Part shown: positions 1-64,000 of the stretch, piece after piece
Layout: the number at the start of each line of letters is the position of its first letter
How positions within the stretch are numbered: position 1 is the stretch's first letter
Assembly (NCBI GenBank): GCA_017650505.1
Contig: JAGCET010000001.1
Location: forward strand, 4,795 to 68,794
DNA: 64,000 nt
Direction of reading: 5' to 3'
Source of the DNA: Alphaproteobacteria bacterium
Lineage (GTDB): Bacteria; Pseudomonadota; Alphaproteobacteria; Rs-D84
Notes under the pieces: generated by a model
Told to the model about the DNA's origin: nothing
Seen by the model: the letters and a program-made list of their open reading frames with translations, nothing else
The model's database searches: none
Position numbers and translations under genes: made by a program

Positions 1-1103
1 GGGAAACCTGTTCTGCTGCCTGTTGGGGCGATTGTTTGATAAATATCTACGTTGGTATAGCCATCAAATTCTTCGGGGTATTTGCCGGCATATTCGATTG
101 TAAATCCAGATTTTGCCCAAGATTCAGCCTCGGATTCTAAACAATCTGGAATGTTTTTACACAATTTGCTATCAATTTTCCATTTAACATTGCTGTCATA
201 TTCGCCATATTTTATCGTCATGTCGGCATTTTTAAAACTGGTTCCTTGACCTTCACGCAATAAAACCAACGGCGGTTTACACGTCCCATCATCGCACTTC
301 ATTTTATATACCAAAATAACATCGGAAAATCCCCAAGGATCTGCATCTGCTTTTAAATCAGCAAGTATATATGGGTCGCGTTTTTCTTTATACCAAACTA
401 TTTTTATTTTATCGTTTTGTCCACAATTTTGAACAACTGAGTTATATTCCTTTTTTGTGGTGCAATGATGCCCGTAATTTTTCCATTCGCCGTCTTTATG
501 CATGAATATTTCGTTGTTGTCGCCCAAATATACACTTGTTTCTTTATTTGGGTCATTAAAGATTCGTTGAAATGAAACAAATTTGTCTTCTTGGCCATAA
601 TTGTATGCAACAGATATAGATTCCCCATCTTTCCATACGACGTCAAATTTATATTTATCACAAGATTCACCAAAAGTTTCTTTTTGTTTTGATGTTGGTG
701 GTGTTGGTGATGGTATAAGTGAAAGTAATTCTTGGAAATCTTTGTAATCCCCGGCTATCGTGTTTTTGGTTGTGCCATTGTATATTGTGAAAATATAACT
801 TGCATTTTTTACAGGGTCAAAACCTTTGAAACGCAGGTCAATCGGGAAACATACTTGTTCATAAAAAATTTGAACATTGTCTTTATTAACAATGGTATGC
901 GTACAATCATCAAATGTTGGAATATTGGTTGACGTGATTGAACCAGATGGCGCGTTCTTTATTGTTTCGACAAGGTTTGCAATTTGTTCCTTTTTGGCTT
1001 TTTCGTATTCGATTTTCAATTTATCTTGTTCCGGGGTAAGGGATGCATACACATTACATATTGTAAATATGCACGTAATAATGGATAGAAATATTTTCTT
1101 CAT
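1..1103 (-). CDS. Secreted protein of unknown function, C-terminus cut by window edge
   Basis: An open frame runs from an ATG at 1101-1103 (minus strand) off the left edge, giving about 367 codons without a stop. It begins with a signal peptide (MKK, hydrophobic core, cleavage after an NVYA-type motif near residue 20). A charged stretch rich in Glu and Lys follows, then blocks with paired cysteines and alternating beta-type segments rich in Trp, Tyr, Lys and Asp. An AGGATCTCC stretch precedes the ATG, and TATAAT lies at 1125-1130 on the minus strand. I recognise no named family. The protein is probably periplasmic or surface-exposed, like the other secreted Cys-containing proteins in this window. 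The missing C-terminus prevents a better call. Confidence 0.75.
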   Translation of the reverse strand, partial: MKKIFLSIITCIFTICNVYASLTPEQDKLKIEYEKAKKEQIANLVETIKNAPSGSITSTNIPTFDDCTHTIVNKDNVQIFYEQVCFPIDLRFKGFDPVKNASYIFTIYNGTTKNTIAGDYKDFQELLSLIPSPTPPTSKQKETFGESCDKYKFDVVWKDGESISVAYNYGQEDKFVSFQRIFNDPNKETSVYLGDNNEIFMHKDGEWKNYGHHCTTKKEYNSVVQNCGQNDKIKIVWYKEKRDPYILADLKADADPWGFSDVILVYKMKCDDGTCKPPLVLLREGQGTSFKNADMTIKYGEYDSNVKWKIDSKLCKNIPDCLESEAESWAKSGFTIEYAGKYPEEFDGYTNVDIYQTIAPTGSRTGF

Positions 1104-1192
1104 ATCGGAGATCCTTTACAGCGAATTATACCATATATGGTTGTGATATCAGAGTGGAAAATTTTATGGCAAGGTCATATTTAACTATATAA

Positions 1193-1687
1193 TTACCTAC
1201 GCATTTGCAGGTTTTGTGGTTGAATCTGTGGTAATGGTTTAACAATGTCGGACAATTGTAATTCTGGGACAGTATCTATTAAATGTTGCATGCCGGTGCC
1301 AACGTATTTAATGGCGGCATCTAAATCACGGGTTAGCCATCGGCGATTGCCGTTCGGGTATTCTTGGATTATATGATTTTTTACGTATTTGTTATATGCG
1401 GTTGCAAACAGTTTGTTTAATCTATTTGTATCGGTCACGTACTTATTATCGAATACCAACGATATTCCAAAAAAAGACCCGGGACGTCCGTTGATATCGT
1501 TGAATAATGCGCCGGGTTTTTCGTTAACCAAGAACGAATAATAAACTTTATTTTTCCGGCGGGTAGTATTCATTGTAAATTCTTGTTTGCGCGGAATGTA
1601 AAACGTCCCAAGAAAATCGGCCGAATCGGCATCGCATTCTGAATTTTGAAATCCATACGGAACACCAAATAAAATAACTTCTGCCAT
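1193..1687 (-). CDS. Conserved hypothetical protein, 164 aa
   Basis: Soluble 164-residue protein starting MAEVILFGVPYGF, with no signal peptide or membrane segment. An AAAGG site precedes the ATG, and TATAAT at 1706-1711 (minus strand) follows the TG-N-TATAAT style seen elsewhere here. A central motif around SFFGISLVF (about residues 71-79) and an Arg/Lys-rich middle are visible. The start resembles uncharacterised proteins I associate with gut Bacteroidales, but that is a recollection, not a search result. The C-terminal 20 residues are rich in Pro and Gln and look flexible. No function is proposed. It lies in tandem with the partial secreted protein but 89 nt away, so it need not share a transcript. 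Confidence 0.65.
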   Translation of the reverse strand: MAEVILFGVPYGFQNSECDADSADFLGTFYIPRKQEFTMNTTRRKNKVYYSFLVNEKPGALFNDINGRPGSFFGISLVFDNKYVTDTNRLNKLFATAYNKYVKNHIIQEYPNGNRRWLTRDLDAAIKYVGTGMQHLIDTVPELQLSDIVKPLPQIQPQNLQMRR

Positions 1688-1792
1688 TTATATACCTTTT
1701 TGAACATTATATCATATTTACTGTATTTTGAAAAAAACTTGTTTCGCAGATATCAAAGTTATAGAATTTGACCAAGAACAAGGAGATATAAA

Positions 1793-2356
1793 ATGAATAT
1801 TGTTTTTTGCCATGGTGTTATGGGGCCAAGATTTGATTGGGATAAACGGACATACGATGATTCCCCGTGGTGGGCAGATTGGTTGCAATTCTATACAGAA
1901 CTTGAACACGATGTCATTATGCAAAAACCATATTTTCCACACGCTCATGTATTACTTATGAAATATGATGAGTGGGAACAGATAATGGAACGGCAAGAGA
2001 TAAATGAAAATACTATTTTGATTGGACATTCTGCGGGTGGTGGATTTGTGCTGAAATATTTATCTTGGCATCCAGAATTACGTGTGCGCCAGGTTGTATT
2101 GGTTGCGCCGTGGGTGGATGCGGAAAATTTTCAACCGTTCGGATTCTATAAGGGGTTGAATTTGAATAACGCCATTGTATCCCAGGCCGAGCAGGGCATA
2201 GATTTAATGATTTCTGATGATGATATGCCACATATAATCGCCAGTTTTGAACAAATAACAAAAAATATTCCGGATATTCGTGTGCATAAATTTTCTGGGC
2301 GTGGTCATTTTACAGGGGCCGAATTGCCCGAAATTATGCCGATTATACGGTGGTAA
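1793..2356 (+). CDS. RBBP9/YdeN-type serine hydrolase
   Basis: A 187-residue alpha/beta hydrolase. The chain opens with a beta strand and an FCHGVMG turn, carries the nucleophile elbow GHSAGGG (Ser near residue 80) and ends with a GRGHFTG segment that would supply the catalytic His. A DDDMPH segment between them, near residue 145, is the likely acid. Small size, the GHSxGG elbow and the missing lid fit the RBBP9/YdeN family of cytosolic serine hydrolases, whose substrates are mostly unknown. The start follows an AAGGAG site by a good distance. The gene is a single transcription unit, divergent from the 1193-1687 gene. The substrate cannot be inferred. Confidence 0.8.
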   Translation: MNIVFCHGVMGPRFDWDKRTYDDSPWWADWLQFYTELEHDVIMQKPYFPHAHVLLMKYDEWEQIMERQEINENTILIGHSAGGGFVLKYLSWHPELRVRQVVLVAPWVDAENFQPFGFYKGLNLNNAIVSQAEQGIDLMISDDDMPHIIASFEQITKNIPDIRVHKFSGRGHFTGAELPEIMPIIRW

Positions 2357-2665
2357 TTCGGGATGTTTTCCCAAATAAATTATTGTTCGGAATTTATGGT
2401 GATATTTTTTCCTAAAATACAAATATTTTTTGTATGTGAAAAATGAATAAAAATCGCAGAAAACCAATGTATACGCGGTTTCTTTAATGGTGCGATAATC
2501 AAAATATATAAAAATAGTATGTAATTATTTGTTTCCAGTATGATTTGTGTGTATTTTGTATGGGGGTGTATACCCCTTTTTAGATATCTGATGCATAAAA
2601 ATAGGATAAAATAAAATTTTTTGAAATGAATATAATGAAAAATGTCATAACCAAAGGAGGCAAAA
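2357..2665. other. AT-rich intergenic stretch
   Basis: This 309-nt gap has no credible ORF. It holds one terminator-like hairpin at 2563-2581 and AT-rich, promoter-like sequence just before the small HTH gene. I see nothing else in it. Confidence 0.5.
2563..2581 (+). terminator. Short hairpin with T-run
   Basis: A GGGGT/ACCCC stem with a GTAT loop is followed by TTTTT. It sits 200 nt beyond the hydrolase gene and 85 nt before the HTH gene, so it would insulate the latter. The stem is short. Confidence 0.45.
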
Positions 2666-2893
2666 ATGACACATCAAGATATCTGGCAGGCAATTGAAAA
2701 TTTCGCGGTTCAACAAAATATGTCGTGTTCCGGCTTGGCGCGTTTTTCAGGATTAGATGCAACAACATTTAACAAAAGCAAGCGGTGGTCAAAATATGGA
2801 CAACCAAGATGGCCTTCGACAAACAGTATTGCAAAAATATTGAATTCGACGGGTAAAACATTGGCGGATTTTGTAAAGTGCATTTGCGAATAA
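2666..2893 (+). CDS. Small helix-turn-helix DNA-binding protein
   Basis: A 75-residue protein made almost only of one XRE-like helix-turn-helix. A helix containing CSGLARFSGL is followed by DATTFNKSKR, the turn and recognition helix. The form is typical of the N-terminal domain of alphaproteobacterial S24/LexA-type repressors, but the peptidase/dimerisation half is absent and the frame ends cleanly after about 70 residues. A very strong ribosome site (AAAGGAGG, 5 nt from ATG) shows it is translated. It precedes a LysR-type gene by 43 nt and could be cotranscribed with it. It may bind DNA as a stand-alone domain, or it may be a trimmed phage-type repressor. Confidence 0.7.
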   Translation: MTHQDIWQAIENFAVQQNMSCSGLARFSGLDATTFNKSKRWSKYGQPRWPSTNSIAKILNSTGKTLADFVKCICE

Positions 2894-2936
2894 ATATTTT
2901 TGTTTACAACGTGATTTATTTGTTTAGGATACAAGT

Positions 2937-3839
2937 ATGTCAACATTGAAAACGAAAATACTTTTACTGAAAGAGCTGCTTGCACTGAAAGAGGTTGTTG
3001 ATAAGGGTAGTATTCAAATCGCGGCGTGTGAAAACGGTATGAAGAATTCTAATCTGTCCCAACTGATTAAGAATTTGGAAGACAGATTTAATACTAAACT
3101 TATCAACAGAAATTTTGATGGCAGCCAACCAACAAATTCCACCCAACTTATATACAATGATATATGTGCCATAGAAGGTTTGCTGAATAAAATTTCAGAA
3201 AATTTTGTCGATATGGATTCTTTGTCTGGTTCTGTATCCGTGTGGACCGAAGAAGGTCTGTTTGGCAGTTTTATTTTGAAAGATTTATCGGAATTTTATT
3301 CTAAATATCCGAAACTTCGTTTGGAATTGCTGATGCGGAAAGAGCCAGATGTATCGACGATGGATATTCTTATTGTTAAACCGAAATTGCACCCAAATGT
3401 TCATGGAACGGTTTTGTTTAAATTTAAAACACACCTAAAATTCTATACCAGTAAAAAGTATTTGGAAGACCACGGTGTTCCAAAAAACATAAACGATTTA
3501 CTGGAAAATCATAATTTGTGTATGGTTAAACGTTATATGAATTTGCCCGAATATCAAAGTATCATAAAACGTGCAAAACATTTGAATACTACATCCGATT
3601 CGTTGGCATTGATATTTCGGTTGGTGAACGATGGCGATGGTATTACGGTTTTCCCATCGTGGTTTGAAGAAAGCAGCAAGAATTTAGTATGTTTAAATGA
3701 TTTGAATTATGAATATGAAATGGAAACACAATGTATTTGCCGGACTGAAATTGCCGAATCGCCAAAAGTGTCGGCGTTTGTAAATTTCTTTATAGATTTC
3801 TGTACCGGCCACAATGTTCCGATTGACATATATTATTAA
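2937..3839 (+). CDS. LysR-family transcriptional regulator
   Basis: 300 residues. The N-terminal winged helix (about residues 10-65: KELLALKEVVDKGSIQIAA, then NLSQLIKNLEDRFNTKL) matches the LysR helix-turn-helix, although the usual AA..L..SQ pattern is altered to NSNLSQ. The rest is a two-lobed effector-binding domain (residues 95-290). An AGGA site precedes the ATG. LysR regulators usually act on a divergent neighbour, but here the upstream gene is codirectional and the downstream one convergent, so the target is unclear. It could act with the small HTH protein just upstream. The effector cannot be guessed. Confidence 0.8.
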   Translation: MSTLKTKILLLKELLALKEVVDKGSIQIAACENGMKNSNLSQLIKNLEDRFNTKLINRNFDGSQPTNSTQLIYNDICAIEGLLNKISENFVDMDSLSGSVSVWTEEGLFGSFILKDLSEFYSKYPKLRLELLMRKEPDVSTMDILIVKPKLHPNVHGTVLFKFKTHLKFYTSKKYLEDHGVPKNINDLLENHNLCMVKRYMNLPEYQSIIKRAKHLNTTSDSLALIFRLVNDGDGITVFPSWFEESSKNLVCLNDLNYEYEMETQCICRTEIAESPKVSAFVNFFIDFCTGHNVPIDIYY

Positions 3840-3876
3840 AGAATGCCGCGGTATGCGAATTGGCCCGAATGAAATA

Positions 3877-4425
3877 TTATTTTCGTTTGGGTTTGTATAT
3901 AATATGCTTTTGGTTTACATAATCTTGTAAAATATTTTTACCTATTTCGGGTTCTATATTTCCGTATACAGTGATTTTTCGGCGTTTGAATTCTTTCAAC
4001 CAATCGGGTTTAAATCCTTCATCAAAACCGGTGATGTTTTCAACATCGCGGGATAATACGCCGAAATAGACATTCTTGATTCCCGACCACATAATTCCGC
4101 CAATGCACATCATACATGGTTCTGCGGTTATGTATAATGACAGGTTGCGTCCCGATAAATCATAGGTCTTTAATATCTTTTCCGATTCGTGTATAGCATT
4201 CATTTCTGCGTGATTATGACTGCATCCGCCTTTTATCACGGTGTTCGCAGATTTTGCCACCAAATGGCCGCGCCCATCATAAATTGCGGCCAAGAAAGGT
4301 CCGTGTCCGCGTGCAATGTATTTTGGTAATTCGTCATATAAATTCAGAATGATTTTTTTCGCGCGCCTAAGTTTTGCGTCGTCAATCTTTTCATTTGCAA
4401 TGATGGCGTTGGCATTTTTCTGCAT
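3877..4425 (-). CDS. Zinc-dependent nucleoside/guanine deaminase-like protein
   Basis: CMP/dCMP-deaminase fold. HAEMNAI gives the His zinc ligand and the catalytic Glu, and PCMMCIGGIMW supplies the two Cys ligands. A GFDEGF segment after the core resembles guanine deaminase/nucleoside deaminase members more than the tRNA adenosine deaminase TadA. The ATG at 4425 is chosen because an AGGGGGA site lies 8 nt upstream. A longer frame to 4482 would start without one. It is a single gene, convergent with the LysR regulator. Probable role is hydrolytic deamination of a purine or pyrimidine base or nucleoside in salvage. Substrate identity is not determined by the motifs. Confidence 0.8.
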   Translation of the reverse strand: MQKNANAIIANEKIDDAKLRRAKKIILNLYDELPKYIARGHGPFLAAIYDGRGHLVAKSANTVIKGGCSHNHAEMNAIHESEKILKTYDLSGRNLSLYITAEPCMMCIGGIMWSGIKNVYFGVLSRDVENITGFDEGFKPDWLKEFKRRKITVYGNIEPEIGKNILQDYVNQKHIIYKPKRK

Positions 4426-4497
4426 AGCATTCCCCCTGGTATTATCGTTGCATATTGTACAATTTATCGCCATAATAAACAAGTCGATTGTGTGGCG

Positions 4498-4510
4498 GCA
4501 AAGCGCGAGT
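4498..4510 (+). repeat. GCGAAACGCGAGT-type short repeat, copy 1
   Basis: GCAAAGCGCGAGT, a two-mismatch variant of the 13-mer found exactly at 5030-5042 and 5578-5590. It lies in the divergent space between the deaminase gene and the membrane-protein gene. Confidence 0.5.
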
Positions 4511-4531
4511 TGAAAAAATGAATTTTTTCCC

Positions 4532-4559
4532 TTGACTTTTTATTTTTTTGTGTTATATT
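4532..4559 (+). promoter_or_regulatory. Promoter with TTTTTTGTG before the -10
   Basis: TTGACT (4532-4537), 16-nt spacer, TATATT (4554-4559). The spacer ends in a T-run plus GTGT. Nearly the same sequence precedes two other orphan genes, at 45987-46014 and 33739-33766. Confidence 0.65.
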
Positions 4560-4588
4560 TATGTGTGTAGAAAACAAAAGGATAGAAA

Positions 4589-4978
4589 ATGAGAAGAGTA
4601 AACAAAGGTGACAGATTTTTAACGATAATCGGTTGGACATGTGCTGGGATTGGGGCTGCTGCTACCACTATTTTAGCTATGCTAACAGTTATGTTTTTGA
4701 CTGATGATGATCGTGATGCATTTGATATTGCTTATGGATGCGTGGATGGATTGGGTACTCTTTGGGCGGCCTGTGGCACCCTTTTTTCTGCATACTGTGC
4801 TACATCCATAAGCCGCGAAAGTTCTGTTAGAGTTGGTGGAAAACGTAAGCATAAAAAATGTGAAGTCAAGGCAGGTAATCCGTCTATTGCAACCGCGGAG
4901 ACCACCTATGGGGCTGTAAAACAAGCAGAAAGAGAAGTAATATTACGTTTCAGTAGTTGGTTTTTTAATAAAAAATAG
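4589..4978 (+). CDS. Small membrane protein of unknown function
   Basis: 129 residues with two predicted membrane helices (about residues 11-37 and 48-72), the first rich in Ala, Thr and Gly, separated by an acidic TDDDRDAFD loop. The C-terminal 55 residues are basic and hydrophilic and end in a short aromatic tail. An AAAGG site precedes the ATG. Expression is likely driven by the promoter at 4532-4559, of a type shared with two unrelated orphan genes in this window. I do not recognise the family. The two-helix hairpin plus cytosolic tail would fit a small inner-membrane protein, including a holin-like or toxin-like one, but nothing here proves that. Confidence 0.6.
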   Translation: MRRVNKGDRFLTIIGWTCAGIGAAATTILAMLTVMFLTDDDRDAFDIAYGCVDGLGTLWAACGTLFSAYCATSISRESSVRVGGKRKHKKCEVKAGNPSIATAETTYGAVKQAEREVILRFSSWFFNKK

Positions 4979-5029
4979 AGAACGGATATATTGTTTCCGT
5001 TTGCGGGAATCTTTAAGTGTGGTGTGTGG

Positions 5030-5042
5030 GCGAAACGCGAGT
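5030..5042 (+). repeat. GCGAAACGCGAGT short repeat, copy 2
   Basis: An exact 13-mer shared with 5578-5590. It ends one base before the stop codon of the minus-strand gene at 5043-5378. Confidence 0.55.
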
Positions 5043-5378
5043 TTATCTCCAATTATGTATTTCCTGGCTGTAATACATTATTTGCTTTTTCTTCATTTTC
5101 GCATAGTCTACTTCACATTGAGTTACTTCATCAACGACACCATTTGTATCCATAACTAATATTGCCGACGATAAATTTATCTTCATACGTTGCGCATCGA
5201 CTAAATGACCTATGTCTGAGGCTGTAAACATACCCCCCATAGGTGGATGTTTTATAAACGGAATAACTGGTGTTAAAACACAATATTTCCCAGAACAAGT
5301 CATTCGTTCGGCAAGATATGTGATTTCTGATTCCCACTTAAACGGGTCACCACATATTGTTATTATTGTAATTGTCAT
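5043..5378 (-). CDS. Nucleoside 2-deoxyribosyltransferase-like protein
   Basis: 111 residues starting MTITIITICGDP, a Rossmann-like beta strand and turn. A LTPV segment, a DAQRMKINLSSAILVMD core and a terminal EVDYAKMKKKQIMYY helix-strand follow. This layout, with an Asp in the ILVMD strand and a Glu in the following helix, resembles the DUF4406/nucleoside 2-deoxyribosyltransferase fold. Family members either transfer deoxyribose or are uncharacterised. An AAAGGA site precedes the ATG. It is probably monocistronic, and a 13-bp repeat abuts its stop codon. The catalytic assignment is by fold resemblance only. Confidence 0.55.
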   Translation of the reverse strand: MTITIITICGDPFKWESEITYLAERMTCSGKYCVLTPVIPFIKHPPMGGMFTASDIGHLVDAQRMKINLSSAILVMDTNGVVDEVTQCEVDYAKMKKKQIMYYSQEIHNWR

Positions 5379-5453
5379 AATTTTTCCTTTGTTGGGCGCA
5401 TTGTAATATAATTATTTGTAAATACAATAATTTTTTATTTTTATTTTAAAGTT

Positions 5454-5505
5454 GGTTCGAAAGTGTGTTTAAAAAGATAAAAAATCGAAATTTGACTTTC
5501 GAACT
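5454..5505. repeat. 52-bp palindromic repeat, copy 1
   Basis: Arms GTTCGAAAGT (5455-5464) and ACTTTCGAAC (5495-5504) are perfect inverted repeats around a 30-nt AT-rich centre. The whole unit recurs at 6206-6257 with one mismatch (5494 G, 6246 T), in the same orientation. The two copies flank the isochorismatase-like gene. Confidence 0.8.
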
Positions 5506-5577
5506 CGTGAAACTATTGGAAAATATGAGAATTTTTGCTCTTGTTCAAAATCTGTTTAATGTGGTTGTGGTTGTTAA

Positions 5578-5590
5578 GCGAAACGCGAGT
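5578..5590 (+). repeat. GCGAAACGCGAGT short repeat, copy 3
   Basis: Exact copy of 5030-5042. It ends 3 nt before the stop codon of the minus-strand gene at 5594-6034. Confidence 0.55.
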
Positions 5591-5593
5591 CAG

Positions 5594-6034
5594 TTATTTG
5601 ATATTTTTTATGCCTATATTTCGTTTTAACAGTTCCATAGCCATGTTGTGTAATTCTTGGGTTTCGCTATAACAGTAATCCTTTAGTATTATGGGCCTAA
5701 TATTATTTTCTATTAAGTCCATGGCTGTTTTATAAACACCTGCATCTGTATCAAATCCGCAAATATGTATTTCATCAAATTTTTTCATTTCAGGTAAAAA
5801 GGCAGAAAATATTATTTTATCATATACAATTGCGCCATCTTTTGGTGTAAAGGCAAGTTCCGGATTTTCAAAACCGTTCCAATCCAAAAATTTCAAAAGT
5901 GGTGAATTTGTGTTATTAAACTTTGCCACATAAACAGTATCATATTCATATTGTAAGTTTTCAACTTTCTTTACTAGTTCTGGTTTAGAAATTGCGGATT
6001 TTTGTACATCGATTATCAACAATGCTTTTGGCAT
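5594..6034 (-). CDS. Isochorismatase-like hydrolase lacking the catalytic Cys
   Basis: 146 residues of the isochorismatase-like cysteine-hydrolase fold. The N-terminal LLIIDVQ supplies the catalytic Asp (D9), and VYDKIIFSAF supplies the Lys (K73). In the GFDTDAGV motif (residues 93-100) the position normally held by the nucleophilic Cys is Gly99. The codon is GGT at 5738-5740, one base from TGT. The rest of the fold is intact and a good AGAGG site precedes the ATG, so it is expressed but probably not active as a canonical amidohydrolase. The gene is bracketed by two 52-bp palindromic repeats and followed by a 13-bp repeat. It could be a binding protein, a decaying gene, or a strain- or assembly-specific base change. 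Confidence 0.8.
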   Translation of the reverse strand: MPKALLIIDVQKSAISKPELVKKVENLQYEYDTVYVAKFNNTNSPLLKFLDWNGFENPELAFTPKDGAIVYDKIIFSAFLPEMKKFDEIHICGFDTDAGVYKTAMDLIENNIRPIILKDYCYSETQELHNMAMELLKRNIGIKNIK

Positions 6035-6114
6035 ATATAAACCTCTTAGTCCGATGTAAGTGTAACATAGTTGTTTTTAACATGCTATATATTTTTGCCA
6101 GCACACCCCACAAC

Positions 6115-6143
6115 CATCCGCCTTCGTTAAAACTACGGCGCGA
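6115..6143 (+). repeat. Dispersed GC-rich element, divergent copy
   Basis: CATCCGCCTTCG, then 10 diverged bases, then GGCGCGAC. This is a degenerate relative of the elements at 46662-46690 and 62744-62773. It is enclosed by inverted arms CACACCCC (6102-6109) and GGGGTGTG (6170-6177), which makes an extended stem-loop. Confidence 0.5.
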
Positions 6144-6205
6144 CTTCGCATTGAACAGTGATGTTAAGCGGGGTGTGTTGTTATTGTAAATCTAACATTT
6201 TTACA

Positions 6206-6257
6206 GGTTCGAAAGTGTGTTTAAAAAGATAAAAAATCGAAATTTTACTTTCGAACT
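6206..6257. repeat. 52-bp palindromic repeat, copy 2
   Basis: Same unit and orientation as 5454-5505 with a single mismatch. Arms are GTTCGAAAGT (6207-6216) and ACTTTCGAAC (6247-6256). Sequence identity stops at the outer ends of the arms, so the palindrome itself is the repeated unit. Confidence 0.8.
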
Positions 6258-6508
6258 GGAAAAATTGCGCACGGATTGGCTCGGTCGGCTTTGCCGACAC
6301 TACGCGCAACCCGTGACGATTTGGCTACGCCTTGCTTGCCAAATCTACTTGGTTTCGATTTTCTGGAATTCGCACGAGACCTTGATAAACAATAACCAAC
6401 CGCTGGGCAAAAACTCTATTAAAAATATCCGTTTTTGCACGGTTGCTAATTGTTCATCTGCGTATTGGTGCTGCGGCTATCGCCTCGCACCCATCCGTGC
6501 GCCAAGAA
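6258..6508. other. Non-coding stretch with several stem-loops
   Basis: About 250 nt richer in GC than the flanks, with no supported gene. It holds a two-tier hairpin (TTGCGC/GCGCAA enclosing GTCGGC-TTT-GCCGAC at 6284-6298), an ATTTGGC/GCCAAAT hairpin just after it, and GTGC/GCAC inverted repeats near 6470-6502. A frame reads through on the plus strand but runs into the tRNA, and I do not support it. It could be a decayed repeat cluster or a structured RNA. Confidence 0.4.
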
Positions 6509-6535
6509 AATTAAAAAATGCCCCGTTGGGGCATT
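6509..6535 (-). terminator. Terminator of tRNA-Gln
   Basis: Read on the minus strand, the stem AATGCCCC/GGGGCATT with a 3-nt loop is followed by TTTTTTAATTTT. It starts 10 nt beyond the tRNA 3' end. Confidence 0.8.
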
Positions 6536-6544
6536 GTTTAATTT

Positions 6545-6618
6545 TGGTTGGGGCGTACGGATTCGAACCATAATAAAGAGAACCAAAATCTCTTGTCCTA
6601 CCATTAGACGACGCCCCA
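6545..6618 (-). tRNA. tRNA-Gln (UUG)
   Basis: A cloverleaf can be drawn on the minus strand. The 7-bp acceptor is TGGGGCG/CGCCCCA, the D stem GTCT/GGAC, the anticodon stem AGAGA/TCTCT with loop TTTTGGT (anticodon TTG) and the T arm TATGG-TTCGAAT-CCGTA, followed by discriminator A and an encoded CCA (6545-6547). It has its own promoter at 6630-6657 and terminator at 6509-6535, so it is an independent unit reading CAA codons. Confidence 0.93.
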
Positions 6619-6629
6619 AAGGTACGTTG

Positions 6630-6657
6630 ATTATAGACGTATTTCGGTGTTTTGCAA
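6630..6657 (-). promoter_or_regulatory. Promoter of tRNA-Gln
   Basis: On the minus strand, TTGCAA (6652-6657), 16-nt spacer, TATAAT (6630-6635), placed 12 nt before the tRNA 5' end. Confidence 0.75.
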
Positions 6658-6686
6658 TAATAAAATAAATTTTTTCATTTTTGGAC

Positions 6687-6714
6687 TTGATTTTTAATCG
6701 TTAAAAATTATAAT
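6687..6714 (+). promoter_or_regulatory. Promoter and candidate MarR operator of the efflux operon
   Basis: TTGATT (6687-6692), 16-nt spacer, TATAAT (6709-6714). The spacer holds a perfect inverted repeat, TTTTTAA-TCG-TTAAAAA (6691-6707), placed where a bound MarR dimer would block RNA polymerase. Autoregulation by the first gene of the operon is the simplest reading. Confidence 0.65.
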
Positions 6715-6746
6715 GATTTTTGGTTTTAATAAATAGGAGTGTAGTA

Positions 6747-7196
6747 ATGGTTCGTAAAGAATTGGTTAGTTTGTTAGAGCAGAATATTTTGTTGTTTGCC
6801 AAATTGTCCGAGCGTATAAATCGCGCCCAGGTGAATTTTGGTGAATATTCCCGAACCCAGGCCCAGTTGCTGATTCGGTTATACCTTGGGGGGCGGACGC
6901 GGTTAAAGGATTTGGCGGCACGTGAATTTGTGCCGGCACCGAACCTGTGTGCGGCATTTCGCAAAATGGAACGTGATGGTGTCGTGATGCGCGCGGTTGA
7001 TGAAAACGACCGCCGAAATACGTGGTATTCGGTGACTGAACACGGTGCGGATATTGCGCGTGGTTTTATAAATATGTGGCACCAGGCAATAGGGGTTATA
7101 TTCAAAGACATAGATAAAGAAGATGAAGAATCACTGATTCAATCATTCAAAACTATGAATAATATTTTGGTAAAAATGGGGGACAAAAATGCGTAA
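6747..7196 (+). CDS. MarR-family transcriptional repressor
   Basis: 149 residues with the MarR winged helix: GRTRLKDLAAREFVPAPNLCAAFRKMERDGVV (two pieces, roughly residues 48-80), then a beta wing with DENDRRNTWYSVTEHG. Terminal helices on both sides would form the dimer interface. The ATG at 6747 follows AGGAG by 7 nt, whereas an in-frame ATG at 6720 lacks a site. It is the first gene of the efflux operon and overlaps the TolC gene by 8 nt. MarR proteins typically repress a linked efflux operon and are released by small ligands. A palindrome inside its own promoter (6691-6707) is the likely operator. Confidence 0.88.
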   Translation: MVRKELVSLLEQNILLFAKLSERINRAQVNFGEYSRTQAQLLIRLYLGGRTRLKDLAAREFVPAPNLCAAFRKMERDGVVMRAVDENDRRNTWYSVTEHGADIARGFINMWHQAIGVIFKDIDKEDEESLIQSFKTMNNILVKMGDKNA

Positions 7197-8532
7197 ATTT
7201 TTTGCAATTGTTTTAGCGCTATACAGCGGATTTTCCTGTATAGACGTATTTGCGATGGATTTGTCTTTGGATGCGGCGGTGCAAAAAATTGTCGCAGAAT
7301 CTAATGATTTGAAAAAGGCCGATGCCAATTTGAAAAAGGCCCAGGCTTCATTGGATGTTGCGAATTCTGCACGTTGGTTCAATATCGAAGGTACGGCGAC
7401 GTATATGAACCTAATAAATGTGGAAAAACCGTTTGATTCGTATAATGTGCAATTGCCGCCGGAAATTGGAGGCCTGATTCAGCAAATAGCCGCAAACAGC
7501 GGTGCCAATATGTCGATGCCATCGCGTATAGATGTTCCGGACAATATCTTTATGGCGGGTGTGACAATTACTCAACCAATATATACTTTTGGAAAAATCG
7601 GAAATGCGGTGGATAGTGTTCGCAGTGCAATCAAGATGAGTGAATATAGCAAAGAGATGGTTCGGCGAGAGGTTAAATATGCCGCAATAGATATGTATTG
7701 GACCGCAAAAATGACTGACGATATCGTAAAAATTGCCAAGCAAAATTTGGATGATGCGGTAAAGGCAAAAAAAAGCCTGACCAATGCCGGACGTGCCAGC
7801 AGGGGAAATTTGGTTAAAATCGAATCGGATATCGCAACAAAAGAAATAAATTTATCTGATGCGGAATTTAACCGTGATACCGCGCACAGAATGTTAAAAA
7901 TCTTGGCGGGTATAGATGTAGATGAACCGTTGAATTTGACCGATGATTTTCCGGAAAACTTTCCGGAAATGTCGGCGAAAAAATTGGATGATACGCCGGA
8001 ATGGCAGGTTCTGAATCAGCAAGTAAAAATGTACGAGGCCAAAGCATCTTCGAATCGCGCGAATGGATATCCGACACTGGCGGCGGTCGGGGCCTATGAT
8101 TATGTGACGATGCATACGGATTTTGAAAAAACTTTTAATTCAAACGCTGCCCAGGCGGCATATTTGGGGTTGGCGTTAAAGGTGCCGATATTCAGTGGTG
8201 GTGTAAACAGTGCGAATGCAACGGTTGATGCAATGAATGCCGAAGCGGCCCGCCAAGATTTGGACAAGTCTAAAAAGGTTACGTCCGAAAAGTATGCAAA
8301 TGCGATAAAGCAATATAACCATTTGTGTGAAAACCTAAAAGGTTTGGAAAATGCACGCAATTTGGCGGCCAAAGCATACGGTTTTTCCCGTGACCGATTC
8401 GCCGCAGGCCAGACATCGGCGGTTGAATTGGCAGATGTTTCGGCGGGACTGTACCAATTAGATATGGCGTTGTTGAATGCAAAATACAAGATTTTAATGT
8501 CGGCCGAAACGGTAAAAAAATTGGGTGAATAA
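7189..8532 (+). CDS. TolC-family outer-membrane efflux channel
   Basis: 447 residues with a signal peptide (MRKFFAIV..., cut near residue 22, after VFA). Two repeats with long helices and short beta hairpins follow, characteristic of TolC/OEP proteins: QPIYTFGKIGNAVDSV in the first half and VPIFSGGVNSANATVDAM in the second. Length fits TolC (about 430-490 residues). It forms the trimeric outer-membrane and periplasmic duct for the RND pump encoded two genes downstream. It overlaps the marR gene by 8 nt and is followed by the adaptor gene after 2 nt, so all are cotranscribed. Confidence 0.9.
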   Translation: MRKFFAIVLALYSGFSCIDVFAMDLSLDAAVQKIVAESNDLKKADANLKKAQASLDVANSARWFNIEGTATYMNLINVEKPFDSYNVQLPPEIGGLIQQIAANSGANMSMPSRIDVPDNIFMAGVTITQPIYTFGKIGNAVDSVRSAIKMSEYSKEMVRREVKYAAIDMYWTAKMTDDIVKIAKQNLDDAVKAKKSLTNAGRASRGNLVKIESDIATKEINLSDAEFNRDTAHRMLKILAGIDVDEPLNLTDDFPENFPEMSAKKLDDTPEWQVLNQQVKMYEAKASSNRANGYPTLAAVGAYDYVTMHTDFEKTFNSNAAQAAYLGLALKVPIFSGGVNSANATVDAMNAEAARQDLDKSKKVTSEKYANAIKQYNHLCENLKGLENARNLAAKAYGFSRDRFAAGQTSAVELADVSAGLYQLDMALLNAKYKILMSAETVKKLGE

Positions 8533-8534
8533 TT

Positions 8535-9134
8535 ATGAAAATATTTGGAAAAGATTTCGAAGATAAACGGGTTAAAAAATTTATCTATACAGCGGTTTTG
8601 GCTGTATTGGCGATTTGGTTTGTATATCGTTTTGTTATGGTTGCGGTTGAATGGCGTATGGATGTTTTTAATCCGATTCGTGCCACGGCGATGAATGGAA
8701 TTTTGGTCGACAGTGTTGTTGTGCATCGTGGTACAGGTACAGTGGAAATTCCATTAGATGTTAAAAACAATCGTGCGTATGTCGCGCCTTCGCGTCGTGG
8801 TCAATTCAAGGCTGGGCAAAAAATAGGTGCGGGTGAAATTATTTCTGTATCATCGAGTCTTGATTTGGATTCAGGAATGTACGTTGTGCGCATACGTGGA
8901 GTTGATGATGGGTTAAATATGGTGTCTGTGTCAACCGATGGGTTGTGTGTGCCGGCGTATGCAGTGCGTGATGGTGTTGTGATGATTGTTGATGATGGGG
9001 TTGCGGTCGCGCGAAATGTTCGGGTTGAAAACCAGGATTCATCCATTGCGTGTGTGTCGGATGGATTGAATGATGGCGATAGGGTGATTTTGTCCAAGGT
9101 GGCAAGTGGTGCCAAGGTGAGAGTAGAACAATAG
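8535..9134 (+). CDS. Truncated-type RND membrane-fusion (adaptor) protein
   Basis: 199 residues, against 350-400 for a usual periplasmic adaptor. A cytosolic basic start and one N-terminal helix (about residues 16-38) anchor it. The remainder matches the beta-barrel and membrane-proximal parts of adaptors: a DSGMYVVRI segment, the VPAYAVRDG loop, and GLNDGDRVIL followed by a closing GAKVRV. The alpha-hairpin and lipoyl domains that normally contact TolC are not there. No frameshift is visible and both neighbours are tightly packed, so the short form looks native. It may rely on a second adaptor elsewhere, or the TolC partner may dock differently. Identity as an adaptor is inferred from the C-terminal pattern plus operon position. 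Confidence 0.7.
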   Translation: MKIFGKDFEDKRVKKFIYTAVLAVLAIWFVYRFVMVAVEWRMDVFNPIRATAMNGILVDSVVVHRGTGTVEIPLDVKNNRAYVAPSRRGQFKAGQKIGAGEIISVSSSLDLDSGMYVVRIRGVDDGLNMVSVSTDGLCVPAYAVRDGVVMIVDDGVAVARNVRVENQDSSIACVSDGLNDGDRVILSKVASGAKVRVEQ

Positions 9135-9151
9135 TTACAAGGGGGTATGAC

Positions 9152-12100
9152 GTGTTAAAGTTCTTTATCAAACGGCCGGTGACGACGATTATGTTTGTGT
9201 TGCTGTTTGTGGTGTTGGGGTTGGTTTCTTATCCAAAAATGAATGTTGAACGTACGCCGGCATTGGACTTTCCAATGGTGACCGCAACATTTATATATCC
9301 CGGTGCCGCACCCGCCGAAATAGAATCCCAAGTTATAAAAAAAGCCGAAGACGCAATGTCCCAGGTCCCAGAGTTAAAAAAACTTACGTCCCAGGCATTT
9401 GAAAATGGCGGATATGTGATGGCGGAATTTAACCTTGGGGTGAATGTGAATGATAAAGCCAGCGAGGTTAAATCCAAGATAGACGCATTGGCGTCTGAAT
9501 TTCCAACAGATTTGAAACAACCGGTTATAGAAAAACTGAATCCGTTGCAGACTTCGGTGGTTGATGTTGTCTTGCGTGGTGCCGAATTGCGTGATTTACA
9601 AGAATATGCCGATAACATATTGTCTAATAAAATCACGGCCATAAATGGTGTGTCCAGTGTGTCGATATTTGGTGGTGAAAAGCGTGCAATACGTGTTGCG
9701 ATGAATCCAGAATCTATGGCGGCATATGGGGTCACGATTATGGATGTTGTGACGGCGATGGGTGCAAATAATTTGAATGTACCCGGTGGAAAAATCGAAG
9801 TCGGTGCGGATTCTTCGAATGTTCGTTTTATTGGTGAGTTTGAATCGGTGGATGCAATTAAAAATTTGCATATAACAACTGCCGAAGGACAAAAATTTAG
9901 ACTGGATGATATTGCGACGGTGACGGATGCGGCGCGCGATTTGGATACGGGTGCGCGTTTCAATGGTGAATCTGTGGTTATTGCTTCTGTGGTCAAGGCC
10001 TCCGATGGTAATGCGATAAAAATATCGCGCGCATTGAATAAAAAATTGCCGGAATTTAATGCAGATTTGGCATCGCGTTTGCCCGGTGCAACGATGGAGA
10101 TTATTTCTGATTCGTCCATTGCGGTGTCAAATGAAACGTCCAGTACTATCAACGGTATTATATTGGGCATTATATTTACAATTATCGTTTTGTTGGCATT
10201 TACCCAGAATTGGCGTTCAACGATTATTGCGGGTGTTGTGATACCGGCATCATTGGTTGCGGGCTTGTTCTTGGTCGATGGCAGTGGTTTTACGATAAAC
10301 GCAATGACGTTATTGGCGTATTCTTCGGCATTGGGTACATTGGTGTCGAATGCGATTATTTTAATTGAATCGGCTTTGCAAGAAATGCGCGGTGGAAAAT
10401 CACCAGAAGATGCCGCAATTGACGGAACAAAAAAAGTCGCTGTTTCGGTTTTGGCGGGTGTTGGAACAAATGTTGTGGTGTTTTTGCCGTTGGCATTTAT
10501 GGGTGGAATTGCCGGTAAATTTATGATGCAGTTCGGTATGACTGTTGTGTATTTGACGTTATTTTCGTTGCTGTTTTCGTTCACTTTGACGCCAATGATG
10601 ATTGCAAAAATATTGCGTGTGATTCGGGTAAATCGTGTGGCGCAAACGGATAAGAAAAAATCGCCGATGGAAAAATGGTTTGCGTACCAATACAAACATT
10701 CGGGGCGTGTGATATTGTTCGCAGTATTGGCATTGTTTGCGTCGTCAGTTCTGATGCAATTTACCGGGAATGAATTTAGTCCGGCAACCGATGCAAATGA
10801 AATAAATATTACTGCGCGCGCGCCAATGGGTGCTACGTATGAAAAATCACAATATGTGGCAAAAAACATAGAAGATGTTTTATTCAAATTCCCTGAAGTA
10901 AAATCTACATCGGTAAAAATGGGTGAACGTGGATTGCAAAACATATCGGTCAAAATAAAATTGGTGGACCGTGCGAAACGCCGTGCAACGGATAAAGAAA
11001 TTGCGCGTCGTATGTTGCCTGAATTGTCCAAAATTCCAGATGCAGAAATTCAAATAAGGGCGGGCGAGGGTGTTTCGTCGTCTATATCGGCCGATATTGT
11101 TTTGAATATATATGGAGAAGATGATGCGTTGCGGAATGAATACGCGACCGCGGCATTGAATGCAATAAATAATATCTCTGAAGTCCAAACGGCCGTTTTG
11201 GCGCAACAAATGCCAGGTGATGAAATTCGATTCGTTCCGGATCCGAACAAGATGGATTTTTGGGGAATCAAGAATTCTTATGCGGGTGCGACATTGCGTA
11301 CCGCGCTGTATGGAAACGATACATATAAGTATAAAGAAAATGGCGAAGAATATCCGATAATTTTGGAATTTGCAAAACCATTCAAAGGGCGAACAATGTT
11401 CGATAATGTATTTGTAAATTCGCAAAAAGGTATGGTTGCGTTGTCCCAAATTGGTGATGTAAAAACACAAACTGCGACCCCAAATATAAATCGTTTGGAT
11501 AAAAATCGCGTCACAGAAATAGATATAAATATCGGTAAATCGACCAGTGGGCCGGTTCAGACAAAGATTGTAAAGGCATTGGATAAAATGGATTGGAAAA
11601 CCGGGTATGGATACAGTTTTGGTGGTATGGCCGAAATTCAGACAGAAACAACCGGTGAAATCGGCAAGGCATTTTTGTTGGCGACGATTTTGACATTTAT
11701 GTTGTTGGCCGCGATATTGAATTCTTGGATACATCCGTTCACGATTGCTACGTCCATTATCACAAGTTTTGCCGGAGTATTTATATTGTTATTCTTGTCG
11801 GGGGCGTCAACAAATATTGGTGCAATGATGGCGTTTGTTATGTTGGTTGGTTTGGTTGTGAATAATAATATTCTTGTGTTGGAACCAACAATAAATCGGA
11901 TAAATCATGGGCAAAACCTAAAGGTTGCGTTGTGGACCGAATTGAACGCGAAAAAGAACATGGTGTTGATGACATCTATTGCAGTTATGGCGGGTATGTT
12001 GCCACAATTGTGGAGTGCCGACGGTATGAAGTCTGCGATGGCGGCGGTTATGATTGGCGGAATGTTGGCATCACTGATATGGACATTTACTTTAACACCG

Positions 12101-12154
12101 GCACTGTTCTTTGCGATGGAACGTCTGCGCCAGAAATTAAAGGGTAAAAAATAA
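9152..12154 (+). CDS. RND-superfamily (AcrB-like) efflux permease with altered proton relay
   Basis: 1000 residues, AcrB-like: N-terminal FIKRPVTTIMFV helix, two large periplasmic porter loops and twelve membrane helices in two halves. GTG start at 9152 after GGGGG. In TM4 the AcrB Asp-Asp pair is replaced by Ser399-Asn400 (context TLVSNAIILIE), and in TM10 the AcrB Lys940 position is Asn904 (LVVNNNILVLE). These residues carry proton coupling in AcrB, so the energy source or the activity is uncertain. It would sit in the inner membrane with the short adaptor and the TolC-like channel encoded before it. Some RND subfamilies carry NN variants in TM10, so loss of function is not proven. Confidence 0.9.
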   Translation: MLKFFIKRPVTTIMFVLLFVVLGLVSYPKMNVERTPALDFPMVTATFIYPGAAPAEIESQVIKKAEDAMSQVPELKKLTSQAFENGGYVMAEFNLGVNVNDKASEVKSKIDALASEFPTDLKQPVIEKLNPLQTSVVDVVLRGAELRDLQEYADNILSNKITAINGVSSVSIFGGEKRAIRVAMNPESMAAYGVTIMDVVTAMGANNLNVPGGKIEVGADSSNVRFIGEFESVDAIKNLHITTAEGQKFRLDDIATVTDAARDLDTGARFNGESVVIASVVKASDGNAIKISRALNKKLPEFNADLASRLPGATMEIISDSSIAVSNETSSTINGIILGIIFTIIVLLAFTQNWRSTIIAGVVIPASLVAGLFLVDGSGFTINAMTLLAYSSALGTLVSNAIILIESALQEMRGGKSPEDAAIDGTKKVAVSVLAGVGTNVVVFLPLAFMGGIAGKFMMQFGMTVVYLTLFSLLFSFTLTPMMIAKILRVIRVNRVAQTDKKKSPMEKWFAYQYKHSGRVILFAVLALFASSVLMQFTGNEFSPATDANEINITARAPMGATYEKSQYVAKNIEDVLFKFPEVKSTSVKMGERGLQNISVKIKLVDRAKRRATDKEIARRMLPELSKIPDAEIQIRAGEGVSSSISADIVLNIYGEDDALRNEYATAALNAINNISEVQTAVLAQQMPGDEIRFVPDPNKMDFWGIKNSYAGATLRTALYGNDTYKYKENGEEYPIILEFAKPFKGRTMFDNVFVNSQKGMVALSQIGDVKTQTATPNINRLDKNRVTEIDINIGKSTSGPVQTKIVKALDKMDWKTGYGYSFGGMAEIQTETTGEIGKAFLLATILTFMLLAAILNSWIHPFTIATSIITSFAGVFILLFLSGASTNIGAMMAFVMLVGLVVNNNILVLEPTINRINHGQNLKVALWTELNAKKNMVLMTSIAVMAGMLPQLWSADGMKSAMAAVMIGGMLASLIWTFTLTPALFFAMERLRQKLKGKK

Positions 12155-12155
12155 A

Positions 12156-12614
12156 ATGGTTCAAGAAATTAGATTTTGTAAGCCCGATGGTAAATATGGA
12201 TTTTTAAGTCCTTTGGCTGCGTATCCAATACGAATGTTTGTGGATGGTAAAGATTTTGTTTTCCAAACGGTGGAACATTATTATCAAGCCATGAAATTTT
12301 ATTCCAATGATTCGCGGTTTAATGTGATTTTAAATTTAGATAATCCCGATGCGGCGCGGTTGCTAACCAAAACGCTGGAATATAAAGTAAATCGTCGCAC
12401 AGATTTTGATAAGCAAAAGTTTGAAATTATGGAACGTGCGTTGCGTGCCAAATTTGTTCAACATCCCGATGTTGCAGAAAAGTTAAAGTCTACCGGGGAT
12501 GCAATTTTGATAAAATCTTGTCCGAAATGTTATAAATGTGGGTTCGGTGAAGGTTCGGGCGAAAATCGTATTGGAAAAGTTCTGATGCAGATTCGGTCAG
12601 AATTGCAAAAATAA
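12156..12614 (+). CDS. NADAR/YbiA-family protein
   Basis: 152 residues of the NADAR (DUF1768, YbiA) family. It has an N-terminal KYGFLSP strand, the conserved FQTVEHYYQAMKF helix with catalytic Glu near residue 40, a DARLLT-like segment and the C-terminal GENRIGKVLM helix. E. coli YbiA removes reactive early riboflavin-pathway intermediates by N-glycoside hydrolysis, and other members act on ADP-ribosylated substrates. It starts 1 nt after the RND gene stop, so it is the last gene of the efflux operon and is followed by a strong terminator. Its link to efflux is positional only. Confidence 0.85.
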   Translation: MVQEIRFCKPDGKYGFLSPLAAYPIRMFVDGKDFVFQTVEHYYQAMKFYSNDSRFNVILNLDNPDAARLLTKTLEYKVNRRTDFDKQKFEIMERALRAKFVQHPDVAEKLKSTGDAILIKSCPKCYKCGFGEGSGENRIGKVLMQIRSELQK

Positions 12615-12618
12615 ACTT

Positions 12619-12638
12619 TGGGGCGATGCCCCATTTTT
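12619..12638 (+). terminator. Terminator of the efflux operon
   Basis: Stem TGGGGC/GCCCCA with loop GAT, then TTTTT, 4 nt past the NADAR gene. Confidence 0.85.
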
Positions 12639-12640
12639 AT

Positions 12641-12668
12641 TTGATATATTTTTTTGTGTCGCTATAAT
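12641..12668 (+). promoter_or_regulatory. Promoter of the HAD phosphatase gene
   Basis: TTGATA (12641-12646), 16-nt spacer containing a T-run then GTGT, TATAAT (12663-12668). Confidence 0.65.
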
Positions 12669-12695
12669 TGTTCCCGATTTATAAGGGGTAAAAAT

Positions 12696-13292
12696 ATGTT
12701 AAAAAAAGTCGATGTTGTTTTGTTTGATTTTGATGGGACGTTGTCTTGGCCCGATTCTAATGTTGCGTTTTGCCGGTATTGTATGAAACATAGTTTGCGT
12801 CCGTGGTTGTTTTTGCCGTTGATGGGCGCGTGTGCGGTGGCGCGTGTTTTTAATCCGTCGGGTGTATGGTGGCGGCAAAATATACGGCGATTTATTACAC
12901 CAAATATGATAAAGAAATTTTTACCGGGTTTTGTGCGCGAACATAAAAAAGATCGGTTTGGTTGGGCGGCGGAACGTGTCGCATCGGAACGTGCCGCGGG
13001 AAATAAAGTATTGTTGATTACGGCAACACCGGAATACCTAATTACGCCGTTGGTGCATGATATGAAATTTGATGCGGTTTTGTGTTCGGATGTTTTGATT
13101 GAACGTCCGTGGAAATATAAATTTTTATGTTGGGGTAAGAACAAGGTTGTTGCAATGGACGAATGGGCTCGGAAAAATAAATTTATTCCGAATGTGGTTC
13201 GTGCCTATTCGGACAGTGTGTCCGATATGCCAATGATGGAAATTGCCAATGAACAGGTTTGGATAAATCCTAAAACAGGAATGCCAGTTTAG
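12696..13292 (+). CDS. HAD-IB family phosphatase
   Basis: 198 residues. HAD motif I is DFDGTL (nucleophile Asp near residue 10), motif II LLITAT, then a Lys in a PWKYK segment and motif IV SDSVSDMPMM. Cap and length match the HAD-IB (SerB/CicA-like) class. Members dephosphorylate small phosphorylated metabolites, and some act on phospholipid or phosphoserine intermediates. The ATG at 12696 follows AAGGGG. An upstream in-frame ATG at 12654 overlaps the promoter and is unlikely. It is a single gene, convergent with rmuC. The substrate is unknown. Confidence 0.82.
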   Translation: MLKKVDVVLFDFDGTLSWPDSNVAFCRYCMKHSLRPWLFLPLMGACAVARVFNPSGVWWRQNIRRFITPNMIKKFLPGFVREHKKDRFGWAAERVASERAAGNKVLLITATPEYLITPLVHDMKFDAVLCSDVLIERPWKYKFLCWGKNKVVAMDEWARKNKFIPNVVRAYSDSVSDMPMMEIANEQVWINPKTGMPV

Positions 13293-13345
13293 TTGTTAGT
13301 GTTAGTGGATAGTGGTTAGTAAAAGGCGTGCGCACTAACCACTAC
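13293..13345. repeat. TTAGTG-rich intergenic element, copy 1
   Basis: Tandem-like GTTAGTG units followed by a perfect inverted repeat, AGTGGTTAGT (13311-13320) and ACTAACCACT (13334-13343). The right arm contains the TAG stop of the minus-strand rmuC gene. It lies between convergent genes. Confidence 0.7.
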
Positions 13346-14220
13346 TTCTCGAAATCTAATTCTTTTATTTTTTCTGCGCGGGGGGTGATTTTACCAATAG
13401 ATGTTTGCAGTTGTTCTATATCGGTTTGCGCCATATTGAAATGTTGCGAAACTTTGCTGGCACGTTCCGATAATCGCGCCAGGTCGGTCAACAACAGGTC
13501 TAGTTCAGTTTTTATTTTACCCGCAACACGTTTGATTTTTATGTCTGATAATATTGCGCGAATCGTGTTTAGTGTCGCCCACAGTGTCGATGGTGAAACA
13601 ATAAAGACTTTTTTTCGTGCCGCATATTCTATTGTGCCCGGAAATTCACGATGCAGTGTTTCAAATATCGATTCCGATGCGATAAACATCATTGCGGCAT
13701 CGGCGGTTTTGCCGGGAATAATGTATTTTTCGGAAATCGCATCAATGTGTTTACGAACGTCCAGTTCGAATTGTTTGCGATAAAGTTCGGTATTTTCACC
13801 GTTCAGCATATGATTATAAGATTCCAATGGAAATTTGCTGTCAATAATCATGTCGCCCGGCGGATAGGGCAGGCGGATAATACAATCGGGCCGAACACCG
13901 GTTTCCAATACGCTTTGAAAAGCATACGTTTCTGGTGGCATAATGTCGGCGATTAAATCTTCCAATTGCCGTTCGCCAAATGTGCCACGGGCCTGTTTAT
14001 TGCCCATAAGAATGTTTTTGAAATTTGCTATATCAGAACTGATGTTTTTTAATTCGGTGGCGTTTTGTGCCAATACGCCAAGTCTTTCGGCCAACCGTTC
14101 GCGCAGACGTGTGTTGTCTTCACGCAGTGCCGACATATCAACCGTTGCCGGTCGCATTAGCAGTGCCCCAAGCATTATAATAATTACCCCACACATCGCG
14201 ATTAAAATATAAGTTGTCAT
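13342..14220 (-). CDS. rmuC: DNA recombination protein RmuC
   Basis: 292 residues. One N-terminal membrane helix (about residues 3-23), a coiled-coil stretch (residues 28-65), then the RmuC nuclease-like core with GTFGERQLEDLI, RPDCIIRLP and MIIDSKFPLESY, the last resembling a PD-(D/E)XK motif. RmuC limits inversions and processes replication-associated structures. The ATG at 14220 has an AAAGGA site. An upstream ATG at 14247 has none. The stop codon lies inside a dispersed TTAGTG element. It is divergent from def, with overlapping promoters. Confidence 0.9.
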   Translation of the reverse strand: MTTYILIAMCGVIIIMLGALLMRPATVDMSALREDNTRLRERLAERLGVLAQNATELKNISSDIANFKNILMGNKQARGTFGERQLEDLIADIMPPETYAFQSVLETGVRPDCIIRLPYPPGDMIIDSKFPLESYNHMLNGENTELYRKQFELDVRKHIDAISEKYIIPGKTADAAMMFIASESIFETLHREFPGTIEYAARKKVFIVSPSTLWATLNTIRAILSDIKIKRVAGKIKTELDLLLTDLARLSERASKVSQHFNMAQTDIEQLQTSIGKITPRAEKIKELDFEK

Positions 14221-14265
14221 TTGGAATTCCTTTGTTATAATTTCCAATTATAAAAGGATTTATAT
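14221..14265. promoter_or_regulatory. Overlapping divergent promoters, rmuC and def
   Basis: A 45-nt gap. Plus strand TATAAT at 14236-14241 serves def. Minus strand TATAAT at 14249-14254 serves rmuC. The two -10 boxes are 7 nt apart, so the promoters probably compete. Confidence 0.5.
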
Positions 14266-14766
14266 ATGTTGCAAATGAAACTTTGTGGCGATTTGGTGTT
14301 GCGGGAAAAATGTACACCTGTGGATACCATTACATCGGAAATTTTGGAAATTTTGGACGAAATGGTTGAAATGATGGATGAACAACATGGGGTTGGCCTT
14401 GCCGCACCCCAGGTTGGTGTGTCAAAGCGGTTTTTGGTTATGAAAAATCCGGCCAATGATGAAGTTATCAAAATGATAAATCCGGTTATTTTGTCGCGCA
14501 GTGAAGAAATGGTTGTCAAAGAAGAGGGTTGCCTTTCGGTTTTGGGGCCTGATGATTTACCGGTTTATGCCGATGTTGTGCGGCCGGCAAAGGTCACGGT
14601 TCAATGGACGGGTATTGATGGAAAACAAAATGTTGCAGATATGTCGGGTTTGCGTGCGCGAATCGTCCAACACGAAACGGATCATTTGGATGGTATTTTG
14701 TTTATAGATTATTTGTCATCTGCAAAACGTGAAATGATTATGAATAAGGTAAGACGGCGTAAATGA
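14266..14766 (+). CDS. def: Peptide deformylase
   Basis: 166 residues with all three family motifs: GVGLAAPQ (near residue 43), EEGCLSV (Cys metal ligand, near residue 87) and QHETDHLDG, which holds both His ligands and the catalytic Glu. It removes the formyl group from the N-terminal Met of new proteins in the cytosol. It overlaps fmt by 4 nt (ATGA), which adds the same formyl group to initiator tRNA, so the two are translationally coupled. AAAAGGA precedes the ATG. Confidence 0.96.
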   Translation: MLQMKLCGDLVLREKCTPVDTITSEILEILDEMVEMMDEQHGVGLAAPQVGVSKRFLVMKNPANDEVIKMINPVILSRSEEMVVKEEGCLSVLGPDDLPVYADVVRPAKVTVQWTGIDGKQNVADMSGLRARIVQHETDHLDGILFIDYLSSAKREMIMNKVRRRK

Positions 14767-15566
14767 AAATTGTCTTGATGGGAACTCCGGATTTTGTCGT
14801 ACCGATATTTGATGCGATTGCCGCGCGGCACGATGTTATCGCGGTCTTTACGCGGGCGCCAAAGCCGGTCGGGCGTAAACATATTATAACTAAATCGCCG
14901 GTGCATGTTTGGGCGGAATCGCGTGGTATACCCGTTTATCATAAACCCGGTGAATATAATTTTCACCCCGATATGGTTATTGTTGCGGCATATGGTGCAA
15001 TTTTGCGTGATAATGTTCTGAATTCGGCACTGTGTATAAATCTGCACCCAAGTTTGTTGCCAAAATATCGTGGACCGTCACCAATTATTACCGCGATTAA
15101 AAATGGGGATTCGGAAAGCGGTGTGTGTCTTATGCAAATGGTGGCCGAATTGGATGCTGGTGATATTTTAATGTGTCGTAAATTCGAAATTGGCACCGAT
15201 GACACGAATGAAACGGTTGAAAATCGTGTGTCAGAAATTGGACGTGATATGGTGTTGGAATATTTGGAAAATCCGGATCAATATCCGCCGCGGCCCCAGG
15301 TGGGAAAAATCGTCTATACGGCGAAAACCAATGTATACGACGAAATCATAGATTGGAAAAAGTCGCCAATTGAAATACATAATTTGGTGCGCGGTCTGGG
15401 GGCGGGGCGTACAAAAATAAACGGTACAGATGTCAAGATACTGAAAACAAAAATGAATGGCGATAAACTTGAAATTTTGACGATTCAACCGGTGGGGAAA
15501 AAGCCGATGGATTGGAAAAGTTTTGTAAATGGCCTGCACGGTGCAGAAATAAGATATGGTGAGTAA
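14763..15566 (+). CDS. fmt: Methionyl-tRNA formyltransferase
   Basis: 267 residues. The N-terminal formyltransferase domain is complete: MGTPDF start, the folate-binding INLHPSLLPKYRG with catalytic Asn and His, and LDAGDIL with the catalytic Asp. The C-terminal tRNA-binding barrel is compressed, so the protein is roughly 40 residues shorter than the common 310, but it still ends with the QPVGKKPMDW signature. Start and stop are fixed by overlaps with def and truA. The short C-domain may be a lineage trait of a streamlined genome. Function as formyl donor enzyme for initiator tRNA is clear. Confidence 0.94.
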   Translation: MKIVLMGTPDFVVPIFDAIAARHDVIAVFTRAPKPVGRKHIITKSPVHVWAESRGIPVYHKPGEYNFHPDMVIVAAYGAILRDNVLNSALCINLHPSLLPKYRGPSPIITAIKNGDSESGVCLMQMVAELDAGDILMCRKFEIGTDDTNETVENRVSEIGRDMVLEYLENPDQYPPRPQVGKIVYTAKTNVYDEIIDWKKSPIEIHNLVRGLGAGRTKINGTDVKILKTKMNGDKLEILTIQPVGKKPMDWKSFVNGLHGAEIRYGE

Positions 15567-16309
15567 TGACACGGTATAAAGTTATTTTGGAATATGATGG
15601 CACAAATTTAATTGGGTGGCAGGAAAACCGCCAGGGGCCGTCAGTGCAATCTTTGTTGTTTGATGCAATTGAAAAATTTTGTGGCGCGCGCCCGAATATT
15701 GTCGGTGCGGGCCGAACCGATGCGGGGGTACATGCGATTGCGATGTGTGCGCATTTTGATTTGGATTCAGATGCGGATGCAGATACCGTTATGCGGGCGA
15801 TAAATTTTTATTTAAATGATGCGCCGGTGTCGGTTTTGAATTGTGATATTGTATCGGATGATTTTAGTGCGCGCTTTTCATGTGTTGCGCGACACTATAA
15901 ATATGTTGTTTTGAATCGCCCTTCACGTCCGGTATTAGACAAGAATCGTGTGTGGTGGGTGCCACGTAAATTAAACATAAAAAAAATGCGTGATGCGGCA
16001 AAATTGTTGGTTGGCGAACATGATTTTACGTCTTTTCGTGCGTCACAATGTCAGGCAAGAAGTCCGATAAAAACCCTTGATTCTTGCTGTATAGAAAAGA
16101 AAGATGAATATATCGTGTTTGATTTTTCGGCACGTTCGTTTTTGCATCACCAAGTTCGTAATATGGTTGGAACTTTGGTTGAAATTGGCCTTGGGGTGCC
16201 ACATAACATAGATGATATCTTTGCCGCACGTAATCGCAGTGTGGCCGGTGCAACGGCGCCGGCGTGCGGGTTATACTTTATTCGGGCCGATTATGCCACC
16301 AACGATTAA
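15566..16309 (+). CDS. truA: tRNA pseudouridine synthase A
   Basis: 247 residues. The catalytic Asp lies in GRTDAGVHA (near residue 52). YDGTNLIGWQ at the start, a YKYVV segment and HHQVRNMVGTLVEIG follow in family order. It makes pseudouridine at positions 38-40 of tRNA anticodon arms. Its ATG overlaps the fmt TAA by one base. The last 32 nt overlap the 3' end of the convergent comEC gene, so no terminator can lie between the two. Confidence 0.96.
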   Translation: MTRYKVILEYDGTNLIGWQENRQGPSVQSLLFDAIEKFCGARPNIVGAGRTDAGVHAIAMCAHFDLDSDADADTVMRAINFYLNDAPVSVLNCDIVSDDFSARFSCVARHYKYVVLNRPSRPVLDKNRVWWVPRKLNIKKMRDAAKLLVGEHDFTSFRASQCQARSPIKTLDSCCIEKKDEYIVFDFSARSFLHHQVRNMVGTLVEIGLGVPHNIDDIFAARNRSVAGATAPACGLYFIRADYATND

Positions 16310-18209
16310 ATGGGGTATATGATATGCGGCCCGATTTATAAATCACACCGCCATTACGAATGATTTTATTGTCGCAATTTTCAGAATCTATATCAAAATA
16401 AGATACTATGTATTTCGTTTTTGAATCATTGCATACTGTATTTATATTTTTAGATAGTGATGCGAAATTGGGCAAATAAACAATTTTCCCAAAATAATAT
16501 GAAATTGTGTATACACCGGATTCCTTGGGTAAGCGTTCGTTTGGTGTATCGGGTGCTTCACCATTTGATTTCTTCCATGTGTTGAATGCAAAGTAATTGC
16601 CACTGTCACGTGATTTGTTGAATTTTAATTTTTTATCTATGACCGCACCAATCAGTTTATGGTCGTGCGCAATATAGAATACTGGCCTTGGGGTAAACGC
16701 CCATACGATAAATCCTGCGGTCGAAAATATTCCAAAAAAGACGATATTCAGGTGGCGCATTAGTAGATTTTTGTATGTATCAATGTTGCGTACCAATATC
16801 AAACAGGCAAAGGCCAATATAAACATAACAACGGTTGTATTTGGAATGTTTGTGACGGTCAGTCTGGATAGTGGTAAATTTGCAATATGTTCTGCAACTT
16901 TTAATATGTGGTCATATATATTGTGTGCAAGTAATATTGGCGTATGTATCCCGCATAACACGGTTGCGGTTCCAATAATTACCAGTGGCATAATTATAAA
17001 TGAAAATATCGGCAAGAATATTATGTTTCCTAAAATACTGTAAATTGGGAATGTGCTAAAGTGCATAATGGTAAATGGTGTCGTGAATAATGTGGCGATG
17101 AATGCCGTTAAAACCGCTGTATACAGGTATTTTAGTGGTTTTGAATTTGGTGTGTGTGGGTTCAAATCTTGCCACAGCCATATAATTCCGAAAATTGCCG
17201 CAAATGATAGTTGAAATCCGGCGGTCATAACATAGTGTGGATTGACAATTGCCAAAATTAAAAATGCAAAAGTTGCCATTCGTAGTGATAGTGCGTTGCG
17301 GCCGAGTATAAATGCCACTATTACCAATGTTGCCATAATGAATGCGCGTAATGTTGCGATGTTTGCGCCGGATAATAATACATATCCGCCAAGTCCGACC
17401 CATGTGCATAATAATGCGGGTATGCGTGCGGGAATGCGACGTACCATATATGGACATGAACGAAATATCATATAGAATAATATGAACAGCCATCCGGTAA
17501 TCAGTGTTAAATGATAACCACTAATTGACCAAATGTGGGACATTCCAATTGCGCGCCATACTTCTGTTTGATTTCTTGGTATTGTGTTTTTATAACCCAA
17601 AACCAATGTGTCAACCAATATTGAATTTGCAATTTTATGAATGTGTGTTCTTGGGTTGTATACATTAGAATCCGTTGTATAGCAGATTTTTATGTCGTTA
17701 AAATATCCGGTTGCAGATATGTTGTTGAAATATAGATTTTTGGCGAAATCGAACCCGTGTGGCATATCGGCAGGTTTTGGTTTGAATAAGCCACCGTTAC
17801 CGGAAATCGTGTCGCCAATATTTATTTTAATGTCTGATTTTGTCGATATTCGGACGGTACCAAAATTGTCGGTACGAATCGTTAGCCGTTGTTTTTCGTC
17901 TTTCTGTTCCACGTCCATCACGTGGCCAAATATTTCAATTCCGTGTATGTCGTGTTTAAGTATTGGTACGTATTTTATGTGCGTGTAAATCCCGGCATAA
18001 CCGAAACCAAACATAAGAAATCCAATAAGCCCCAGAATGGGAAGTTTTTTGAAAAATGATATTGCACTAACACCGGCGATTATAGCAATTATAAGTGTCG
18101 CAATGTGCGGTTCAGAAAATTTTGTGAAATAGAACGCAATCCCCAGTGCCATAAAAATCGGCGTCCATAAAAATGCGTTTAATTTTTGTGCCTTGAACCA
18201 TGATAGCAT
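16278..18209 (-). CDS. comEC: ComEC/Rec2-family DNA uptake channel protein
   Basis: 643 residues. Two or three N-terminal membrane helices precede a soluble OB-like DUF4131 region (about residues 75-190, with a GNGGLFKPKP segment). The ComEC competence domain follows, with HIWSISGYHLTL and many membrane helices up to about residue 480. The C-terminal 130 residues are soluble but lack the HxHxDH metallo-hydrolase motif of Gram-positive ComEC. It would translocate single-stranded DNA across the inner membrane. It is the last gene after gapR and the RNHCP gene, starting 3 nt after the latter. No pilus or other competence gene is in the window. Confidence 0.88.
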   Translation of the reverse strand: MLSWFKAQKLNAFLWTPIFMALGIAFYFTKFSEPHIATLIIAIIAGVSAISFFKKLPILGLIGFLMFGFGYAGIYTHIKYVPILKHDIHGIEIFGHVMDVEQKDEKQRLTIRTDNFGTVRISTKSDIKINIGDTISGNGGLFKPKPADMPHGFDFAKNLYFNNISATGYFNDIKICYTTDSNVYNPRTHIHKIANSILVDTLVLGYKNTIPRNQTEVWRAIGMSHIWSISGYHLTLITGWLFILFYMIFRSCPYMVRRIPARIPALLCTWVGLGGYVLLSGANIATLRAFIMATLVIVAFILGRNALSLRMATFAFLILAIVNPHYVMTAGFQLSFAAIFGIIWLWQDLNPHTPNSKPLKYLYTAVLTAFIATLFTTPFTIMHFSTFPIYSILGNIIFLPIFSFIIMPLVIIGTATVLCGIHTPILLAHNIYDHILKVAEHIANLPLSRLTVTNIPNTTVVMFILAFACLILVRNIDTYKNLLMRHLNIVFFGIFSTAGFIVWAFTPRPVFYIAHDHKLIGAVIDKKLKFNKSRDSGNYFAFNTWKKSNGEAPDTPNERLPKESGVYTISYYFGKIVYLPNFASLSKNINTVCNDSKTKYIVSYFDIDSENCDNKIIRNGGVIYKSGRISYTPFNRWWHNRPE

Positions 18210-18212
18210 ATT

Positions 18213-18527
18213 TTATTTGCCAAATATAAATTCATTGTTTGTTGTTAGTTTTATGATTTCGTCGATATTATCGTTTTCCGACGAATGTTGACGTCGCGTG
18301 TGTCCGCATACGATGCATTTATGGGTGATAATAAATCCATCGCCCGATGGTTCGGCGGAAACAGGTGCCATCATTCCGCCACATGTTGATGCGCGGTCGC
18401 CGGGGTTATTATCAACGTGTCGCGACCACAGGCATTTTGGACAATGATTTGTGTATCCATTACCAAAGACCACCGCGCCACAATGGGCGCAGGTGAAGTC
18501 TTGAATGTTTTTCGTGAATCGTTTCAT
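18213..18527 (-). CDS. RNHCP-domain zinc-ribbon protein
   Basis: 104 residues. It has CAHCG and CPKC pairs (near residues 13-34), which would form one zinc ribbon, a TNHCPKC segment resembling the family signature RNHCP, and a second CIVCG pair near residue 73. Proteins with this domain are common in bacteria but have no established role. It sits in the gapR-RNHCP-comEC run with gaps of 10 and 3 nt, so the three are one transcript. Nucleic-acid binding is possible for a zinc ribbon, but that is inference. Confidence 0.82.
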   Translation of the reverse strand: MKRFTKNIQDFTCAHCGAVVFGNGYTNHCPKCLWSRHVDNNPGDRASTCGGMMAPVSAEPSGDGFIITHKCIVCGHTRRQHSSENDNIDEIIKLTTNNEFIFGK

Positions 18528-18537
18528 TATTGTCTTA

Positions 18538-18786
18538 TCATAATCCCAATGCCGTACGGTACATGTGGGTCAATTCGTCTGTTTCGTCCAATTCGTCCGG
18601 GTCCATTTTGCGCAGACGAATCATTTGGCGTATATATTTGGGGTCAAATCCGGCGGATTTAGCCTCGGCAAAAATTTCTTTGATATCGGCAGCAATCGCG
18701 GCAGAATCTTCATTTAATTTTTCAATACGTTCAATAATGCTTAACAGTTGTTGGTTGTCAAGTGAACCATGGTTTGCATTTTTCAT
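18538..18786 (-). CDS. gapR: GapR-type nucleoid-associated protein (DUF2312)
   Basis: 82 residues, almost all helical, with a coiled coil (residues 9-50: LLSIIERIEKLNED then AAIAADIKEIFAEAK) followed by GFDPKYIRQMIRLRKMDPDE, the DUF2312 signature. GapR of Caulobacter clamps overtwisted AT-rich DNA ahead of replication forks and transcription. The gene is close to universal in Alphaproteobacteria and is the best single taxonomic marker in this window. AAGGGG precedes the ATG. It is first in an operon with the RNHCP gene and comEC and is divergent from pyk. Confidence 0.92.
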   Translation of the reverse strand: MKNANHGSLDNQQLLSIIERIEKLNEDSAAIAADIKEIFAEAKSAGFDPKYIRQMIRLRKMDPDELDETDELTHMYRTALGL

Positions 18787-18868
18787 ATCTGTTTTCCCCT
18801 TGTTAAAGTCCGCTTTTTATGATATACCATAAAACATAAAAATCAACAAAAACCCGAGAGAGTGTAAA

Positions 18869-20245
18869 ATGGCACGTTTTACTAAGATAACTGCATCTGT
18901 GGGCCCAAGTTCTGAATCTGAACGCGTTTTGCGGCAAATGATTCAGGCCGGAGTGAATGTTTTTCGTATAAATTTTAGTCACGATACTGGTGATGCCCAG
19001 GGAAAAAAAATAGATATTATTAGAAAAATATCGCACGAGATGAATTTACCGGTTGGCATACTGGTTGACCTTCAGGGGCCAAAACACAGAATCGGAAATT
19101 TTCAAACCGAAGAAAAATATATCTTGAATCCTGGGCAAACTTTTGTTTTTGATTCGAACCCAGAACCCGGAAATTCGAATCGGGTAAATTTGCCGGATGC
19201 CGACGTATTACGGTCGCTAAAGGTCGGCGAGAGAATTTTATTGAACGACGGTAAAATTGAAATGCAGGTGACAGAGGTTTTGCCTGATTCGGTTCGGGCC
19301 ACGGTTTTGCGCGGGACAGAAATATGGTCGCGACGCGGATTTAACCTGCCGGATACGGAAATAGATTCAGGGGCATTGACCGAGAAAGATATGTCGGATT
19401 TAGAATATGCATTGACCAAAAATCCGGATTGGGTTGCGGTATCTTTTGTTCAACGTCCCGAAGATATAGCCCAGGTTCGTGATTTTATTACCGCCCGTAC
19501 GGCAAGCCCGATAAAAATAATGGCAAAGATTGAACGGCGTAATGCGGTTGAACGAATTGCAGATATTGCGTCTATATCGGATGGTATTATGGTCGCACGT
19601 GGCGATTTGGCCGTGGAATTGCCGTATGAACAAGTACCGGCAATTTCGCGTCATATTATTCGTGAATGTCGTCGGTTGAATCGGCCGGTTATAATGGCAA
19701 CACAAATGTTGGGATCGATGGTGGCCAGTGAATTTCCAACACGCGCAGAAATTAGTGATGTGGCCAGTGCTGCATATTTGCGCGTGGATTCCACTATGAC
19801 ATCCGAAGAAACAACGATTGGGACAAACCCGTTGAAAGTTATTGAAACAATGGACAAGATTTTGGCATTTTCTGATGCAGATGCGATGTCGCATCCGGCC
19901 GATTGGGTTCGTGCGGAAAATGCGCCAGAAAATGATTGGTCGCGTTCAATATCTTCAATGGCATTTTTGAATCAGTCGGTGGCGATAGTTGTTTTTGCGC
20001 GTGATACAGACGCCGCAATTCAAATTTCTTGTCGTCGTCCAGATGCGCGAATCATAGCGGTTTGTGAAAGTGAAATTATTGCAAATCAATTATGTTTGTT
20101 GCGTGGTATAAAATCGGTCTATACACCGGATTTGTTCGCACAGCGCGATGTTCATACGATTGCAGAAATGTTAGATATCAGGTCGGGTAAAATCGTGATA
20201 GTTGATGGCGATGATATCAGTTTGCGTGAATTGGATTGGTTTTGA
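18869..20245 (+). CDS. pyk: Pyruvate kinase
   Basis: 458 residues. The family signature IMAKIERRNAVERI holds the catalytic Lys, followed by GIMVARGDLAVE and MATQMLGSM (substrate and metal site). N-terminal RINFSHDT and DLQGPKHRI give the nucleotide and phosphoryl contacts; the usual GPK.R.G motif is GPKHRIG. The B domain lies between about residues 75 and 160. Phosphoenolpyruvate plus ADP gives pyruvate plus ATP. The last 29 nt overlap the 3' end of the convergent 20217-20480 gene. A GAGAGAG site precedes the ATG. Confidence 0.95.
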   Translation: MARFTKITASVGPSSESERVLRQMIQAGVNVFRINFSHDTGDAQGKKIDIIRKISHEMNLPVGILVDLQGPKHRIGNFQTEEKYILNPGQTFVFDSNPEPGNSNRVNLPDADVLRSLKVGERILLNDGKIEMQVTEVLPDSVRATVLRGTEIWSRRGFNLPDTEIDSGALTEKDMSDLEYALTKNPDWVAVSFVQRPEDIAQVRDFITARTASPIKIMAKIERRNAVERIADIASISDGIMVARGDLAVELPYEQVPAISRHIIRECRRLNRPVIMATQMLGSMVASEFPTRAEISDVASAAYLRVDSTMTSEETTIGTNPLKVIETMDKILAFSDADAMSHPADWVRAENAPENDWSRSISSMAFLNQSVAIVVFARDTDAAIQISCRRPDARIIAVCESEIIANQLCLLRGIKSVYTPDLFAQRDVHTIAEMLDIRSGKIVIVDGDDISLRELDWF

Positions 20246-20480
20246 TTGGCGGAAAACAATCGCCACCATCCATCGGACAACAGTTGAAACCCAGTTCACC
20301 CATATCTTTATATTCTTCCCCCGGACAGCATCCGTGTATGTCGGGACTTGCGTTATCTTTGCATTCGTATTCTGATACCGTTGAAAATGTATAATATTTT
20401 ATCATCATATATGCCGTTGCAAATGAACAGACTATCGCGGTCAAAACACAGGCAATTATAATTTTATATACGGTTTTCAT
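20217..20480 (-). CDS. Small Cys-rich exported or membrane-anchored protein
   Basis: 87 residues. An N-terminal hydrophobic helix (residues 5-26) acts as an uncleaved anchor or signal. The exported part has seven cysteines, two of the pairs adjacent (GCCPGEEY and NCCPMDGGDC). Paired Cys-Cys-Pro units suggest a small disulfide-bonded knot. AAAGGA precedes the ATG, and it follows the LpoA-like gene by 18 nt, so it is probably cotranscribed. The last 29 nt overlap pyk on the other strand. I do not recognise a named family. The Cys spacing distinguishes it from chance overlap ORFs. Confidence 0.7.
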   Translation of the reverse strand: MKTVYKIIIACVLTAIVCSFATAYMMIKYYTFSTVSEYECKDNASPDIHGCCPGEEYKDMGELGFNCCPMDGGDCFPPIKTNPIHAN

Positions 20481-20498
20481 ATTGTTTTTCCTTTTTTG

Positions 20499-22085
20499 TT
20501 ATTCTGATATTTCAACCGAATCGATATATGTGCGCCCAACCGTTTCCAGTGGCACAGATTGGTAATCGGATGCGGTAATAGATTCGTTATCTTGATTTTG
20601 CTCAACAGTTGTTGTTGAAAAAACTTCTTTATCATTTTCGTCCGATTGTGACGTTGTACCATACGTCTTGGTGCGATATTTGCTGCGCAATCTGTCGGGG
20701 ATTTTTATATAATTTAACGGATTTATCCCCGACGTGGCCAAAGGCATTGGTTCAGCCGGTAAAATGCGATTTAAGTTTGTTGCGTAAATCGGTGTCATGA
20801 AATTTGTTTCGGCATTTTTTACCACGCTGACGGTGCCATCGCCGTTTAATCGGACTATATCCAATGCACGTTCGTTTGAACCATTAGATTTTAACCGGAA
20901 CAGCCCGTTCATTCCGGTATATCCCGATGGTGATGTCAGGTATGTTCCCATATCGTTCGATGAATACAATGCCCCCATTGCCAATATTGCCGCATCGTAC
21001 CCAATTGCCGCCATACGTGGGGCGTCTTGTCCGGTTGCACTTTCATATAATGTTGAAAATTGGTTTGAATATTCGGGCAGGTTTGCAAATTCGGCCCCCG
21101 TCATAGTTATATCTGATTTCATATCACTTTGTTGCCACATTGGTGTGCCATAGAATTTGGCATCGCGTGTACCCAATCCATAATACCGTAAAAATGATGC
21201 AATCGACCGTGTGTCTTCACCCGACCCAAGGAATAATACAGAATCATATGGTAAATCGCCCAATGTATCGGTACGTTTCAGATTTTCCAGTTGTCTTATT
21301 ACAGATGACCGTTCGACGGCATTTAATTTTTCGTGATTCAATATTGCCGATAAAATTTCTTTGGCGCGTGTATTTGCGGCACTGCGCGCATCATACATTG
21401 CGGCCGACATTGCCGCAGATTTAATGGATTCTGTATTGTGTTCATCATAGTAGAATATGCCAATGTTATTTATGTCGTATATTCCCGTAATGGATTGCGC
21501 CGCGCCGGCCATTGTTTGACCCGATGGAGTGTTAGGGGCAAATGTTATGAACCGTTTTGCACCGTATGTACGCATTTGCTTAATCAGCGATTCAATAGAA
21601 TTTGTTGGCATAATTGACATACTGAACACGCCATCACCAACCGCAGATATATCAGATGTGAATGATAATGCAGGAATGTCGGAAGATTTACGGTCACGCA
21701 GTATTCGTGCGTTGTCGGCAAACAGTGGCCCGATAATTATTTCAGGATTGGACGCCAATGCGCGTTCGATTGCCGATTCGCCCACCGCAGTGTCATAGAA
21801 ATTTATTTCAAGTTCGTTTGGGGCAAATTGCATCGCGGCGATTTCTATGCCATTGCGAATCGATTGACCAACCGGTGCATTTTTCCCCGACGTTGGTAAT
21901 AAGACAGCGATTCGGTGTGCGCCCGATGTGCCGTACATACCGGTGCTGAATCCGCCATATTGCATTGTGGCCGGCATAGATGTCGCGATATCTGATGAAT
22001 CCGACCGCCATTTTCCGCCACCGCTGCACCCGGCAAACAGGGCGGTTATAGTCAATATTCCAAAAAGTCTTATAATAATATGCAT
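20499..22085 (-). CDS. Penicillin-binding protein activator, LpoA-like lipoprotein
   Basis: 528 residues. A lipoprotein signal with lipobox LFAGC puts the mature Cys near residue 20. A periplasmic-binding-protein-like fold follows (IAVLLPTSGKNAPVGQS at about residues 58-75, EIIIGPLFADN), as in the C-terminal half of LpoA. The tail is low-complexity. The ATG at 22085 gives the lipobox its proper distance. Longer frames to 22139 would run into rsmI. The gene is divergent from rsmI, the same pairing as lpoA-rsmI in E. coli. It probably stimulates a peptidoglycan synthase from the outer membrane. The TPR half of E. coli LpoA is missing. Confidence 0.82.
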   Translation of the reverse strand: MHIIIRLFGILTITALFAGCSGGGKWRSDSSDIATSMPATMQYGGFSTGMYGTSGAHRIAVLLPTSGKNAPVGQSIRNGIEIAAMQFAPNELEINFYDTAVGESAIERALASNPEIIIGPLFADNARILRDRKSSDIPALSFTSDISAVGDGVFSMSIMPTNSIESLIKQMRTYGAKRFITFAPNTPSGQTMAGAAQSITGIYDINNIGIFYYDEHNTESIKSAAMSAAMYDARSAANTRAKEILSAILNHEKLNAVERSSVIRQLENLKRTDTLGDLPYDSVLFLGSGEDTRSIASFLRYYGLGTRDAKFYGTPMWQQSDMKSDITMTGAEFANLPEYSNQFSTLYESATGQDAPRMAAIGYDAAILAMGALYSSNDMGTYLTSPSGYTGMNGLFRLKSNGSNERALDIVRLNGDGTVSVVKNAETNFMTPIYATNLNRILPAEPMPLATSGINPLNYIKIPDRLRSKYRTKTYGTTSQSDENDKEVFSTTTVEQNQDNESITASDYQSVPLETVGRTYIDSVEISE

Positions 22086-22133
22086 TGAAAAATCCATTTT
22101 ATTCTGTATTATTTTACTACAAAGGATGAATAA

Positions 22134-22931
22134 ATGCAAACGGGTCTGTACATTGTTGGAACGCCAATCGGAAATTTGTCTGATATGTCGCCACGGGCGA
22201 TTGATGTTTTAAAGAATGTTGATTTGATTGCCGCCGAAGATACGCGTGTTTTTGGCAAGATTGCAACGCACTTTGATATAAAAACGCGTCGTATTTCGTG
22301 CCATGAACATAACGAATGTGATGTTATTGATGGACTGATAGAACGGGTTCGGGCGGGCGAATCGGTCGCAATAGTGTCTGATGCCGGAATGCCGGGAATC
22401 AGTGATCCGGGATTTCGCGCGGTGCGTGCCGCACGTGATGCGGGGGTGCCGGTGTTTGTTGTACCGGGGCCAACGGCGGTCGTTTCTGGGTTGGTGTTAA
22501 GTGGTTTCCCAACCGACCGGTTTACTTTCTGTGGTTTCTTTGATGAAAAAAAACTACGTATGGACAACCATATTCGGCATACTATTGTATATTATGAAAG
22601 TCCGAATCGGGTTAAATCGACTATTGCGGCAATTGCGCGCGTGATGCCGGAACGTAAAATTGCGATTGTGCGTGAAATAACAAAGATTCATGAAGAAACA
22701 ATTATTGGCTATCCGGCGGATTTAGTGAATATCGACCCACCACGTGGCGAAATTGTTATTGTTGTTGCACCGGCCCCGGAACATAAAATGTCGGACAGTG
22801 AAATAAGCGAAATTGTGAATAACGTTGTTGCGACGTCTACGAAAAGTGCAGCCGCAGATTTGGCGGCACGTGCCGGAATTTCAAAAAAGGAAGCGTATCG
22901 GCGTATATTAAAAGATGGGGGTGAAAAATGA
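22134..22931 (+). CDS. rsmI: 16S rRNA (cytidine-1402-2'-O)-methyltransferase
   Basis: 265 residues, tetrapyrrole-methylase fold. GLYIVGTPIGNLSD opens the chain, and AEDTRVF, SDAGMPGISDPG and VPGPTAVVSGLVLSGFPTDRF (two pieces) are RsmI signatures. It methylates the ribose of C1402 in the ribosomal decoding centre, together with RsmH. It overlaps engB by 4 nt (ATGA) and lies divergently 48 nt from the LpoA-like gene. The C-terminal KKEAYRRIL helix, common in the family, is present. Confidence 0.95.
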   Translation: MQTGLYIVGTPIGNLSDMSPRAIDVLKNVDLIAAEDTRVFGKIATHFDIKTRRISCHEHNECDVIDGLIERVRAGESVAIVSDAGMPGISDPGFRAVRAARDAGVPVFVVPGPTAVVSGLVLSGFPTDRFTFCGFFDEKKLRMDNHIRHTIVYYESPNRVKSTIAAIARVMPERKIAIVREITKIHEETIIGYPADLVNIDPPRGEIVIVVAPAPEHKMSDSEISEIVNNVVATSTKSAAADLAARAGISKKEAYRRILKDGGEK

Positions 22932-23482
22932 TAAGGTTTGTTGGTGGTTTTGAAAAAGTCTGTGATTTGCCGCAAACACAATTTCCCGAATATGCATTTG
23001 CCGGACGCAGTAATGTTGGAAAGTCTTCGTTGATAAATGCGGTTCTTGGTGCGATGGTGGCGCGTACGTCAAATATGCCGGGCCGTACCCAGACGTTGAA
23101 TATGTTTAATGTTGATGACCGGATTGTAATTATGGATTTGCCGGGGTATGGATATGCGCGTGTTTCACGGGCCAGGGCGGATGAATGGTTGTTGCGATTC
23201 CAAGAATATATTATGACACGTCGTCAATTGAAACGATTGTTTGTTTTAATAGATTCGCGTATTGGCCCGAAACAATCTGATTTAGATTTGATGAATTTTT
23301 GTGATGTAAACGGGATTTTGTATCAAGTTGTTTATACCAAAAAAGATAAACGTGTGCGTGATTCAACTCAGGTTGAAATTTGTGCCGATTCGCATCCGGC
23401 GATGATCGATGATGTTTTGGAAACTTCGGCCGAAAAGAAATATGGAATTGATAAGTTAAGGGCTATAATTGGGGTTAAATAA
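22928..23482 (+). CDS. engB: Ribosome biogenesis GTPase EngB (YihA/YsxC)
   Basis: 184 residues. G1 is GRSNVGKSSLI (near residue 27), G2 is GRTQT, G3 is DLPGYGYA, G4 is TKKDK and G5 is the ETSAEK segment. The short length and GYGYA are diagnostic for EngB, which helps assemble the large ribosomal subunit. It overlaps rsmI by 4 nt and addB by 14 nt, so the three form one operon. Confidence 0.95.
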   Translation: MIRFVGGFEKVCDLPQTQFPEYAFAGRSNVGKSSLINAVLGAMVARTSNMPGRTQTLNMFNVDDRIVIMDLPGYGYARVSRARADEWLLRFQEYIMTRRQLKRLFVLIDSRIGPKQSDLDLMNFCDVNGILYQVVYTKKDKRVRDSTQVEICADSHPAMIDDVLETSAEKKYGIDKLRAIIGVK

Positions 23483-25982
23483 TAATATCTTTTGTGCTTC
23501 AAATCCGGCAAAGATTCTGGATGCGCTGTGGCGTATAATGGTTGAATCGGACGTCGATATTCAAAATATGCTGATATTTCTGCCAAGTCGTCGTGCGGTT
23601 CGTACGGTTGAAAGAATGATTGTTGAAAAAATCGGGCACGCTGCGATATTGCCACGCTTGGTTTCGTTGGGTGAAGGTATTGATGATGAATCCGATGATG
23701 ATATTGTTGCTGTATCTGATTTAGAACGCGTTGTTGCGATGACATACATATTGACCGGCGTGCCGGGTGTTGGTGGAATTTCGGCCGCAATACCAATTGC
23801 GCGTACATTGGTGACAATGCAAGATTATTTGGAAAACAGCGGTATAGATATATCCAGTGTTGATTGGAATAATTTGGTTGATGCACGCTATGCGGCGCAT
23901 TTCCGTGATAAAGCGCAAATATTATCCATAATATCGCAAGTGTCATATAAAATTTTTTTGGGCCAACCAAGTGAAACCAAGGTCAGGAATTCTGCTGTAT
24001 ACGCGTGGTGCGATTATGTGAAAAAAATGCCGGTTGATAATTCTTTGATAATTGTCTGTGGTTCAACGGCCAGTGTTCCAACAACGCGTGATTTGATGTC
24101 AGAAATTGCAAAATTACCGAATGGTCGAATTATTCTGTCGGGCAAGATTTCCGGACGTACGGCAGATTTTGAATTAGATACCAATCCATATAATTCAGAA
24201 TATAAATTTTTGTCGGGTATTGGGTTGTCGGTTGATGATGTGCGGGTTATAGATGTCGGATTGTCGTGTATTGATTTTATGAATGCCGCATTTTCCAATG
24301 TATACAGCGATTTTTCAAACTGTGATTTATCGAATTGTCATTTGATAGAAACATCTCGTGAATCAGAAGAAGCATCCGTGGTTGCAGAATTGGCGGTTCG
24401 TGCAGTAGATGCCAAGAAAACGGTTTTAGTCATTACACCCGATGCCGCCGGAAATCAAAGGTTGCAATCGGAATTTATGCGACGTGGAATAGTTGCAGAT
24501 TTTTCGGGTGGAACTTTGGGAACATCCACACCGGCGGGGCGTGCAATTTTAAATCTGTTTGATGATTGGATTGAAAATAATTCGGGTGATTTTTCGGAAA
24601 TATACGCTTCCGAGCAGTTTGATTTATTTAATGCGGTGTCGGAGATTGTTGAGAAATATCACGATATTTTTGTTCCACAATTTATTGATGATGATAATGC
24701 ATCGATTCAGGTTTGGGTTGCAATAAAGAAATTGTCCGAATGTCTGAATGTCCAAAAAATTCGTGTAAATTTATCGGATGCGCGTGCATTTATCGCGGAT
24801 GCTTTATCGGGGGTGCGTGTGCGTGGCGTAATGAATGATTCTGCGTCTGTTGTTGTTTTGGGAACAATCGAATCGCGTATGCAAACCGCAGATGTTGTAA
24901 TATTGACCGGGTTAAATGAAGGTATGTTTCCGGCATTGGGATATGAAAATCCGTGGTTGCCACGTAAAATTGCCAATGAAATCGGGTTGCCGTCACCGAA
25001 TCATAAAGTGTCACTGATGGCATTGGACTTTATGAATTTATCGTGTGGTCCGTGTGTGTATTGGACGCGCAGTCGGGTGTCCGGCGGAACTGTGACCCAA
25101 GAATCGCGATTTTTATCACGCGTAAAGGTGGCGCGTGGAACGTTTGACGCGGAAAGTGCGACCGAAGTTTTGAATTCGGTGCGTGCGCGCGATTCGGTGG
25201 ATTTTTGTTCGTTGGATTATTCGGACCCCGTTCCACCCGCCGATTGGTCGAATGTGTACGTGACAGAGTTGGAATTGTTGATACATAATCCGTATGCGTT
25301 CTATGTGCGACATATATTGCGATTGCGGGTGTTGGATGATTATTGGGTTGGGCCCGATGCGCGTGATTTTGGTAATCTTGTGCACGGTGTTTTAGAAAAT
25401 GAGCACGCGGGTGTATCAGAGATGGATTTAATTGCACAAATGGATGCACGTGCGGCCGATATATTGGGGCGAAACAGTTTGTTGTTTCATTTCTGGCACA
25501 GGCGATTTGTTGAAATTGCCCCGGTTGCGGTTCGTATGTTAAATGCGACTTCATCGGCCAAGACCGAGGTCGAAGGTCGGATTCAAATTGCGGGGCGTAC
25601 CGTATGTGCGCGTGCAGATCGAATATGGGATAACGGTGTGTTGGATATAAAAACGGGTGCGGCACCGTCGCGGTCGCAATTGGTGAATGGTAATATGCCA
25701 CAATTACCGTTAGAGGCGCTGATGTTAAAAAGTGGCGGATTTGCGATGTATAGCGCCTGTGAAAATCCAATTATACAATTTCTGCAATTGCGTTCGGGCG
25801 ATGCGCGCATAATCGAATATGATATGGATACAACCGCAGATATGATGCGCGCGGCCAATGATAAAATTGTTGAACTGTTTAATATGTATTCGGCTGGTGG
25901 TATGCCGTATAAATACCTGCGCACGGGTGATGCAAAGTATAAAATATATGATGATTTTGCGCGCGCCGACGAACGTGACTAA
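23469..25982 (+). CDS. addB: Double-strand break repair protein AddB
   Basis: 837 residues. Alphaproteobacterial AddB: inactivated helicase-like N-terminal half (LPSRRAVRTVERM near residue 40, corresponding to the degenerate Walker A region), AEFFN-type motifs mid-chain, and a C-terminal RecB-type nuclease with YVTELELLIHNPYAFYVRHIL and catalytic DIKTG near residue 717. Start is TTG at 23469, inside engB, supported by AAGGG and by homology of the first 25 residues. The first ATG (23538) would cut off this strand. AddA, its usual partner, is not in the window. It is somewhat shorter than the typical 1000 residues. The gene overlaps xthA by 4 nt at the 3' end. Confidence 0.88.
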   Translation: MGLNNNIFCASNPAKILDALWRIMVESDVDIQNMLIFLPSRRAVRTVERMIVEKIGHAAILPRLVSLGEGIDDESDDDIVAVSDLERVVAMTYILTGVPGVGGISAAIPIARTLVTMQDYLENSGIDISSVDWNNLVDARYAAHFRDKAQILSIISQVSYKIFLGQPSETKVRNSAVYAWCDYVKKMPVDNSLIIVCGSTASVPTTRDLMSEIAKLPNGRIILSGKISGRTADFELDTNPYNSEYKFLSGIGLSVDDVRVIDVGLSCIDFMNAAFSNVYSDFSNCDLSNCHLIETSRESEEASVVAELAVRAVDAKKTVLVITPDAAGNQRLQSEFMRRGIVADFSGGTLGTSTPAGRAILNLFDDWIENNSGDFSEIYASEQFDLFNAVSEIVEKYHDIFVPQFIDDDNASIQVWVAIKKLSECLNVQKIRVNLSDARAFIADALSGVRVRGVMNDSASVVVLGTIESRMQTADVVILTGLNEGMFPALGYENPWLPRKIANEIGLPSPNHKVSLMALDFMNLSCGPCVYWTRSRVSGGTVTQESRFLSRVKVARGTFDAESATEVLNSVRARDSVDFCSLDYSDPVPPADWSNVYVTELELLIHNPYAFYVRHILRLRVLDDYWVGPDARDFGNLVHGVLENEHAGVSEMDLIAQMDARAADILGRNSLLFHFWHRRFVEIAPVAVRMLNATSSAKTEVEGRIQIAGRTVCARADRIWDNGVLDIKTGAAPSRSQLVNGNMPQLPLEALMLKSGGFAMYSACENPIIQFLQLRSGDARIIEYDMDTTADMMRAANDKIVELFNMYSAGGMPYKYLRTGDAKYKIYDDFARADERD

Positions 25983-26746
25983 TCCAATTTTATCATAAGA
26001 CCACAATGGTCGGTTGATTTGTTTGCTGTGCGTGGGCAAATGTCTATTTCGCATGCCCTAACCATTTTTGCCGCGGTATGATTTACCAAGAAATAATCAA
26101 GGCGCAAACCGTTATTATGTTTAAGACTGTTTTGGCGATAACTGAACCATGTATAGCCAATATCATCGGTATGCATTTCATGCCATACGTCCATCCATCC
26201 GGCATCTAACCAAGTCTGCATAATTTCGCGTGCGGCGGGTGCCGAAATACTGGAACCGATATAGTTTTTTGGATTCCAAACATCGCGATCCAAAATTGCA
26301 ACGTTGAAATCGCCGCCGATTATCACCGGTTCTTCGGAATTTATATATTGTGAGATATAGTCAGAAAATGCCCGCATCCATTCCAATTTGTATTGAAATT
26401 TTGGTGAATCTTCGGCTTCGCCATTTGGCATATATACGTTTATTACGCGCACACGTCCGTCAATTACCGTTTCCAAAAATCGCGCATTGGGGTCCGGATA
26501 GTTTGGCATACCGCGGATTGTATCTTCGATAGAAAATTTTGAAAAAGTCGCGACACCGTTCCAACTTTTTTGGCCAAAAACCTTGATATTATATCCGTAT
26601 TCTTCGAAAATGTTGTGCGGAAAAGCCGCTGTTTCGACCTTTAATTCTTGGACCAATATGATGTCGTATTCGCCCGCCCGCAGAATTTCAATAAAAGATT
26701 CAATGTGGGCGCGTATAGAATTTATATTTAATGTCAGAATTTTCAT
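25979..26746 (-). CDS. xthA: Exodeoxyribonuclease III family AP endonuclease
   Basis: 255 residues. Exo III/APE fold: MKILTLNINSIRAH at the start, ILVQELKVE (metal-binding Glu), VYMPNGE, GGDFNVA with Asn-Asp, and the C-terminal DYFLVN and STDHCGLMI (catalytic His). It cleaves at abasic sites and degrades 3' ends in base-excision repair. The ATG at 26746 fits the family N-terminus, whereas an upstream ATG at 26794 would add unrelated residues. It is divergent from the acyl-CoA ligase gene and convergent with addB (4-nt overlap). Confidence 0.92.
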   Translation of the reverse strand: MKILTLNINSIRAHIESFIEILRAGEYDIILVQELKVETAAFPHNIFEEYGYNIKVFGQKSWNGVATFSKFSIEDTIRGMPNYPDPNARFLETVIDGRVRVINVYMPNGEAEDSPKFQYKLEWMRAFSDYISQYINSEEPVIIGGDFNVAILDRDVWNPKNYIGSSISAPAAREIMQTWLDAGWMDVWHEMHTDDIGYTWFSYRQNSLKHNNGLRLDYFLVNHTAAKMVRACEIDICPRTANKSTDHCGLMIKLD

Positions 26747-26814
26747 ATTTGCAATATTTCCTTTTATGAATATAATATACATTGTATTGTACAATTACAA
26801 CAAGGATTTTTGTT

Positions 26815-28395
26815 ATGAATATGTTTCAGTTTTTGGAAGGCGCCGTCAAGAAATGGCCGGACAAGTTATACCTAGTGCGGGAAAGCGTTTCTTTTGCAGA
26901 TTTTATGCATAAAATAAAATGTCGTGCCGCGACTTTGCATGAAAACGGTGTGCGCGCGGGCGATGTTGTTGGTATTTTGTCGCATAATATTCCGGCATTT
27001 CCGATTACTTTGTTTGCAATATGGTATTTGGGTGGCAGTGTTTTGTTGTTGGATACAAATTTGACCCCGTTCGAGTATGATAATATGGCCGCAATTACGG
27101 GATGTAAATTTGTCTGTGCGGAAAAATCGTTCTTTTACAAAACGGATAAGTTTACCTTCTTTGATATAACTGCCGAAGATGGTGAAGAAAACAAAAAACT
27201 GAAACCCGCAAAGTTAAAAGATTCTGATGTTGCGACATTGTCGTTTACTTCGGGGTCAACCGGCACGCCAAAGGTTGTACCACTGACGCATTATAATTTG
27301 GTGGAATGTGCGAATTCATTGCTGGATATGCAGGAATGGTTCGAAGTCGGCGATGTTATGTATGGGTTCTTGCCGATGTATCATATTTTCGGGTTTGCGG
27401 TGGAAATTTTGGCGACATTGCAATATGGTGCCGGGGTTTTGTTGCAACCAAATGTGAATCCTAAAGAATTCTTGGCGGATTTCAAGAAATATCGCCCGCA
27501 TGTAATTCCGGCGGTACCAAGATTGTTCGAGGTCTTCCGTAATAAAATCATAGATAGCATTAAATCGCAACACAAATGGGTTATGTTTAACTTTTTGGTA
27601 AAGAATGCCGGGTGGCTTAAGAAAATTGGGTTGGGCCGGTTGGTTGATATGTCGCGGAAACCGGTGTTAGAGGTGTTTGGTGGACGTGTAAAGTTGCTGA
27701 TTGCCGGTGGTGCCGCGACTAAACCAGAAATAGAAACATTCTTTACATCGCTTGGGCTTGGGTTTATCCAGGGATTTGGTATGACCGAAACGGTCGGACC
27801 AATTTGTATTTCTAAACCGTGTCGCGGACGTGTGCCGTTTGCATTTGGTGGTCCGACAACAAATAACGAAGTTGAAATTCGTGATAAAAATGAAGACGGT
27901 GTCGGAATTTTGTGGGTTCGTGGGCACCAGGTTTTCGGTGGATATATGAATAACGACGATATGAATCGCCAGGTTTTTGATGAACGTGGGTTCTTTAACA
28001 CCGGGGATATGGTGTCGATGGATAAAAATGGTGAATTGCACTTTGCCGGGCGTAAAAAACAGGTGATTGTTTTGGACAGTGGCAAGAATGTTTATCCCGA
28101 TGAATTGGAGGGGTTGTTTATCACGATTCCGGGTGTGAAAAATGTTGCGGTGTTTGAACATCGTGTCAAAGATAAAACCGTTGCATACGGCGTGTTTAGT
28201 GTCGCGGAAGATATGACAATGGAAAAACTGGGTGCGGCGATTGCCGCGGCAAATAAAAAGGTCGCTTCGTACAAATGGGTGACGCACTATGCAATGACGA
28301 CCGAAGATTTACCGACGACTAGTACGCAAAAGGTCAAACACCACGTCGTGCGGCAGAACCTTATTGATGGTAAATATCCGATAAGGAAAGAGTGA
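26815..28395 (+). CDS. Long-chain acyl-CoA synthetase-like AMP-binding enzyme
   Basis: 526 residues, adenylate-forming. The P-loop-like SFTSGSTGTPK lies near residue 145, with YHIFG, GGAATKPE and GFGMTE in the core and NTGDMVSMDKNG then GRKKQVIVLDSGKNVYP near residues 390-430. The C-terminal lid ends with TSTQKVKHH, where the catalytic Lys is expected. It activates a carboxylic acid, probably a fatty acid, to an adenylate and then to CoA (or ACP). Start at 26815 follows AAGGA. A second ATG lies two codons later. FadD-like is the best label, but acyl-ACP synthetases share this pattern. It is convergent with mnmE. Confidence 0.87.
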   Translation: MNMFQFLEGAVKKWPDKLYLVRESVSFADFMHKIKCRAATLHENGVRAGDVVGILSHNIPAFPITLFAIWYLGGSVLLLDTNLTPFEYDNMAAITGCKFVCAEKSFFYKTDKFTFFDITAEDGEENKKLKPAKLKDSDVATLSFTSGSTGTPKVVPLTHYNLVECANSLLDMQEWFEVGDVMYGFLPMYHIFGFAVEILATLQYGAGVLLQPNVNPKEFLADFKKYRPHVIPAVPRLFEVFRNKIIDSIKSQHKWVMFNFLVKNAGWLKKIGLGRLVDMSRKPVLEVFGGRVKLLIAGGAATKPEIETFFTSLGLGFIQGFGMTETVGPICISKPCRGRVPFAFGGPTTNNEVEIRDKNEDGVGILWVRGHQVFGGYMNNDDMNRQVFDERGFFNTGDMVSMDKNGELHFAGRKKQVIVLDSGKNVYPDELEGLFITIPGVKNVAVFEHRVKDKTVAYGVFSVAEDMTMEKLGAAIAAANKKVASYKWVTHYAMTTEDLPTTSTQKVKHHVVRQNLIDGKYPIRKE

Positions 28396-28457
28396 TAGTG
28401 GTTAGTGTTAGTGCGGGGCGAATGCCCAGTGTTTTTTATAACTAATCACTAATTACT
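28396..28457. repeat. TTAGTG-rich intergenic element, copy 2
   Basis: TAGTGGTTAGTGTTAGTG begins directly after the TGA of the ligase gene. The inverted relative ACTAATCACTAATTACT reaches the stop of mnmE, and a GGGC/GCCC hairpin lies between. It sits between convergent genes. Confidence 0.7.
28416..28437 (+). terminator. Terminator of the acyl-CoA ligase gene
   Basis: A GGGC-GAAT-GCCC hairpin is followed after 4 nt by TTTTTT, inside the TTAGTG element. The stem is short. Confidence 0.5.
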
Positions 28458-29815
28458 TACTTTCCCAAACATAATTGTGAAAATGTTTGGTTTATGACTT
28501 CGTCGGTGCCGATTGTGCCAAGTATTTTCCCAATCGCATCGGCGGCATATCGTACGTGTTCCGACATAATGTCAAAATCGCCGTTTGTTTTTTCTAATGC
28601 GTTTTTCAATTCGTTTGCGGTGGTTTTTAACAAATCGTATGTGCGGGCATTTATCATTAAAACAGATTCGCCATTCCCGGTTATGTCGCGTATGCGTTCG
28701 GTTATTGCGCGCAGTAATTTATCCATTCCGCGTCCGTCGCGCGCCGAAACATATATCGCGTTCGGTATATCGCGCGATTCGGTTATATCCGATTTATTCA
28801 CAACCAAAATTTCCACTACCCCGTCGGGTGCTACCCGCCACTCCTTCGCCAGCGAAGGGGAATTGTTTGCATTTATTACATGCAAAACTATGTCGGCATT
28901 TGCGATTTCGGTGTTTGTTCGTTCAATACCGATTCGTTCGACCGAATCGGTTGTTTCACGAATACCCGCCGTATCAGCCAGATTTACCAAAAATCCGTCA
29001 ATATCAAGATTGGCCGACACAACATCGCGGGTCGTGCCGGGGATGTCGGATACTATGGCGCGCGCGGTCCCAAGAATGCGATTGAACAAAGATGATTTGC
29101 CGACATTTGTTTCGCCAACAACCGCAATATTTATTCCACTGCGAATTGCACGCGCGGTGTTATATTTTGCCAATGCGGCGGAAACCGCTGTATAGAGAGT
29201 TTTTATTCTTTGCAAAACGGTGTCAAAAATATTCGGTGGCAAATCGTCCGGTGCGTAATCTGTCATTGCAAAAATGTATGCAGATATGTCCAACATTTGG
29301 TCGCGCCAGTTTGCATATATTTCGCCGTCGCCGCCCATCATAGATTTTAATGCGGCGGCGCGTTGTTTGTCTGTCTGTGCATCAAGCAAAGCGGCCAATC
29401 CATCCGCATCGGACAAATCCATTTTGCCATTATAAAATGCGCGTCGTGAAAATTCGCCGGGTGTGGCGATTCGCATATCGTGCGTGCCCAGGAATTCAAA
29501 AATTTTGTTTATTACCGCGGGTGCGCCATGGCATTGAATTTCTATGACATCTTGTCCGGTAAAACTGTGCGGTGCGGCGAAGTATATGACAACACATTGA
29601 TCAATAATCTCATTCGTATCATCGGTCAGGTTTGTAAAATACGCCCGACGTGGCACCACTACCCCACCGCTTCCAGCGGTCCCCCCCTTCGCCGGCGAAG
29701 GGGATATAAGGCGGTGTGCAAAGTTTTCTAGATTGTCGCCCGATATTCGAATCACCGCCACGCCAGATTTGCTGTGGCCCGATGAAAGTGCAAAAATTGT
29801 ATCGTTGTCATTCAT
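28457..29815 (-). CDS. mnmE: tRNA modification GTPase MnmE with two in-frame inserts
   Basis: 452 residues. The N-terminal folate-binding domain has PRRAYF and SFTGQDVIEIQCHG. The G domain has GETNVGKSSLFN, DTAG and NKSD. The C-terminal motif QLCLGK closes the chain. MnmE with MnmG modifies U34 of tRNAs. Two short inserts share the pattern SPSxAKxxxxAxxGxVV: one in the N-domain loop (residues 38-53) and one in the G domain just before the NKxD strand (residues 319-334). Both are encoded by 49-bp palindromic elements and read in the same frame. Both lie in expected surface loops, so the protein is probably functional. It overlaps the upstream ruvA stop by one base. Confidence 0.95.
   Translation of the reverse strand: MNDNDTIFALSSGHSKSGVAVIRISGDNLENFAHRLISPSPAKGGTAGSGGVVVPRRAYFTNLTDDTNEIIDQCVVIYFAAPHSFTGQDVIEIQCHGAPAVINKIFEFLGTHDMRIATPGEFSRRAFYNGKMDLSDADGLAALLDAQTDKQRAAALKSMMGGDGEIYANWRDQMLDISAYIFAMTDYAPDDLPPNIFDTVLQRIKTLYTAVSAALAKYNTARAIRSGINIAVVGETNVGKSSLFNRILGTARAIVSDIPGTTRDVVSANLDIDGFLVNLADTAGIRETTDSVERIGIERTNTEIANADIVLHVINANNSPSLAKEWRVAPDGVVEILVVNKSDITESRDIPNAIYVSARDGRGMDKLLRAITERIRDITGNGESVLMINARTYDLLKTTANELKNALEKTNGDFDIMSEHVRYAADAIGKILGTIGTDEVINQTFSQLCLGK
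28813..28861 (-). repeat. 49-bp palindromic element inside mnmE, copy 2
   Basis: On the minus strand it opens with TCCCCTTCGCTGGCGAAGG, a near-perfect palindrome, and closes with GGGGTAGTGG. The middle 20 nt form a second hairpin (CGGGT/ACCCG). The first 19 and last 10 bases match the copy at 29656-29704 with one difference, and the total length is the same. It is in frame. Confidence 0.85.
29656..29704 (-). repeat. 49-bp palindromic element inside mnmE, copy 1
   Basis: On the minus strand it opens with TCCCCTTCGCCGGCGAAGG, has an ACCGCT-GGA-AGCGGT hairpin in the middle and ends GGGGTAGTGG. The spacing to copy 2 is a multiple of three, so both are translated in the same phase (SPSPAK and SPSLAK). 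Confidence 0.85.
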
Positions 29816-30390
29816 TATTTATTTCCACTTATTTCTTTCAACGCCATCGGAACCAGTTTTGATACGTCCGCGGTCGGATTTTGTGATACCAACCTTTGTG
29901 CCATATCGATAATATCCATACGTCGGTACCCCAATGATTCCAATGCAGACAACAGGTCTGGCAACGCGCCGCCCGTGGCCATATCACCAAAATTAAGCGA
30001 TGCGCCACCAACACGGTTTTTCAGTTCGACTATGATTTTTTCGGCCATTTTTTTGCCAACGCCGGGGGCGGTTGATATTGTCTTGGCATCGCCGGTCGCA
30101 ATCGCGGTCATCAGTGTGTCGGACTTTATCGTGCCCATAATAGACATCGCGACACGGGGGCCAACACTCGAGACACCAATCAACATATTAAATAAATTTT
30201 GGGCCGCCGGCGAAGAAAACCCGAATAACCGAATCGAATCTTCGCGCACTATGGTTTCTATCCACAGGCAAACATTTGCACCGGCGGTCAGGTTTTCCGC
30301 CGTATAGACACGATATCCGACCGGGCCGGCCATCAAAATAATTGAATCATTATCGATATAATCAACAATGCCTTGCAATTTTCCAATCAT
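29815..30390 (-). CDS. ruvA: Holliday junction branch-migration protein RuvA
   Basis: 191 residues. An N-terminal OB barrel (MIGKLQGIVDY to about residue 62), a double helix-hairpin-helix middle (LIGVSSVGPRVAMSIMG and APGVGKKMAEKIIVEL), a flexible linker and a C-terminal RuvB-contacting bundle (LLSALESLGYRR). It binds Holliday junctions as a tetramer and directs RuvB. No ruvB is present here, and ruvC lies 0.9 kb away in a separate operon, with yebC inverted between them. It is divergent from yebC. Confidence 0.95.
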   Translation of the reverse strand: MIGKLQGIVDYIDNDSIILMAGPVGYRVYTAENLTAGANVCLWIETIVREDSIRLFGFSSPAAQNLFNMLIGVSSVGPRVAMSIMGTIKSDTLMTAIATGDAKTISTAPGVGKKMAEKIIVELKNRVGGASLNFGDMATGGALPDLLSALESLGYRRMDIIDMAQRLVSQNPTADVSKLVPMALKEISGNK

Positions 30391-30441
30391 TTGTTATCCT
30401 TTTGTGGTAATTTTAATCTAATTAAATCAAAAGGTCAAATT

Positions 30442-31158
30442 ATGAGCGGACATAGCAAATGGCATAATATACAACACAAGAAAGGACTGGCCGATGCGGC
30501 ACGCAGCGGTCTGTTTACAAAATTGGCGCGCGAAATTACAATGGCGGCTAAGTTGGGCGATAAAAATCCCGACAATAACCCGCGCCTTCGTTTGGCGATT
30601 TTACAGGCGCGCAAGAATTCTATGCCGAATGATAATATTAAACGCGCAATTGACAAGGCGTCGGGTTCAAATACCGAAAACTATGTTGCGGTGCGGTACG
30701 AAGGCTATGGCCCCGGTGCGGTACCGGTTATTGTAGAGGCGTTGACCGATAATCCGCGGCGCACAGTGCCCGAGGTAAGAAATATCTTTGCCAAAAACGG
30801 TGGAAATATGGGCGAAGAGGGCAGTGTCGCGTTCTTGTTCACCCGCGCGGGCCAGATTTTCTATCCATCGTCAATTGGCAAGACCGAAGACGAAATGATG
30901 GAAATTATTATGGACGCCGATGCAGATAATCTGGAAACTACCGAGGAGGGTTTTATCATTACGACTAAGCCCGATGATTTTATGAATGTGCAAAAGAAAA
31001 TTGCAGACGTGTTGGGCGAACCGGAAAATGCAGAATTGACATGGGTTCCGAATATGCCGATGGAATTAGATGACGAAGCATATGCAAAAATCGAAAAGTT
31101 GGTTGATGCATTGGATGCCAATGACGATGTGCAAAAGGTATTTACCGCCGCCGCATAA
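30442..31158 (+). CDS. yebC: YebC/PmpR-family regulatory protein
   Basis: 238 residues. MSGHSKWHNIQHKKG opens the chain, as in almost all YebC proteins, followed by KLAREITMAAK, NARLRLAI-like and NIKRAIDKA segments and a three-domain layout. Members bind DNA as regulators and, in some bacteria, help ribosomes through proline stretches. The ATG at 30442 has AAAAGG. Longer frames are rejected because the family start is so constant. It is placed between ruvA and ruvC but on the opposite strand to both. yebC-ruvC-ruvA-ruvB is the common bacterial order, so the block has been rearranged. Confidence 0.94.
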   Translation: MSGHSKWHNIQHKKGLADAARSGLFTKLAREITMAAKLGDKNPDNNPRLRLAILQARKNSMPNDNIKRAIDKASGSNTENYVAVRYEGYGPGAVPVIVEALTDNPRRTVPEVRNIFAKNGGNMGEEGSVAFLFTRAGQIFYPSSIGKTEDEMMEIIMDADADNLETTEEGFIITTKPDDFMNVQKKIADVLGEPENAELTWVPNMPMELDDEAYAKIEKLVDALDANDDVQKVFTAAA

Positions 31159-31191
31159 TTAGTGGTTAGTGTAAGTGGTTAGTGATTAGTG
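31159..31191 (+). repeat. TTAGTG-rich intergenic element, copy 3
   Basis: AGTGGTTAGTG, then AGTGGTTAGTGATTAGTG, starting right after the yebC stop and ending at a terminator hairpin. It sits between convergent genes. Confidence 0.7.
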
Positions 31192-31216
31192 AAATCGCCC
31201 AAATGGGCGGTTTTCT
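31192..31216 (+). terminator. Terminator of yebC
   Basis: CGCCC-AAAT-GGGCG stem extended by A/T pairs, then TTTT. Confidence 0.65.
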
Positions 31217-31246
31217 ACTCTTTATATTCTGATTTTAATTTTCCGA

Positions 31247-31744
31247 TTATGAAATAAACTTTTCAAACCTTGTTGTGTTTGCGTGGGCAAGGGCGATTGC
31301 GATGGCGTCGCTTTCGTCCGGGGTTTTCGGATTTGCGGTCGGCAATAGAATCCTTACCATTTTATCAACCGCGGTTTTGTCTGCATGACCCGCACCGGTC
31401 AGAATCTTTTTTACCCGATTTGGTTCGTATTCAAATACCGGAATGTCACGCACAGACACCGCTACCATTGCCGCGGCGCGTGCATGCCCCAAAATAAGTG
31501 TTGTTGTTGGGTTTTTATTCACGAATGTTATTTCCATACTGCATTCGTTTGGTGCAAACGCGTCGCATAACTTTGTGATTTCGTTAAATATAATTGCCAA
31601 TCGTTCCGGCAGTGTTCCGGTCTTTTTTGGTAAAATTACGCCACTGGCCACATATTTGCGTTCGTTGCCAAATGTTTCAATAATCGCCCAACCGGTATGT
31701 AAAAGCCCGGGGTCAATCCCCAAAATTCGTGTTGTTGTCTTCAT
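31247..31744 (-). CDS. ruvC: Holliday junction resolvase RuvC
   Basis: 165 residues, RNase H fold. The four acidic residues are visible: Asp in GIDPGL, Glu in MEITFVNKNP, and two Asp in DESDAIAIALAH. RuvC cuts Holliday junctions at the RuvAB complex. The ATG at 31744 gives the normal N-terminus. The frame is open for another 68 codons upstream, but that stretch lies inside the DciA-like gene. A 4-nt overlap (31741-31744) couples it to that gene. Confidence 0.95.
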   Translation of the reverse strand: MKTTTRILGIDPGLLHTGWAIIETFGNERKYVASGVILPKKTGTLPERLAIIFNEITKLCDAFAPNECSMEITFVNKNPTTTLILGHARAAAMVAVSVRDIPVFEYEPNRVKKILTGAGHADKTAVDKMVRILLPTANPKTPDESDAIAIALAHANTTRFEKFIS

Positions 31745-32073
31745 TTTCGGAAACTTATTTTGCCGACGCAATCTGCGCCAAAATATTTGTTGATTTGTTT
31801 TTTTATTTCGTCCGTCATATATGATAGTTTTAATGTATACGCCGGATTCCGTGGTCGCAAAACAATGTTGTATGTTCCATCGCGCAATTTTTTTACCGCG
31901 CAAATATCGGCAAGGTTTGAAATTTCGGGACCGATAATTTCCGGCCAACGCGCAACCAAATCAGAATCAGATGCACGCACACCAAATAGTTTTAATAGTC
32001 CACCAAGCGCGCCCGCAATCGTTTGTGGACGTGCAGCGCGCTTGGTAAAATCTTTATTTTTTTGGTTTGACAT
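31741..32073 (-). CDS. DUF721/DciA-like protein, putative helicase loader
   Basis: 110 residues of the DUF721 family: a basic N-terminus, LGGLLKLFG, RWPEIIGPEISNLA (the family core) and a short KH-like beta-alpha unit (YNIVLRPRNPAYTLKL). DciA loads the replicative helicase DnaB in bacteria without DnaC or DnaI, and alphaproteobacterial DUF721 proteins are regarded as its relatives. The gene overlaps mltA by 20 nt and ruvC by 4 nt, so mltA, this gene and ruvC form one operon. No dnaB or dnaC in the window tests the role. Confidence 0.75.
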   Translation of the reverse strand: MSNQKNKDFTKRAARPQTIAGALGGLLKLFGVRASDSDLVARWPEIIGPEISNLADICAVKKLRDGTYNIVLRPRNPAYTLKLSYMTDEIKKQINKYFGADCVGKISFRK

Positions 32074-33160
32074 AATTGTATTCTTTGGGCATCAGTATGT
32101 ACATTTCACCCTGGGCATGTTGGCCGTGGGCATATTCGTATGCTTCGTCGCCTTTGCCAAAGAATATGTCGGCGCGCACCCAACCGCGTATCGCACTGCC
32201 GGTATCTTGGGCAATCATAAGACGTCTAAATTTTTGTCCGTTCGAAAGGTTAGTATCGACGTATACAGGCAATCCCAATGTATACAGCGAATCGTCCATT
32301 GCAATACTGCGTATTTTCGACAGTGGTGTCCCAAGTTTTCCGATAACGTCCGGAGGCACCGATTCATAAAAATATACATATCGTGGGTTGTTGTAAATTA
32401 CTTCGCGGGCAAGTTTCGGATTCTTTTTCAAATGTTTCCAAACTGCATCAGCCGAATAACCGCCGTCGGGGCGAATGCCACGATTGCGCAATTGTTCACC
32501 AATAGATTTGAATGGCAAATCATTTACGGCGGCAAAGTTTAACTTTACCATTGTGCCATCGTCAAGTTTTAACATACCACTGCCTTGGATTTGAATGTTT
32601 TGCACATCGACAATGTTTGCCCAATACAGAACGCGACCGATTTTATTTTCTACGATTTGTTTCTTTGGTACGCCTTTGTATGTGCGGCCATCGGTTGGAA
32701 TGCCCATCAATGGTTCGTTGCATTCGGCCGTCTTGGTTCGACATCCCGGAATTACGGGTGAATAATACCCTGTGTATGTGCCCGTGGTTGTGCCGTTATC
32801 ATTATATATCTTGTACGGTTGAAAGTGCGATTCGAACCATGCGCGTACGGTTGCATTGTCGGCACTGGCACTGGGTAACATATTGCATTTTTCGTTAAAC
32901 AGTTCACGGTCGGGTATAACGCGCCCCCGATATTGAATTTTTGCCTTGCAAGAATTACGGAACGCCTGGAGCGCATATCGCACATCATCTTCCCGCCACC
33001 CCGGCAGGTCGGAATAAGAAACTTTCTTCATATTCGCGCGCGGTATAACCGAATCGTCGCCGGTGTGTGTTGGGGTGGATACGTCGCACGATGCCAATAA
33101 AAATCCGAACATTGCCGCCGCGAATCCACGCAGCAGAAACGATTTTTTGTAAATTCTCAT
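32054..33160 (-). CDS. mltA: Membrane-bound lytic murein transglycosylase A
   Basis: 368 residues. A lipoprotein signal (lipobox LLASC) gives the mature Cys near residue 24. The MltA domain has TGYYSPVIPG, a QGSGMLKLDDG segment and NPRYVYF. The 3D domain at the end has AQDTGSAIRGWVRADIFFG, whose conserved Asp is catalytic. It cleaves glycan strands to 1,6-anhydro ends at the outer membrane. The ATG at 33160 follows GGAGAG and leads into the signal. A longer frame to 33370 has no such features and overlaps secB. Divergent from secB. Confidence 0.92.
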   Translation of the reverse strand: MRIYKKSFLLRGFAAAMFGFLLASCDVSTPTHTGDDSVIPRANMKKVSYSDLPGWREDDVRYALQAFRNSCKAKIQYRGRVIPDRELFNEKCNMLPSASADNATVRAWFESHFQPYKIYNDNGTTTGTYTGYYSPVIPGCRTKTAECNEPLMGIPTDGRTYKGVPKKQIVENKIGRVLYWANIVDVQNIQIQGSGMLKLDDGTMVKLNFAAVNDLPFKSIGEQLRNRGIRPDGGYSADAVWKHLKKNPKLAREVIYNNPRYVYFYESVPPDVIGKLGTPLSKIRSIAMDDSLYTLGLPVYVDTNLSNGQKFRRLMIAQDTGSAIRGWVRADIFFGKGDEAYEYAHGQHAQGEMYILMPKEYNYVKPKK

Positions 33161-33177
33161 TTTTTTATTCTCTCCAC

Positions 33178-33205
33178 TTGTAAAATCTTCCTTTGATGCT
33201 ATATT
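33178..33205 (+). promoter_or_regulatory. secB promoter
   Basis: TTGTAA (33178-33183), 16-nt spacer, TATATT (33200-33205), 35 nt ahead of the secB ATG. Confidence 0.5.
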
Positions 33206-33239
33206 ATCATAAAACGAGTCATAAAAAAAGGAGCAATAT

Positions 33240-33677
33240 ATGGCAAAGTTCAATATCATATCACAGTTTTTGAAAGACATTTCTTTTGAAAGTCCAAACG
33301 TCCCGGATTTATTCTTTAAACAGGATAATGGCCAGGCGGAATTAGAAATCAACATTGATATGCAGGTCAAGGGTTCGGAAAAGAACCTGTATATGGTTGA
33401 TTTGATTACAAAAATTCATTCAAAGTTAAAGGCCGATTCTAAATCCATCTTTTTGATTGAAACGACTTATTCGGGCTTGGTTCAGATGGAAGAAGAAAAG
33501 GACGAGGAGGCGAAAAAGCGCACGTTATTGATAGATGTGCCGACAATGTTGTTCCCGTCGGTGCGTGCATTGGTGACAAGACTTACCGCCGAATCGGGTT
33601 TCCCGCCGTTCGCAATGCAGACCGTTGATTTTGCAGATTTGTATGAAAAACGGAATCAAAAACCGGCAAATAAGTAA
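33240..33677 (+). CDS. secB: Protein-export chaperone SecB
   Basis: 145 residues. FLKDISFESPNVP near the start, a DMQVKG beta strand, LIETTYSGL and VDVPTMLFPSVRALV (LLIDVPTMLFPSVRALVTRL in this protein) follow the order in SecB. The acidic EEKDEE loop and an aromatic-poor C-terminus are normal. It keeps preproteins unfolded and hands them to SecA. The rest of the Sec branch present here is yajC-secD-secF at 55.5-58.3 kb. AAAAAGGAG precedes the ATG and a terminator follows. Confidence 0.94.
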   Translation: MAKFNIISQFLKDISFESPNVPDLFFKQDNGQAELEINIDMQVKGSEKNLYMVDLITKIHSKLKADSKSIFLIETTYSGLVQMEEEKDEEAKKRTLLIDVPTMLFPSVRALVTRLTAESGFPPFAMQTVDFADLYEKRNQKPANK

Positions 33678-33697
33678 AAGATATAATTACAATTTCA

Positions 33698-33730
33698 AAA
33701 CTTGTCCGTTTGGGCAAGTTTTTATTTTAT
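33698..33730 (+). terminator. secB terminator
   Basis: Stem AAACTTGTCC/GGGCAAGTTT with a 4-nt loop (one weak pair), then TTATTTTAT. Confidence 0.7.
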
Positions 33731-33738
33731 AATTTCTA

Positions 33739-33766
33739 TTGACATTTGTGATTTTTTGTGTATATT
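33739..33766 (+). promoter_or_regulatory. Promoter with TTTTTTGTG before the -10
   Basis: TTGACA (33739-33744), 16-nt spacer ending in TTTTTTGTG, TATATT (33761-33766). It is related to the promoters at 4532 and 45987. Confidence 0.65.
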
Positions 33767-33796
33767 TTATCCGTAAAAAAACAAAAAGGTAAAAAT

Positions 33797-34162
33797 ATGT
33801 CTGAAGATATAATTACGTCATATGATATAGCGTTGGCCGAAATGTTGGTGGCCTGTAGACAAGGTGCACAGCCAGGTAAAATTGCTTATGTAGCCGGGTT
33901 TGATGTGCGTGATGATGGGGTTAATGTCTATCAAGGTTTGAATGCATTCGATTTGAAATCGCGCAAGTTTATAGTTGTTGAAAATAGGGAATGGAAAACA
34001 AAGGATGTGGCGATAACACATGACTTGATCGAGTATGAAGTGCATGAAGGTAAAAATGTACTCACAAAAAATTTTACCGCAGCATTCAAGAAAAATATTA
34101 TTGCAGATTTTGCAAGGGCATATAATGTCGTTTTCAAAGATGATAAAGGTAATGGTAGATAA
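33797..34162 (+). CDS. Hypothetical cytosolic protein, 121 aa
   Basis: 121 residues, no signal or membrane segment. A short helical start (SYDIALAEMLVACRQ) leads into beta segments (IAYVAGFDV and KFIVVENREWK) and a C-terminal helix (FKKNIIADFARAYNVVF). The ATG at 33797 follows AAAAAGGT, whereas an ATG at 33758 lies inside the promoter. It is a single-gene unit with its own promoter and strong terminator. I recognise no family. It shares promoter type, but no clear sequence similarity, with the orphan genes at 4589 and 46165. Confidence 0.6.
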   Translation: MSEDIITSYDIALAEMLVACRQGAQPGKIAYVAGFDVRDDGVNVYQGLNAFDLKSRKFIVVENREWKTKDVAITHDLIEYEVHEGKNVLTKNFTAAFKKNIIADFARAYNVVFKDDKGNGR

Positions 34163-34189
34163 TTTGTTGTGTTTTGGGTTTTAATTTAT

Positions 34190-34213
34190 ACGCACCAAAC
34201 GGTGCGTTTTTTT
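34190..34213 (+). terminator. Terminator of the 121-aa orphan gene
   Basis: Stem ACGCACC/GGTGCGT with loop AAAC, then a run of seven T. Confidence 0.85.
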
Positions 34214-34220
34214 ATGTCCT

Positions 34221-34249
34221 TTGCGATTTTCGAATTTTTGTGATATCAT
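34221..34249 (+). promoter_or_regulatory. MFS gene promoter
   Basis: TTGCGA (34221-34226), 17-nt spacer ending TTTTTGTGA, TATCAT (34244-34249). Confidence 0.55.
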
Positions 34250-34280
34250 GTTATTTGCTATACCAAGGGAGAGAGTTTTT

Positions 34281-35465
34281 ATGGCACGGGACAGGTATAT
34301 TTCGGCCCGCAGTTCTGTCAACGGATTTTCTTTTGCAAATCTTGGGATTTTTACCGGATTTGCCGATGGTATTTATAATGCCGTTTATTCTTTGGTCATA
34401 TTGGAAATATTCAAAAGTTCCGCAATAGTCGGTATTTATGTCGCGATTTATTCCGTTTTTTGTATGATTGTCGCACTGTTTGCGAACGAGATTTTTCGTC
34501 AGTTTTCCAAGGTTAAAGTGTTCTATTTTGCATTGACTATGTTGATTGTTTGCTATGCGATGATGGGCTTTTCGGTGTTGCCGCGAACGTTTATCGTCTT
34601 GGATTATACAAGTGGTTTTGCAATAACGTTAAGTGCGCTGTTGATACCGCTGTTTATGTCGGATTTTTCCGGTGATGCGGGTATGGCAAAGTTAAATGCG
34701 CGATATCATTTGTGGGTGAATATTGGGGCATTGTTGGCGCCAATGTTGGCCGTGACCGTTGCGACCCGATTCGGAAATCGTTCGGCATTCTTCTTAGCAT
34801 CGGCGGTATATTTTGGTGCGTGGATTTTCTTTCGGTATTTCCATTTGGTTCAAGAAGATAAAAAAATTCGTCCGGTCAGTCCGCGGACCACGGTGCGTGC
34901 ATTGTGGCGAAATGCGATGGCGTTCTTTAAGACGCCGGGTATGATGCGCGCATATACGGTGAATTTCGGTTTTTATTCGTTGCGCGCTATGCGATACCTG
35001 TATGTGCCGATAGTGGTTATAGAAAACGGATTTTCCAAGGATACTTTGGGTGTGGTTTTGACATTGGGAATTATACCGTATTTGGTTTTATCCGAAGTTA
35101 TGGGGCGGCTTGTGCGCAGGTATGGTAAAAAACTTTGGCTGATTTTGGGTTTTGGGTCTTTTGCGGCATTTTCGGTGTGGGCGGCGTTTGCAACCGGATT
35201 TCCGGTGCTTGCAATATTCGTCCTGTGGCAGATTTCGGGTGCATTTATGGAACCGGTGCATGATTTAATGTTCTTTGATAATACCAAGAAAACTCAACAG
35301 ACGAAGTTTTATGGTGTTTTTCGTACCAGTGTGAATTTCCCGAATGTTGTCGCGCCGATTATTGGTGCAGGGTGTATCACTTTGTTTGGGGCGACTTCGG
35401 CGGTATGGGTTGTGACGGCGATAATTGGGATGTTAAGTGTGATGGTGCTTTTGTCCAAAAAATAA
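34281..35465 (+). CDS. Major facilitator superfamily transporter
   Basis: 394 residues with about twelve membrane helices in two six-helix halves separated by a basic loop (near residues 195-215). An SGDAGMAKLNARYHLWVNIGALLAP segment spans the loop between helices 4 and 5, and GRLVRRYGKK between helices 8 and 9 is the degenerate MFS motif A. Multidrug- or sugar-type substrates are both possible, since nothing diagnostic is visible. The ATG at 34281 follows a GGGAGAGAG site. The upstream in-frame ATG at 34221 lies in the promoter. The stop is 54 nt before recA, which has its own promoter. Confidence 0.8.
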   Translation: MARDRYISARSSVNGFSFANLGIFTGFADGIYNAVYSLVILEIFKSSAIVGIYVAIYSVFCMIVALFANEIFRQFSKVKVFYFALTMLIVCYAMMGFSVLPRTFIVLDYTSGFAITLSALLIPLFMSDFSGDAGMAKLNARYHLWVNIGALLAPMLAVTVATRFGNRSAFFLASAVYFGAWIFFRYFHLVQEDKKIRPVSPRTTVRALWRNAMAFFKTPGMMRAYTVNFGFYSLRAMRYLYVPIVVIENGFSKDTLGVVLTLGIIPYLVLSEVMGRLVRRYGKKLWLILGFGSFAAFSVWAAFATGFPVLAIFVLWQISGAFMEPVHDLMFFDNTKKTQQTKFYGVFRTSVNFPNVVAPIIGAGCITLFGATSAVWVVTAIIGMLSVMVLLSKK

Positions 35466-35494
35466 TTGCATATTGGTTTTTTTCTTTGTATCAT
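35466..35494 (+). promoter_or_regulatory. recA promoter
   Basis: TTGCAT (35466-35471), 17-nt spacer, TATCAT (35489-35494). I see no convincing LexA-type palindrome, so SOS control is not shown. Confidence 0.5.
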
Positions 35495-35519
35495 TTCGGT
35501 ACAAGAAAAGGGGTCTTTT

Positions 35520-36587
35520 ATGGCAAAAAAAGAAGTTGTAAATACGGGTGCCAAAAATCCTGCATTGGAATCTGCATTGGCACAAATCCAGAAACAATTT
35601 GGTAAAGAAGCAATTATGAAAATGGGCGATGGTTCCCAACAGAATATCGAAGCGATATCTTCGGGGTCTTTGGGTTTGGATATTGCGTTGGGGATTGGTG
35701 GATATCCGCGTGGCCGAATCGTTGAAATATATGGGCCGGAAAGTTCGGGTAAAACAACGTTGGCTTTGCATGCCGTGGCCGAGGCACAAAAGAAGGGCGG
35801 AACGTGCGCATATATAGATGCAGAAAATGCATTGGACCCAAGTTATGCGAAAAAGTTGGGTGTTGATGTTGCAAACCTGATTATATCGCAACCTGATTCG
35901 GGTGAACAGGCATTGGAAATTGCCGATACACTTATCAAATCGGGGGCGGTTGATGTTGTGGTTATCGATTCTGTTGCCGCATTGGTGCCCAAGGCGGAAT
36001 TAGAAGGAAACATCGGCGACAGTTTCGTTGGAACAACCGCAAGACTTATGAGCCAATCGTTGAAAAAACTGGCGGGGTCTGTTTCACGCAGTAATACATT
36101 GTTGATATTCATCAACCAAATTCGTATGAAAATTGGCGTTATGTTTGGAAACCCCGAAACAACCAGTGGTGGAAATGCGTTGAAGTTCTATGCGTCGGTA
36201 CGTTTGGATATTCGTCGTACCGGTGCAATCAAAGATAAAGAAAACGTTGTTGGAAACGAAACACGGGTAAAGGTTGTAAAAAATAAGGTTGCGCCGCCTT
36301 TCCGTACTGTTGATTTCAAAATTATGTATGGCGAAGGTATTTCCCGCATAAGCGAGATTTTGGACATGGGGGTAAAGTATAACTTTATCGACAAAGCCGG
36401 CAGTTTTTATTCTTATAACGATGAACGAATCGGCCAGGGCGAGGCGAATGCGCGTCAATGGTTGCGCGAACATCCGGCGGCCCAGGCGGAATTGTTGGAC
36501 AAGATTATGGCGCGTGCAAACGGAATTGCCGAAGAAATGACAACCGGGCCAATAGATGATGCCGATGCATCCGGTGGTGATGAATAG
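35520..36587 (+). CDS. recA: Recombinase RecA
   Basis: 355 residues. Walker [10 protein letters not shown] (72-80), Walker B VVVIDSV, and the [19 protein letters not shown] loop-2 region are typical. Loop 1 reads NIGDSFVG: the His that aligns with E. coli His163 is Phe169, and the next residue is Val170. The rest matches standard RecA, including the acidic C-terminus. It coats single-stranded DNA for strand exchange and triggers LexA self-cleavage where LexA exists. The ATG at 35520 follows AAAAGGGG. The glycosyltransferase island begins 22 nt downstream. Confidence 0.97.
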
Positions 36588-36609
36588 TCTTTAACCCAAA
36601 GGGGCAGAT

Positions 36610-37509
36610 ATGAGCATGGACAGGTTTTTTGCAATGTGTGACATTGTGTGGCGGGCGCATATACTGAATTGGTTTTGGCGGCCACGTGCGGTTCGACGTA
36701 AAATTCGCAGTGATATTTTGGCCGATGCTATACCGAAATATTTGGAAAGATATTTGCCCGCCGCCGCCGCAATAGAAGAAAGACCGGTTGAAAATAATGA
36801 CGCGAATGAAAAAATCTTTTCATTGTGGTTACAGGGCGAGGATAATGCACCACCGTTGGTAAAGGCTTGTTTCCGCAGTATTCGTCGGCATTGTAAACAA
36901 GAATTGGTTGTGCTGGATGAAAAAACTGTTTTTGACTATATCACTTTGCCACCGGAAATTATGGAAAAGCGTCGTGCGGGTAAGATAAAAAATGCGCATT
37001 TTGCCGATATTTGTCGGGTGGAATTGTTGTATGAACATGGTGGGTTTTGGTTGGATTCGACCGCGTTTGTGACCGCACCGATTCCGGATTGGATTGTACA
37101 GCAAGATTTCTTTGTATACCTTGCTGGTGATACAGTGGGATTTCCGTACAGTTATATGCAAAACTGTTTTATTCGTGCGCGCAAAGGGGCGTATTTGTTG
37201 GATGCGTGGCGTGCGATGATGTTGGATTTTTGGACGCATGAAAATCACAGGTTTGATTACTTTATGCACCAATTGTTGTTCAAGACTTTGGTTTTGAATG
37301 ACCCGCGTGCGAAAAAGTATATGAATAAAATGGCGCACGTTGATCAAGATGATACGCACGCAGTGTGGTGGAAATATGCGGACAAGCCGTTTGATGAACA
37401 ATTGTTCAAAATCTTGACTGCGGGCGCGTTTTTCCAAAAAACAAATTATCGTCTGGCGAATAATCCGATTCCGGGGTCTTTTGCCGACGTGATGATAAAC
37501 AAGATGTAA
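36610..37509 (+). CDS. Capsular-polysaccharide-type glycosyltransferase (Caps_synth/GT32-like)
   Basis: 299 residues. The core IFSLWLQGEDNAPPLVKAC and then HFADICRVELLYEHGGFWLDS match the Caps_synth family, with Asp in WLDS as the likely metal or sugar-nucleotide ligand, replacing the usual DxD. It is cytosolic and probably membrane-associated through the basic, Trp-rich N-terminus. It starts 22 nt after recA and heads the plus-strand half of the surface-polysaccharide island, followed by a GT2 gene 3 nt later. Acceptor and sugar are unknown. Confidence 0.8.
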   Translation: MSMDRFFAMCDIVWRAHILNWFWRPRAVRRKIRSDILADAIPKYLERYLPAAAAIEERPVENNDANEKIFSLWLQGEDNAPPLVKACFRSIRRHCKQELVVLDEKTVFDYITLPPEIMEKRRAGKIKNAHFADICRVELLYEHGGFWLDSTAFVTAPIPDWIVQQDFFVYLAGDTVGFPYSYMQNCFIRARKGAYLLDAWRAMMLDFWTHENHRFDYFMHQLLFKTLVLNDPRAKKYMNKMAHVDQDDTHAVWWKYADKPFDEQLFKILTAGAFFQKTNYRLANNPIPGSFADVMINKM

Positions 37510-37512
37510 AAA

Positions 37513-38292
37513 ATGGGTGATGCACCAAAAATATCTGTGATAGTTCCCGTATATAATGCCGAAAAATATTTGGCGCGGTGCATGGACAGTTTGTGCAAAC
37601 AAACATTTGCCGATTTTGAAGTGATTTGTGTGAATGATGGCAGCACGGATAAAAGTCGCGATATTTTGTCCGAATATGTTGCGCATGATTCGCGATTCGT
37701 TGTTTTTGATAAATCTAATGCTGGTGTGTCGGCGGCGCGAAATGATGGTATCGCAAAGGCACGTGGTGAATATATTCATTTCTTGGATGCCGATGATTTT
37801 ATTGATGATGATTATTATCAAAAAATGTATGATGCCGCGGCCATGGCCGAATGTGATATAGTGGCCAGTGGATTTGTCACAAATACCAAGTATGCGCGTG
37901 ATTTGAAATATTCTTGTGACTTTGTCAAACATACATTATTTGGAAAATTGCGATGGACTTATGCTTTCACAGATGGATTTGTGTGGCGGTATTTATTCCG
38001 TCGGGAATTCATTCGTGATAATAATTTGCGTTTTGATACTAATATGATTTCCCAAGAAGATGCAATATTTGTTTTGAATGCAATTGTTGTGGCGAATGCC
38101 GTTGTGTTTGTGTCGGAAACATTTTATCACTATATGTTCAATTCAGAATCTGCATTGCATTCGGGTGATGCGGCGCATCATAAAAAGGTGAAACAACAGT
38201 ACAAAATTGGAAAAAAATTCAGGCGCGATTTTGCATTGCGTCAAGGTGTTTATTTGTTGTGGTTATTGCGAAAATTTTTAAGGAAACTTTAA
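37513..38292 (+). CDS. Family 2 glycosyltransferase
   Basis: 259 residues, GT-A fold: ISVIVPVYNAEKYL at the start, VICVNDGSTD (nucleotide Asp), ARNDGIAKARGEYIHFLDADD with the DxD metal motif near residue 96, and ISQEDAIF near residue 180 containing the putative catalytic ED. A short basic C-terminal helix may hold it to the membrane. It is second in the plus-strand run of the island, 3 nt after the Caps_synth gene. The sugar transferred cannot be read from the sequence. Confidence 0.88.
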   Translation: MGDAPKISVIVPVYNAEKYLARCMDSLCKQTFADFEVICVNDGSTDKSRDILSEYVAHDSRFVVFDKSNAGVSAARNDGIAKARGEYIHFLDADDFIDDDYYQKMYDAAAMAECDIVASGFVTNTKYARDLKYSCDFVKHTLFGKLRWTYAFTDGFVWRYLFRREFIRDNNLRFDTNMISQEDAIFVLNAIVVANAVVFVSETFYHYMFNSESALHSGDAAHHKKVKQQYKIGKKFRRDFALRQGVYLLWLLRKFLRKL

Positions 38293-38304
38293 CAGGGGGA
38301 AAAG

Positions 38305-39315
38305 ATGCCGGCGATATCTGTGATAATTCCGATGTATAATGTTGAAAAATATTTGCGGCGGTGTTTGGACAGTGTCGTAAATCAAACGTTTACGGATTTT
38401 CAGGCGATTTGTGTTGACGATGGGTCGCCGGATAATTCTGGAAAAATTGCCGAAGAATATGCGTCGCGCGATTCGCGGTTTGTTGTTGTGCATAAAGAAA
38501 ATGGCGGTCTGTCGGATGCGCGAAATGTCGGAATGGAATATGCCACCGGCGAATACATTATGTATTTGGACAGTGATGATTTTATACATCCGCAAACAAT
38601 GGAAATTGCGCACCGTATGGCACGGCGTGATGGTTCGGACATAGTTTCTTTTGCGTACGACCGGGTTTATCGGCCACGGTTGATGGTAATGCATAAACTT
38701 GGTTTTAATACAGATAATGTTGTGCCGTGGGGCATTCGTAAAAAATACAATGTTGATAAAATTGAATCGCGTGTGACAGACGATGTTTTTGAATATGCAA
38801 CGGAAAGTGCACACAACGTTGGAAATAAAAATCGTCGTTGGTTGATTAAGCATTGCCAGGTGTGGAAACACCTGTATCGGCGTGATTTGATTGCAGATAT
38901 AACGTTTATAAAGGGAATTTTGTTTGAAGATTTTCCGTGGTGGAGTATGGTTATGTTAAAATCTCCGCGGGTCACGATTATAAATTTACCACTGTATTAT
39001 TATATTCCGAATTTTGGTGGAATTGTTTTGGCGGCGAAGCAGTTGAAAAAGATGCAATCGATGTGTACAGGGATTTCCAACGCATACAGCGTTTATAAAA
39101 AGAACGCGGCCGAATATCAAATGGCAAAATGGCAAGAAAATTTTATGTGGTATTTTGTGAATGCTGCTTTTCATAAGGTGCGTTTTTTAACTTCGCAATC
39201 AGATATCGATGTTGCGCGTGATTTGTTGCGCGGGTTGCGTGACAGTGGTGTTTTTGATACCGTACCGAATGAGTGGTGGAATTTGCGTGAAAGAATTTAT
39301 AAATTTATTGGATGA
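38305..39315 (+). CDS. Family 2 glycosyltransferase
   Basis: 336 residues. ISVIIPMYNVEKYLRRCLDS, AICVDDGSPD and GEYIMYLDSDDF (DxD near residue 94) define the GT-A core. LFEDFPWW near residue 213 provides the ED motif. The C-terminal 100 residues are helical and specific to this protein. It is paralogous to the preceding gene in its first 110 residues but differs thereafter, which suggests a different acceptor. Its stop overlaps an in-frame ATG of the next gene. Confidence 0.88.
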   Translation: MPAISVIIPMYNVEKYLRRCLDSVVNQTFTDFQAICVDDGSPDNSGKIAEEYASRDSRFVVVHKENGGLSDARNVGMEYATGEYIMYLDSDDFIHPQTMEIAHRMARRDGSDIVSFAYDRVYRPRLMVMHKLGFNTDNVVPWGIRKKYNVDKIESRVTDDVFEYATESAHNVGNKNRRWLIKHCQVWKHLYRRDLIADITFIKGILFEDFPWWSMVMLKSPRVTIINLPLYYYIPNFGGIVLAAKQLKKMQSMCTGISNAYSVYKKNAAEYQMAKWQENFMWYFVNAAFHKVRFLTSQSDIDVARDLLRGLRDSGVFDTVPNEWWNLRERIYKFIG

Positions 39316-39332
39316 TAAAAAGGATGGAAAAT

Positions 39333-40220
39333 ATGAATCGTTTATTTTTATTCGCCGCATATAACAAGAATGACAAGATAAGCAAAACATTGCTTGATTA
39401 TTTGGAATTGATTTCAAAATTGGGTGATATAATTTTGTGTTTTGACAGCGATGTGTCCAAAGCAGAGTTGAAAAAGTTGGGGAATATATCGCATATATTG
39501 CATGTATCTGGGGTGCGCCATGGTGAATATGATTTTGGTTCGTATAAAAGGGCATACCAATATGCGGCAAGCAATAAATTGTTGGCCAAATATGAATATA
39601 TTTATTTGGTAAATGATAGTGTATATTGTTTGAATTTGCCGGAATATTTGTTAACAGATTTGGAACAGACGAAAAACGATTTGTTGGGTATGGTCAAATA
39701 TGCAGATGCGCAAACACCAGAATATATGCAATCTTGGTTTTTGGGTATAACCAGTCGTGTTGCGACTGCGGATTTTATGGCCGAATTTATGAATAATATT
39801 ACAAGACAAACAAACAAGAATGATATTGTTTTGAAATACGAGATTATGTTTTCGCGCATCATAGTGAATCACGGTTTTAAGATGTCTGCGACGATTCCTT
39901 GGGCGCATGATACTACGATTGTTTATAAAAATCCGTATTCGGTGTTGAATGGTAATGTACCGTTCGTTAAAAAGAAAGCAATACGATATATCGGTGATTT
40001 GAATCGGTTGGCACTGTATGCGGCGTCGGATAAAATTGTTAAAAATATTATTGATGATGTCACGACCCAGGGAATACAAATGGAAACGAATCGATATCGG
40101 TGTGCCTATAAATTGGCCGTGTTCGGATTACCAGTGTTCCGCAGAATGTTAGACTATAATGACAGGGTCGCCAAAGGATATTTATTCGGAGTGCGAGTAT
40201 ATAAATCGATTCGTGAATAA
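39333..40220 (+). CDS. RgpF-like rhamnan-synthesis glycosyltransferase
   Basis: 295 residues. RHGEYDFGSYKRAYQYA and YLVNDSVYC are the rhamnan-synthesis (RgpF) signatures, preceded by an ILCFDSDV strand. RgpF proteins add rhamnose branches or extend polyrhamnose. The ATG at 39333 follows AAAAAGG by the right distance. An ATG at 39312 overlaps the previous stop (ATGA) and could also be used. A paralogue is at 42231-43100 on the opposite strand, sharing both signatures. It ends the plus-strand half of the island, 15 nt from the convergent next gene. Confidence 0.82.
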   Translation: MNRLFLFAAYNKNDKISKTLLDYLELISKLGDIILCFDSDVSKAELKKLGNISHILHVSGVRHGEYDFGSYKRAYQYAASNKLLAKYEYIYLVNDSVYCLNLPEYLLTDLEQTKNDLLGMVKYADAQTPEYMQSWFLGITSRVATADFMAEFMNNITRQTNKNDIVLKYEIMFSRIIVNHGFKMSATIPWAHDTTIVYKNPYSVLNGNVPFVKKKAIRYIGDLNRLALYAASDKIVKNIIDDVTTQGIQMETNRYRCAYKLAVFGLPVFRRMLDYNDRVAKGYLFGVRVYKSIRE

Positions 40221-40235
40221 TGCCACGGGCAAATT

Positions 40236-41390
40236 CTATTTAATTTTCGCACGTATATTTTCTTTGGATTCGTTATATACTTCCCGTGACAATTTATCTA
40301 ATCCGTTATAAATTTTTTTGTATTCTTGGTCGGTCATAACAATAGCGCTTTCCATGGCCGCGGCCAGGTTGTCGCCCGTATATATAATGGCATTTGTGTT
40401 GTCAAAATCATAAAATTCGGCGAATTCTTGTTGAACTATTGGTATTTTGTTAAATCCGTAAATCAGTTGCGGTGATCCCGACACTTGATTTGTTTTGTAT
40501 TTGTCGTGCTCAGGATTGTTTTTGTCCCATAATGGTAAAAAGAAATCAGATTGTTCCATAAATTGAAACATTTTTTCGCCGACCTGGCGTCCGGGGGTGA
40601 TTATATATTTTTTGATTTCGTTGGTTATACCCGGAATTTTTCCACCACCGCCGACGACTATTACACGAAAATCATAACCGGCATTGACCAATTGTTTGAT
40701 TGCAGAAATTAGAATATTATGGTTTTTACGTTTAGGTGAGATACCGCCAACAGTGATAAATGTTGTTTGGTTGTGTTTCGTGGAATTTTTTTGAACTTTG
40801 CCGAACAGGTGCGGGTTTGTTGACGGGTAATCGTTTAATCGCCGTCCAAGTCCGAATATGTGTGTTTGATTAAAGTCTTGATAATAAGATTCAATGTTGG
40901 GTGTATTATGGGCGACAATATACAAATTATTGAACCGGGTCAATTCTGGAAATATATCAAAGACACTTTGAAAGGCGAATGTATAATTCATTGGGGTCAT
41001 TATAAAAATTGCCTTATATTTTTCCATTTTTGTAGATTTGAGCATTTTGTGCATTGCGGTACTTAAACAGTGAAATATATTCACTTTTGAAATATCGTGC
41101 CGAGTAAAGTGTTTTTCATTATAGATAACATTGTGCATTATAATATCGACATTGTATCCCAAATCTTGAAAATATTTGAAATATGCAGAAATCACTTCGC
41201 CGTGGCATCTGTTCGTTTCAACCAGTAATACGGAATTTTTACGTACAGGTGTCTTTTCAAATTGCTTTACATTAAAAATGTCAAACACACTGTATTCTTT
41301 CAATAAATCATAGATGCGTTGTTTTTTATCTTTATTATAGAAAAATGCCATAGAGATAATCGTTGCAATTACTTGGCGCAGGTGTTTCAT
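40236..41390 (-). CDS. GT-B fold glycosyltransferase (group 1-like)
   Basis: 384 residues. A GT-B layout is suggested by an N-terminal Rossmann half (VLLVETNRCHGEVISAYFKYFQDLGY), a linker (TTFITVGGISPKRKNHNILISAIK, the strand and helix that start the second half) and RVIVVGGGGKIPG. A SGSPQLIYGFNKIPIV segment corresponds to the EPFG-like donor region, but the usual Glu-rich motif is not obvious. It is last in the minus-strand half of the island. Unlike most group-1 enzymes, the first helix is followed by an acidic stretch. The donor sugar is unknown. Confidence 0.68.
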   Translation of the reverse strand: MKHLRQVIATIISMAFFYNKDKKQRIYDLLKEYSVFDIFNVKQFEKTPVRKNSVLLVETNRCHGEVISAYFKYFQDLGYNVDIIMHNVIYNEKHFTRHDISKVNIFHCLSTAMHKMLKSTKMEKYKAIFIMTPMNYTFAFQSVFDIFPELTRFNNLYIVAHNTPNIESYYQDFNQTHIFGLGRRLNDYPSTNPHLFGKVQKNSTKHNQTTFITVGGISPKRKNHNILISAIKQLVNAGYDFRVIVVGGGGKIPGITNEIKKYIITPGRQVGEKMFQFMEQSDFFLPLWDKNNPEHDKYKTNQVSGSPQLIYGFNKIPIVQQEFAEFYDFDNTNAIIYTGDNLAAAMESAIVMTDQEYKKIYNGLDKLSREVYNESKENIRAKIK

Positions 41391-41403
41391 TTTTCATCCT
41401 TTG

Positions 41404-42234
41404 TTAAATGTTTGTCTTTTTAAATTGTGATGGTATTTTTACAACCAATTTTAACCCCAGCATACTTGGTTTATTCCATGCATAGATTGGTCGAAATACG
41501 CGTTGCATTATGCGTGCGATTCGTATGGCGAATGTGCCATGTGCATGTTTTTTTGTGACCATATTTATTGTGCCATTTCCGCGGCGGCGCAGGTGGTTTA
41601 CCCAATCTGGGCCACGGTTTGCGGCCTTGGTCACCAACATTTCCATATCAACCGCACCAAAATGCAACAGATATAAATTATTATCGATATGGAAATTGTG
41701 CTTTTTGATGTGATGAAAACCACTGCCCCAGCGGGCGGGACGGAACAGAACGACGGGTTTAGTATATCGGGTAGAGAGCAGGGCATATTCACGTTGTTTC
41801 AAAAATGGTTTTGATATGTCCAATGGTTTTTCGCAATCCATATTTTGCCCAATATCTAAACCAAGCCCCGATACCGTTGTGCGATATTTCGCGGCCGATA
41901 AATATTCGGCAAGTTTCATATTCGCCGTTGGGTCAACAATCAAAAATTCATCGGAATCGCATCCGATTACAATATCATATTTTTTGAACAGTTCGGTTGC
42001 CAAATCTGAAATCTTGCCGATTCGATATTTGTCGCCGGCCGCGCGCGACATATCGGTGTGGGGCATTTTTATGATGTGTGCATTTGCGGAATTTTTTGGG
42101 GCAACTTGGTCGGTGCCGTCCAATATAATGTACAAATTTTCCAAACCAATTTCGCGACCGTAATATTCAATCCATCGCGACAGAAAGAATTCGTCATTGC
42201 GTGCCATTGTTATCGCGGCGATTCGTTTTTTCAT
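41404..42234 (-). CDS. Glycosyltransferase, family 2_4/92-like
   Basis: 276 residues. KRIAAITMARNDEFFLSRWIEYY opens the chain and IVIGCDSDEFLI holds the DxD (near residue 95), the pattern of GT2_4/GT92 proteins in LPS and capsule clusters. A VLFRPARWGSGFHHIKKH segment with an HH pair (near residue 174) is typical of that group. The C-terminal helix is basic and may touch the membrane. It overlaps the RgpF-like gene upstream by 4 nt, so the two are coupled. Confidence 0.8.
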   Translation of the reverse strand: MKKRIAAITMARNDEFFLSRWIEYYGREIGLENLYIILDGTDQVAPKNSANAHIIKMPHTDMSRAAGDKYRIGKISDLATELFKKYDIVIGCDSDEFLIVDPTANMKLAEYLSAAKYRTTVSGLGLDIGQNMDCEKPLDISKPFLKQREYALLSTRYTKPVVLFRPARWGSGFHHIKKHNFHIDNNLYLLHFGAVDMEMLVTKAANRGPDWVNHLRRRGNGTINMVTKKHAHGTFAIRIARIMQRVFRPIYAWNKPSMLGLKLVVKIPSQFKKTNI

Positions 42235-43100
42235 TGGCGGGCATCCTTAATCTTTTGTTTTGCATATTTTATCTTGCGGCCAAGTATTTTGAATGGATTC
42301 GATGTCAAAAAGTTTTTCACATATTCGGCACCATACAGACGATTTACAGAATCCATAATTGCCGTGCGAGTTATGACGTTTGTGTGGTCCAGTATATATT
42401 TTACCTGGGCCCCAAGGGCACCACAGTGGCGGGTAAAACATACCTTTTTGAAAAATGGGCAACCATGCAAAACCAATGATTTGGGATAATTATAGGTGTG
42501 TCTTCCGTGTACCAAGTAAACACCACGTGCGGTACATTCATTTTCTAAAATTAAATTAGTCAGGCCGTGTTCATATTTAAGTGTGACTTGATTTTTTGTT
42601 GGCTCTTGGGTTACCGAATCCAAGAATTTTGCAAACCATTCCGACAAGAATATTTTTTTGGTCAGTTTAACAAACCATGATTCCAAGAAAGAATGTGTGC
42701 GATGTTTTGAAATAACAATGCCCGATGCATGGGTTCCGGTTGATTCCAATTTCCCAAGAATTTCACCCATATCAAATACGGGGCCATATACAGAATCATT
42801 TACCAAATATAAACACGTATAATCACGCAGGGTTAAATTATCACACGCCCATTTATATGCGCGCTTGTACGAACCAAAGTCATATTCGCCGTGGCGTTTC
42901 GCCATAACGTGCAGGCAATATTTTTGAACCTTTTCTAATTCGGAATCATCTATATCCGAATCCATGCACAGTATGACATCGCCAAATCGTTTTAATTGAC
43001 GCACGTAATATGCCAATGCTTCATCAATAATTCCGTTCGGATTGTATCCGGCAACAAGAAAAAGACGTTTTAATACAGTTGTTTTTGAACCGTTTTTCAT
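42231..43100 (-). CDS. RgpF-like rhamnan-synthesis glycosyltransferase, second copy
   Basis: 289 residues. KRHGEYDFGSYKRAYKWA and YLVNDSVYG repeat the signatures of the 39333-40220 protein, as does DVILCMDSDI. The C-terminal third differs. It is probably a rhamnosyltransferase of the same polymer pathway. It lies 3 nt after the GT2 gene 43104-43976 and overlaps the next gene by 4 nt. A second copy on the opposite strand suggests duplication of an ancestral unit within the island, or acquisition of two units. Confidence 0.82.
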   Translation of the reverse strand: MKNGSKTTVLKRLFLVAGYNPNGIIDEALAYYVRQLKRFGDVILCMDSDIDDSELEKVQKYCLHVMAKRHGEYDFGSYKRAYKWACDNLTLRDYTCLYLVNDSVYGPVFDMGEILGKLESTGTHASGIVISKHRTHSFLESWFVKLTKKIFLSEWFAKFLDSVTQEPTKNQVTLKYEHGLTNLILENECTARGVYLVHGRHTYNYPKSLVLHGCPFFKKVCFTRHCGALGAQVKYILDHTNVITRTAIMDSVNRLYGAEYVKNFLTSNPFKILGRKIKYAKQKIKDARQ

Positions 43101-43103
43101 TTT

Positions 43104-43976
43104 TTAATCCATATGTTTTGTGCCAATATTTAATCCGAAAATGTAATATCTTTTCTTGCGTGGAAAAACTTCGCATTTGAAAATTGTGCGGTTAAACATT
43201 TTGAAAGTATCAATACGTTCTGGTGTGTCTGGTGCGGCAAGTAATTCGTTGGCACCATATTTATTTAATAATTCGTGATATCGTTGCCATGCCTTTGGTG
43301 TTTCATCGGAATAGTGCGCGGCCTTTCTTTTCTTGTTCTTGCCAAGTGATGTTGAACGGTCAATGACATTATATACTGCGCCGGGTACCGTTGCGGCCGT
43401 ATCCGCCAAAATAATCGCAGATTTTGAAAATATGACATCTTGGGCGCCACATACGGCCGGTTCAAACAATAACCCGGTTCGGCGTAGGAATTCTGTTTTA
43501 TATGCATATCGCCATGCGCAGTTGAATGCGTTTGCGTGTGTCATTTGAATTCTGTCGGCTAAAGATGTTGCAATTTGTATCGCGCTGAATTTTGGGAAAG
43601 ACCAACCGGGTTCATAAACTTCACCACAGAGTATGTCTGCACCTGTTTTTATTGCGGCGTCCGCCATTTTTTCAAAATAATCAAGGTTCACAAAATCATC
43701 GTGGTCGTGTATGGAAACATATTCACCGGTTGCCGCCAAAATTCCCGTGTTCGATGCGGCCGATACGCCGGCGTTCTTTTGTGTAATAAGTTTTATGCGT
43801 TTATCTTTTTTTGCGTACTGTTTAATAATTTCACCGCTGTTGTCCGTGCTGCCGTCGTCTACAATTATTATTTCGATATTTTTATATGTTTGGTGCACCA
43901 AGTGCTCCAGAGTTTTTCGAATAAATTCACGTGCATTATACATTGGCACGACAACAGACATAAGTGGTTCTTGCAT
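43104..43976 (-). CDS. Family 2 glycosyltransferase
   Basis: 290 residues. MSVVVPMYNAREFIRKT, IIIVDDGSTDNSGE and GEYVSIHDHDDFVN (the metal DxD is written DHD here) form the GT-A core. CGAQDVIFS near residue 185 gives the acid motif. The C-terminus YYIFGLNIG is a tail often seen in LPS glycosyltransferases. The ATG at 43976 has a GGA site. A longer frame to 44081 overlaps the typA terminator and is rejected. It is the first gene of the minus-strand half of the island. Confidence 0.87.
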   Translation of the reverse strand: MQEPLMSVVVPMYNAREFIRKTLEHLVHQTYKNIEIIIVDDGSTDNSGEIIKQYAKKDKRIKLITQKNAGVSAASNTGILAATGEYVSIHDHDDFVNLDYFEKMADAAIKTGADILCGEVYEPGWSFPKFSAIQIATSLADRIQMTHANAFNCAWRYAYKTEFLRRTGLLFEPAVCGAQDVIFSKSAIILADTAATVPGAVYNVIDRSTSLGKNKKRKAAHYSDETPKAWQRYHELLNKYGANELLAAPDTPERIDTFKMFNRTIFKCEVFPRKKRYYIFGLNIGTKHMD

Positions 43977-44023
43977 TTTGATTCCTTTTTTACGATTATA
44001 GCGATAATTTTGATGCACCGCAA

Positions 44024-44048
44024 ATAAAAAACCGGCATTTGCCGGTTT
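44024..44048 (-). terminator. typA terminator
   Basis: Minus-strand reading: stem AAACCGGCA/TGCCGGTTT with a 2-nt centre, then a T-run. It separates typA from the glycosyltransferase island. Confidence 0.8.
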
Positions 44049-44052
44049 GAAT

Positions 44053-45894
44053 TTACAGTGTTTCTTCTTTACCGCGGGCAAGTTTTTTGCGCTTTCCGCT
44101 GTCCAATTCTTTCTTGCGCAGACGGATTGTGGCGGGTGTCACCTCTACCAATTCATCATCTTGGATATATGACAACGCTTCTTCCAATGACATCTTGCGT
44201 GGCGGGGCAAGGAATAATTTTTCATCGGCGGTCACACTGCGCACATTGGTCAGTTCTTTGCCCTTGATGGGGTTGACCTCCAGGTCATTTTCTTTGCTGT
44301 GTTCACCGATAATCATTCCGGAATACACTTCGGTTTGTGGACCGACGAACAGAACACCGCGCGGTTCCAAATTGTGCAGTGCGTATGTCGCCGTCACGCC
44401 ATTTTCCATTGAAACCAAAACGCCCGGCCGATATTGGACGATTGGACCACGATATGTATCATACCGGTCAAATACGCGATTCATAATTCCTGTGCCGCGT
44501 GTGTCGGTGCGAAATTCCGACAGGTACCCAATAAGTCCGCGCGATGGTGCCGAAAATACTATGCGTGTTTTGCCGCCACCGGACGCTTTCATTTCTGTAA
44601 TTGTTGCTTTGCGCTTGGTCATTTTTTCAATGACAACGCCACTAAATTCGTCGTCGACGTCAACGACAACTTCTTCGATTGGTTCCAACATTTCGCCGTT
44701 TTCGCCCGTATGCATAACAACGCGTGGACGCGATACAGACAATTCAAAACCTTCACGCCGCATCGTTTCAATAAGAATCCCAAGTTGCAATTCGCCACGA
44801 CCGGAAACCTCAAAAGATTCTTTGTTTTCGCTTTGCGTCACGCGCAGGGCGATATTCGTTTCGGCCTCTTTGAAAAGTCGTTCGCCAATCATACGCGATG
44901 TAAGTTTTTTGCCACTTTTGCCCGCCAATGGCGAAGTGTTCACAAAGAATGTCATCGTCAGTGTTGGTGGGTCGATTGGCATTGCCGGAATTGGTTCGGT
45001 GACCGAAGGATCGCACAGTGTATCGGCCACGGTTGCCTTGCTGAACCCGGCAAGGACGACAATGTCGCCGGCCGATGCGGATTCGCGTGATATTTTTTCA
45101 ATGCCGCGATGTTCGATAATTTTTGTAACTTTGGCATTTTCGATAAATTCGCCATTCATATTTATTGCTTTGACGGCCTGGCCCACGCGTACGGTTCCCG
45201 ATTCTATTTTTCCGGTCAGGATTCGGCCGACATAGGGGTCTGATTCCAGTGTTGTCGCCAACATTGTGAATGGCGCGTCAATTTGGCAACGCGACCCATT
45301 GCAATCCGGCGCCGGCACGTGGTCGACAATAAGTTGGAACAACGGGGTTAAATCCCGATGTTCGTCGTTCAAATCGCGTACCGCCCAACCATCACGGCCA
45401 ACCGCGTACAGGTATGGGAAATCCAGTTGCGCATCGTCCGCACCCAATTTATCAAACAGGTCAAATGTTTCGGATAAAACTTCGTCCGGGCGGGCGTCGT
45501 TGCGGTCAACCTTGTTTATGCACACAATCGGGCGCAGTCCCAATTTTAACGCCTTGGACAATACGAATTTAGTCTGGGGCAGGGGGCCTTCGGCACTGTC
45601 CACCAGAAGTACAACCCCGTCAACCATAGACAAAATACGTTCGACTTCGCCACCGAAATCGGCGTGTCCAGGGGTATCAACAATATTTATCTTGTAATCG
45701 TGCCAAAGGACGGATGTCGGCTTTGCCGAAATGGTAATACCGCGTTCGCGTTCAATGTCGCCACTGTCCATAACGCGGTCTTCGACGCGTTCGTTTTCGC
45801 GGAAAGTGCCCGCCTGTTTCAACATATTATCGACCAGGGTTGTTTTACCGTGGTCAACGTGCGCAATAATTGCAATATTACGAATTTTCATCAT
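44053..45894 (-). CDS. typA: Translational GTPase TypA/BipA
   Basis: 613 residues. G1 AHVDHGKTT (near residues 11-19), G2 RGITI, G3 DTPGHADF, G4 NKVDR. The C-terminal EF-G-like domains hold GRGELQLGILIETMRREGFE and SRGLIGYLSEF. TypA binds the 70S ribosome like EF-G and affects large-subunit assembly, stress and cold growth. The ATG at 45894 follows AAAGG. An upstream ATG at 45915 has none. Monocistronic, with its own terminator. Confidence 0.95.
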   Translation of the reverse strand: MMKIRNIAIIAHVDHGKTTLVDNMLKQAGTFRENERVEDRVMDSGDIERERGITISAKPTSVLWHDYKINIVDTPGHADFGGEVERILSMVDGVVLLVDSAEGPLPQTKFVLSKALKLGLRPIVCINKVDRNDARPDEVLSETFDLFDKLGADDAQLDFPYLYAVGRDGWAVRDLNDEHRDLTPLFQLIVDHVPAPDCNGSRCQIDAPFTMLATTLESDPYVGRILTGKIESGTVRVGQAVKAINMNGEFIENAKVTKIIEHRGIEKISRESASAGDIVVLAGFSKATVADTLCDPSVTEPIPAMPIDPPTLTMTFFVNTSPLAGKSGKKLTSRMIGERLFKEAETNIALRVTQSENKESFEVSGRGELQLGILIETMRREGFELSVSRPRVVMHTGENGEMLEPIEEVVVDVDDEFSGVVIEKMTKRKATITEMKASGGGKTRIVFSAPSRGLIGYLSEFRTDTRGTGIMNRVFDRYDTYRGPIVQYRPGVLVSMENGVTATYALHNLEPRGVLFVGPQTEVYSGMIIGEHSKENDLEVNPIKGKELTNVRSVTADEKLFLAPPRKMSLEEALSYIQDDELVEVTPATIRLRKKELDSGKRKKLARGKEETL

Positions 45895-45986
45895 TTTTGC
45901 CTTTTTTTGACCCAAGGGTTTAGATTATACTATATTTTTGCTTTTTCAACAAGTTATCATAAAAAATAATTTTTGCAAGAAATAAC

Positions 45987-46014
45987 TTGACTGTTTGTTT
46001 TTTTGTGTTATATT
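45987..46014 (+). promoter_or_regulatory. Promoter with TTTTTTGTG before the -10
   Basis: TTGACT (45987-45992), 16-nt spacer, TATATT (46009-46014). Nearly identical over 28 nt to the promoter at 4532-4559. Confidence 0.7.
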
Positions 46015-46048
46015 TGAGACAAACAAAACTATAATAGGGGTTTGCAAA

Positions 46049-46114
46049 ATGAAAAGTGTAGACGTAAACGTTGATGAAACCATAAAGTTGCTGTTGACGG
46101 CATATGTGGAATAA
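46049..46114 (+). CDS. Possible 21-residue leader peptide
   Basis: ATG, 20 further codons and TAA, after an AGGGG site at a good distance (46036-46040), between the promoter at 45987 and the 125-residue orphan gene. It translates to MKSVDVNVDETIKLLLTAYVE. The small size means chance cannot be excluded. The ribosome site and position directly downstream of the promoter are the arguments for it. Confidence 0.4.
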   Translation: MKSVDVNVDETIKLLLTAYVE

Positions 46115-46164
46115 AGTTAAAGAAGTCAAAGAACAAGGTAAATAACAACTAAAAGGATAAAATA

Positions 46165-46542
46165 ATGAGTGAATCATATTTAAATGAGTTAAACGCGGCT
46201 GATAGGGCTAATTACTCTATCAATTATGCAGCCAGTCGAGTGCTGTGTGCTGATGATTTGCAAATTGGTCGGGATGCGTGGGGGGATGCGTTCTTGTATT
46301 CGAAAAACCATTGGCGGGCATTAGTACGTGAAGGTCCAGGAGATCGTGATCTTAGATTGGTACCCATAAAAAGTGTGAAAGATGGTAAAGTTGAACTGGT
46401 GCAGCGTTTTAGCCTAGAAGACACGTCTGAATTAGTAATAAAAGGTCAAGGTGACAGTAGAATAAAGGAATTAAGTTTGGATAGGGATTCTTTAGTTCGG
46501 CTTTATATCGCAAAGATGGTGGAATTGAAGCCAGTGAAATAA
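46165..46542 (+). CDS. Hypothetical cytosolic protein, 125 aa
   Basis: 125 residues, no signal or membrane segment. The first 40 residues are helical and polar (SYLNELNAADRANY). Beta-type segments with basic residues follow (HWRALVREGPGDRDLRLVPIK), then a C-terminal helix ending KMVELKPVK. AAAAGGA precedes the ATG. No family is recognised. It uses the same promoter type as the membrane protein at 4589, and may follow a 21-residue leader ORF. It is convergent with serS, with a shared terminator between. Confidence 0.6.
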   Translation: MSESYLNELNAADRANYSINYAASRVLCADDLQIGRDAWGDAFLYSKNHWRALVREGPGDRDLRLVPIKSVKDGKVELVQRFSLEDTSELVIKGQGDSRIKELSLDRDSLVRLYIAKMVELKPVK

Positions 46543-46620
46543 AAAAATAAGGAAGTGATGCCCTTTTTTGTGTGATGGGTACATGTTTATTGTTTAAACA
46601 GAAACGTGATATATCAAAAT

Positions 46621-46650
46621 AAAAAATCACCCATTTGGGTGATTTTTTAT
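46621..46650. terminator. Bidirectional terminator between the 125-aa orphan and serS
   Basis: AATCACCC-ATTT-GGGTGATT hairpin flanked by A-run on the left and T-run on the right, so it can act on both strands. It begins right after the serS stop codon on the minus strand. Confidence 0.8.
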
Positions 46651-47961
46651 TTAATGTTTTCCATCCGTCTTCGCTTCGCTACGTCGCGACAAGCCAATCT
46701 TTGTGCGGCCACCCATGAGTGGTTGTAGTTTTTTTGGAATATTCACCGAACCGTCGGCGTTTTGGTGGTTTTCAATTACTGGCACCAATGCGCGAGGTAC
46801 GGCGATTCCGGTATTGTTTAATGTCGCAACAAATTTTACTTCGCCGGTCGCATTTTCGCGATAGCGTGTGTTTGTGCGGCGGGCCTGGAACTGACCGATG
46901 GATGAGCAAGATCCCAATTCCCGGTATGCATTTTCCGATGGGAACCATGCTTCGACGTCGTTCATCTTGATTTTGTTGAATCCCATATCGCCCGTAGAAT
47001 TTGCAATAACACGGTATGGCAACTCTAAATCTTCCACAACTTCGCACAGGTTATTTAACAAAAATTCGTGCATTTCGTCAGATTCTTCGGGTCGACAGAA
47101 AATATATTGTTCAACCTTGTTAAAATGGTGAAAACGCACAAGTCCGCGTGTGTCGCGACCGGCGGCGCCGGCCTCTTTACGGAAACATGTCGAAAATCCT
47201 GCATATTTTATTGGCAATTCGTTTTCCGATAAAATTTCATCCGCGTGTAGTGAATTCAAAATTATCTCTGCGGTTCCGGCCAGGCATCGGTCGGTGCCTG
47301 ATAACATAAATACGTCGTCATTCATAACCGATAAATCAGACCCCATAAAATGTCCGGCGTTAAATATTGTCTGGGGTTTAGTAACCGGTGGACATTCAAT
47401 ATATTTGAAACCTTTGCCAATCAGTTTTTGAATAACATATGTTTCAATCGCCAATGATAATTCCGCCAATTCTCCGCACAGGCAATATGTGCGTGTGCCA
47501 CAAACAGTGCCGATTTTTTCCGGCATCCACCAACCGTTCATATCCAACAATTCCCATTGTGGACGCGGTGTAAAATCAAACGTGCGTGGTGTGCCAACAC
47601 GGCGAACTTCGATGTTTGCAGAATCGTCTGCGCCAATCGGGGCGTCCGGACTTGGGATTTGTGGAACACGATGCATAAGGTCATTGAATTTATCTTGCTT
47701 TTCGGACAGTTCCGCCATGTCGTTCGCGATTTCTGCACTGATTTCTTTTGAACGTGCAACAAGTGCGGCTTTATCGGTTGCGTTTGGAATTTCGCGCGAA
47801 ATTTTATTTTTTTCGGCCGTCTTGGTTTCGGTAATTGTTTTTAACTCGCGAATGCGTTTATCTAATGATAAAATGTCATCGACAACGTCCGGAAAATTTT
47901 TGACCCGGCATGCATTTTTTACAATGTCTGGATTTTCACGAATAAATTTTATATCAATCAT
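46651..47961 (-). CDS. serS: Seryl-tRNA synthetase with repeat-derived tail
   Basis: 436 residues. An N-terminal coiled-coil arm (residues 25-105) precedes a class II catalytic core. Motif 2 has FRKEAGAAGRDTRGLVRFHHF, and motif 3 ends in ALVPVIENHQNADGSV. It charges tRNA-Ser. After the usual end near residue 424 (MGGRTKIG) the chain carries about a dozen extra residues (LSRRSEAKTDGKH). Those codons coincide with a dispersed GC-rich element (46662-46690), found also at 62744-62773. The tail is probably harmless. It follows trxB by 15 nt. Confidence 0.95.
   Translation of the reverse strand: MIDIKFIRENPDIVKNACRVKNFPDVVDDILSLDKRIRELKTITETKTAEKNKISREIPNATDKAALVARSKEISAEIANDMAELSEKQDKFNDLMHRVPQIPSPDAPIGADDSANIEVRRVGTPRTFDFTPRPQWELLDMNGWWMPEKIGTVCGTRTYCLCGELAELSLAIETYVIQKLIGKGFKYIECPPVTKPQTIFNAGHFMGSDLSVMNDDVFMLSGTDRCLAGTAEIILNSLHADEILSENELPIKYAGFSTCFRKEAGAAGRDTRGLVRFHHFNKVEQYIFCRPEESDEMHEFLLNNLCEVVEDLELPYRVIANSTGDMGFNKIKMNDVEAWFPSENAYRELGSCSSIGQFQARRTNTRYRENATGEVKFVATLNNTGIAVPRALVPVIENHQNADGSVNIPKKLQPLMGGRTKIGLSRRSEAKTDGKH
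46662..46690 (+). repeat. Dispersed GC-rich element, copy in serS 3' end
   Basis: CATCCGTCTTCGCTTCGC then TACGTCGCGAC. It is related to 62744-62773 and, more weakly, to 6115-6143. Here it forms the last codons of serS. Confidence 0.75.
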
Positions 47962-47976
47962 TTTATCACCTTTTTA

Positions 47977-48882
47977 TTATTGTGCATTTGTGTTCAGGTA
48001 TGCGATGGCGTCCATTGCCGCTGTGCATCCGGTACCGACCGCGGTCGCGATTTGCATTTTAATATTCGAATGTACGTCGCCCGCGACAAACATTCCGCGT
48101 GGTAATGCGTCGGGGCTAAGGCGTCCCAAATCATCACGTTTGATGTCTTCGGTCAAATAATCTGTGTTTGCTTCGTGGCCAATTGCAACAAAAATCCCGT
48201 CGCAAATAATCTGTTCGTCATTTGTTGTTGTTGCAACCAATTCGTCGGTTTCAGAATTTGGACGTGCAGATATTTTCTTTAATTCGGTGTTAAATATACA
48301 TTCAATATTTTGTTTTGCCAAAACGCGGTCGCGAATTACTGCCTCGGCCCGGGTAAATGATGATTTGCGATAAACAATCTTTACCGTTTTGGCAATGTCC
48401 GCCAAATACAGTGCATCATTTAACGCGGTGTTGCCGCCACCGATAACTAATACGGTTTTACCACTGTAGAAAAATCCGTCGCACGTTGCGCAATATGATA
48501 CGCCACGACCAAAGAATTCACGTGCACCTTCGATTTCAAGTTTACGTGGTGATGCGCCCGTTGCCAAAATTATGCTGCGACTTTCATATTTTTTTCCGGT
48601 TGTGTCGGTTATAACAAACGTGCCGTCCGCACAGTTTTCAATATGTGCCGCGGTTTTCATCTCAATTTTTGCATTGAAAGATTCCGCCTGGGCTTTCATA
48701 AATTCAATCAGTTCGAAACCACTGCCTTTCCATCCGGGGTAATTTTCCAATGTTGCAATTCCCGCCGTTTGGCCACCCAACGTGTCGCCACCCATGACCA
48801 GTGTGTTCTTATTCGCGCGTCCGCAATAAATTCCCGCCGTCAATCCGGCCGGTCCAGAACCCAAAATAATAACGTCATACAT
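47977..48882 (-). CDS. trxB: Thioredoxin reductase
   Basis: 301 residues. FAD-binding GSGPAGLTAGIY at the start, the redox-active CATC at about residues 133-136, NAD(P)-binding GGGNTALNDALY, and ATAVGTGCTAAMDA at the end. It transfers electrons from NADPH to thioredoxin. It lies 74 nt downstream of the J-domain gene and 15 nt upstream of serS, so trxB-serS may be one transcript. Confidence 0.93.
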   Translation of the reverse strand: MYDVIILGSGPAGLTAGIYCGRANKNTLVMGGDTLGGQTAGIATLENYPGWKGSGFELIEFMKAQAESFNAKIEMKTAAHIENCADGTFVITDTTGKKYESRSIILATGASPRKLEIEGAREFFGRGVSYCATCDGFFYSGKTVLVIGGGNTALNDALYLADIAKTVKIVYRKSSFTRAEAVIRDRVLAKQNIECIFNTELKKISARPNSETDELVATTTNDEQIICDGIFVAIGHEANTDYLTEDIKRDDLGRLSPDALPRGMFVAGDVHSNIKMQIATAVGTGCTAAMDAIAYLNTNAQ

Positions 48883-48956
48883 TATAAAATATCCTTTTGT
48901 TCATAGAACCATAGCACAATGTGAATATATGTGCCATAAAAATTTAAAGGTTTTAT

Positions 48957-49445
48957 TTATTTGCCAAAATATTTTTTAAGTGTTTGATATGCGTCGGAAA
49001 TTCGTGCAAAATCATTACCCGATGTGTCGGCTGTTGCGGTGTCGGGGTGATATTTTTTGGCGAGTACGCGGTATTTTGCACCGACTTCACGCCAAGATGC
49101 CGTAATGGGCAGGCCCAAAGTTTTGAATGCCGAAACCGTTTCCGAAGGGGGGGATTTTTTCGGTGAAACCTTGTCAAAATTGCTGCGCCCAGTGATAAAA
49201 TCATTCAAAAATTTCACATAGTCATTGGCATCTTGTTTTGTTCGTTTGTTTGATTTGCCAAATGTTTGTTCTTCCCAATCTGCTTCGATTTCTTCGGGGG
49301 TCATATTGGCATAGTAATTCCAATTTTTGTTATATTCGGCGGCGTGTTCGCGACAAAAATTCCAATATTCGCGTAAATCGCGAGTCTTGGGGGCACGGCA
49401 AGTGCCCGCACGTGTGCAACCGGGAAAATCACATTTTTTAATCAT
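48957..49445 (-). CDS. J-domain protein with N-terminal zinc-binding motif
   Basis: 162 residues. CDFPGCTRAGTCRAP and FCREHAAEYNKNWNYY near residues 5-45 provide Cys and His for a zinc site. A central spacer follows, then a C-terminal J domain (AFKTLGLPITASWREVGAKYRVLAKKYHPD) with the HPD triad. Proteins of this layout are typical of Alphaproteobacteria, and I regard it as a lineage marker. It would stimulate an Hsp70, but DnaK is not in the window. It overlaps xerD by 8 nt at its start. Confidence 0.85.
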   Translation of the reverse strand: MIKKCDFPGCTRAGTCRAPKTRDLREYWNFCREHAAEYNKNWNYYANMTPEEIEADWEEQTFGKSNKRTKQDANDYVKFLNDFITGRSNFDKVSPKKSPPSETVSAFKTLGLPITASWREVGAKYRVLAKKYHPDTATADTSGNDFARISDAYQTLKKYFGK

Positions 49446-50310
49446 TATTTTTCACCTTGGTATCGGATAGTGGATGGTGTTGTTCAACAACCTGGTGCAA
49501 CTTTTCGGGCAATACGTGAGTATAGATTTGCGTTGTTGAAATGTCTTCGTGTCCCAACATTGTTTGTATTGCACGCAGGTTTGCACCATTTGCCAACAGA
49601 TGCGATGCGAACGAATGTCGCAGAACATGCGGTGTGACACGCGCGGGTTCAATTCCGGCCAATACTGCACATTTTTTTAATATCTTGAAAAATCCATCAC
49701 GTGTTATGTGGCCCGATTTTGAATACGTTGGAAATACGTATTTCGATTCATCATTATCACGCATTTCAATCCATTTGTTTAATGCGTGTATTGCGCCTTC
49801 GTGTATGGGGACGATTCTTTCTTTGGCGCCTTTGCCGTGAATAAGAAGTTTGTTGCCCAAAATTGCCGTCATTGGTAATTCGCACAGTTCCGAAACGCGC
49901 AGGCCCGATGCGTACAGTAATTCTATCATTGCGCGCAGACGCACCGCGGTTCTTATGTCGCCCGCCGATGATATTAGCATTTCAATTTCGTCGGTGGTCA
50001 ATAGTTTTGGTAATGGCTTGCCACGTTTTGGTAATTCAATGTTGGTTGTTGGGTTTGTTGTGATAATATGTTCTAACATTAGAAATTTGTAAAACATACG
50101 CAGGCAACTTGCACGTCGTGCCACCGATGATGCACATCCGCCCATTTGGCCAAGGTATTTTTCTATGTCGTTTGCATTCGCGTGAATCAGTCCGCCGGGA
50201 ATATTTTGCTCTGCGTGGTTCAGGTCGTTTGCATACGCCACAAGTGTATTCTTGCTGCGTCCTTTTTCGGCGGATTGGGCTTCCAGAAAAATTTCGATAT
50301 AGTTTGGCAT
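49438..50310 (-). CDS. xerD: Tyrosine recombinase XerD/XerC-type
   Basis: 290 residues. An N-terminal SAM-like DNA-binding domain (ENTLVAYANDL-type helix, here SKNTLVAYANDL), then the catalytic domain with Arg in ASGLRVSELCEL, HVLRHSF, GHEDISTTQIYTHV, whose final Tyr is the nucleophile. XerC and XerD resolve chromosome dimers at dif with FtsK, which is at 60.5 kb here. The size, and the absence of a phage arm-binding domain, favour Xer over an integrase. D versus C is not settled. Its ATG at 50310 lies 1 nt after the stop of a 43-residue membrane ORF, so translation is probably coupled. Confidence 0.87.
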   Translation of the reverse strand: MPNYIEIFLEAQSAEKGRSKNTLVAYANDLNHAEQNIPGGLIHANANDIEKYLGQMGGCASSVARRASCLRMFYKFLMLEHIITTNPTTNIELPKRGKPLPKLLTTDEIEMLISSAGDIRTAVRLRAMIELLYASGLRVSELCELPMTAILGNKLLIHGKGAKERIVPIHEGAIHALNKWIEMRDNDESKYVFPTYSKSGHITRDGFFKILKKCAVLAGIEPARVTPHVLRHSFASHLLANGANLRAIQTMLGHEDISTTQIYTHVLPEKLHQVVEQHHPLSDTKVKNND

Positions 50311-50311
50311 T

Positions 50312-50443
50312 TTATTGGTACAAAACAACCTCGGTCACGTTTTGTGGTGGTGGAAAATAGATTATCATTAAAACCACCAATATTGCAATCAGTGTCCATA
50401 TGATGATTTTTGTCTTTATTGAATTTTTCTTTTTTAATGGCAT
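50312..50443 (-). CDS. 43-residue single-helix membrane protein
   Basis: ATG at 50441-50443 with AAAGGA upstream. The protein has a basic start (MPLKKKNSIKTK), a hydrophobic helix (IIIWTLIAILVVLMIIYF) and a short periplasmic tail beginning PPPQN. It lies between lptG and xerD in the same direction, and its TAA is one nt before the xerD ATG. The basic-helix-Pro layout, ribosome site and coupling to xerD make it a likely real small protein. I cannot name a family. Confidence 0.65.
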   Translation of the reverse strand: MPLKKKNSIKTKIIIWTLIAILVVLMIIYFPPPQNVTEVVLYQ

Positions 50444-50458
50444 ATTCTTATTTCCTTT

Positions 50459-51517
50459 TTATATTGTGTCAAATCCCGCGATAAATACGCCCGCCGCCGC
50501 AATTATAATTAGTGGGGGTGCAATAATTGCAAGCAGTGTCGGTAATGTTCCGTTCGCACCCAGTGCACTGAATATATTCAACAAGAAATATAGCGCGAAA
50601 CAGGTTAAAATACCAATGCTGAATTTTTTACCAAATGTATGATTGCGGCGTTGGCGTGTTTGTGAAAATGCAACGCCCAATGTCGCCATTGCAATCATGG
50701 TCAATGGTAAAAACAACAGAGTCCAAAATTGAATAATATGACCGCGTACCGATACACCGATTTCTGACATTTTTCGAATAAATTTCGGCAAAGCCCAAAA
50801 AGAAATCTGGTCCGGTTTCATATATCGGTCTAATACCGTTTGTGGGGTTATAAGGGTCACGTTTTCCCACGGACCATTGTGTGTTTGACCGGAAATATCC
50901 ATTATGGTTGCCGAATTTGTACTAAGGCCTGTATCTGATAATCTGACACTTTCGGTGTCGATTTTGGTTTGCAATATGAATTCAGAATTTTGGACATATA
51001 TTGTTGCATTATGAAAAATCAAATTGTCCGAATCTTTTGTCATATTTGCCGCCATAATGGTTATGTAGCCATTGTCCGAAGATTCGCGCAACCAAATCTT
51101 CCCATCGACCAATTTTAGGTGTTCACGCGAAATGTTCTTTGATGTCATGCTGACCGAATAAGGATTTATGACCGTGGTTGCAAATATACCAATCAAAAAC
51201 GCGCCAAGCAAGAACGGACGTGCCATTTGGTACGGGGACAACCCCGCGCCAGAAATGATTACGCCCTCGCTGGATCTGGTCAGGTTATAGTATGCAACCA
51301 ATGTGCCCATAAATACGGCCAATGGTAAAAACAGTGGCACATATTCCATCAATCGTGTCCATGCATCGTTAAGTGTTGCAACAGCGGTTGGGTTGCTTGG
51401 TAATCTTTCTACAAATGTCACCGCGAATATTATGCCACATACAATCAGCAATACCAAACCAACACCGGAAAAGAACCGGCGAAATAAAAATCGCGATAAT
51501 ATTCTGTTTCGTGCCAT
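50459..51517 (-). CDS. lptG: LPS export permease, LptG/LptF family
   Basis: 352 residues. Six membrane helices, three before and three after a periplasmic jelly-roll domain (about residues 125-245). GVIISGAGLSPYQMARPFLLG after helix 3 is the coupling segment that contacts the LptB ATPase. With LptB and the partner permease it lifts LPS to the Lpt bridge. LptG is favoured over LptF by overall length and by the AGLSP motif, but this is not decisive. It starts the minus-strand run lptG-small ORF-xerD-J-domain gene. Confidence 0.85.
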   Translation of the reverse strand: MARNRILSRFLFRRFFSGVGLVLLIVCGIIFAVTFVERLPSNPTAVATLNDAWTRLMEYVPLFLPLAVFMGTLVAYYNLTRSSEGVIISGAGLSPYQMARPFLLGAFLIGIFATTVINPYSVSMTSKNISREHLKLVDGKIWLRESSDNGYITIMAANMTKDSDNLIFHNATIYVQNSEFILQTKIDTESVRLSDTGLSTNSATIMDISGQTHNGPWENVTLITPQTVLDRYMKPDQISFWALPKFIRKMSEIGVSVRGHIIQFWTLLFLPLTMIAMATLGVAFSQTRQRRNHTFGKKFSIGILTCFALYFLLNIFSALGANGTLPTLLAIIAPPLIIIAAAGVFIAGFDTI

Positions 51518-51619
51518 TTTGTTTTTATTCTTTTATGGTAAAGTATAGCCTGTTTAATTCCTGATTGCAAAAGTAAAATGAATATTTATAATATAGTGGT
51601 CAAAAACAGGAAGACTAAT

Positions 51620-52090
51620 ATGGACAAGAAACCAATTTCTAAACAGGGGTTTGAAGCACTGGTTCGCGAATTGAAGCAGTTGCAAGATGTTGATAGACCC
51701 GAAATATTAAAGGTTGTGCAATGGGCGCGGTCGCTTGGCGATTTGTCGGAAAATGCGGATTACAGTGCCGCCCGTGAACGCCAACGCCAGATTGACAAGC
51801 GGATTCAATACATCGAAAACGTCATAAATAATGCGACGGTTGTGGATATTGACACGTTGTCGGGCGACCGTGTGGTGTTTGGTGCGCGCGTTGTTTGTGA
51901 AGACGAAGATGGTAATCGTATGCAGTGCCGGATTTTGTCCGATATAGAATCAGATGGTAAACAGGTTATATCGTGTACTTCGCCGGTTGGGCGTGCGTTG
52001 ATTGGGCGTTGTGTCGGTGATACGTGCATTGTGCGGTTGCCGTCCGGGGAACGTGAATACGAAATTTTGGAAGTAAAATTCAAAGAATAA
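51620..52090 (+). CDS. greA: Transcript cleavage factor GreA
   Basis: 156 residues. An N-terminal coiled coil (residues 5-75) with LGDLSENADYSAARERQ, whose Asp-Glu tip enters the RNA polymerase secondary channel, and a C-terminal FKBP-like domain ending in YEILEVKFKE. It rescues backtracked polymerase. The ATG at 51620 follows AGGAAG. Longer frames to 51578 lack a site. It lies 3 nt upstream of mutL. Confidence 0.93.
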   Translation: MDKKPISKQGFEALVRELKQLQDVDRPEILKVVQWARSLGDLSENADYSAARERQRQIDKRIQYIENVINNATVVDIDTLSGDRVVFGARVVCEDEDGNRMQCRILSDIESDGKQVISCTSPVGRALIGRCVGDTCIVRLPSGEREYEILEVKFKE

Positions 52091-52093
52091 AAA

Positions 52094-53842
52094 ATGCCTG
52101 TGCGATTATTGCCTGATTATTTGGTAAATCAAATCGCCGCCGGTGAAGTGGTAGAGCGGGGCGCCAGTGTCGTCAAAGAATTGGTCGAAAATGCGCTGGA
52201 CGCGGGTGCGGACCAAATTGTAGTAGATGTTGTTGATGGTGGGCGTACACTTATAAATGTTGTCGATAATGGTTCGGGAATGTCGCGCGAAGATTTAACG
52301 CGTTGTATCGAACGACATGCAACATCTAAATTGCCCGACGATAATTTGATGAACATAAATTTTATGGGTTTTCGGGGCGAAGCATTGCCGTCCATTGCAT
52401 CTGTATCCGATATGACAATCGATACGAATAATGGCGCCGATTCGAACGGTTGGTGTTTGAATTGTAATACCGGTGATGTGCGTCCTTCGGATTGGCAGGC
52501 GGGAATGCGGATTCGTGTCAAAAATTTGTTTGCAAAAACGCCCGCACGGTTAAAGTTCTTGCGGACCGACCGGGCGGAACTTATGTCCATTGTTGATACG
52601 GTCAAAAGGTTGGCGATGGCACGGCCGGATGTTGGTTTCGTGCTGAATAACAAATGGCGTTTTCCAAAAAACCAGCCAATGGATGAACGAATAATTGCCG
52701 TTATGGGTGATGATGTGCGTGGGGCCATGCGCGCGGTTGATGCAGAATCTACTTCGATGGGTGGAATGAAACTTACGGGTTATATTTCCGAACCAACATT
52801 GCGGCGGGCGTCTTCGGTTGACCAGTATTTGTTTGTGAATGGCCGCCCGGTTAAAGATAAAGTTTTGATTGGGGCGTTGCGGGCGGCGTATATGGATGTT
52901 ATGCATGCGCGGGAATTTCCTCTGTGCGCGTTGTATTTGACTTTGCCGTCTGCTAATGTAGATGTGAATGTGTCGCCAACGAAGAATGATGTGCACTTTT
53001 TGGACCCGAATCATGTGCGGGCATTTATTATTAAGTCTTTGCGGGATACATTGGCCGAAACTATGATTCATACGTCTGGGGCACCGGGTGCGACGGGAAA
53101 TATTTCTTTCCGTGGGCCAATCGTTTCAACGCCGGTGGCGACAAAAGATACCGTTGTGCAACGTGCTTTTGCACCACGACCGGTGAATAATTGGCTGAAT
53201 CATGCAACGGTGAATCCGGACTTTGTAAAAAACGAATCGGTACCCACGCCAAATTTGAACGAAAATATATTTGAAGACCAACCATTGGGGCGCGTTGTTG
53301 GTCAAATTGCAAACAAATATATAATTGCCGTTGCCGGTGAAAATATGGTCGTTGTGGACCAACACGCCGCACATGAACGAATTACATATGAAAAAATGCG
53401 CAATCATACGATAAAGACGCAACCATTGTTGACGCCGATTGTGGTGCACCTGCGCCCCGAAGAAGTTGCGGCGGTATTGTCTGTGGCGGATGAATTGCGT
53501 GCGGGTGGATTGGTTGTGGACGCATTTGGCGATGATGCAATCGCGATATTTGAAAAGCCCGCCGATTGGGATTTGAATTGGGCGACCGTCTTGCGTGATA
53601 TGGCGGACGAGGTTCGCGATTACGGGCATTCCAGTGGAATGGGTGAAAAATTGCATTTGAAATTGGCGAATCACGCATGCCATCATTCTGTGCGTGCAGG
53701 GCAAAAGTTGAATGTGGACCAGATGGATGCGCTGTTGCGTGATATTGAAAGAACGGCGCGCGGTGGTGAATGCAATCACGGTCGCCCAGTATACAAATTC
53801 ATTCCGATTAGCGAGATGGATGGTTGGTTTGAGAGAGAATAG
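52094..53842 (+). CDS. mutL: DNA mismatch repair protein MutL, endonuclease type
   Basis: 582 residues. The N-terminal GHKL ATPase has ELVENALDAGA, DNGSGM and FRGEALPSI. The C-terminal dimerisation domain carries DQHAAHERITYE, which fits the metal-binding endonuclease motif DQHA(x)2E(x)4E, plus ACHHSVRAGQ and CNHGRP. This combination is found in nicking MutL of organisms lacking MutH. It couples MutS recognition to strand removal. The linker (about residues 340-400) is Pro- and Asn-rich. It is cotranscribed with greA. Confidence 0.95.
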   Translation: MPVRLLPDYLVNQIAAGEVVERGASVVKELVENALDAGADQIVVDVVDGGRTLINVVDNGSGMSREDLTRCIERHATSKLPDDNLMNINFMGFRGEALPSIASVSDMTIDTNNGADSNGWCLNCNTGDVRPSDWQAGMRIRVKNLFAKTPARLKFLRTDRAELMSIVDTVKRLAMARPDVGFVLNNKWRFPKNQPMDERIIAVMGDDVRGAMRAVDAESTSMGGMKLTGYISEPTLRRASSVDQYLFVNGRPVKDKVLIGALRAAYMDVMHAREFPLCALYLTLPSANVDVNVSPTKNDVHFLDPNHVRAFIIKSLRDTLAETMIHTSGAPGATGNISFRGPIVSTPVATKDTVVQRAFAPRPVNNWLNHATVNPDFVKNESVPTPNLNENIFEDQPLGRVVGQIANKYIIAVAGENMVVVDQHAAHERITYEKMRNHTIKTQPLLTPIVVHLRPEEVAAVLSVADELRAGGLVVDAFGDDAIAIFEKPADWDLNWATVLRDMADEVRDYGHSSGMGEKLHLKLANHACHHSVRAGQKLNVDQMDALLRDIERTARGGECNHGRPVYKFIPISEMDGWFERE

Positions 53843-53854
53843 CCACTAATCCAT

Positions 53855-53883
53855 TTGCGTGGGGGAAAAATTTGTGATATAAT
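53855..53883 (+). promoter_or_regulatory. Promoter of the Cys-rich secreted protein gene
   Basis: TTGCGT (53855-53860), 17-nt spacer ending TTTGTGA, TATAAT (53878-53883), 40 nt ahead of the ATG. Confidence 0.65.
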
Positions 53884-53922
53884 CCCACGGACAGGGAGTG
53901 TTTTATAAAAAAGGAAAGAGAG

Positions 53923-55317
53923 ATGAAAAAAATTCTTTTGGGTGCGTTTTTGGCACTGGTTTTTGTTTGTGATGGGTTTGCCGGGTGTAATTCGGCGATT
54001 ACGTTGATGTATAAGGGTAATCAACGGCCGGCAGATGATGAGTTTTTGTATGAAAGTGAATATCAGTGGCAGGCTTCTAAGCAAGGGTGGGAAAATACCA
54101 GACATCAAACTTCGGGCGATGGTAAGGGATTTGAATGTGACCAAGTAAAATCTGCAAGTTGTACGGCCAACGAAGTGGTAACGATGAGTGCGGGGCATTA
54201 TTGGCAGGGTAAAAAGATAAATCAGACACGTAAGTATCAATGTTGGGGTTGGTGGGCACGCGGTGGATTGAATGACAGGTGGGTCGTTGTTGATGATGGT
54301 ATGTGTAACTCACGTCAATTTGGGGATATACCTGTTGGTGGTGCATATAGTAGGGCGTTAACGAAGGCAGAATGTAGCGGTTATAAAAAGACAGATGAAA
54401 CGCATGGTGTAGAATTTCAGTTGCGGTGTCAAGAAGGTAGAAACCTTATATGTTGGGCAACGAAGTGTGATGATGCGAATATGAAACCGAATGCAGATGG
54501 TGTTTGTGTGGGTGGTGGTGTGGTGCCACCCGGTCCTAAACCAGACAATAGATCTTGCCGGGAAAAGCGTGCGGGTATGAGTCAGACGGCACTTGCATGT
54601 TGCGATACCGGGACCGAGGGGGATTATGATAAGGCAAGCGATAAATGTGTATGCAAGGGTGGTAAGACCTTTGAAATCGTAAGTGGGCGTGGACAATGTG
54701 TAGTCAAAGATAAGCCGGGACCAGATCCGACGGTGCAATGTCCGCCCGAGGAGACGTATCAGGATGGTTTAACATGTAAATGCAAAGACCGGTCGAAAGT
54801 GTACAATCCAAATACCAGGAAATGCGAAGGTGGTCTTGTGACAAAGCAGTGTCCGTCGTATTCAACCCCGGTTGGTGATACATGCAAGTGTGATAATGAA
54901 GGTATGGAATATGATGCCGCCGGTAATTATTGCAAATGTACGATTGCCGATGCCCGAACAGAAAGTGGTAGATGCAAATGTAATGATGCAAACAAAGAAG
55001 TCAAAAACGGCAAGTGCGAATATAGCAAGTCGTATTTGGATGTTTTGGCAAGGATAGAGGCGTTGTATACTTCATTAAGTTCGACAATGGGCGGATTTGA
55101 AAAGTCTGTATGGAAAGATGCCGAAGGGAACTTTAACACTGCGCGTTTGGCGTCGGACAGTATTGCGGGTGTCGTGCTTGGGACCGCGGGTGGTATTATC
55201 ACGGCGAAAATCGTGAAAAAGAACCAATTAAAGCAGGGGTTTGAAGATATTAAATGCGCAATCGGTGGCCAAAATATCGCAAGTTATGGCGACACTATGA
55301 CGGTCGGGTTGCAGTAG
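53923..55317 (+). CDS. Secreted Cys-rich modular protein with terminal membrane segment
   Basis: 464 residues. A signal peptide (MKKILLGAF..., cut near residue 20, after GFAG) is followed by an N-terminal unit with WW and GHYWQGKK motifs (residues 45-140). From residue 180 a chain of short Cys-rich units follows: CKC-type repeats with Gly and Asn-Pro turns, resembling EGF-like modules, separated by Pro-Gly linkers (VVPPGPKP, GPDP). A coiled segment lies at about 372-400. Ser-Ile-Ala-Gly-Val-Val-Leu-Gly-Thr-Ala-Gly-Gly, near residue 420, is a glycine-rich membrane-like helix before the basic tail. Most likely a surface-exposed adhesin-like or structural protein. No named family is recognised. 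Confidence 0.75.
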   Translation: MKKILLGAFLALVFVCDGFAGCNSAITLMYKGNQRPADDEFLYESEYQWQASKQGWENTRHQTSGDGKGFECDQVKSASCTANEVVTMSAGHYWQGKKINQTRKYQCWGWWARGGLNDRWVVVDDGMCNSRQFGDIPVGGAYSRALTKAECSGYKKTDETHGVEFQLRCQEGRNLICWATKCDDANMKPNADGVCVGGGVVPPGPKPDNRSCREKRAGMSQTALACCDTGTEGDYDKASDKCVCKGGKTFEIVSGRGQCVVKDKPGPDPTVQCPPEETYQDGLTCKCKDRSKVYNPNTRKCEGGLVTKQCPSYSTPVGDTCKCDNEGMEYDAAGNYCKCTIADARTESGRCKCNDANKEVKNGKCEYSKSYLDVLARIEALYTSLSSTMGGFEKSVWKDAEGNFNTARLASDSIAGVVLGTAGGIITAKIVKKNQLKQGFEDIKCAIGGQNIASYGDTMTVGLQ

Positions 55318-55350
55318 TTGGTGGCTAGTGATAGTGGTTGGTGATTAGTG

Positions 55351-55375
55351 AAAACGGCGCATAGCGCCGTTTTTT
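55351..55375 (+). terminator. Terminator of the Cys-rich protein gene
   Basis: Stem AAAACGGCGC/GCGCCGTTTT with loop ATA, followed by TT. A textbook intrinsic terminator. Confidence 0.9.
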
Positions 55376-55387
55376 GTTCCAGATAAC

Positions 55388-55413
55388 AAGTTCCCCTCTT
55401 GAGAGGGGAACTT
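55388..55413. repeat. 26-bp near-perfect palindrome
   Basis: AAGTTCCCCTCT and AGAGGGGAACTT around a TG centre, 12 bp per arm. It sits between the terminator and the inverted TTAGTG unit, upstream of yajC. Confidence 0.7.
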
Positions 55414-55511
55414 ACACTAACCACTAACACTCTCGCACTATTTCCTTTACTTATCGTTTTTTTTTGTCTATTCTGGGGGCAAATAATAATAAAACCAAAA
55501 GGAGAAAAGTC

Positions 55512-55823
55512 ATGGAAGAAGTCCAAGTCGTTGATACGGTTACTAGTGCTGCACAACCGGCACAGCAGGGCGGTTGGGGTGGTTTGATGCTCTATTGTTT
55601 AATCATATTTGTTGTGATTTATTTCTTTATGGTGCGCCCGAACAAGCGTCGTATGGCCGAATATCAAAAAATGCTGGATTCGGTTGCGGTGGGGAATCGT
55701 GTGTTGGCCGCGGGTATCTATGGCACCGTTAAAAAGGTTGGTGACAAGACTATTGAAATGGAAATCGCCAAAGGTGTTGTCATAGAAGTCAGTAAAAATG
55801 CCATTGCAAGTGTCGAAAAATAA
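55512..55823 (+). CDS. yajC: Preprotein translocase subunit YajC
   Basis: 103 residues. A short acidic N-terminus, one membrane helix (about residues 22-45, ending FFMVRPNKRR) and a cytosolic part with VAVGNRVLAAGIYGTVKKVGDKTIEMEIAKGVVIEV (in pieces), as in YajC. It associates with SecDF and the YidC insertase at the inner membrane. The ATG at 55512 follows AAAAGGAG. It is first of yajC-secD-secF, with gaps of 12 and 11 nt. Confidence 0.94.
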   Translation: MEEVQVVDTVTSAAQPAQQGGWGGLMLYCLIIFVVIYFFMVRPNKRRMAEYQKMLDSVAVGNRVLAAGIYGTVKKVGDKTIEMEIAKGVVIEVSKNAIASVEK

Positions 55824-55835
55824 AAAGGTATTCAG

Positions 55836-57389
55836 ATGTTGAAAAAATTGGCAATAGTTTTTGTTGCGGTGTTCGGTGTCTTGTTGGCGGTGCCAACAAT
55901 GTGGTCGGGTGCCGCAAAGTATTTCCCGTCTTGGGTGCATCCGATATCGTTGGGATTGGACCTGAAGGGTGGGGCGCAATTGTTATTAGAGGTTGATACC
56001 GCGACAATGTTCCGCGAAAAGTCAAACCAATTGTATGACGAAGTGCGTACCGCGATGATTGATCGGGACAAGGGTGTGATTCGGTTTTCGAACCTGCGCA
56101 ATAATGATGGTGTTGTGTCTTTGACTTTGCGTGAAGGTGAAGAAATGTCGCGTGCCAAAGGGCGGTTAAAAAGTGTCCTTGGGAATACCGTGGATATATC
56201 GTCAAAGGGGCAAACGATAACATTACAATATTCTGAAAAGCAACGGCAAGAAATGATTCAGGATGCCTTGGCGCGCAGTATTGAAATTGTGCGTCGCCGT
56301 ATAGATGCGTTGGGAACCAAGGAACCGTCGATTCAAAGTCAGGGTGGTAAATATATATTGGTGCAATTGCCAGGTGTTGATAATCCGGAACGTATCAAAG
56401 AATTGATTGGGCAAACCGCAAAAATGACATTTCATTTGGTGAATGAAAATGTTACGCCGGACCAGGTTATGTCTGGGGTCGCGCCGGCGGGAACTGAATT
56501 TTTGCCGTATATGGAAAATGGTGGTGTGGTACCGGTGTATTCGCATGTCGAAGTATCGGGCGAATCGTTAAAGGATTCCCAGGCGGACTTTGACCAAAAT
56601 AATATGCCGGTTGTGACAACGGTGTTCGATTCGGTTGGTGCAAGGCGTTTTTCAAAATTGACGACCGACCATGTGAACGAACGGTTTGCCATTGTTTTGG
56701 ATGGCAAGGTTTTGTCTGCACCGACTATTCGTGAGCCGATTCCGGGTGGACGTGGCCAAATCTCCGGTGGATTTACTTTACAGGGTGCAAAAGATTTGGC
56801 CGTTCTGTTGCGCAGTGGTGCTTTGCCGGCCCCGTTACAGGTAATCGAAGAACGTACGGTTGGTGCGGGACTTGGTGCCGACACCATTGCCCAAGGTAAG
56901 GTCGGTTCCGCAATAGGTGTGTTGTTGGTGTTGATATTTATGATTGCGGTGTATCGCGCCTTTGGTGTGATTGCGGACATCGTATTGTTGGTGAATTTGG
57001 CAATGATTATTGGTGTTTCGGCACTTTTAGGGGCGACATTGACGTTGCCGGGAATCGCAGGTATCGTTCTGACGTTGGGTATGGCGGTGGACGCGAATAT
57101 ATTGCCGTTTGAACGTATAAGGGATGAAATTCGTGCGGGTGCAACACCGTTGCGTGCCGTTGATCACGGTTTTACTCGTTCTATGAAGACGGTTTTGGAC
57201 GGTGAAATAACAAATTTGATTTGCGCATTGATTTTGTTCCAATTTGGCGCAGGGCCGATTCGTGGATTTGCCGTGACGTTGTCTATTGGTGTGTTGACGA
57301 CATTGTTTACGTGCATTTGGTTGTCGCGTGTACTGATAGATTGGTATATGGGTGGCAAAAATAAAAAAATTGGTTATGTTAAACAATAA
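55836..57389 (+). CDS. secD: Protein translocase subunit SecD
   Basis: 517 residues. One N-terminal helix, a large periplasmic head with GLDLKGGAQLLLEVD at its start and RRRIDALGTKEPSIQSQG, then five more helices. LPGIAGIVLTLGMAVDANILPFERIRDE lies in helix 4, where the Asp of the VDANIL motif takes part in proton-driven pulling. SecDF uses the proton gradient to complete translocation of preproteins through SecYEG. It is followed by secF after 11 nt. Confidence 0.96.
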   Translation: MLKKLAIVFVAVFGVLLAVPTMWSGAAKYFPSWVHPISLGLDLKGGAQLLLEVDTATMFREKSNQLYDEVRTAMIDRDKGVIRFSNLRNNDGVVSLTLREGEEMSRAKGRLKSVLGNTVDISSKGQTITLQYSEKQRQEMIQDALARSIEIVRRRIDALGTKEPSIQSQGGKYILVQLPGVDNPERIKELIGQTAKMTFHLVNENVTPDQVMSGVAPAGTEFLPYMENGGVVPVYSHVEVSGESLKDSQADFDQNNMPVVTTVFDSVGARRFSKLTTDHVNERFAIVLDGKVLSAPTIREPIPGGRGQISGGFTLQGAKDLAVLLRSGALPAPLQVIEERTVGAGLGADTIAQGKVGSAIGVLLVLIFMIAVYRAFGVIADIVLLVNLAMIIGVSALLGATLTLPGIAGIVLTLGMAVDANILPFERIRDEIRAGATPLRAVDHGFTRSMKTVLDGEITNLICALILFQFGAGPIRGFAVTLSIGVLTTLFTCIWLSRVLIDWYMGGKNKKIGYVKQ

Positions 57390-57400
57390 GGGGTTTTGAT

Positions 57401-58264
57401 ATGAAACTGCATTTTATGAAGTATCGCAAAGTATCGTATTGGATTTCGGGTCTGTTAATGGCCGCATCTATCTTGGCATTGGCGTTTAAGGGGTTGAATT
57501 ACGGAATCGATTTTGCCGGTGGTATTTCGATGGAGGTAACTGCAACAAATCCGGAATATACCGTCGATAAAATGCGTCACGATTTGGCCGCGTTTAAGCC
57601 GGAATTGCAATCGATTGATGGAAATGCAATTCTGATTCGTGTTGGTTTGCCCAAGGGTGCAACCGATGCCGAACAAAACACACGCGTTCGTGAAATCAAA
57701 GATATTTTGGGCGACCGTGTAGAATATGCCCAGGTGCAAATCGTTGGACCAAAGATTGGTGGTGAATTGGTGCGCGGTGGTATTTTGGCCGTTTTGGTGT
57801 CTTTTATACTGATGTCTGTGTATATTTGGATTCGATATCGTGGTGGTTATGCGGTTGGGTCTTTTGTATCGTTGGTGTTCGACTTTGTGTTGATGTTTGG
57901 TTTTTTTTCAATTGCCGGATTGGAATTTAACCAGACCGCGATAGCCGTTATTTTGATGGGTGTTGGATATTCGATAAATGATAAAGTTGTGAACTATGAC
58001 CGAATCGATGAAAATATAAAAAAATATCACAAAATGCCGATGGATGGACTGATTGACCTGTCGGTGAATGAAATGTTGCCACGTACTTTGATGACCAGTA
58101 TCACGACAATATTGGCGTTGTTGGGGTTGTTCGTGTTCGGTGGAATGGCACTGCGTGATTTTGCAATTGCGATGACATTTTCTATCATTATGGGCACATT
58201 GACCAGTATGTATATTTCGAACGTTATTTTGTATCACTTTAACCTGCGCGAAACGAAATATTAA
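57401..58264 (+). CDS. secF: Protein translocase subunit SecF
   Basis: 287 residues, six helices. YGIDFAGGISMEV opens the periplasmic part. GYSINDKVVNYDRIDENIKK, in place of the usual GYSINDTVVVFDRIRE, holds the conserved Asp. LMTSITTILALLGLFVFGG and FAIAMTFSIIMGTLTSMYIS follow. With SecD it forms the SecDF proton-coupled export motor. AAGGGG precedes the ATG. The S41 protease-like gene begins 38 nt later with its own strong ribosome site. Confidence 0.95.
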   Translation: MKLHFMKYRKVSYWISGLLMAASILALAFKGLNYGIDFAGGISMEVTATNPEYTVDKMRHDLAAFKPELQSIDGNAILIRVGLPKGATDAEQNTRVREIKDILGDRVEYAQVQIVGPKIGGELVRGGILAVLVSFILMSVYIWIRYRGGYAVGSFVSLVFDFVLMFGFFSIAGLEFNQTAIAVILMGVGYSINDKVVNYDRIDENIKKYHKMPMDGLIDLSVNEMLPRTLMTSITTILALLGLFVFGGMALRDFAIAMTFSIIMGTLTSMYISNVILYHFNLRETKY

Positions 58265-58302
58265 ATTGGTGATGCCGGTTGCAAAAGACAAAGGAGGGAA
58301 AT

Positions 58303-59805
58303 ATGAAAAAATTTTTAATGGCGTTTTTGTTCATATTGTTGGGTGCAACCGGTGCACGTGCCGGCGAATTGTTCTTTGATGATGAACCGATTCAGGGTGG
58401 GTTGAATGTTGTTGAAATGTCGCGTGGCTTTGCCGATATTTATGAAAAGTTGGATGGTGTTAGTTGGGGCGGAAAAAGTATAAACGTTGCAATTGAAAGT
58501 TTGGAAAATATGAGCAAGGATGCGCATATTGCGGCGACTGATGAACGTGTTGTTTTGGTTTGGGGTGATTCGATTGTTGCAAATTATCCGCGGCCATCTG
58601 CGCGTGATTGGGATGCGTTTGGTGAAATTACGACGGCATTGGTTTTGAAAATGCGTGAACGTGATGCAAATTTGGCGGCGGCGAATGATGCGGAAATTTA
58701 TCGTGCGGTTGTTGACGGCCTTATGCGGGGGATAGATGAAAGAGGGCGTTATATATATTCGCGTGATGCAGAAATTGCAAGTGATGGTCGTATATTGACC
58801 AGTGTCGGTATCGAAGGGCGGCGTGATGAACGTGGAAACTTTCGGGTTCTTGGGGTGTATAAAGGTTCGCCGGCGGACAATGCGGGGGTCAGTGCGGGGG
58901 ATTTGATTGGTGAAATAAATGGAACTTTGGTTTCGGACATGGCTGATTCTGTGTTGGCGGCGATGATGTCGGGATTTAATTCTGGAACGTTAAAAATGAC
59001 ATTGATGACACCAACGGGAACACGGCGGATTGTTGTGCGTCGTGCAACGGTTGTTTTGGCCGATGCAGATGTTGTGTTTATGGACGATGATAATGGTGGA
59101 ATAATGGAAATTATCGTGAACCAGGTTTCTAATAATGCTGCGTCCATTGTTGCCGAGGCATTAAATAAACACCAAAATCTGTCCGGGGTGATTTTAGATT
59201 TGCGTTCGGCCATTGGTGATGACGAACGGGCGGCGGCGAAATTGGCAGGGCTGTTTATTGGGGCGCGTCCAATTATGCGTGTCGTTGAAACCGCAATGTC
59301 AGAAGTAGAAATTGTTCCATCGGGCGATGCAATGACAAGTGCGCCGGTTGTTGTTGTCGTGTCAAATATGACGCGTGGCACGGCCGAAGCGATTGCAAGT
59401 GCGTTCTATGAAACGGGACGTGGTGTTGTAATCGGTACTCCGACCGCCGGCCAGGCACGAATCGCATCACGATTGGATTTGAACGATGGGGGCATGTTGG
59501 AAATTATGAATAAATCTGTTAAAACGGGTAATGGTCGTGCGTTGGACAGACGTGGTGTGTTCCCGATAGTGTGTTTGTCGAATATACGTAATGCGGTTCA
59601 ACAAAGTGCGTTCTTTTTGAATGTTGTGAATAATGATTTTCGTTCGCACGATTATAATGCCGACGATAAAGTTGATGCAGATGCGGTGCGTCGTGGATGC
59701 CCGGTTATAACAAGTGGCGAAGATGAAGATTTGTTGGCGCGTTCGGTTGCAATAAAAATTCTGACCGATAAAACAGTGTACAGTCGGTTGTTAAATATGG
59801 AATAG
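58303..59805 (+). CDS. S41/CtpA-like protein with degenerate catalytic residues
   Basis: 500 residues. A signal peptide (MKKFLMAFLF..., ending ARAG) and an N-terminal helical part precede a PDZ domain (about residues 165-255, with VYKGSPADNAGVSAGDLIGEING). The S41 core follows. Aligned on E. coli Tsp, the Ser430 position is Gly359 (context MTRGTAEAI), the Lys455 position is Gln384 (TAGQA), and Asp441 is Glu370. A serine protease of this family needs the Ser-Lys pair, so it is probably inactive and may work as a PDZ scaffold or peptide sensor. AAGGAGGG precedes the ATG. It follows secDF and precedes a PAP2 phosphatase gene by 10 nt. Confidence 0.85.
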   Translation: MKKFLMAFLFILLGATGARAGELFFDDEPIQGGLNVVEMSRGFADIYEKLDGVSWGGKSINVAIESLENMSKDAHIAATDERVVLVWGDSIVANYPRPSARDWDAFGEITTALVLKMRERDANLAAANDAEIYRAVVDGLMRGIDERGRYIYSRDAEIASDGRILTSVGIEGRRDERGNFRVLGVYKGSPADNAGVSAGDLIGEINGTLVSDMADSVLAAMMSGFNSGTLKMTLMTPTGTRRIVVRRATVVLADADVVFMDDDNGGIMEIIVNQVSNNAASIVAEALNKHQNLSGVILDLRSAIGDDERAAAKLAGLFIGARPIMRVVETAMSEVEIVPSGDAMTSAPVVVVVSNMTRGTAEAIASAFYETGRGVVIGTPTAGQARIASRLDLNDGGMLEIMNKSVKTGNGRALDRRGVFPIVCLSNIRNAVQQSAFFLNVVNNDFRSHDYNADDKVDADAVRRGCPVITSGEDEDLLARSVAIKILTDKTVYSRLLNME

Positions 59806-59815
59806 GGGAAACATT

Positions 59816-60457
59816 ATGTTTGGTATAAAGAATTTGCATTGGTTGTGGATTATATTTTGGGCGGCGGTTACGGTTGCGTTAGTCGTTGCGGGTGTGTTTT
59901 GGTTTGATGTCCCGGTGTATAATTATCTGCGTGGGTTTAATTGTGCGGCATGGGGATATGTCGGTGATATATTCAGTGTAAAAAGTTGGATGGTGCTGTC
60001 GGCGATTGTGGTTGTTGCATTTTATATTCGTAAAATGATAGAGGGTCGCGCACATTTTCGTTTGTCTGATATGGTTTCACGAATTCGGTCCAGTTATGCT
60101 TTTTGGGTTTTCTGTTCTGTATTTTGTGCGTCGGCAATAGGAGTGGTGTTAAAGATTGTTTTGGGACGTGCGCGTCCGGTCTTGGCCCATGTTGATACAT
60201 ATGGATTTTTCCCGTTTACGGTTGATTGGGCTTTTTGGTCGATGCCATCGGGGCATACTATGGCGTCTTTTGCCGGATTGGTTATGATTGGAATGGTTGC
60301 ACCACGCGTCCGTTGGGTTATGTGGTTGTTGGCGACGGTGATTGGTGTGTCACGTGTGTGCGCCGGATTTCATTGGCCGTCTGATGTTATATTGGGGGTG
60401 TTTATTGGTATTGTGTCGGCATACATGGTTAAAAGAATTTTACAGTGCGATAAATAA
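59816..60457 (+). CDS. PAP2-family membrane phosphatase
   Basis: 213 residues, about five to six helices. The three PAP2 motifs are complete: KIVLGRARP (near 121-129), SMPSGHTMA (near 141-149) and SRVCAGFHWPSD (near 180-191), holding the catalytic His residues and Asp. Such enzymes dephosphorylate undecaprenyl-pyrophosphate, phosphatidic acid or phosphatidylglycerol phosphate at the inner membrane. Recycling of the lipid carrier would fit the polysaccharide and murein genes nearby, but the substrate is not proven. It is cotranscribed with the S41-like gene. Confidence 0.9.
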   Translation: MFGIKNLHWLWIIFWAAVTVALVVAGVFWFDVPVYNYLRGFNCAAWGYVGDIFSVKSWMVLSAIVVVAFYIRKMIEGRAHFRLSDMVSRIRSSYAFWVFCSVFCASAIGVVLKIVLGRARPVLAHVDTYGFFPFTVDWAFWSMPSGHTMASFAGLVMIGMVAPRVRWVMWLLATVIGVSRVCAGFHWPSDVILGVFIGIVSAYMVKRILQCDK

Positions 60458-60494
60458 ATGATTTGTCGGTCTGTTATTTGTGAATTTTTTGTGA

Positions 60495-60500
60495 TATAGT
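60495..60500 (+). promoter_or_regulatory. -10 element directly upstream of ftsK
   Basis: TATAGT preceded by TTTTTTGTGA, matching the extended -10 seen at several genes here. It ends 7 nt before the ftsK ATG and no ribosome site lies between. No good -35 is seen at 16-17 nt. Confidence 0.45.
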
Positions 60501-60507
60501 GATAGAT

Positions 60508-62739
60508 ATGAGCGAGAAATCTAAATTTTTACCGGACAGTGTTTCGGGCGCGTTGCGTGGTTTTGTGCTTCGGCTTTGTGGTGGTGCCGTGATTTGTGTC
60601 GCATCGTGGGCCGTGGTTGCATTGCTGTTTAATGACCCGTATTTGGATGGGGTTGTTGCCGCCGGTGATTTTGGTCGACAAGGTATAATGGGAAATTTTG
60701 TTAGTATATTGCGTTATACTATTGGGTATATTCCCGCGTTGTTTTTGTTGCTCTGTTTTGGGCGGTATGGAATAACACTTGCATTAGGTGGTGGTGATGG
60801 CACGCCCGAGTATAATATTTTGCGTGGATTTGTTGGTATTTGCCTTGGCGCGGCCGGTTTGGGGCTGGTTGCGCCGCGTGCGACGTTCGGCGGAATGTGT
60901 GGCGCGGTTGCGGCCGCAGATTTAGGCGGATTGGTCGGTGGTTTTGGTTTTGTTATTGGTGTTTTGTGTTTGATTGGCTTTTTGTGGATTGCGGGGATAT
61001 TGTTGCACATTGGACTTGCGGATGTGTTGCGTATCTTGCGCGCGGTATGGCGTACGTTGCGGTGGATTTTGACCGCGTTTCATTTGATGCGTCCGATTGA
61101 ATCCGATGATGAAGAAGAAACAGAAGAATCGGAACAGGAAGTCGAGGAGGAAGAAACAGAAGAGGAAGAAGAGGTTGTGGAAAAACCGCGTCGGCGGTCT
61201 GTGCGTCGGCGTACGGCATCTGCAACCATTGAATATGAATTGCCTGATCCAGAATTTTTGGAACAATCGATGTTCGGTAAAAGTGTTGTGACCCCAGAGT
61301 TAAAGCGTCAGGCATCGTTGTTGGAAACGCACTTTGCGCAATATAATGTGCATGGAACGGTTACCGGAATTCGCCCCGGACCAATTGTGACACTGTATGA
61401 ATTTATGCCGGATGATGGAACAAAGATAGCAGATGTGACAAAGACAGTTAAAGATATGACACGTGCGATGGCAACAGAAAATATTCGTATTGCGCATATA
61501 CCTTCTACTCAATTGATTGGCGTTGAAATGGTAAACTTAAAGCGGCAAATGGTGCGTTTCCGTGAATTGGTCGAAAGCGATATGTTTGTAAATTCTAAAT
61601 ATAAAATACCGCTTGCACTTGGTGTAAATATTGGGGGCGGGGCGATGTATTTTGACCTTGCGAAAATGCCGCATATGTTGATTGCGGGACGTACGGGATC
61701 CGGGAAGTCTGTGTTTGTTCAAACCATAATTACGTCAATTGTCTATCATTTTACACCGGATAAATGCAAGTTGATGATTATTGACCCCAAAGGTGTAGAT
61801 TTTGGTTTTTGGGATGATATTCCGCACCTGATTACGCCGATTGTTAAATTGGATGCGGCGGCGGCAGTAAATGCATTGAAATGGGCCGTGCGTGAAATGG
61901 AAGACAGGTATAAACAGTTGCAGGTTGTTAGTGCGCGTAATATCGAAAGTTATAATGAAATTGTTGCCGCTAAACGTGCCGCCGGCGAAAAAATTACTCA
62001 ACAGGTTGCGGTTGGAACAGACGAAGAAACCGGTGAATTGTTGTTTGAAACGCAACAAGTTGAATTAAATGATATGCCGTATATCGTTATCATTATCGAT
62101 GAAGTTGCCGATTTGATGAGCCTTGCACGCAAGGAAGTAGAGGCATGTGTTCAACGTATTGCACAAAAGGCGCGCGCGGCAGGGATACACCTTGTTATGG
62201 CGACCCAGCGTCCAGATGCAACGACGATTACTGGGGTTATCAAGGCGAATTTCCCAACCCGTGTTTCGTTCCAGGCGCGTAGTGTGATTGATTCTATGAC
62301 AACATTGGGCGAAAAGGGCGCAGAACAATTGTTGGCTATGGGCGATATGTTATTCAGCGAGGCTGGTCGTGTCCCGGTGCGTATCCATGCCGCATTTATT
62401 TCTGATGAAGAATTAACGCGTATAGGTGATTTCTTGCGCGCCCAGGGAGAACCAGAATATGCAGAAGGGGTGACATCTGGGGATGATGGTGATGCCAACC
62501 AAAGTTCTGGGGGTGGAATGATGCCGGGTGTGGGCGGTGCCGCATCATCGGGCGATAAAGATGCCGATTTGTATGCCCAAGCGAAAGAATATGTTTTGCG
62601 TGATAAAAAACCGACAATATCCTATATTCAACGTCGTTTAAGTGTTGGGTATAACAAGGCGGCCGGATTTATGGAACGTATGGAAACCGAAGGCATAGTC
62701 AGTGCGCCCGATGCCAATGGAAAAAGACATATATTATAG
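60508..62739 (+). CDS. ftsK: DNA translocase FtsK
   Basis: 743 residues. Four N-terminal membrane helices (up to about residue 170), a short acidic then basic linker (about 195-245, run of Glu), then the motor: Walker A AGRTGSGKSV, Walker B VIIIDEVADLM and the RNQRPD-like ATQRPDATTITG. The C-terminal gamma domain (SYIQRRLSVGYNKAAGFMERMETEGIV) reads KOPS and contacts XerD. The linker is much shorter than in E. coli, as in most bacteria. The ATG at 60508 lies 7 nt after a -10 box. A GTG three codons earlier would overlap that box. It acts with XerD (49.4 kb) in dimer resolution. Confidence 0.93.
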   Translation: MSEKSKFLPDSVSGALRGFVLRLCGGAVICVASWAVVALLFNDPYLDGVVAAGDFGRQGIMGNFVSILRYTIGYIPALFLLLCFGRYGITLALGGGDGTPEYNILRGFVGICLGAAGLGLVAPRATFGGMCGAVAAADLGGLVGGFGFVIGVLCLIGFLWIAGILLHIGLADVLRILRAVWRTLRWILTAFHLMRPIESDDEEETEESEQEVEEEETEEEEEVVEKPRRRSVRRRTASATIEYELPDPEFLEQSMFGKSVVTPELKRQASLLETHFAQYNVHGTVTGIRPGPIVTLYEFMPDDGTKIADVTKTVKDMTRAMATENIRIAHIPSTQLIGVEMVNLKRQMVRFRELVESDMFVNSKYKIPLALGVNIGGGAMYFDLAKMPHMLIAGRTGSGKSVFVQTIITSIVYHFTPDKCKLMIIDPKGVDFGFWDDIPHLITPIVKLDAAAAVNALKWAVREMEDRYKQLQVVSARNIESYNEIVAAKRAAGEKITQQVAVGTDEETGELLFETQQVELNDMPYIVIIIDEVADLMSLARKEVEACVQRIAQKARAAGIHLVMATQRPDATTITGVIKANFPTRVSFQARSVIDSMTTLGEKGAEQLLAMGDMLFSEAGRVPVRIHAAFISDEELTRIGDFLRAQGEPEYAEGVTSGDDGDANQSSGGGMMPGVGGAASSGDKDADLYAQAKEYVLRDKKPTISYIQRRLSVGYNKAAGFMERMETEGIVSAPDANGKRHIL

Positions 62740-62743
62740 TGTT

Positions 62744-62773
62744 TATCCGTCTTCGCTTGCGCTCCGTCGCGAC
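62744..62773 (+). repeat. Dispersed GC-rich element, intergenic copy
   Basis: TATCCGTCTTCGCTT then GCGCTCCGTCGCGAC, directly after the ftsK stop. It is followed at 62778-62797 by an imperfect stem-loop, CCGGGAAC/GGTTCCGG. Same family as 46662-46690. Confidence 0.75.
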
Positions 62774-62802
62774 TGCGCCGGGAACTTCTGGTTCCGGATT
62801 TG

Positions 62803-62822
62803 TGTTAGTGGTTAGTAAAAGG
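62803..62822 (+). repeat. TTAGTG-rich element, copy 5
   Basis: TGTTAGTGGTTAGTAAAAGG, which shares GTGGTTAGTAAAAGG with the copy at 13293-13345. It lies between ftsK and the convergent secreted-protein gene. Confidence 0.65.
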
Positions 62823-62867
62823 TTGTGTCGGTCAATCGATCGAAATTTGTGATTATGGTTTCTCTGT

Positions 62868-63998
62868 TTAATCGGAATATGCACCGAACATTACGGCACG
62901 AAACGTTGGGTTTATGCCAAGCGCCCAGGAGCACTCTAAGGAACAATTTTTACCGTATATTCCCCTATATACCCAATGTGATGCCGTACCATTTGTAACC
63001 GGTGCCGTCAGTTTGCAATAACACCTGTTGATATCATAATCGGTGAAACGTTTGCCATTTTTATATTCCTCGTATGCGGCGTCCAATGTCGGCCACAATG
63101 ATGATGGTGCAACGCTGTAAGTCTCTATGGAACCAAGTGTGCCAGATATAACGGCGCTTATACCACGGATTTCTTTATTGCAATTTGCACTGTTTGCACC
63201 GGTGCATGTTACACCATCGGCACTGATTCCGGTGTCGTATGGGAATACCGCACCCCAATCACCCGCATGTGAATATTCGTTTGGTGTACTAACATTTGGT
63301 CCCCATCGGCTTTCGGTACACCCGGATCGATTTGCATAGGTTGTACCATCCGTATCGGTTAAGTATTTACCGCAATAATAAATTGACTGTGAATCTTGGG
63401 GTAAATTTGCCGTAACGGGCAACGGTGCCGGCGCTGTCAATGCCGTGACGTCCCATAATGTACCCTGGGGGTCGGAATCATTCCGTGTCAATTCATGGTC
63501 AATTGCATATTGCACCGCCGCATTTAATGTTGATGCACGAACCAATCCGTTTTTATATGTATTACGTTCGGCGCTGTATATCGGTGTCCCAACGGTGACA
63601 CCGGGGCCAAGTCTGCCACTACTACTAGAGGTTGTTCCTGTATATGTGACAACATTTTGATCGTTTAACGAGCGTATTTTATCATTTTTGGCTGCGTTTG
63701 CTGTGTACACCGTACCCGATGTGGGTATCCCGTTCGACGCGCCGTTTGTTAAATCCGTTACGATATCACGTGCGCCCGGTGTGCCACCAAGTGTTGTTGG
63801 TCTTGTCACAATCTTGTCAACCGTTGTGCCGGCGGGCAATGGTTGTATTAAATCTTGGCTGCGTCCCACACGGTCATTTACATATTCTTGTGATGTTAAA
63901 ATATCATTTTCTGATTCGCTTGGTACCTTTTGCTGATACGCCGTATCCGCATAGGCATTCGATACAACCAATGAAACCAGTAATATATATTTTTTCAT
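62868..63998 (-). CDS. Secreted protein, Thr/Ser-rich with C-terminal Cys cluster
   Basis: 376 residues. A signal peptide (MKKYILLVSLVVSNAYA) is followed by a Thr/Ser/Gly-rich low-complexity region (residues 60-145). YYCGKYLTDTDG, a CTGANSANCNK pair and CYCKLTAPVTNG then CSLECSWALG near the end supply seven or more cysteines for disulfides. Probably periplasmic or surface-exposed. No named family is recognised. The end FRAVMFGAYSD is compact and hydrophobic. It is convergent with ftsK across repeat elements. The ATG is 2 nt from the window edge, so its ribosome site and upstream context cannot be judged. Confidence 0.75.
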   Translation of the reverse strand: MKKYILLVSLVVSNAYADTAYQQKVPSESENDILTSQEYVNDRVGRSQDLIQPLPAGTTVDKIVTRPTTLGGTPGARDIVTDLTNGASNGIPTSGTVYTANAAKNDKIRSLNDQNVVTYTGTTSSSSGRLGPGVTVGTPIYSAERNTYKNGLVRASTLNAAVQYAIDHELTRNDSDPQGTLWDVTALTAPAPLPVTANLPQDSQSIYYCGKYLTDTDGTTYANRSGCTESRWGPNVSTPNEYSHAGDWGAVFPYDTGISADGVTCTGANSANCNKEIRGISAVISGTLGSIETYSVAPSSLWPTLDAAYEEYKNGKRFTDYDINRCYCKLTAPVTNGTASHWVYRGIYGKNCSLECSWALGINPTFRAVMFGAYSD

Positions 63999-64000
63999 TT

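What the first reader, a model, noticed from the sequence alone, without database searches (positions are those of the whole stretch)
28813..29704. Two in-frame 49-bp palindromic elements inside mnmE
Seen: at 29656-29704 and 28813-28861 (minus strand) two units of equal length share their first 19 bases (one difference) and last 10 bases, while the middle 20 nt differ but still form a hairpin. Both are read in the same phase as SPSxAK...GVV, one in the folate-domain loop and one right before the NKxD strand of the G domain. Known: Rickettsia palindromic elements (RPE) insert in frame in this manner. Inference: this genome has its own mobile or expanding palindromic element that tolerates protein insertion.
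Basis: partly seen in the sequence, partly recalled or inferred. Interest (0 to 1): 0.78.

Follow-up and report, generated by a model that had tools for sequence, protein, structure and literature searches.

The report
Hairpin repeats spliced into a tRNA-modification protein
Two short palindromic DNA repeats sit in frame inside the tRNA-modification gene mnmE of an uncultured bacterium; they belong to a large family of double-hairpin repeats, seen in many relatives and in a second phylum, whose tail sequence follows the sequence of its first hairpin as a third DNA strand would.

Summary
In detail: two 49-nt units in mnmE, same phase, constant ends, different middle hairpin. The inference is largely right, with corrections. 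The units are half-elements of a family: hairpin SL1, hypervariable hairpin SL2, tail GGGGTAGTGG. The window holds only these two; its genome is not held. In relatives' MnmE the same two loops are filled in 23 and 34 of 119 proteins, with several element kinds; outgroups are empty. A strict pattern matches 54 of 201 genomes of the order. In 0.88 Mb of one genome (G191) I count 315 elements, 34 inside 24 reading frames that align to homologues on both sides (enolase, MutS, a Der-like GTPase and others). New here: SL1 and tail are linked across the exchangeable SL2. The tail follows the SL1 5' arm (C to G, T to T or A), as in a class II purine-motif intrastrand triplex; in a second phylum 39 of 39 halves agree at the informative position. 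By the tests made it is neither a Rickettsia palindromic element nor a RAYT-driven REP. It resembles known intrastrand triplex repeats, with a hairpin in place of the short second loop. How it moves is unknown; triplex formation is inferred, not shown.

The parts
28457..29815 (-). mnmE (tRNA modification GTPase), 452 codons, host gene of both units
   Evidence: ORF; Pfam TrmE_N, MnmE_helical, MMR_HSR1; NCBIfam MnmE equivalogs above cut-off; solved MnmE structures hit by sequence and by fold
29656..29704 (-). unit 1, in-frame half-element in a loop of the N-terminal domain
   Evidence: site empty in many relatives
29684..29703 (-). unit 1, SL1 hairpin, CGC class (CCCCTTCGCCGGCGAAGGGG)
29666..29680 (-). 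unit 1, SL2 hairpin stem and loop (the variable module)
29656..29665 (-). unit 1, tail GGGGTAGTGG
28813..28861 (-). unit 2, in-frame half-element in the G domain just before the NKxD strand
   Evidence: site empty in many relatives
28841..28860 (-). unit 2, SL1 hairpin, CGC class, with a changed outer stem (GGAG)
28823..28839 (-). unit 2, SL2 hairpin (the variable module, different from that of unit 1)
28813..28822 (-). unit 2, tail GGGGTAGTGG

Best explanation
The two units are solo half-elements of a dispersed, REP-like repeat family: hairpin SL1, hypervariable hairpin SL2, tail. Shown: the architecture, its multi-copy dispersal, inverted pairs of different types, gain and loss of copies between close relatives, in-frame copies in many genes, repeated occupation of the same two MnmE loops, and a position-by-position link between SL1 and tail. 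Inferred: as single-stranded DNA (for example at the replication fork) SL1 folds, SL2 acts as the turn, and the G-rich tail lies back in the groove of SL1 as the third strand of a class II purine-motif triplex; this folded form is what some unidentified function recognises when the element is copied or moved. Because the element is short, open in several frames, and enters loops while some target sequence is lost, host proteins survive its insertion.
For: Short loops in outgroups and many relatives; by my string labels, five insert kinds at site 2 and three at site 1; fewest changes on the MnmE tree 18 (site 1) and 25 (site 2), the latter 31 by kind. Order: 54 of 201 genomes match, reversed control 1 match in 201. 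SL1 type and tail linked: mutual information 1.75 bits, shuffle maximum 0.50, n 94, with 4 of 86 SL2 modules shared between types. Parallel, same-register code: 29 units, 80 matches against 50.7 expected, 0 of 20,000 shuffles; with one unit per tail (12 units) p 0.00018 for simple complementarity and 0.00004 for the triplex code. Further data: in a second phylum, 39 of 39 distinct halves (35 C to G, 4 T to A at position 6; Fisher 1.2e-5); in new stretches of five genomes of the order, 43 of 44. SL2 covariation: 79 cells changed on both sides against 27.2 in shuffles, all in SL2. G191: among 117 strict copies, whole SL1 identical in 113, tail GTGG in 114, 60 different SL2. 34 of 315 G191 elements lie inside reading frames aligned on both sides to homologues; Pfam was run on ten of the 24 frames and names all ten.
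Against: No biophysical or in-cell evidence of a triplex here. Tail GGGGT was required by the detection, and a gap of at least 10 nt between SL1 and tail, so only tail positions 6 and beyond are informative and short-loop relatives could not be seen. In the second phylum the pattern also fixed tail position 6 to A or G. Several SL1 types fit poorly (TCTCAT with TGGTTG; position 8 C to G in 21 of 33 halves), and opposite arm G the tail is mixed. Many 5' arms carry A or G at positions 8-9, so the uninterrupted run is about 7 nt. RAYT genes are present in some element-bearing genomes, in one (G191) with a half-like sequence about 0.9 kb away. No mobilising enzyme was identified and no clear target duplication seen. 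Tree changes can be inflated by recombination and weak branches (29 of 115 inner branches starred). Strict copies share CCCCTT and AAGGGG by construction; 2 of the 60 SL2 look spurious. Some in-gene alignments are weak and one shows no net gain (L216:1790, net -9).
Confidence: 0.66

Rival explanations
1. An ordinary REP/BIME family moved by a REP-associated tyrosine transposase (RAYT); the SL1-tail link would be a guide and cleavage-site relation like that of IS200/IS605 ends.
For: Dispersed GC-rich palindromes, inverted pairs, GTAG or GTGG within the tail. RAYT model NF047646 matches 9 of 201 genomes of the order; 5 of these 9 (G006, G187, G191, G192, G194) also match the strict element pattern against 54 of 201 overall, and G191 is the richest genome. 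A half-like sequence lies about 0.9 kb from the G191 RAYT gene. Guide and cleavage sequences co-vary in IS608 and in one REP system (passages of PMC5934647 and PMC8266576).
Against: Only 1 of the 9 matches is above the curated cut-off, one is an IS200-type gene and one has a stop; PF01797 matches 5 of 201, 4 above cut-off. Element-rich G179, G085, G122, G185, G012, G061 and G003 are not among the matches. The immediate flanks of the two RAYT genes that I read (G191, G187) carry other hairpins. The GTAG-like motif lies 3' of the hairpins; REPs carry it 5'. The relation here is collinear; the IS608 pairs A+16:T-3 and A+17:T-4 run crosswise.
Confidence: 0.17
2. An RNA-level element: transcribed double hairpins that act in mRNA stability or termination and spread by gene conversion; the tail code would reflect an RNA fold.
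For: Covariation in SL2 fits a folded single strand, RNA or DNA; most elements of G003 (25 of 31) and of the fetched places of G012 (27 of 36) were not placed in a gene by the alignment test.
Against: In six element-rich loci (63 kb) Rfam finds rRNA, tRNA and one sub-threshold plastid match only, at E up to 0.1. G191 copies lie in genes in both orientations. Class II triplex with a G-rich third strand is characterised for DNA of a similar repeat (PMC4666352, sections 15 and 17).
Confidence: 0.12
3. The MnmE segments are useful loops of the protein kept by selection, and the DNA similarity is secondary.
For: Only two copies in the window, both in mnmE; two random places would both fall there in about 0.05% of cases (arithmetic from 1359 of 64000 bases).
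Against: Close relatives lack them, kinds and reading frames differ between species, and like DNA occurs between genes and in other genes.
Confidence: 0.03
4. The repeated occupation of the two loops comes mainly from recombination that spreads a few old filled alleles between strains, not from many insertions.
For: Near-identical PFAG segments recur in distant rows of the tree; many inner branches are weak.
Against: Five kinds by my labels sit at site 2, and single halves, longer inserts and inverted pairs alternate, so several insertions or replacements are needed in any case.
Confidence: 0.3

Closest known systems
Intrastrand triplex motifs, class II (TM_ECO of E. coli; Holder et al. 2015, PMC4666352; abstract, passages and sections 15 and 17 seen)
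   Same: Order pyrimidine-rich arm, purine-rich arm, reverse-Hoogsteen tail; G-GC and A(T)-AT triads; multi-copy GC-rich repeats; association with unstable loci.
   Different: The second loop is a hypervariable hairpin (13-25 nt in G191 strict copies) instead of 1-6 nt, so a search with that loop limit should miss it (inference); TM_ECO is described as always intergenic in E. coli MG1655, these also sit in frame in genes; the TM_ECO sequence itself was not compared here.
Rickettsia palindromic elements (RPE)
   Same: Palindromic repeats inserted in frame in genes, several families in one genome (passages of PMC10969869 and PMC3733652).
   Different: RPEs are given as about 150 bp (PMC10969869), and the REP-like ones as ending in CGTC (PMC3733652); these are 45-50 nt halves with other ends and a constant-variable-constant plan.
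REP, BIME and REPIN elements with RAYT
   Same: Short GC-rich palindromes, inverted pairs, several types per genome, some intragenic copies (passages).
   Different: GTAG-like motif on the other side of the hairpin, two hairpins per half, no consistent RAYT, tail tied to SL1.
Double-hairpin elements and GC clusters of mitochondrial genomes
   Same: Small mobile-looking palindromic units (recalled; only search listings seen).
   Different: Not compared at sequence level; different hosts.

Membership tests
Class II intrastrand triplex repeat | Pyrimidine arm 5', purine arm next, G-rich third strand 3' | tested here: met
   This order in the halves listed. With a qualification: the arm is pyrimidine at positions 1-7 in most halves (G at position 5 in 68 of 354, A or G at 6 in 12, at 7 in 7) but A or G at position 8 in 280 of 354
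Class II intrastrand triplex repeat | Tail obeys G-GC and A/T-AT triads | tested here: met
   Statistically, not at every position: 1111 of 1262 pyrimidine-arm positions 5-9 fit, shuffles mean 829, maximum 877, tail position 5 fixed by the detection; p 0.00004 with one unit per tail; 39 of 39 in a second phylum at position 6
   SL2 hairpin stands there; halves with shorter loops would not have been detected
Class II intrastrand triplex repeat | Triplex forms in solution | not testable with these tools
   Needs spectroscopy or probing
Rickettsia palindromic element | In-frame insertion in protein genes | tested here: met
   mnmE twice in the window; a G011 gene with endonuclease III motifs (names recalled), net +30 nt against G003; 24 reading frames in G191
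Rickettsia palindromic element | CGTC at one end (as described in PMC3733652) | tested here: not met
   Ends are TCCCC and GGGGTAGTGG
Rickettsia palindromic element | Match to a curated RPE protein model | tested here: inconclusive
   None among the 25 of 32 NCBIfam families shown; that such models exist is recalled
REP/RAYT system | GT[AG]G tetranucleotide 5' to the hairpin foot | tested here: not met
   The motif lies 3' of both hairpins on the strand that starts with SL1
REP/RAYT system | Cognate RAYT flanked by the repeat | tested here: not met
   NF047646 in 9 of 201 genomes, 1 above cut-off; the immediate flanks of 2 of these genes were read and carry other hairpins; the other flanks were not read
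REP/RAYT system | Inverted dimers | tested here: met
   Inverted pairs, usually of two types, in G012, G003 and others

The most novel reading that the evidence does not exclude
A cross-phylum family of mobile DNA whose parts recognise each other by a triple-helix code: the tail must match the first hairpin, new types arise by joint change of both, and the middle hairpin is made anew or exchanged at nearly every copying event, so that one genome holds dozens of different middle hairpins between identical ends, many of them read as peptide inside housekeeping proteins.
Probability: 0.33. Interest if true: 0.87.

Novelty: new variant of a known kind. Interest (0 to 1): 0.74.

Why it matters
It gives another case, outside Rickettsia, of palindromic DNA spreading in frame through housekeeping proteins, and it offers sequence-covariation evidence, testable in a tube, that a DNA triplex code may be under selection in natural repeats. 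The linked SL1 and tail types are ready-made swap experiments. The two MnmE loops are a natural series of insertions in one widely conserved protein. The hypervariable hairpin between constant ends poses a concrete question about how such units are copied.

Tried and rejected
RAYT as the mobiliser: searches of 19 and then 201 genomes and reading of two gene flanks did not support it, though it is not excluded. Rickettsia elements: ends do not fit. Rfam: only rRNA, tRNA and one sub-threshold match in six loci. Target-site duplications: 17 comparisons printed and judged by eye (one, #17, is not an element; some compare two filled sites); none shows a clear duplication; target sequence is lost or replaced, one nested replacement (L114 against L206) and one likely deletion remnant (L107 against L200). 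Other registers and antiparallel pairing of tail and SL1: of ten tests, parallel 0 stands out; parallel +1 has p 0.042 and antiparallel +1 p 0.028. SL2 as captured host sequence: 20 of 60 G191 SL2 sequences also occur outside CCCCTT copies, and most of those shown were other SL1 types of the same family. Restriction to one order: rejected. Literature searches that turned up no description of this family: (open-access library only; the listings were capped).

Dropped or selected rows: 1 of 120 homologues (P0119, 402 aa) is left out of the 119-row counts; 23 pattern matches without an SL2 stem were left out; units with fewer than two supporting copies were left out. For the second phylum I picked 30 places with hairpin-like SL2 by eye from the listing, which shows the tail but not SL1; with two loci fetched by that call they gave 51 matches, of which 9 lacked an SL1 hairpin, 3 were duplicates and 39 were counted. 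In one search the pattern had about 168 matches in 53 genomes and the reversed control about 42 in 27 (my addition), so single matches there may be chance. The five further order genomes are not wholly held out: single loci of some of them were in the first set. The 227 'halves' count places more than once and are not used. In one search, G003 and G012 give 6 and 9 flagged elements; apart from mnmE they lie in frames with repeated flanks or weak support.

Full report
Observation. A covariance model made from 40 halves of other genomes finds these two and no third in the 64-kb window. The same model finds none at E up to 0.01 in 354 kb from 20 of the 80 related loci, chosen without L003, L014 and L020, which carry elements. 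No whole genome is held for the window, so copies elsewhere in this organism could not be counted.

Host protein. The gene is mnmE: Pfam, NCBIfam, sequence and fold agree. The AlphaFold model is of moderate quality (mean pLDDT 69.4); residues 40-50 and 320-330, inside the two inserts, are below 50, as are eight other short segments. The alignment to Thermotoga TrmE places insert 1 in the N-terminal domain and insert 2 just before the NKxD strand.

Relatives. The best 120 of 7,999 scored homologues are 65-79% identical, the window's own entry apart; the nearest genome records are titled uncultured proteobacteria or Alphaproteobacteria, many from rumen. That the order is the one GTDB calls RF32 is recalled, not from a call. 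In 119 of the 120, site 1 is filled in 23, site 2 in 34, both in 9. Outgroup genomes have the short loops, so empty is taken as ancestral. On a quick tree built without the insert columns the fewest changes are 18 and 25, or 31 at site 2 by kind; recombination may inflate this. The insert replaces part of the loop: 49 nt come in, and the net gain is 24 nt at site 2 and 33-36 nt at site 1 against most relatives. In L014 site 2 holds a complete inverted pair of two different halves, net gain 96 nt over its close relatives L003 and L011.

The family. A half is: SL1 (CCCC... ...GGGG hairpin), SL2 (variable hairpin), tail GGGGT.... Halves stand alone or as inverted pairs, usually of two types. The strict CCCCTT pattern matches 54 of 201 held genomes of the order, the reversed control once; at least two of the 54 (G025, G036) lack SL2. 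In an even sample of 385 genomes of the class 8 match, of which two (G003 of the order itself and G418) show double hairpins by eye; control matches occur there too. With an SL2-plus-tail pattern, 53 of 247 genomes of the phylum of a genome titled Flavobacteriales match (about 168 matches, reversed control about 42), several with many hairpin copies (G989 26, G993 15, G838 10); in the phylum of a genome titled Bacilli 1 of 245, without a hairpin. The tools name no groups; I take the first to be Bacteroidota and the second Bacillota.

Constant ends, variable middle. In the part of G191 fetched, 117 strict copies (CCCCTT and AAGGGG fixed by the pattern) have the same whole SL1 in 113, tail GTGG in 114, and 60 different SL2, two of which look spurious. 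In an alignment of 40 halves, pairs change on both sides in 79 cells against 27.2 in shuffles, all of them in SL2; covariation score 0.519 against 0.197. SL2 modules are shared between SL1 types (4 of 86; more across types in G191).

The code. SL1 type and tail are tied, although the exchangeable SL2 lies between them. Read in parallel and in register, the tail complements the SL1 5' arm far more often than chance, and the result survives with one unit per tail. Over 21 units at positions 6-9, arm C goes with tail G in 29 of 36, arm A with T in 12 of 15, arm T with T in 9 and A in 7 of 19, arm G with T in 5 of 14. T opposite T is not complementarity but is allowed in a purine-motif triplex, where the tail runs antiparallel to the purine arm of SL1. 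I then looked at data not used to find the code: in the second phylum, 35 halves have C and G, 4 have T and A, none disagree (selection described under tried and rejected). In new stretches of five genomes of the order, T goes with A in 33 of 33 and C with G in 10 of 11; single loci of some of these genomes had been in the first set. Class II intrastrand triplex motifs with this strand order and these triads are known bacterial repeats, with short loops (PMC4666352). Here the second loop is a hairpin. I could not test triplex formation.

In genes. In 876,910 bases of G191 I count 315 elements, 34 of which lie in 24 reading frames that align on both sides to homologues in other fetched genomes. 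Pfam was run on ten of the 24: enolase, FtsJ, MutS, a DEAD-box helicase, transketolase, UvrD, a radical SAM protein, a pseudouridine synthase, a GTPase with a KH-like domain (Der-like) and Dus. Some alignments are weak, and one shows no net insertion. In G011 one copy is in frame in a gene with endonuclease III motifs (name recalled), net +30 nt against G003. In G003 (31 elements) and the fetched places of G012 (36), mnmE is the clear intragenic target; most of the rest were not placed in a gene. G191's own mnmE shows no insert at site 1 and no long gap at site 2 by segment search.

Movement. Filled and empty sites in G012 and G003, with flanks mostly 90-98% identical where both sides align well, show gain, loss, a nested replacement and a likely deletion remnant, without clear target duplications. 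RAYT genes match in few genomes, and two of them carry other hairpins at their immediate flanks. The mobiliser is therefore unknown.

Verdict. It works like an in-frame palindromic element (as in Rickettsia) built on what looks like a class II triplex plan; by the membership tests it is neither an RPE nor a RAYT-driven REP, and it differs from the described triplex motifs by its hairpin loop. I file it as a new variant of a known kind.

Noticed in passing
window 28389-28412, 31156-31214, 55315-55373, 55410-55433, 13333-13370: A second short repeat, variants of TTAGTGGTTAGTG, recurs in the window and beside some double-hairpin elements in relatives.
   Followed up: no
L227:1288-1872 and flanks (G187): A RAYT gene flanked on both sides by the same pair of hairpins (TGGTGGGGCGACTTTG...), a REPtron-like unit with its own repeat, distinct from the CCCCTT family.
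   Followed up: partly
L226:1283-1330 and 1920-1950 (G191): The RAYT gene of G191 lies between GTGATAAAAT...GGGTGGGGG repeats, not the CCCCTT family; a CCCCTTGAGGGG half-like sequence lies about 0.9 kb downstream.
   Followed up: partly
mnmE site 2 in L186 (G003) and L011 (G011): Some empty mnmE sites hold small imperfect hairpins of their own (GCAACCGGTGTGACCGAACCGTTG), possibly scars of earlier elements.
   Followed up: no
P0041, P0042, P0052, P0086: Long site-2 inserts of other kinds (PPCGHPS.QRGTLLSP..., PPAVPADPFL.RRG) suggest further element classes or stacked insertions in MnmE.
   Followed up: no
G418:C2:45783-45834 and G418:C12:32615-32662: A larger genome (1.5 Mb) of the same class carries double hairpins of the same plan; its place relative to the order was not told.
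   Followed up: no
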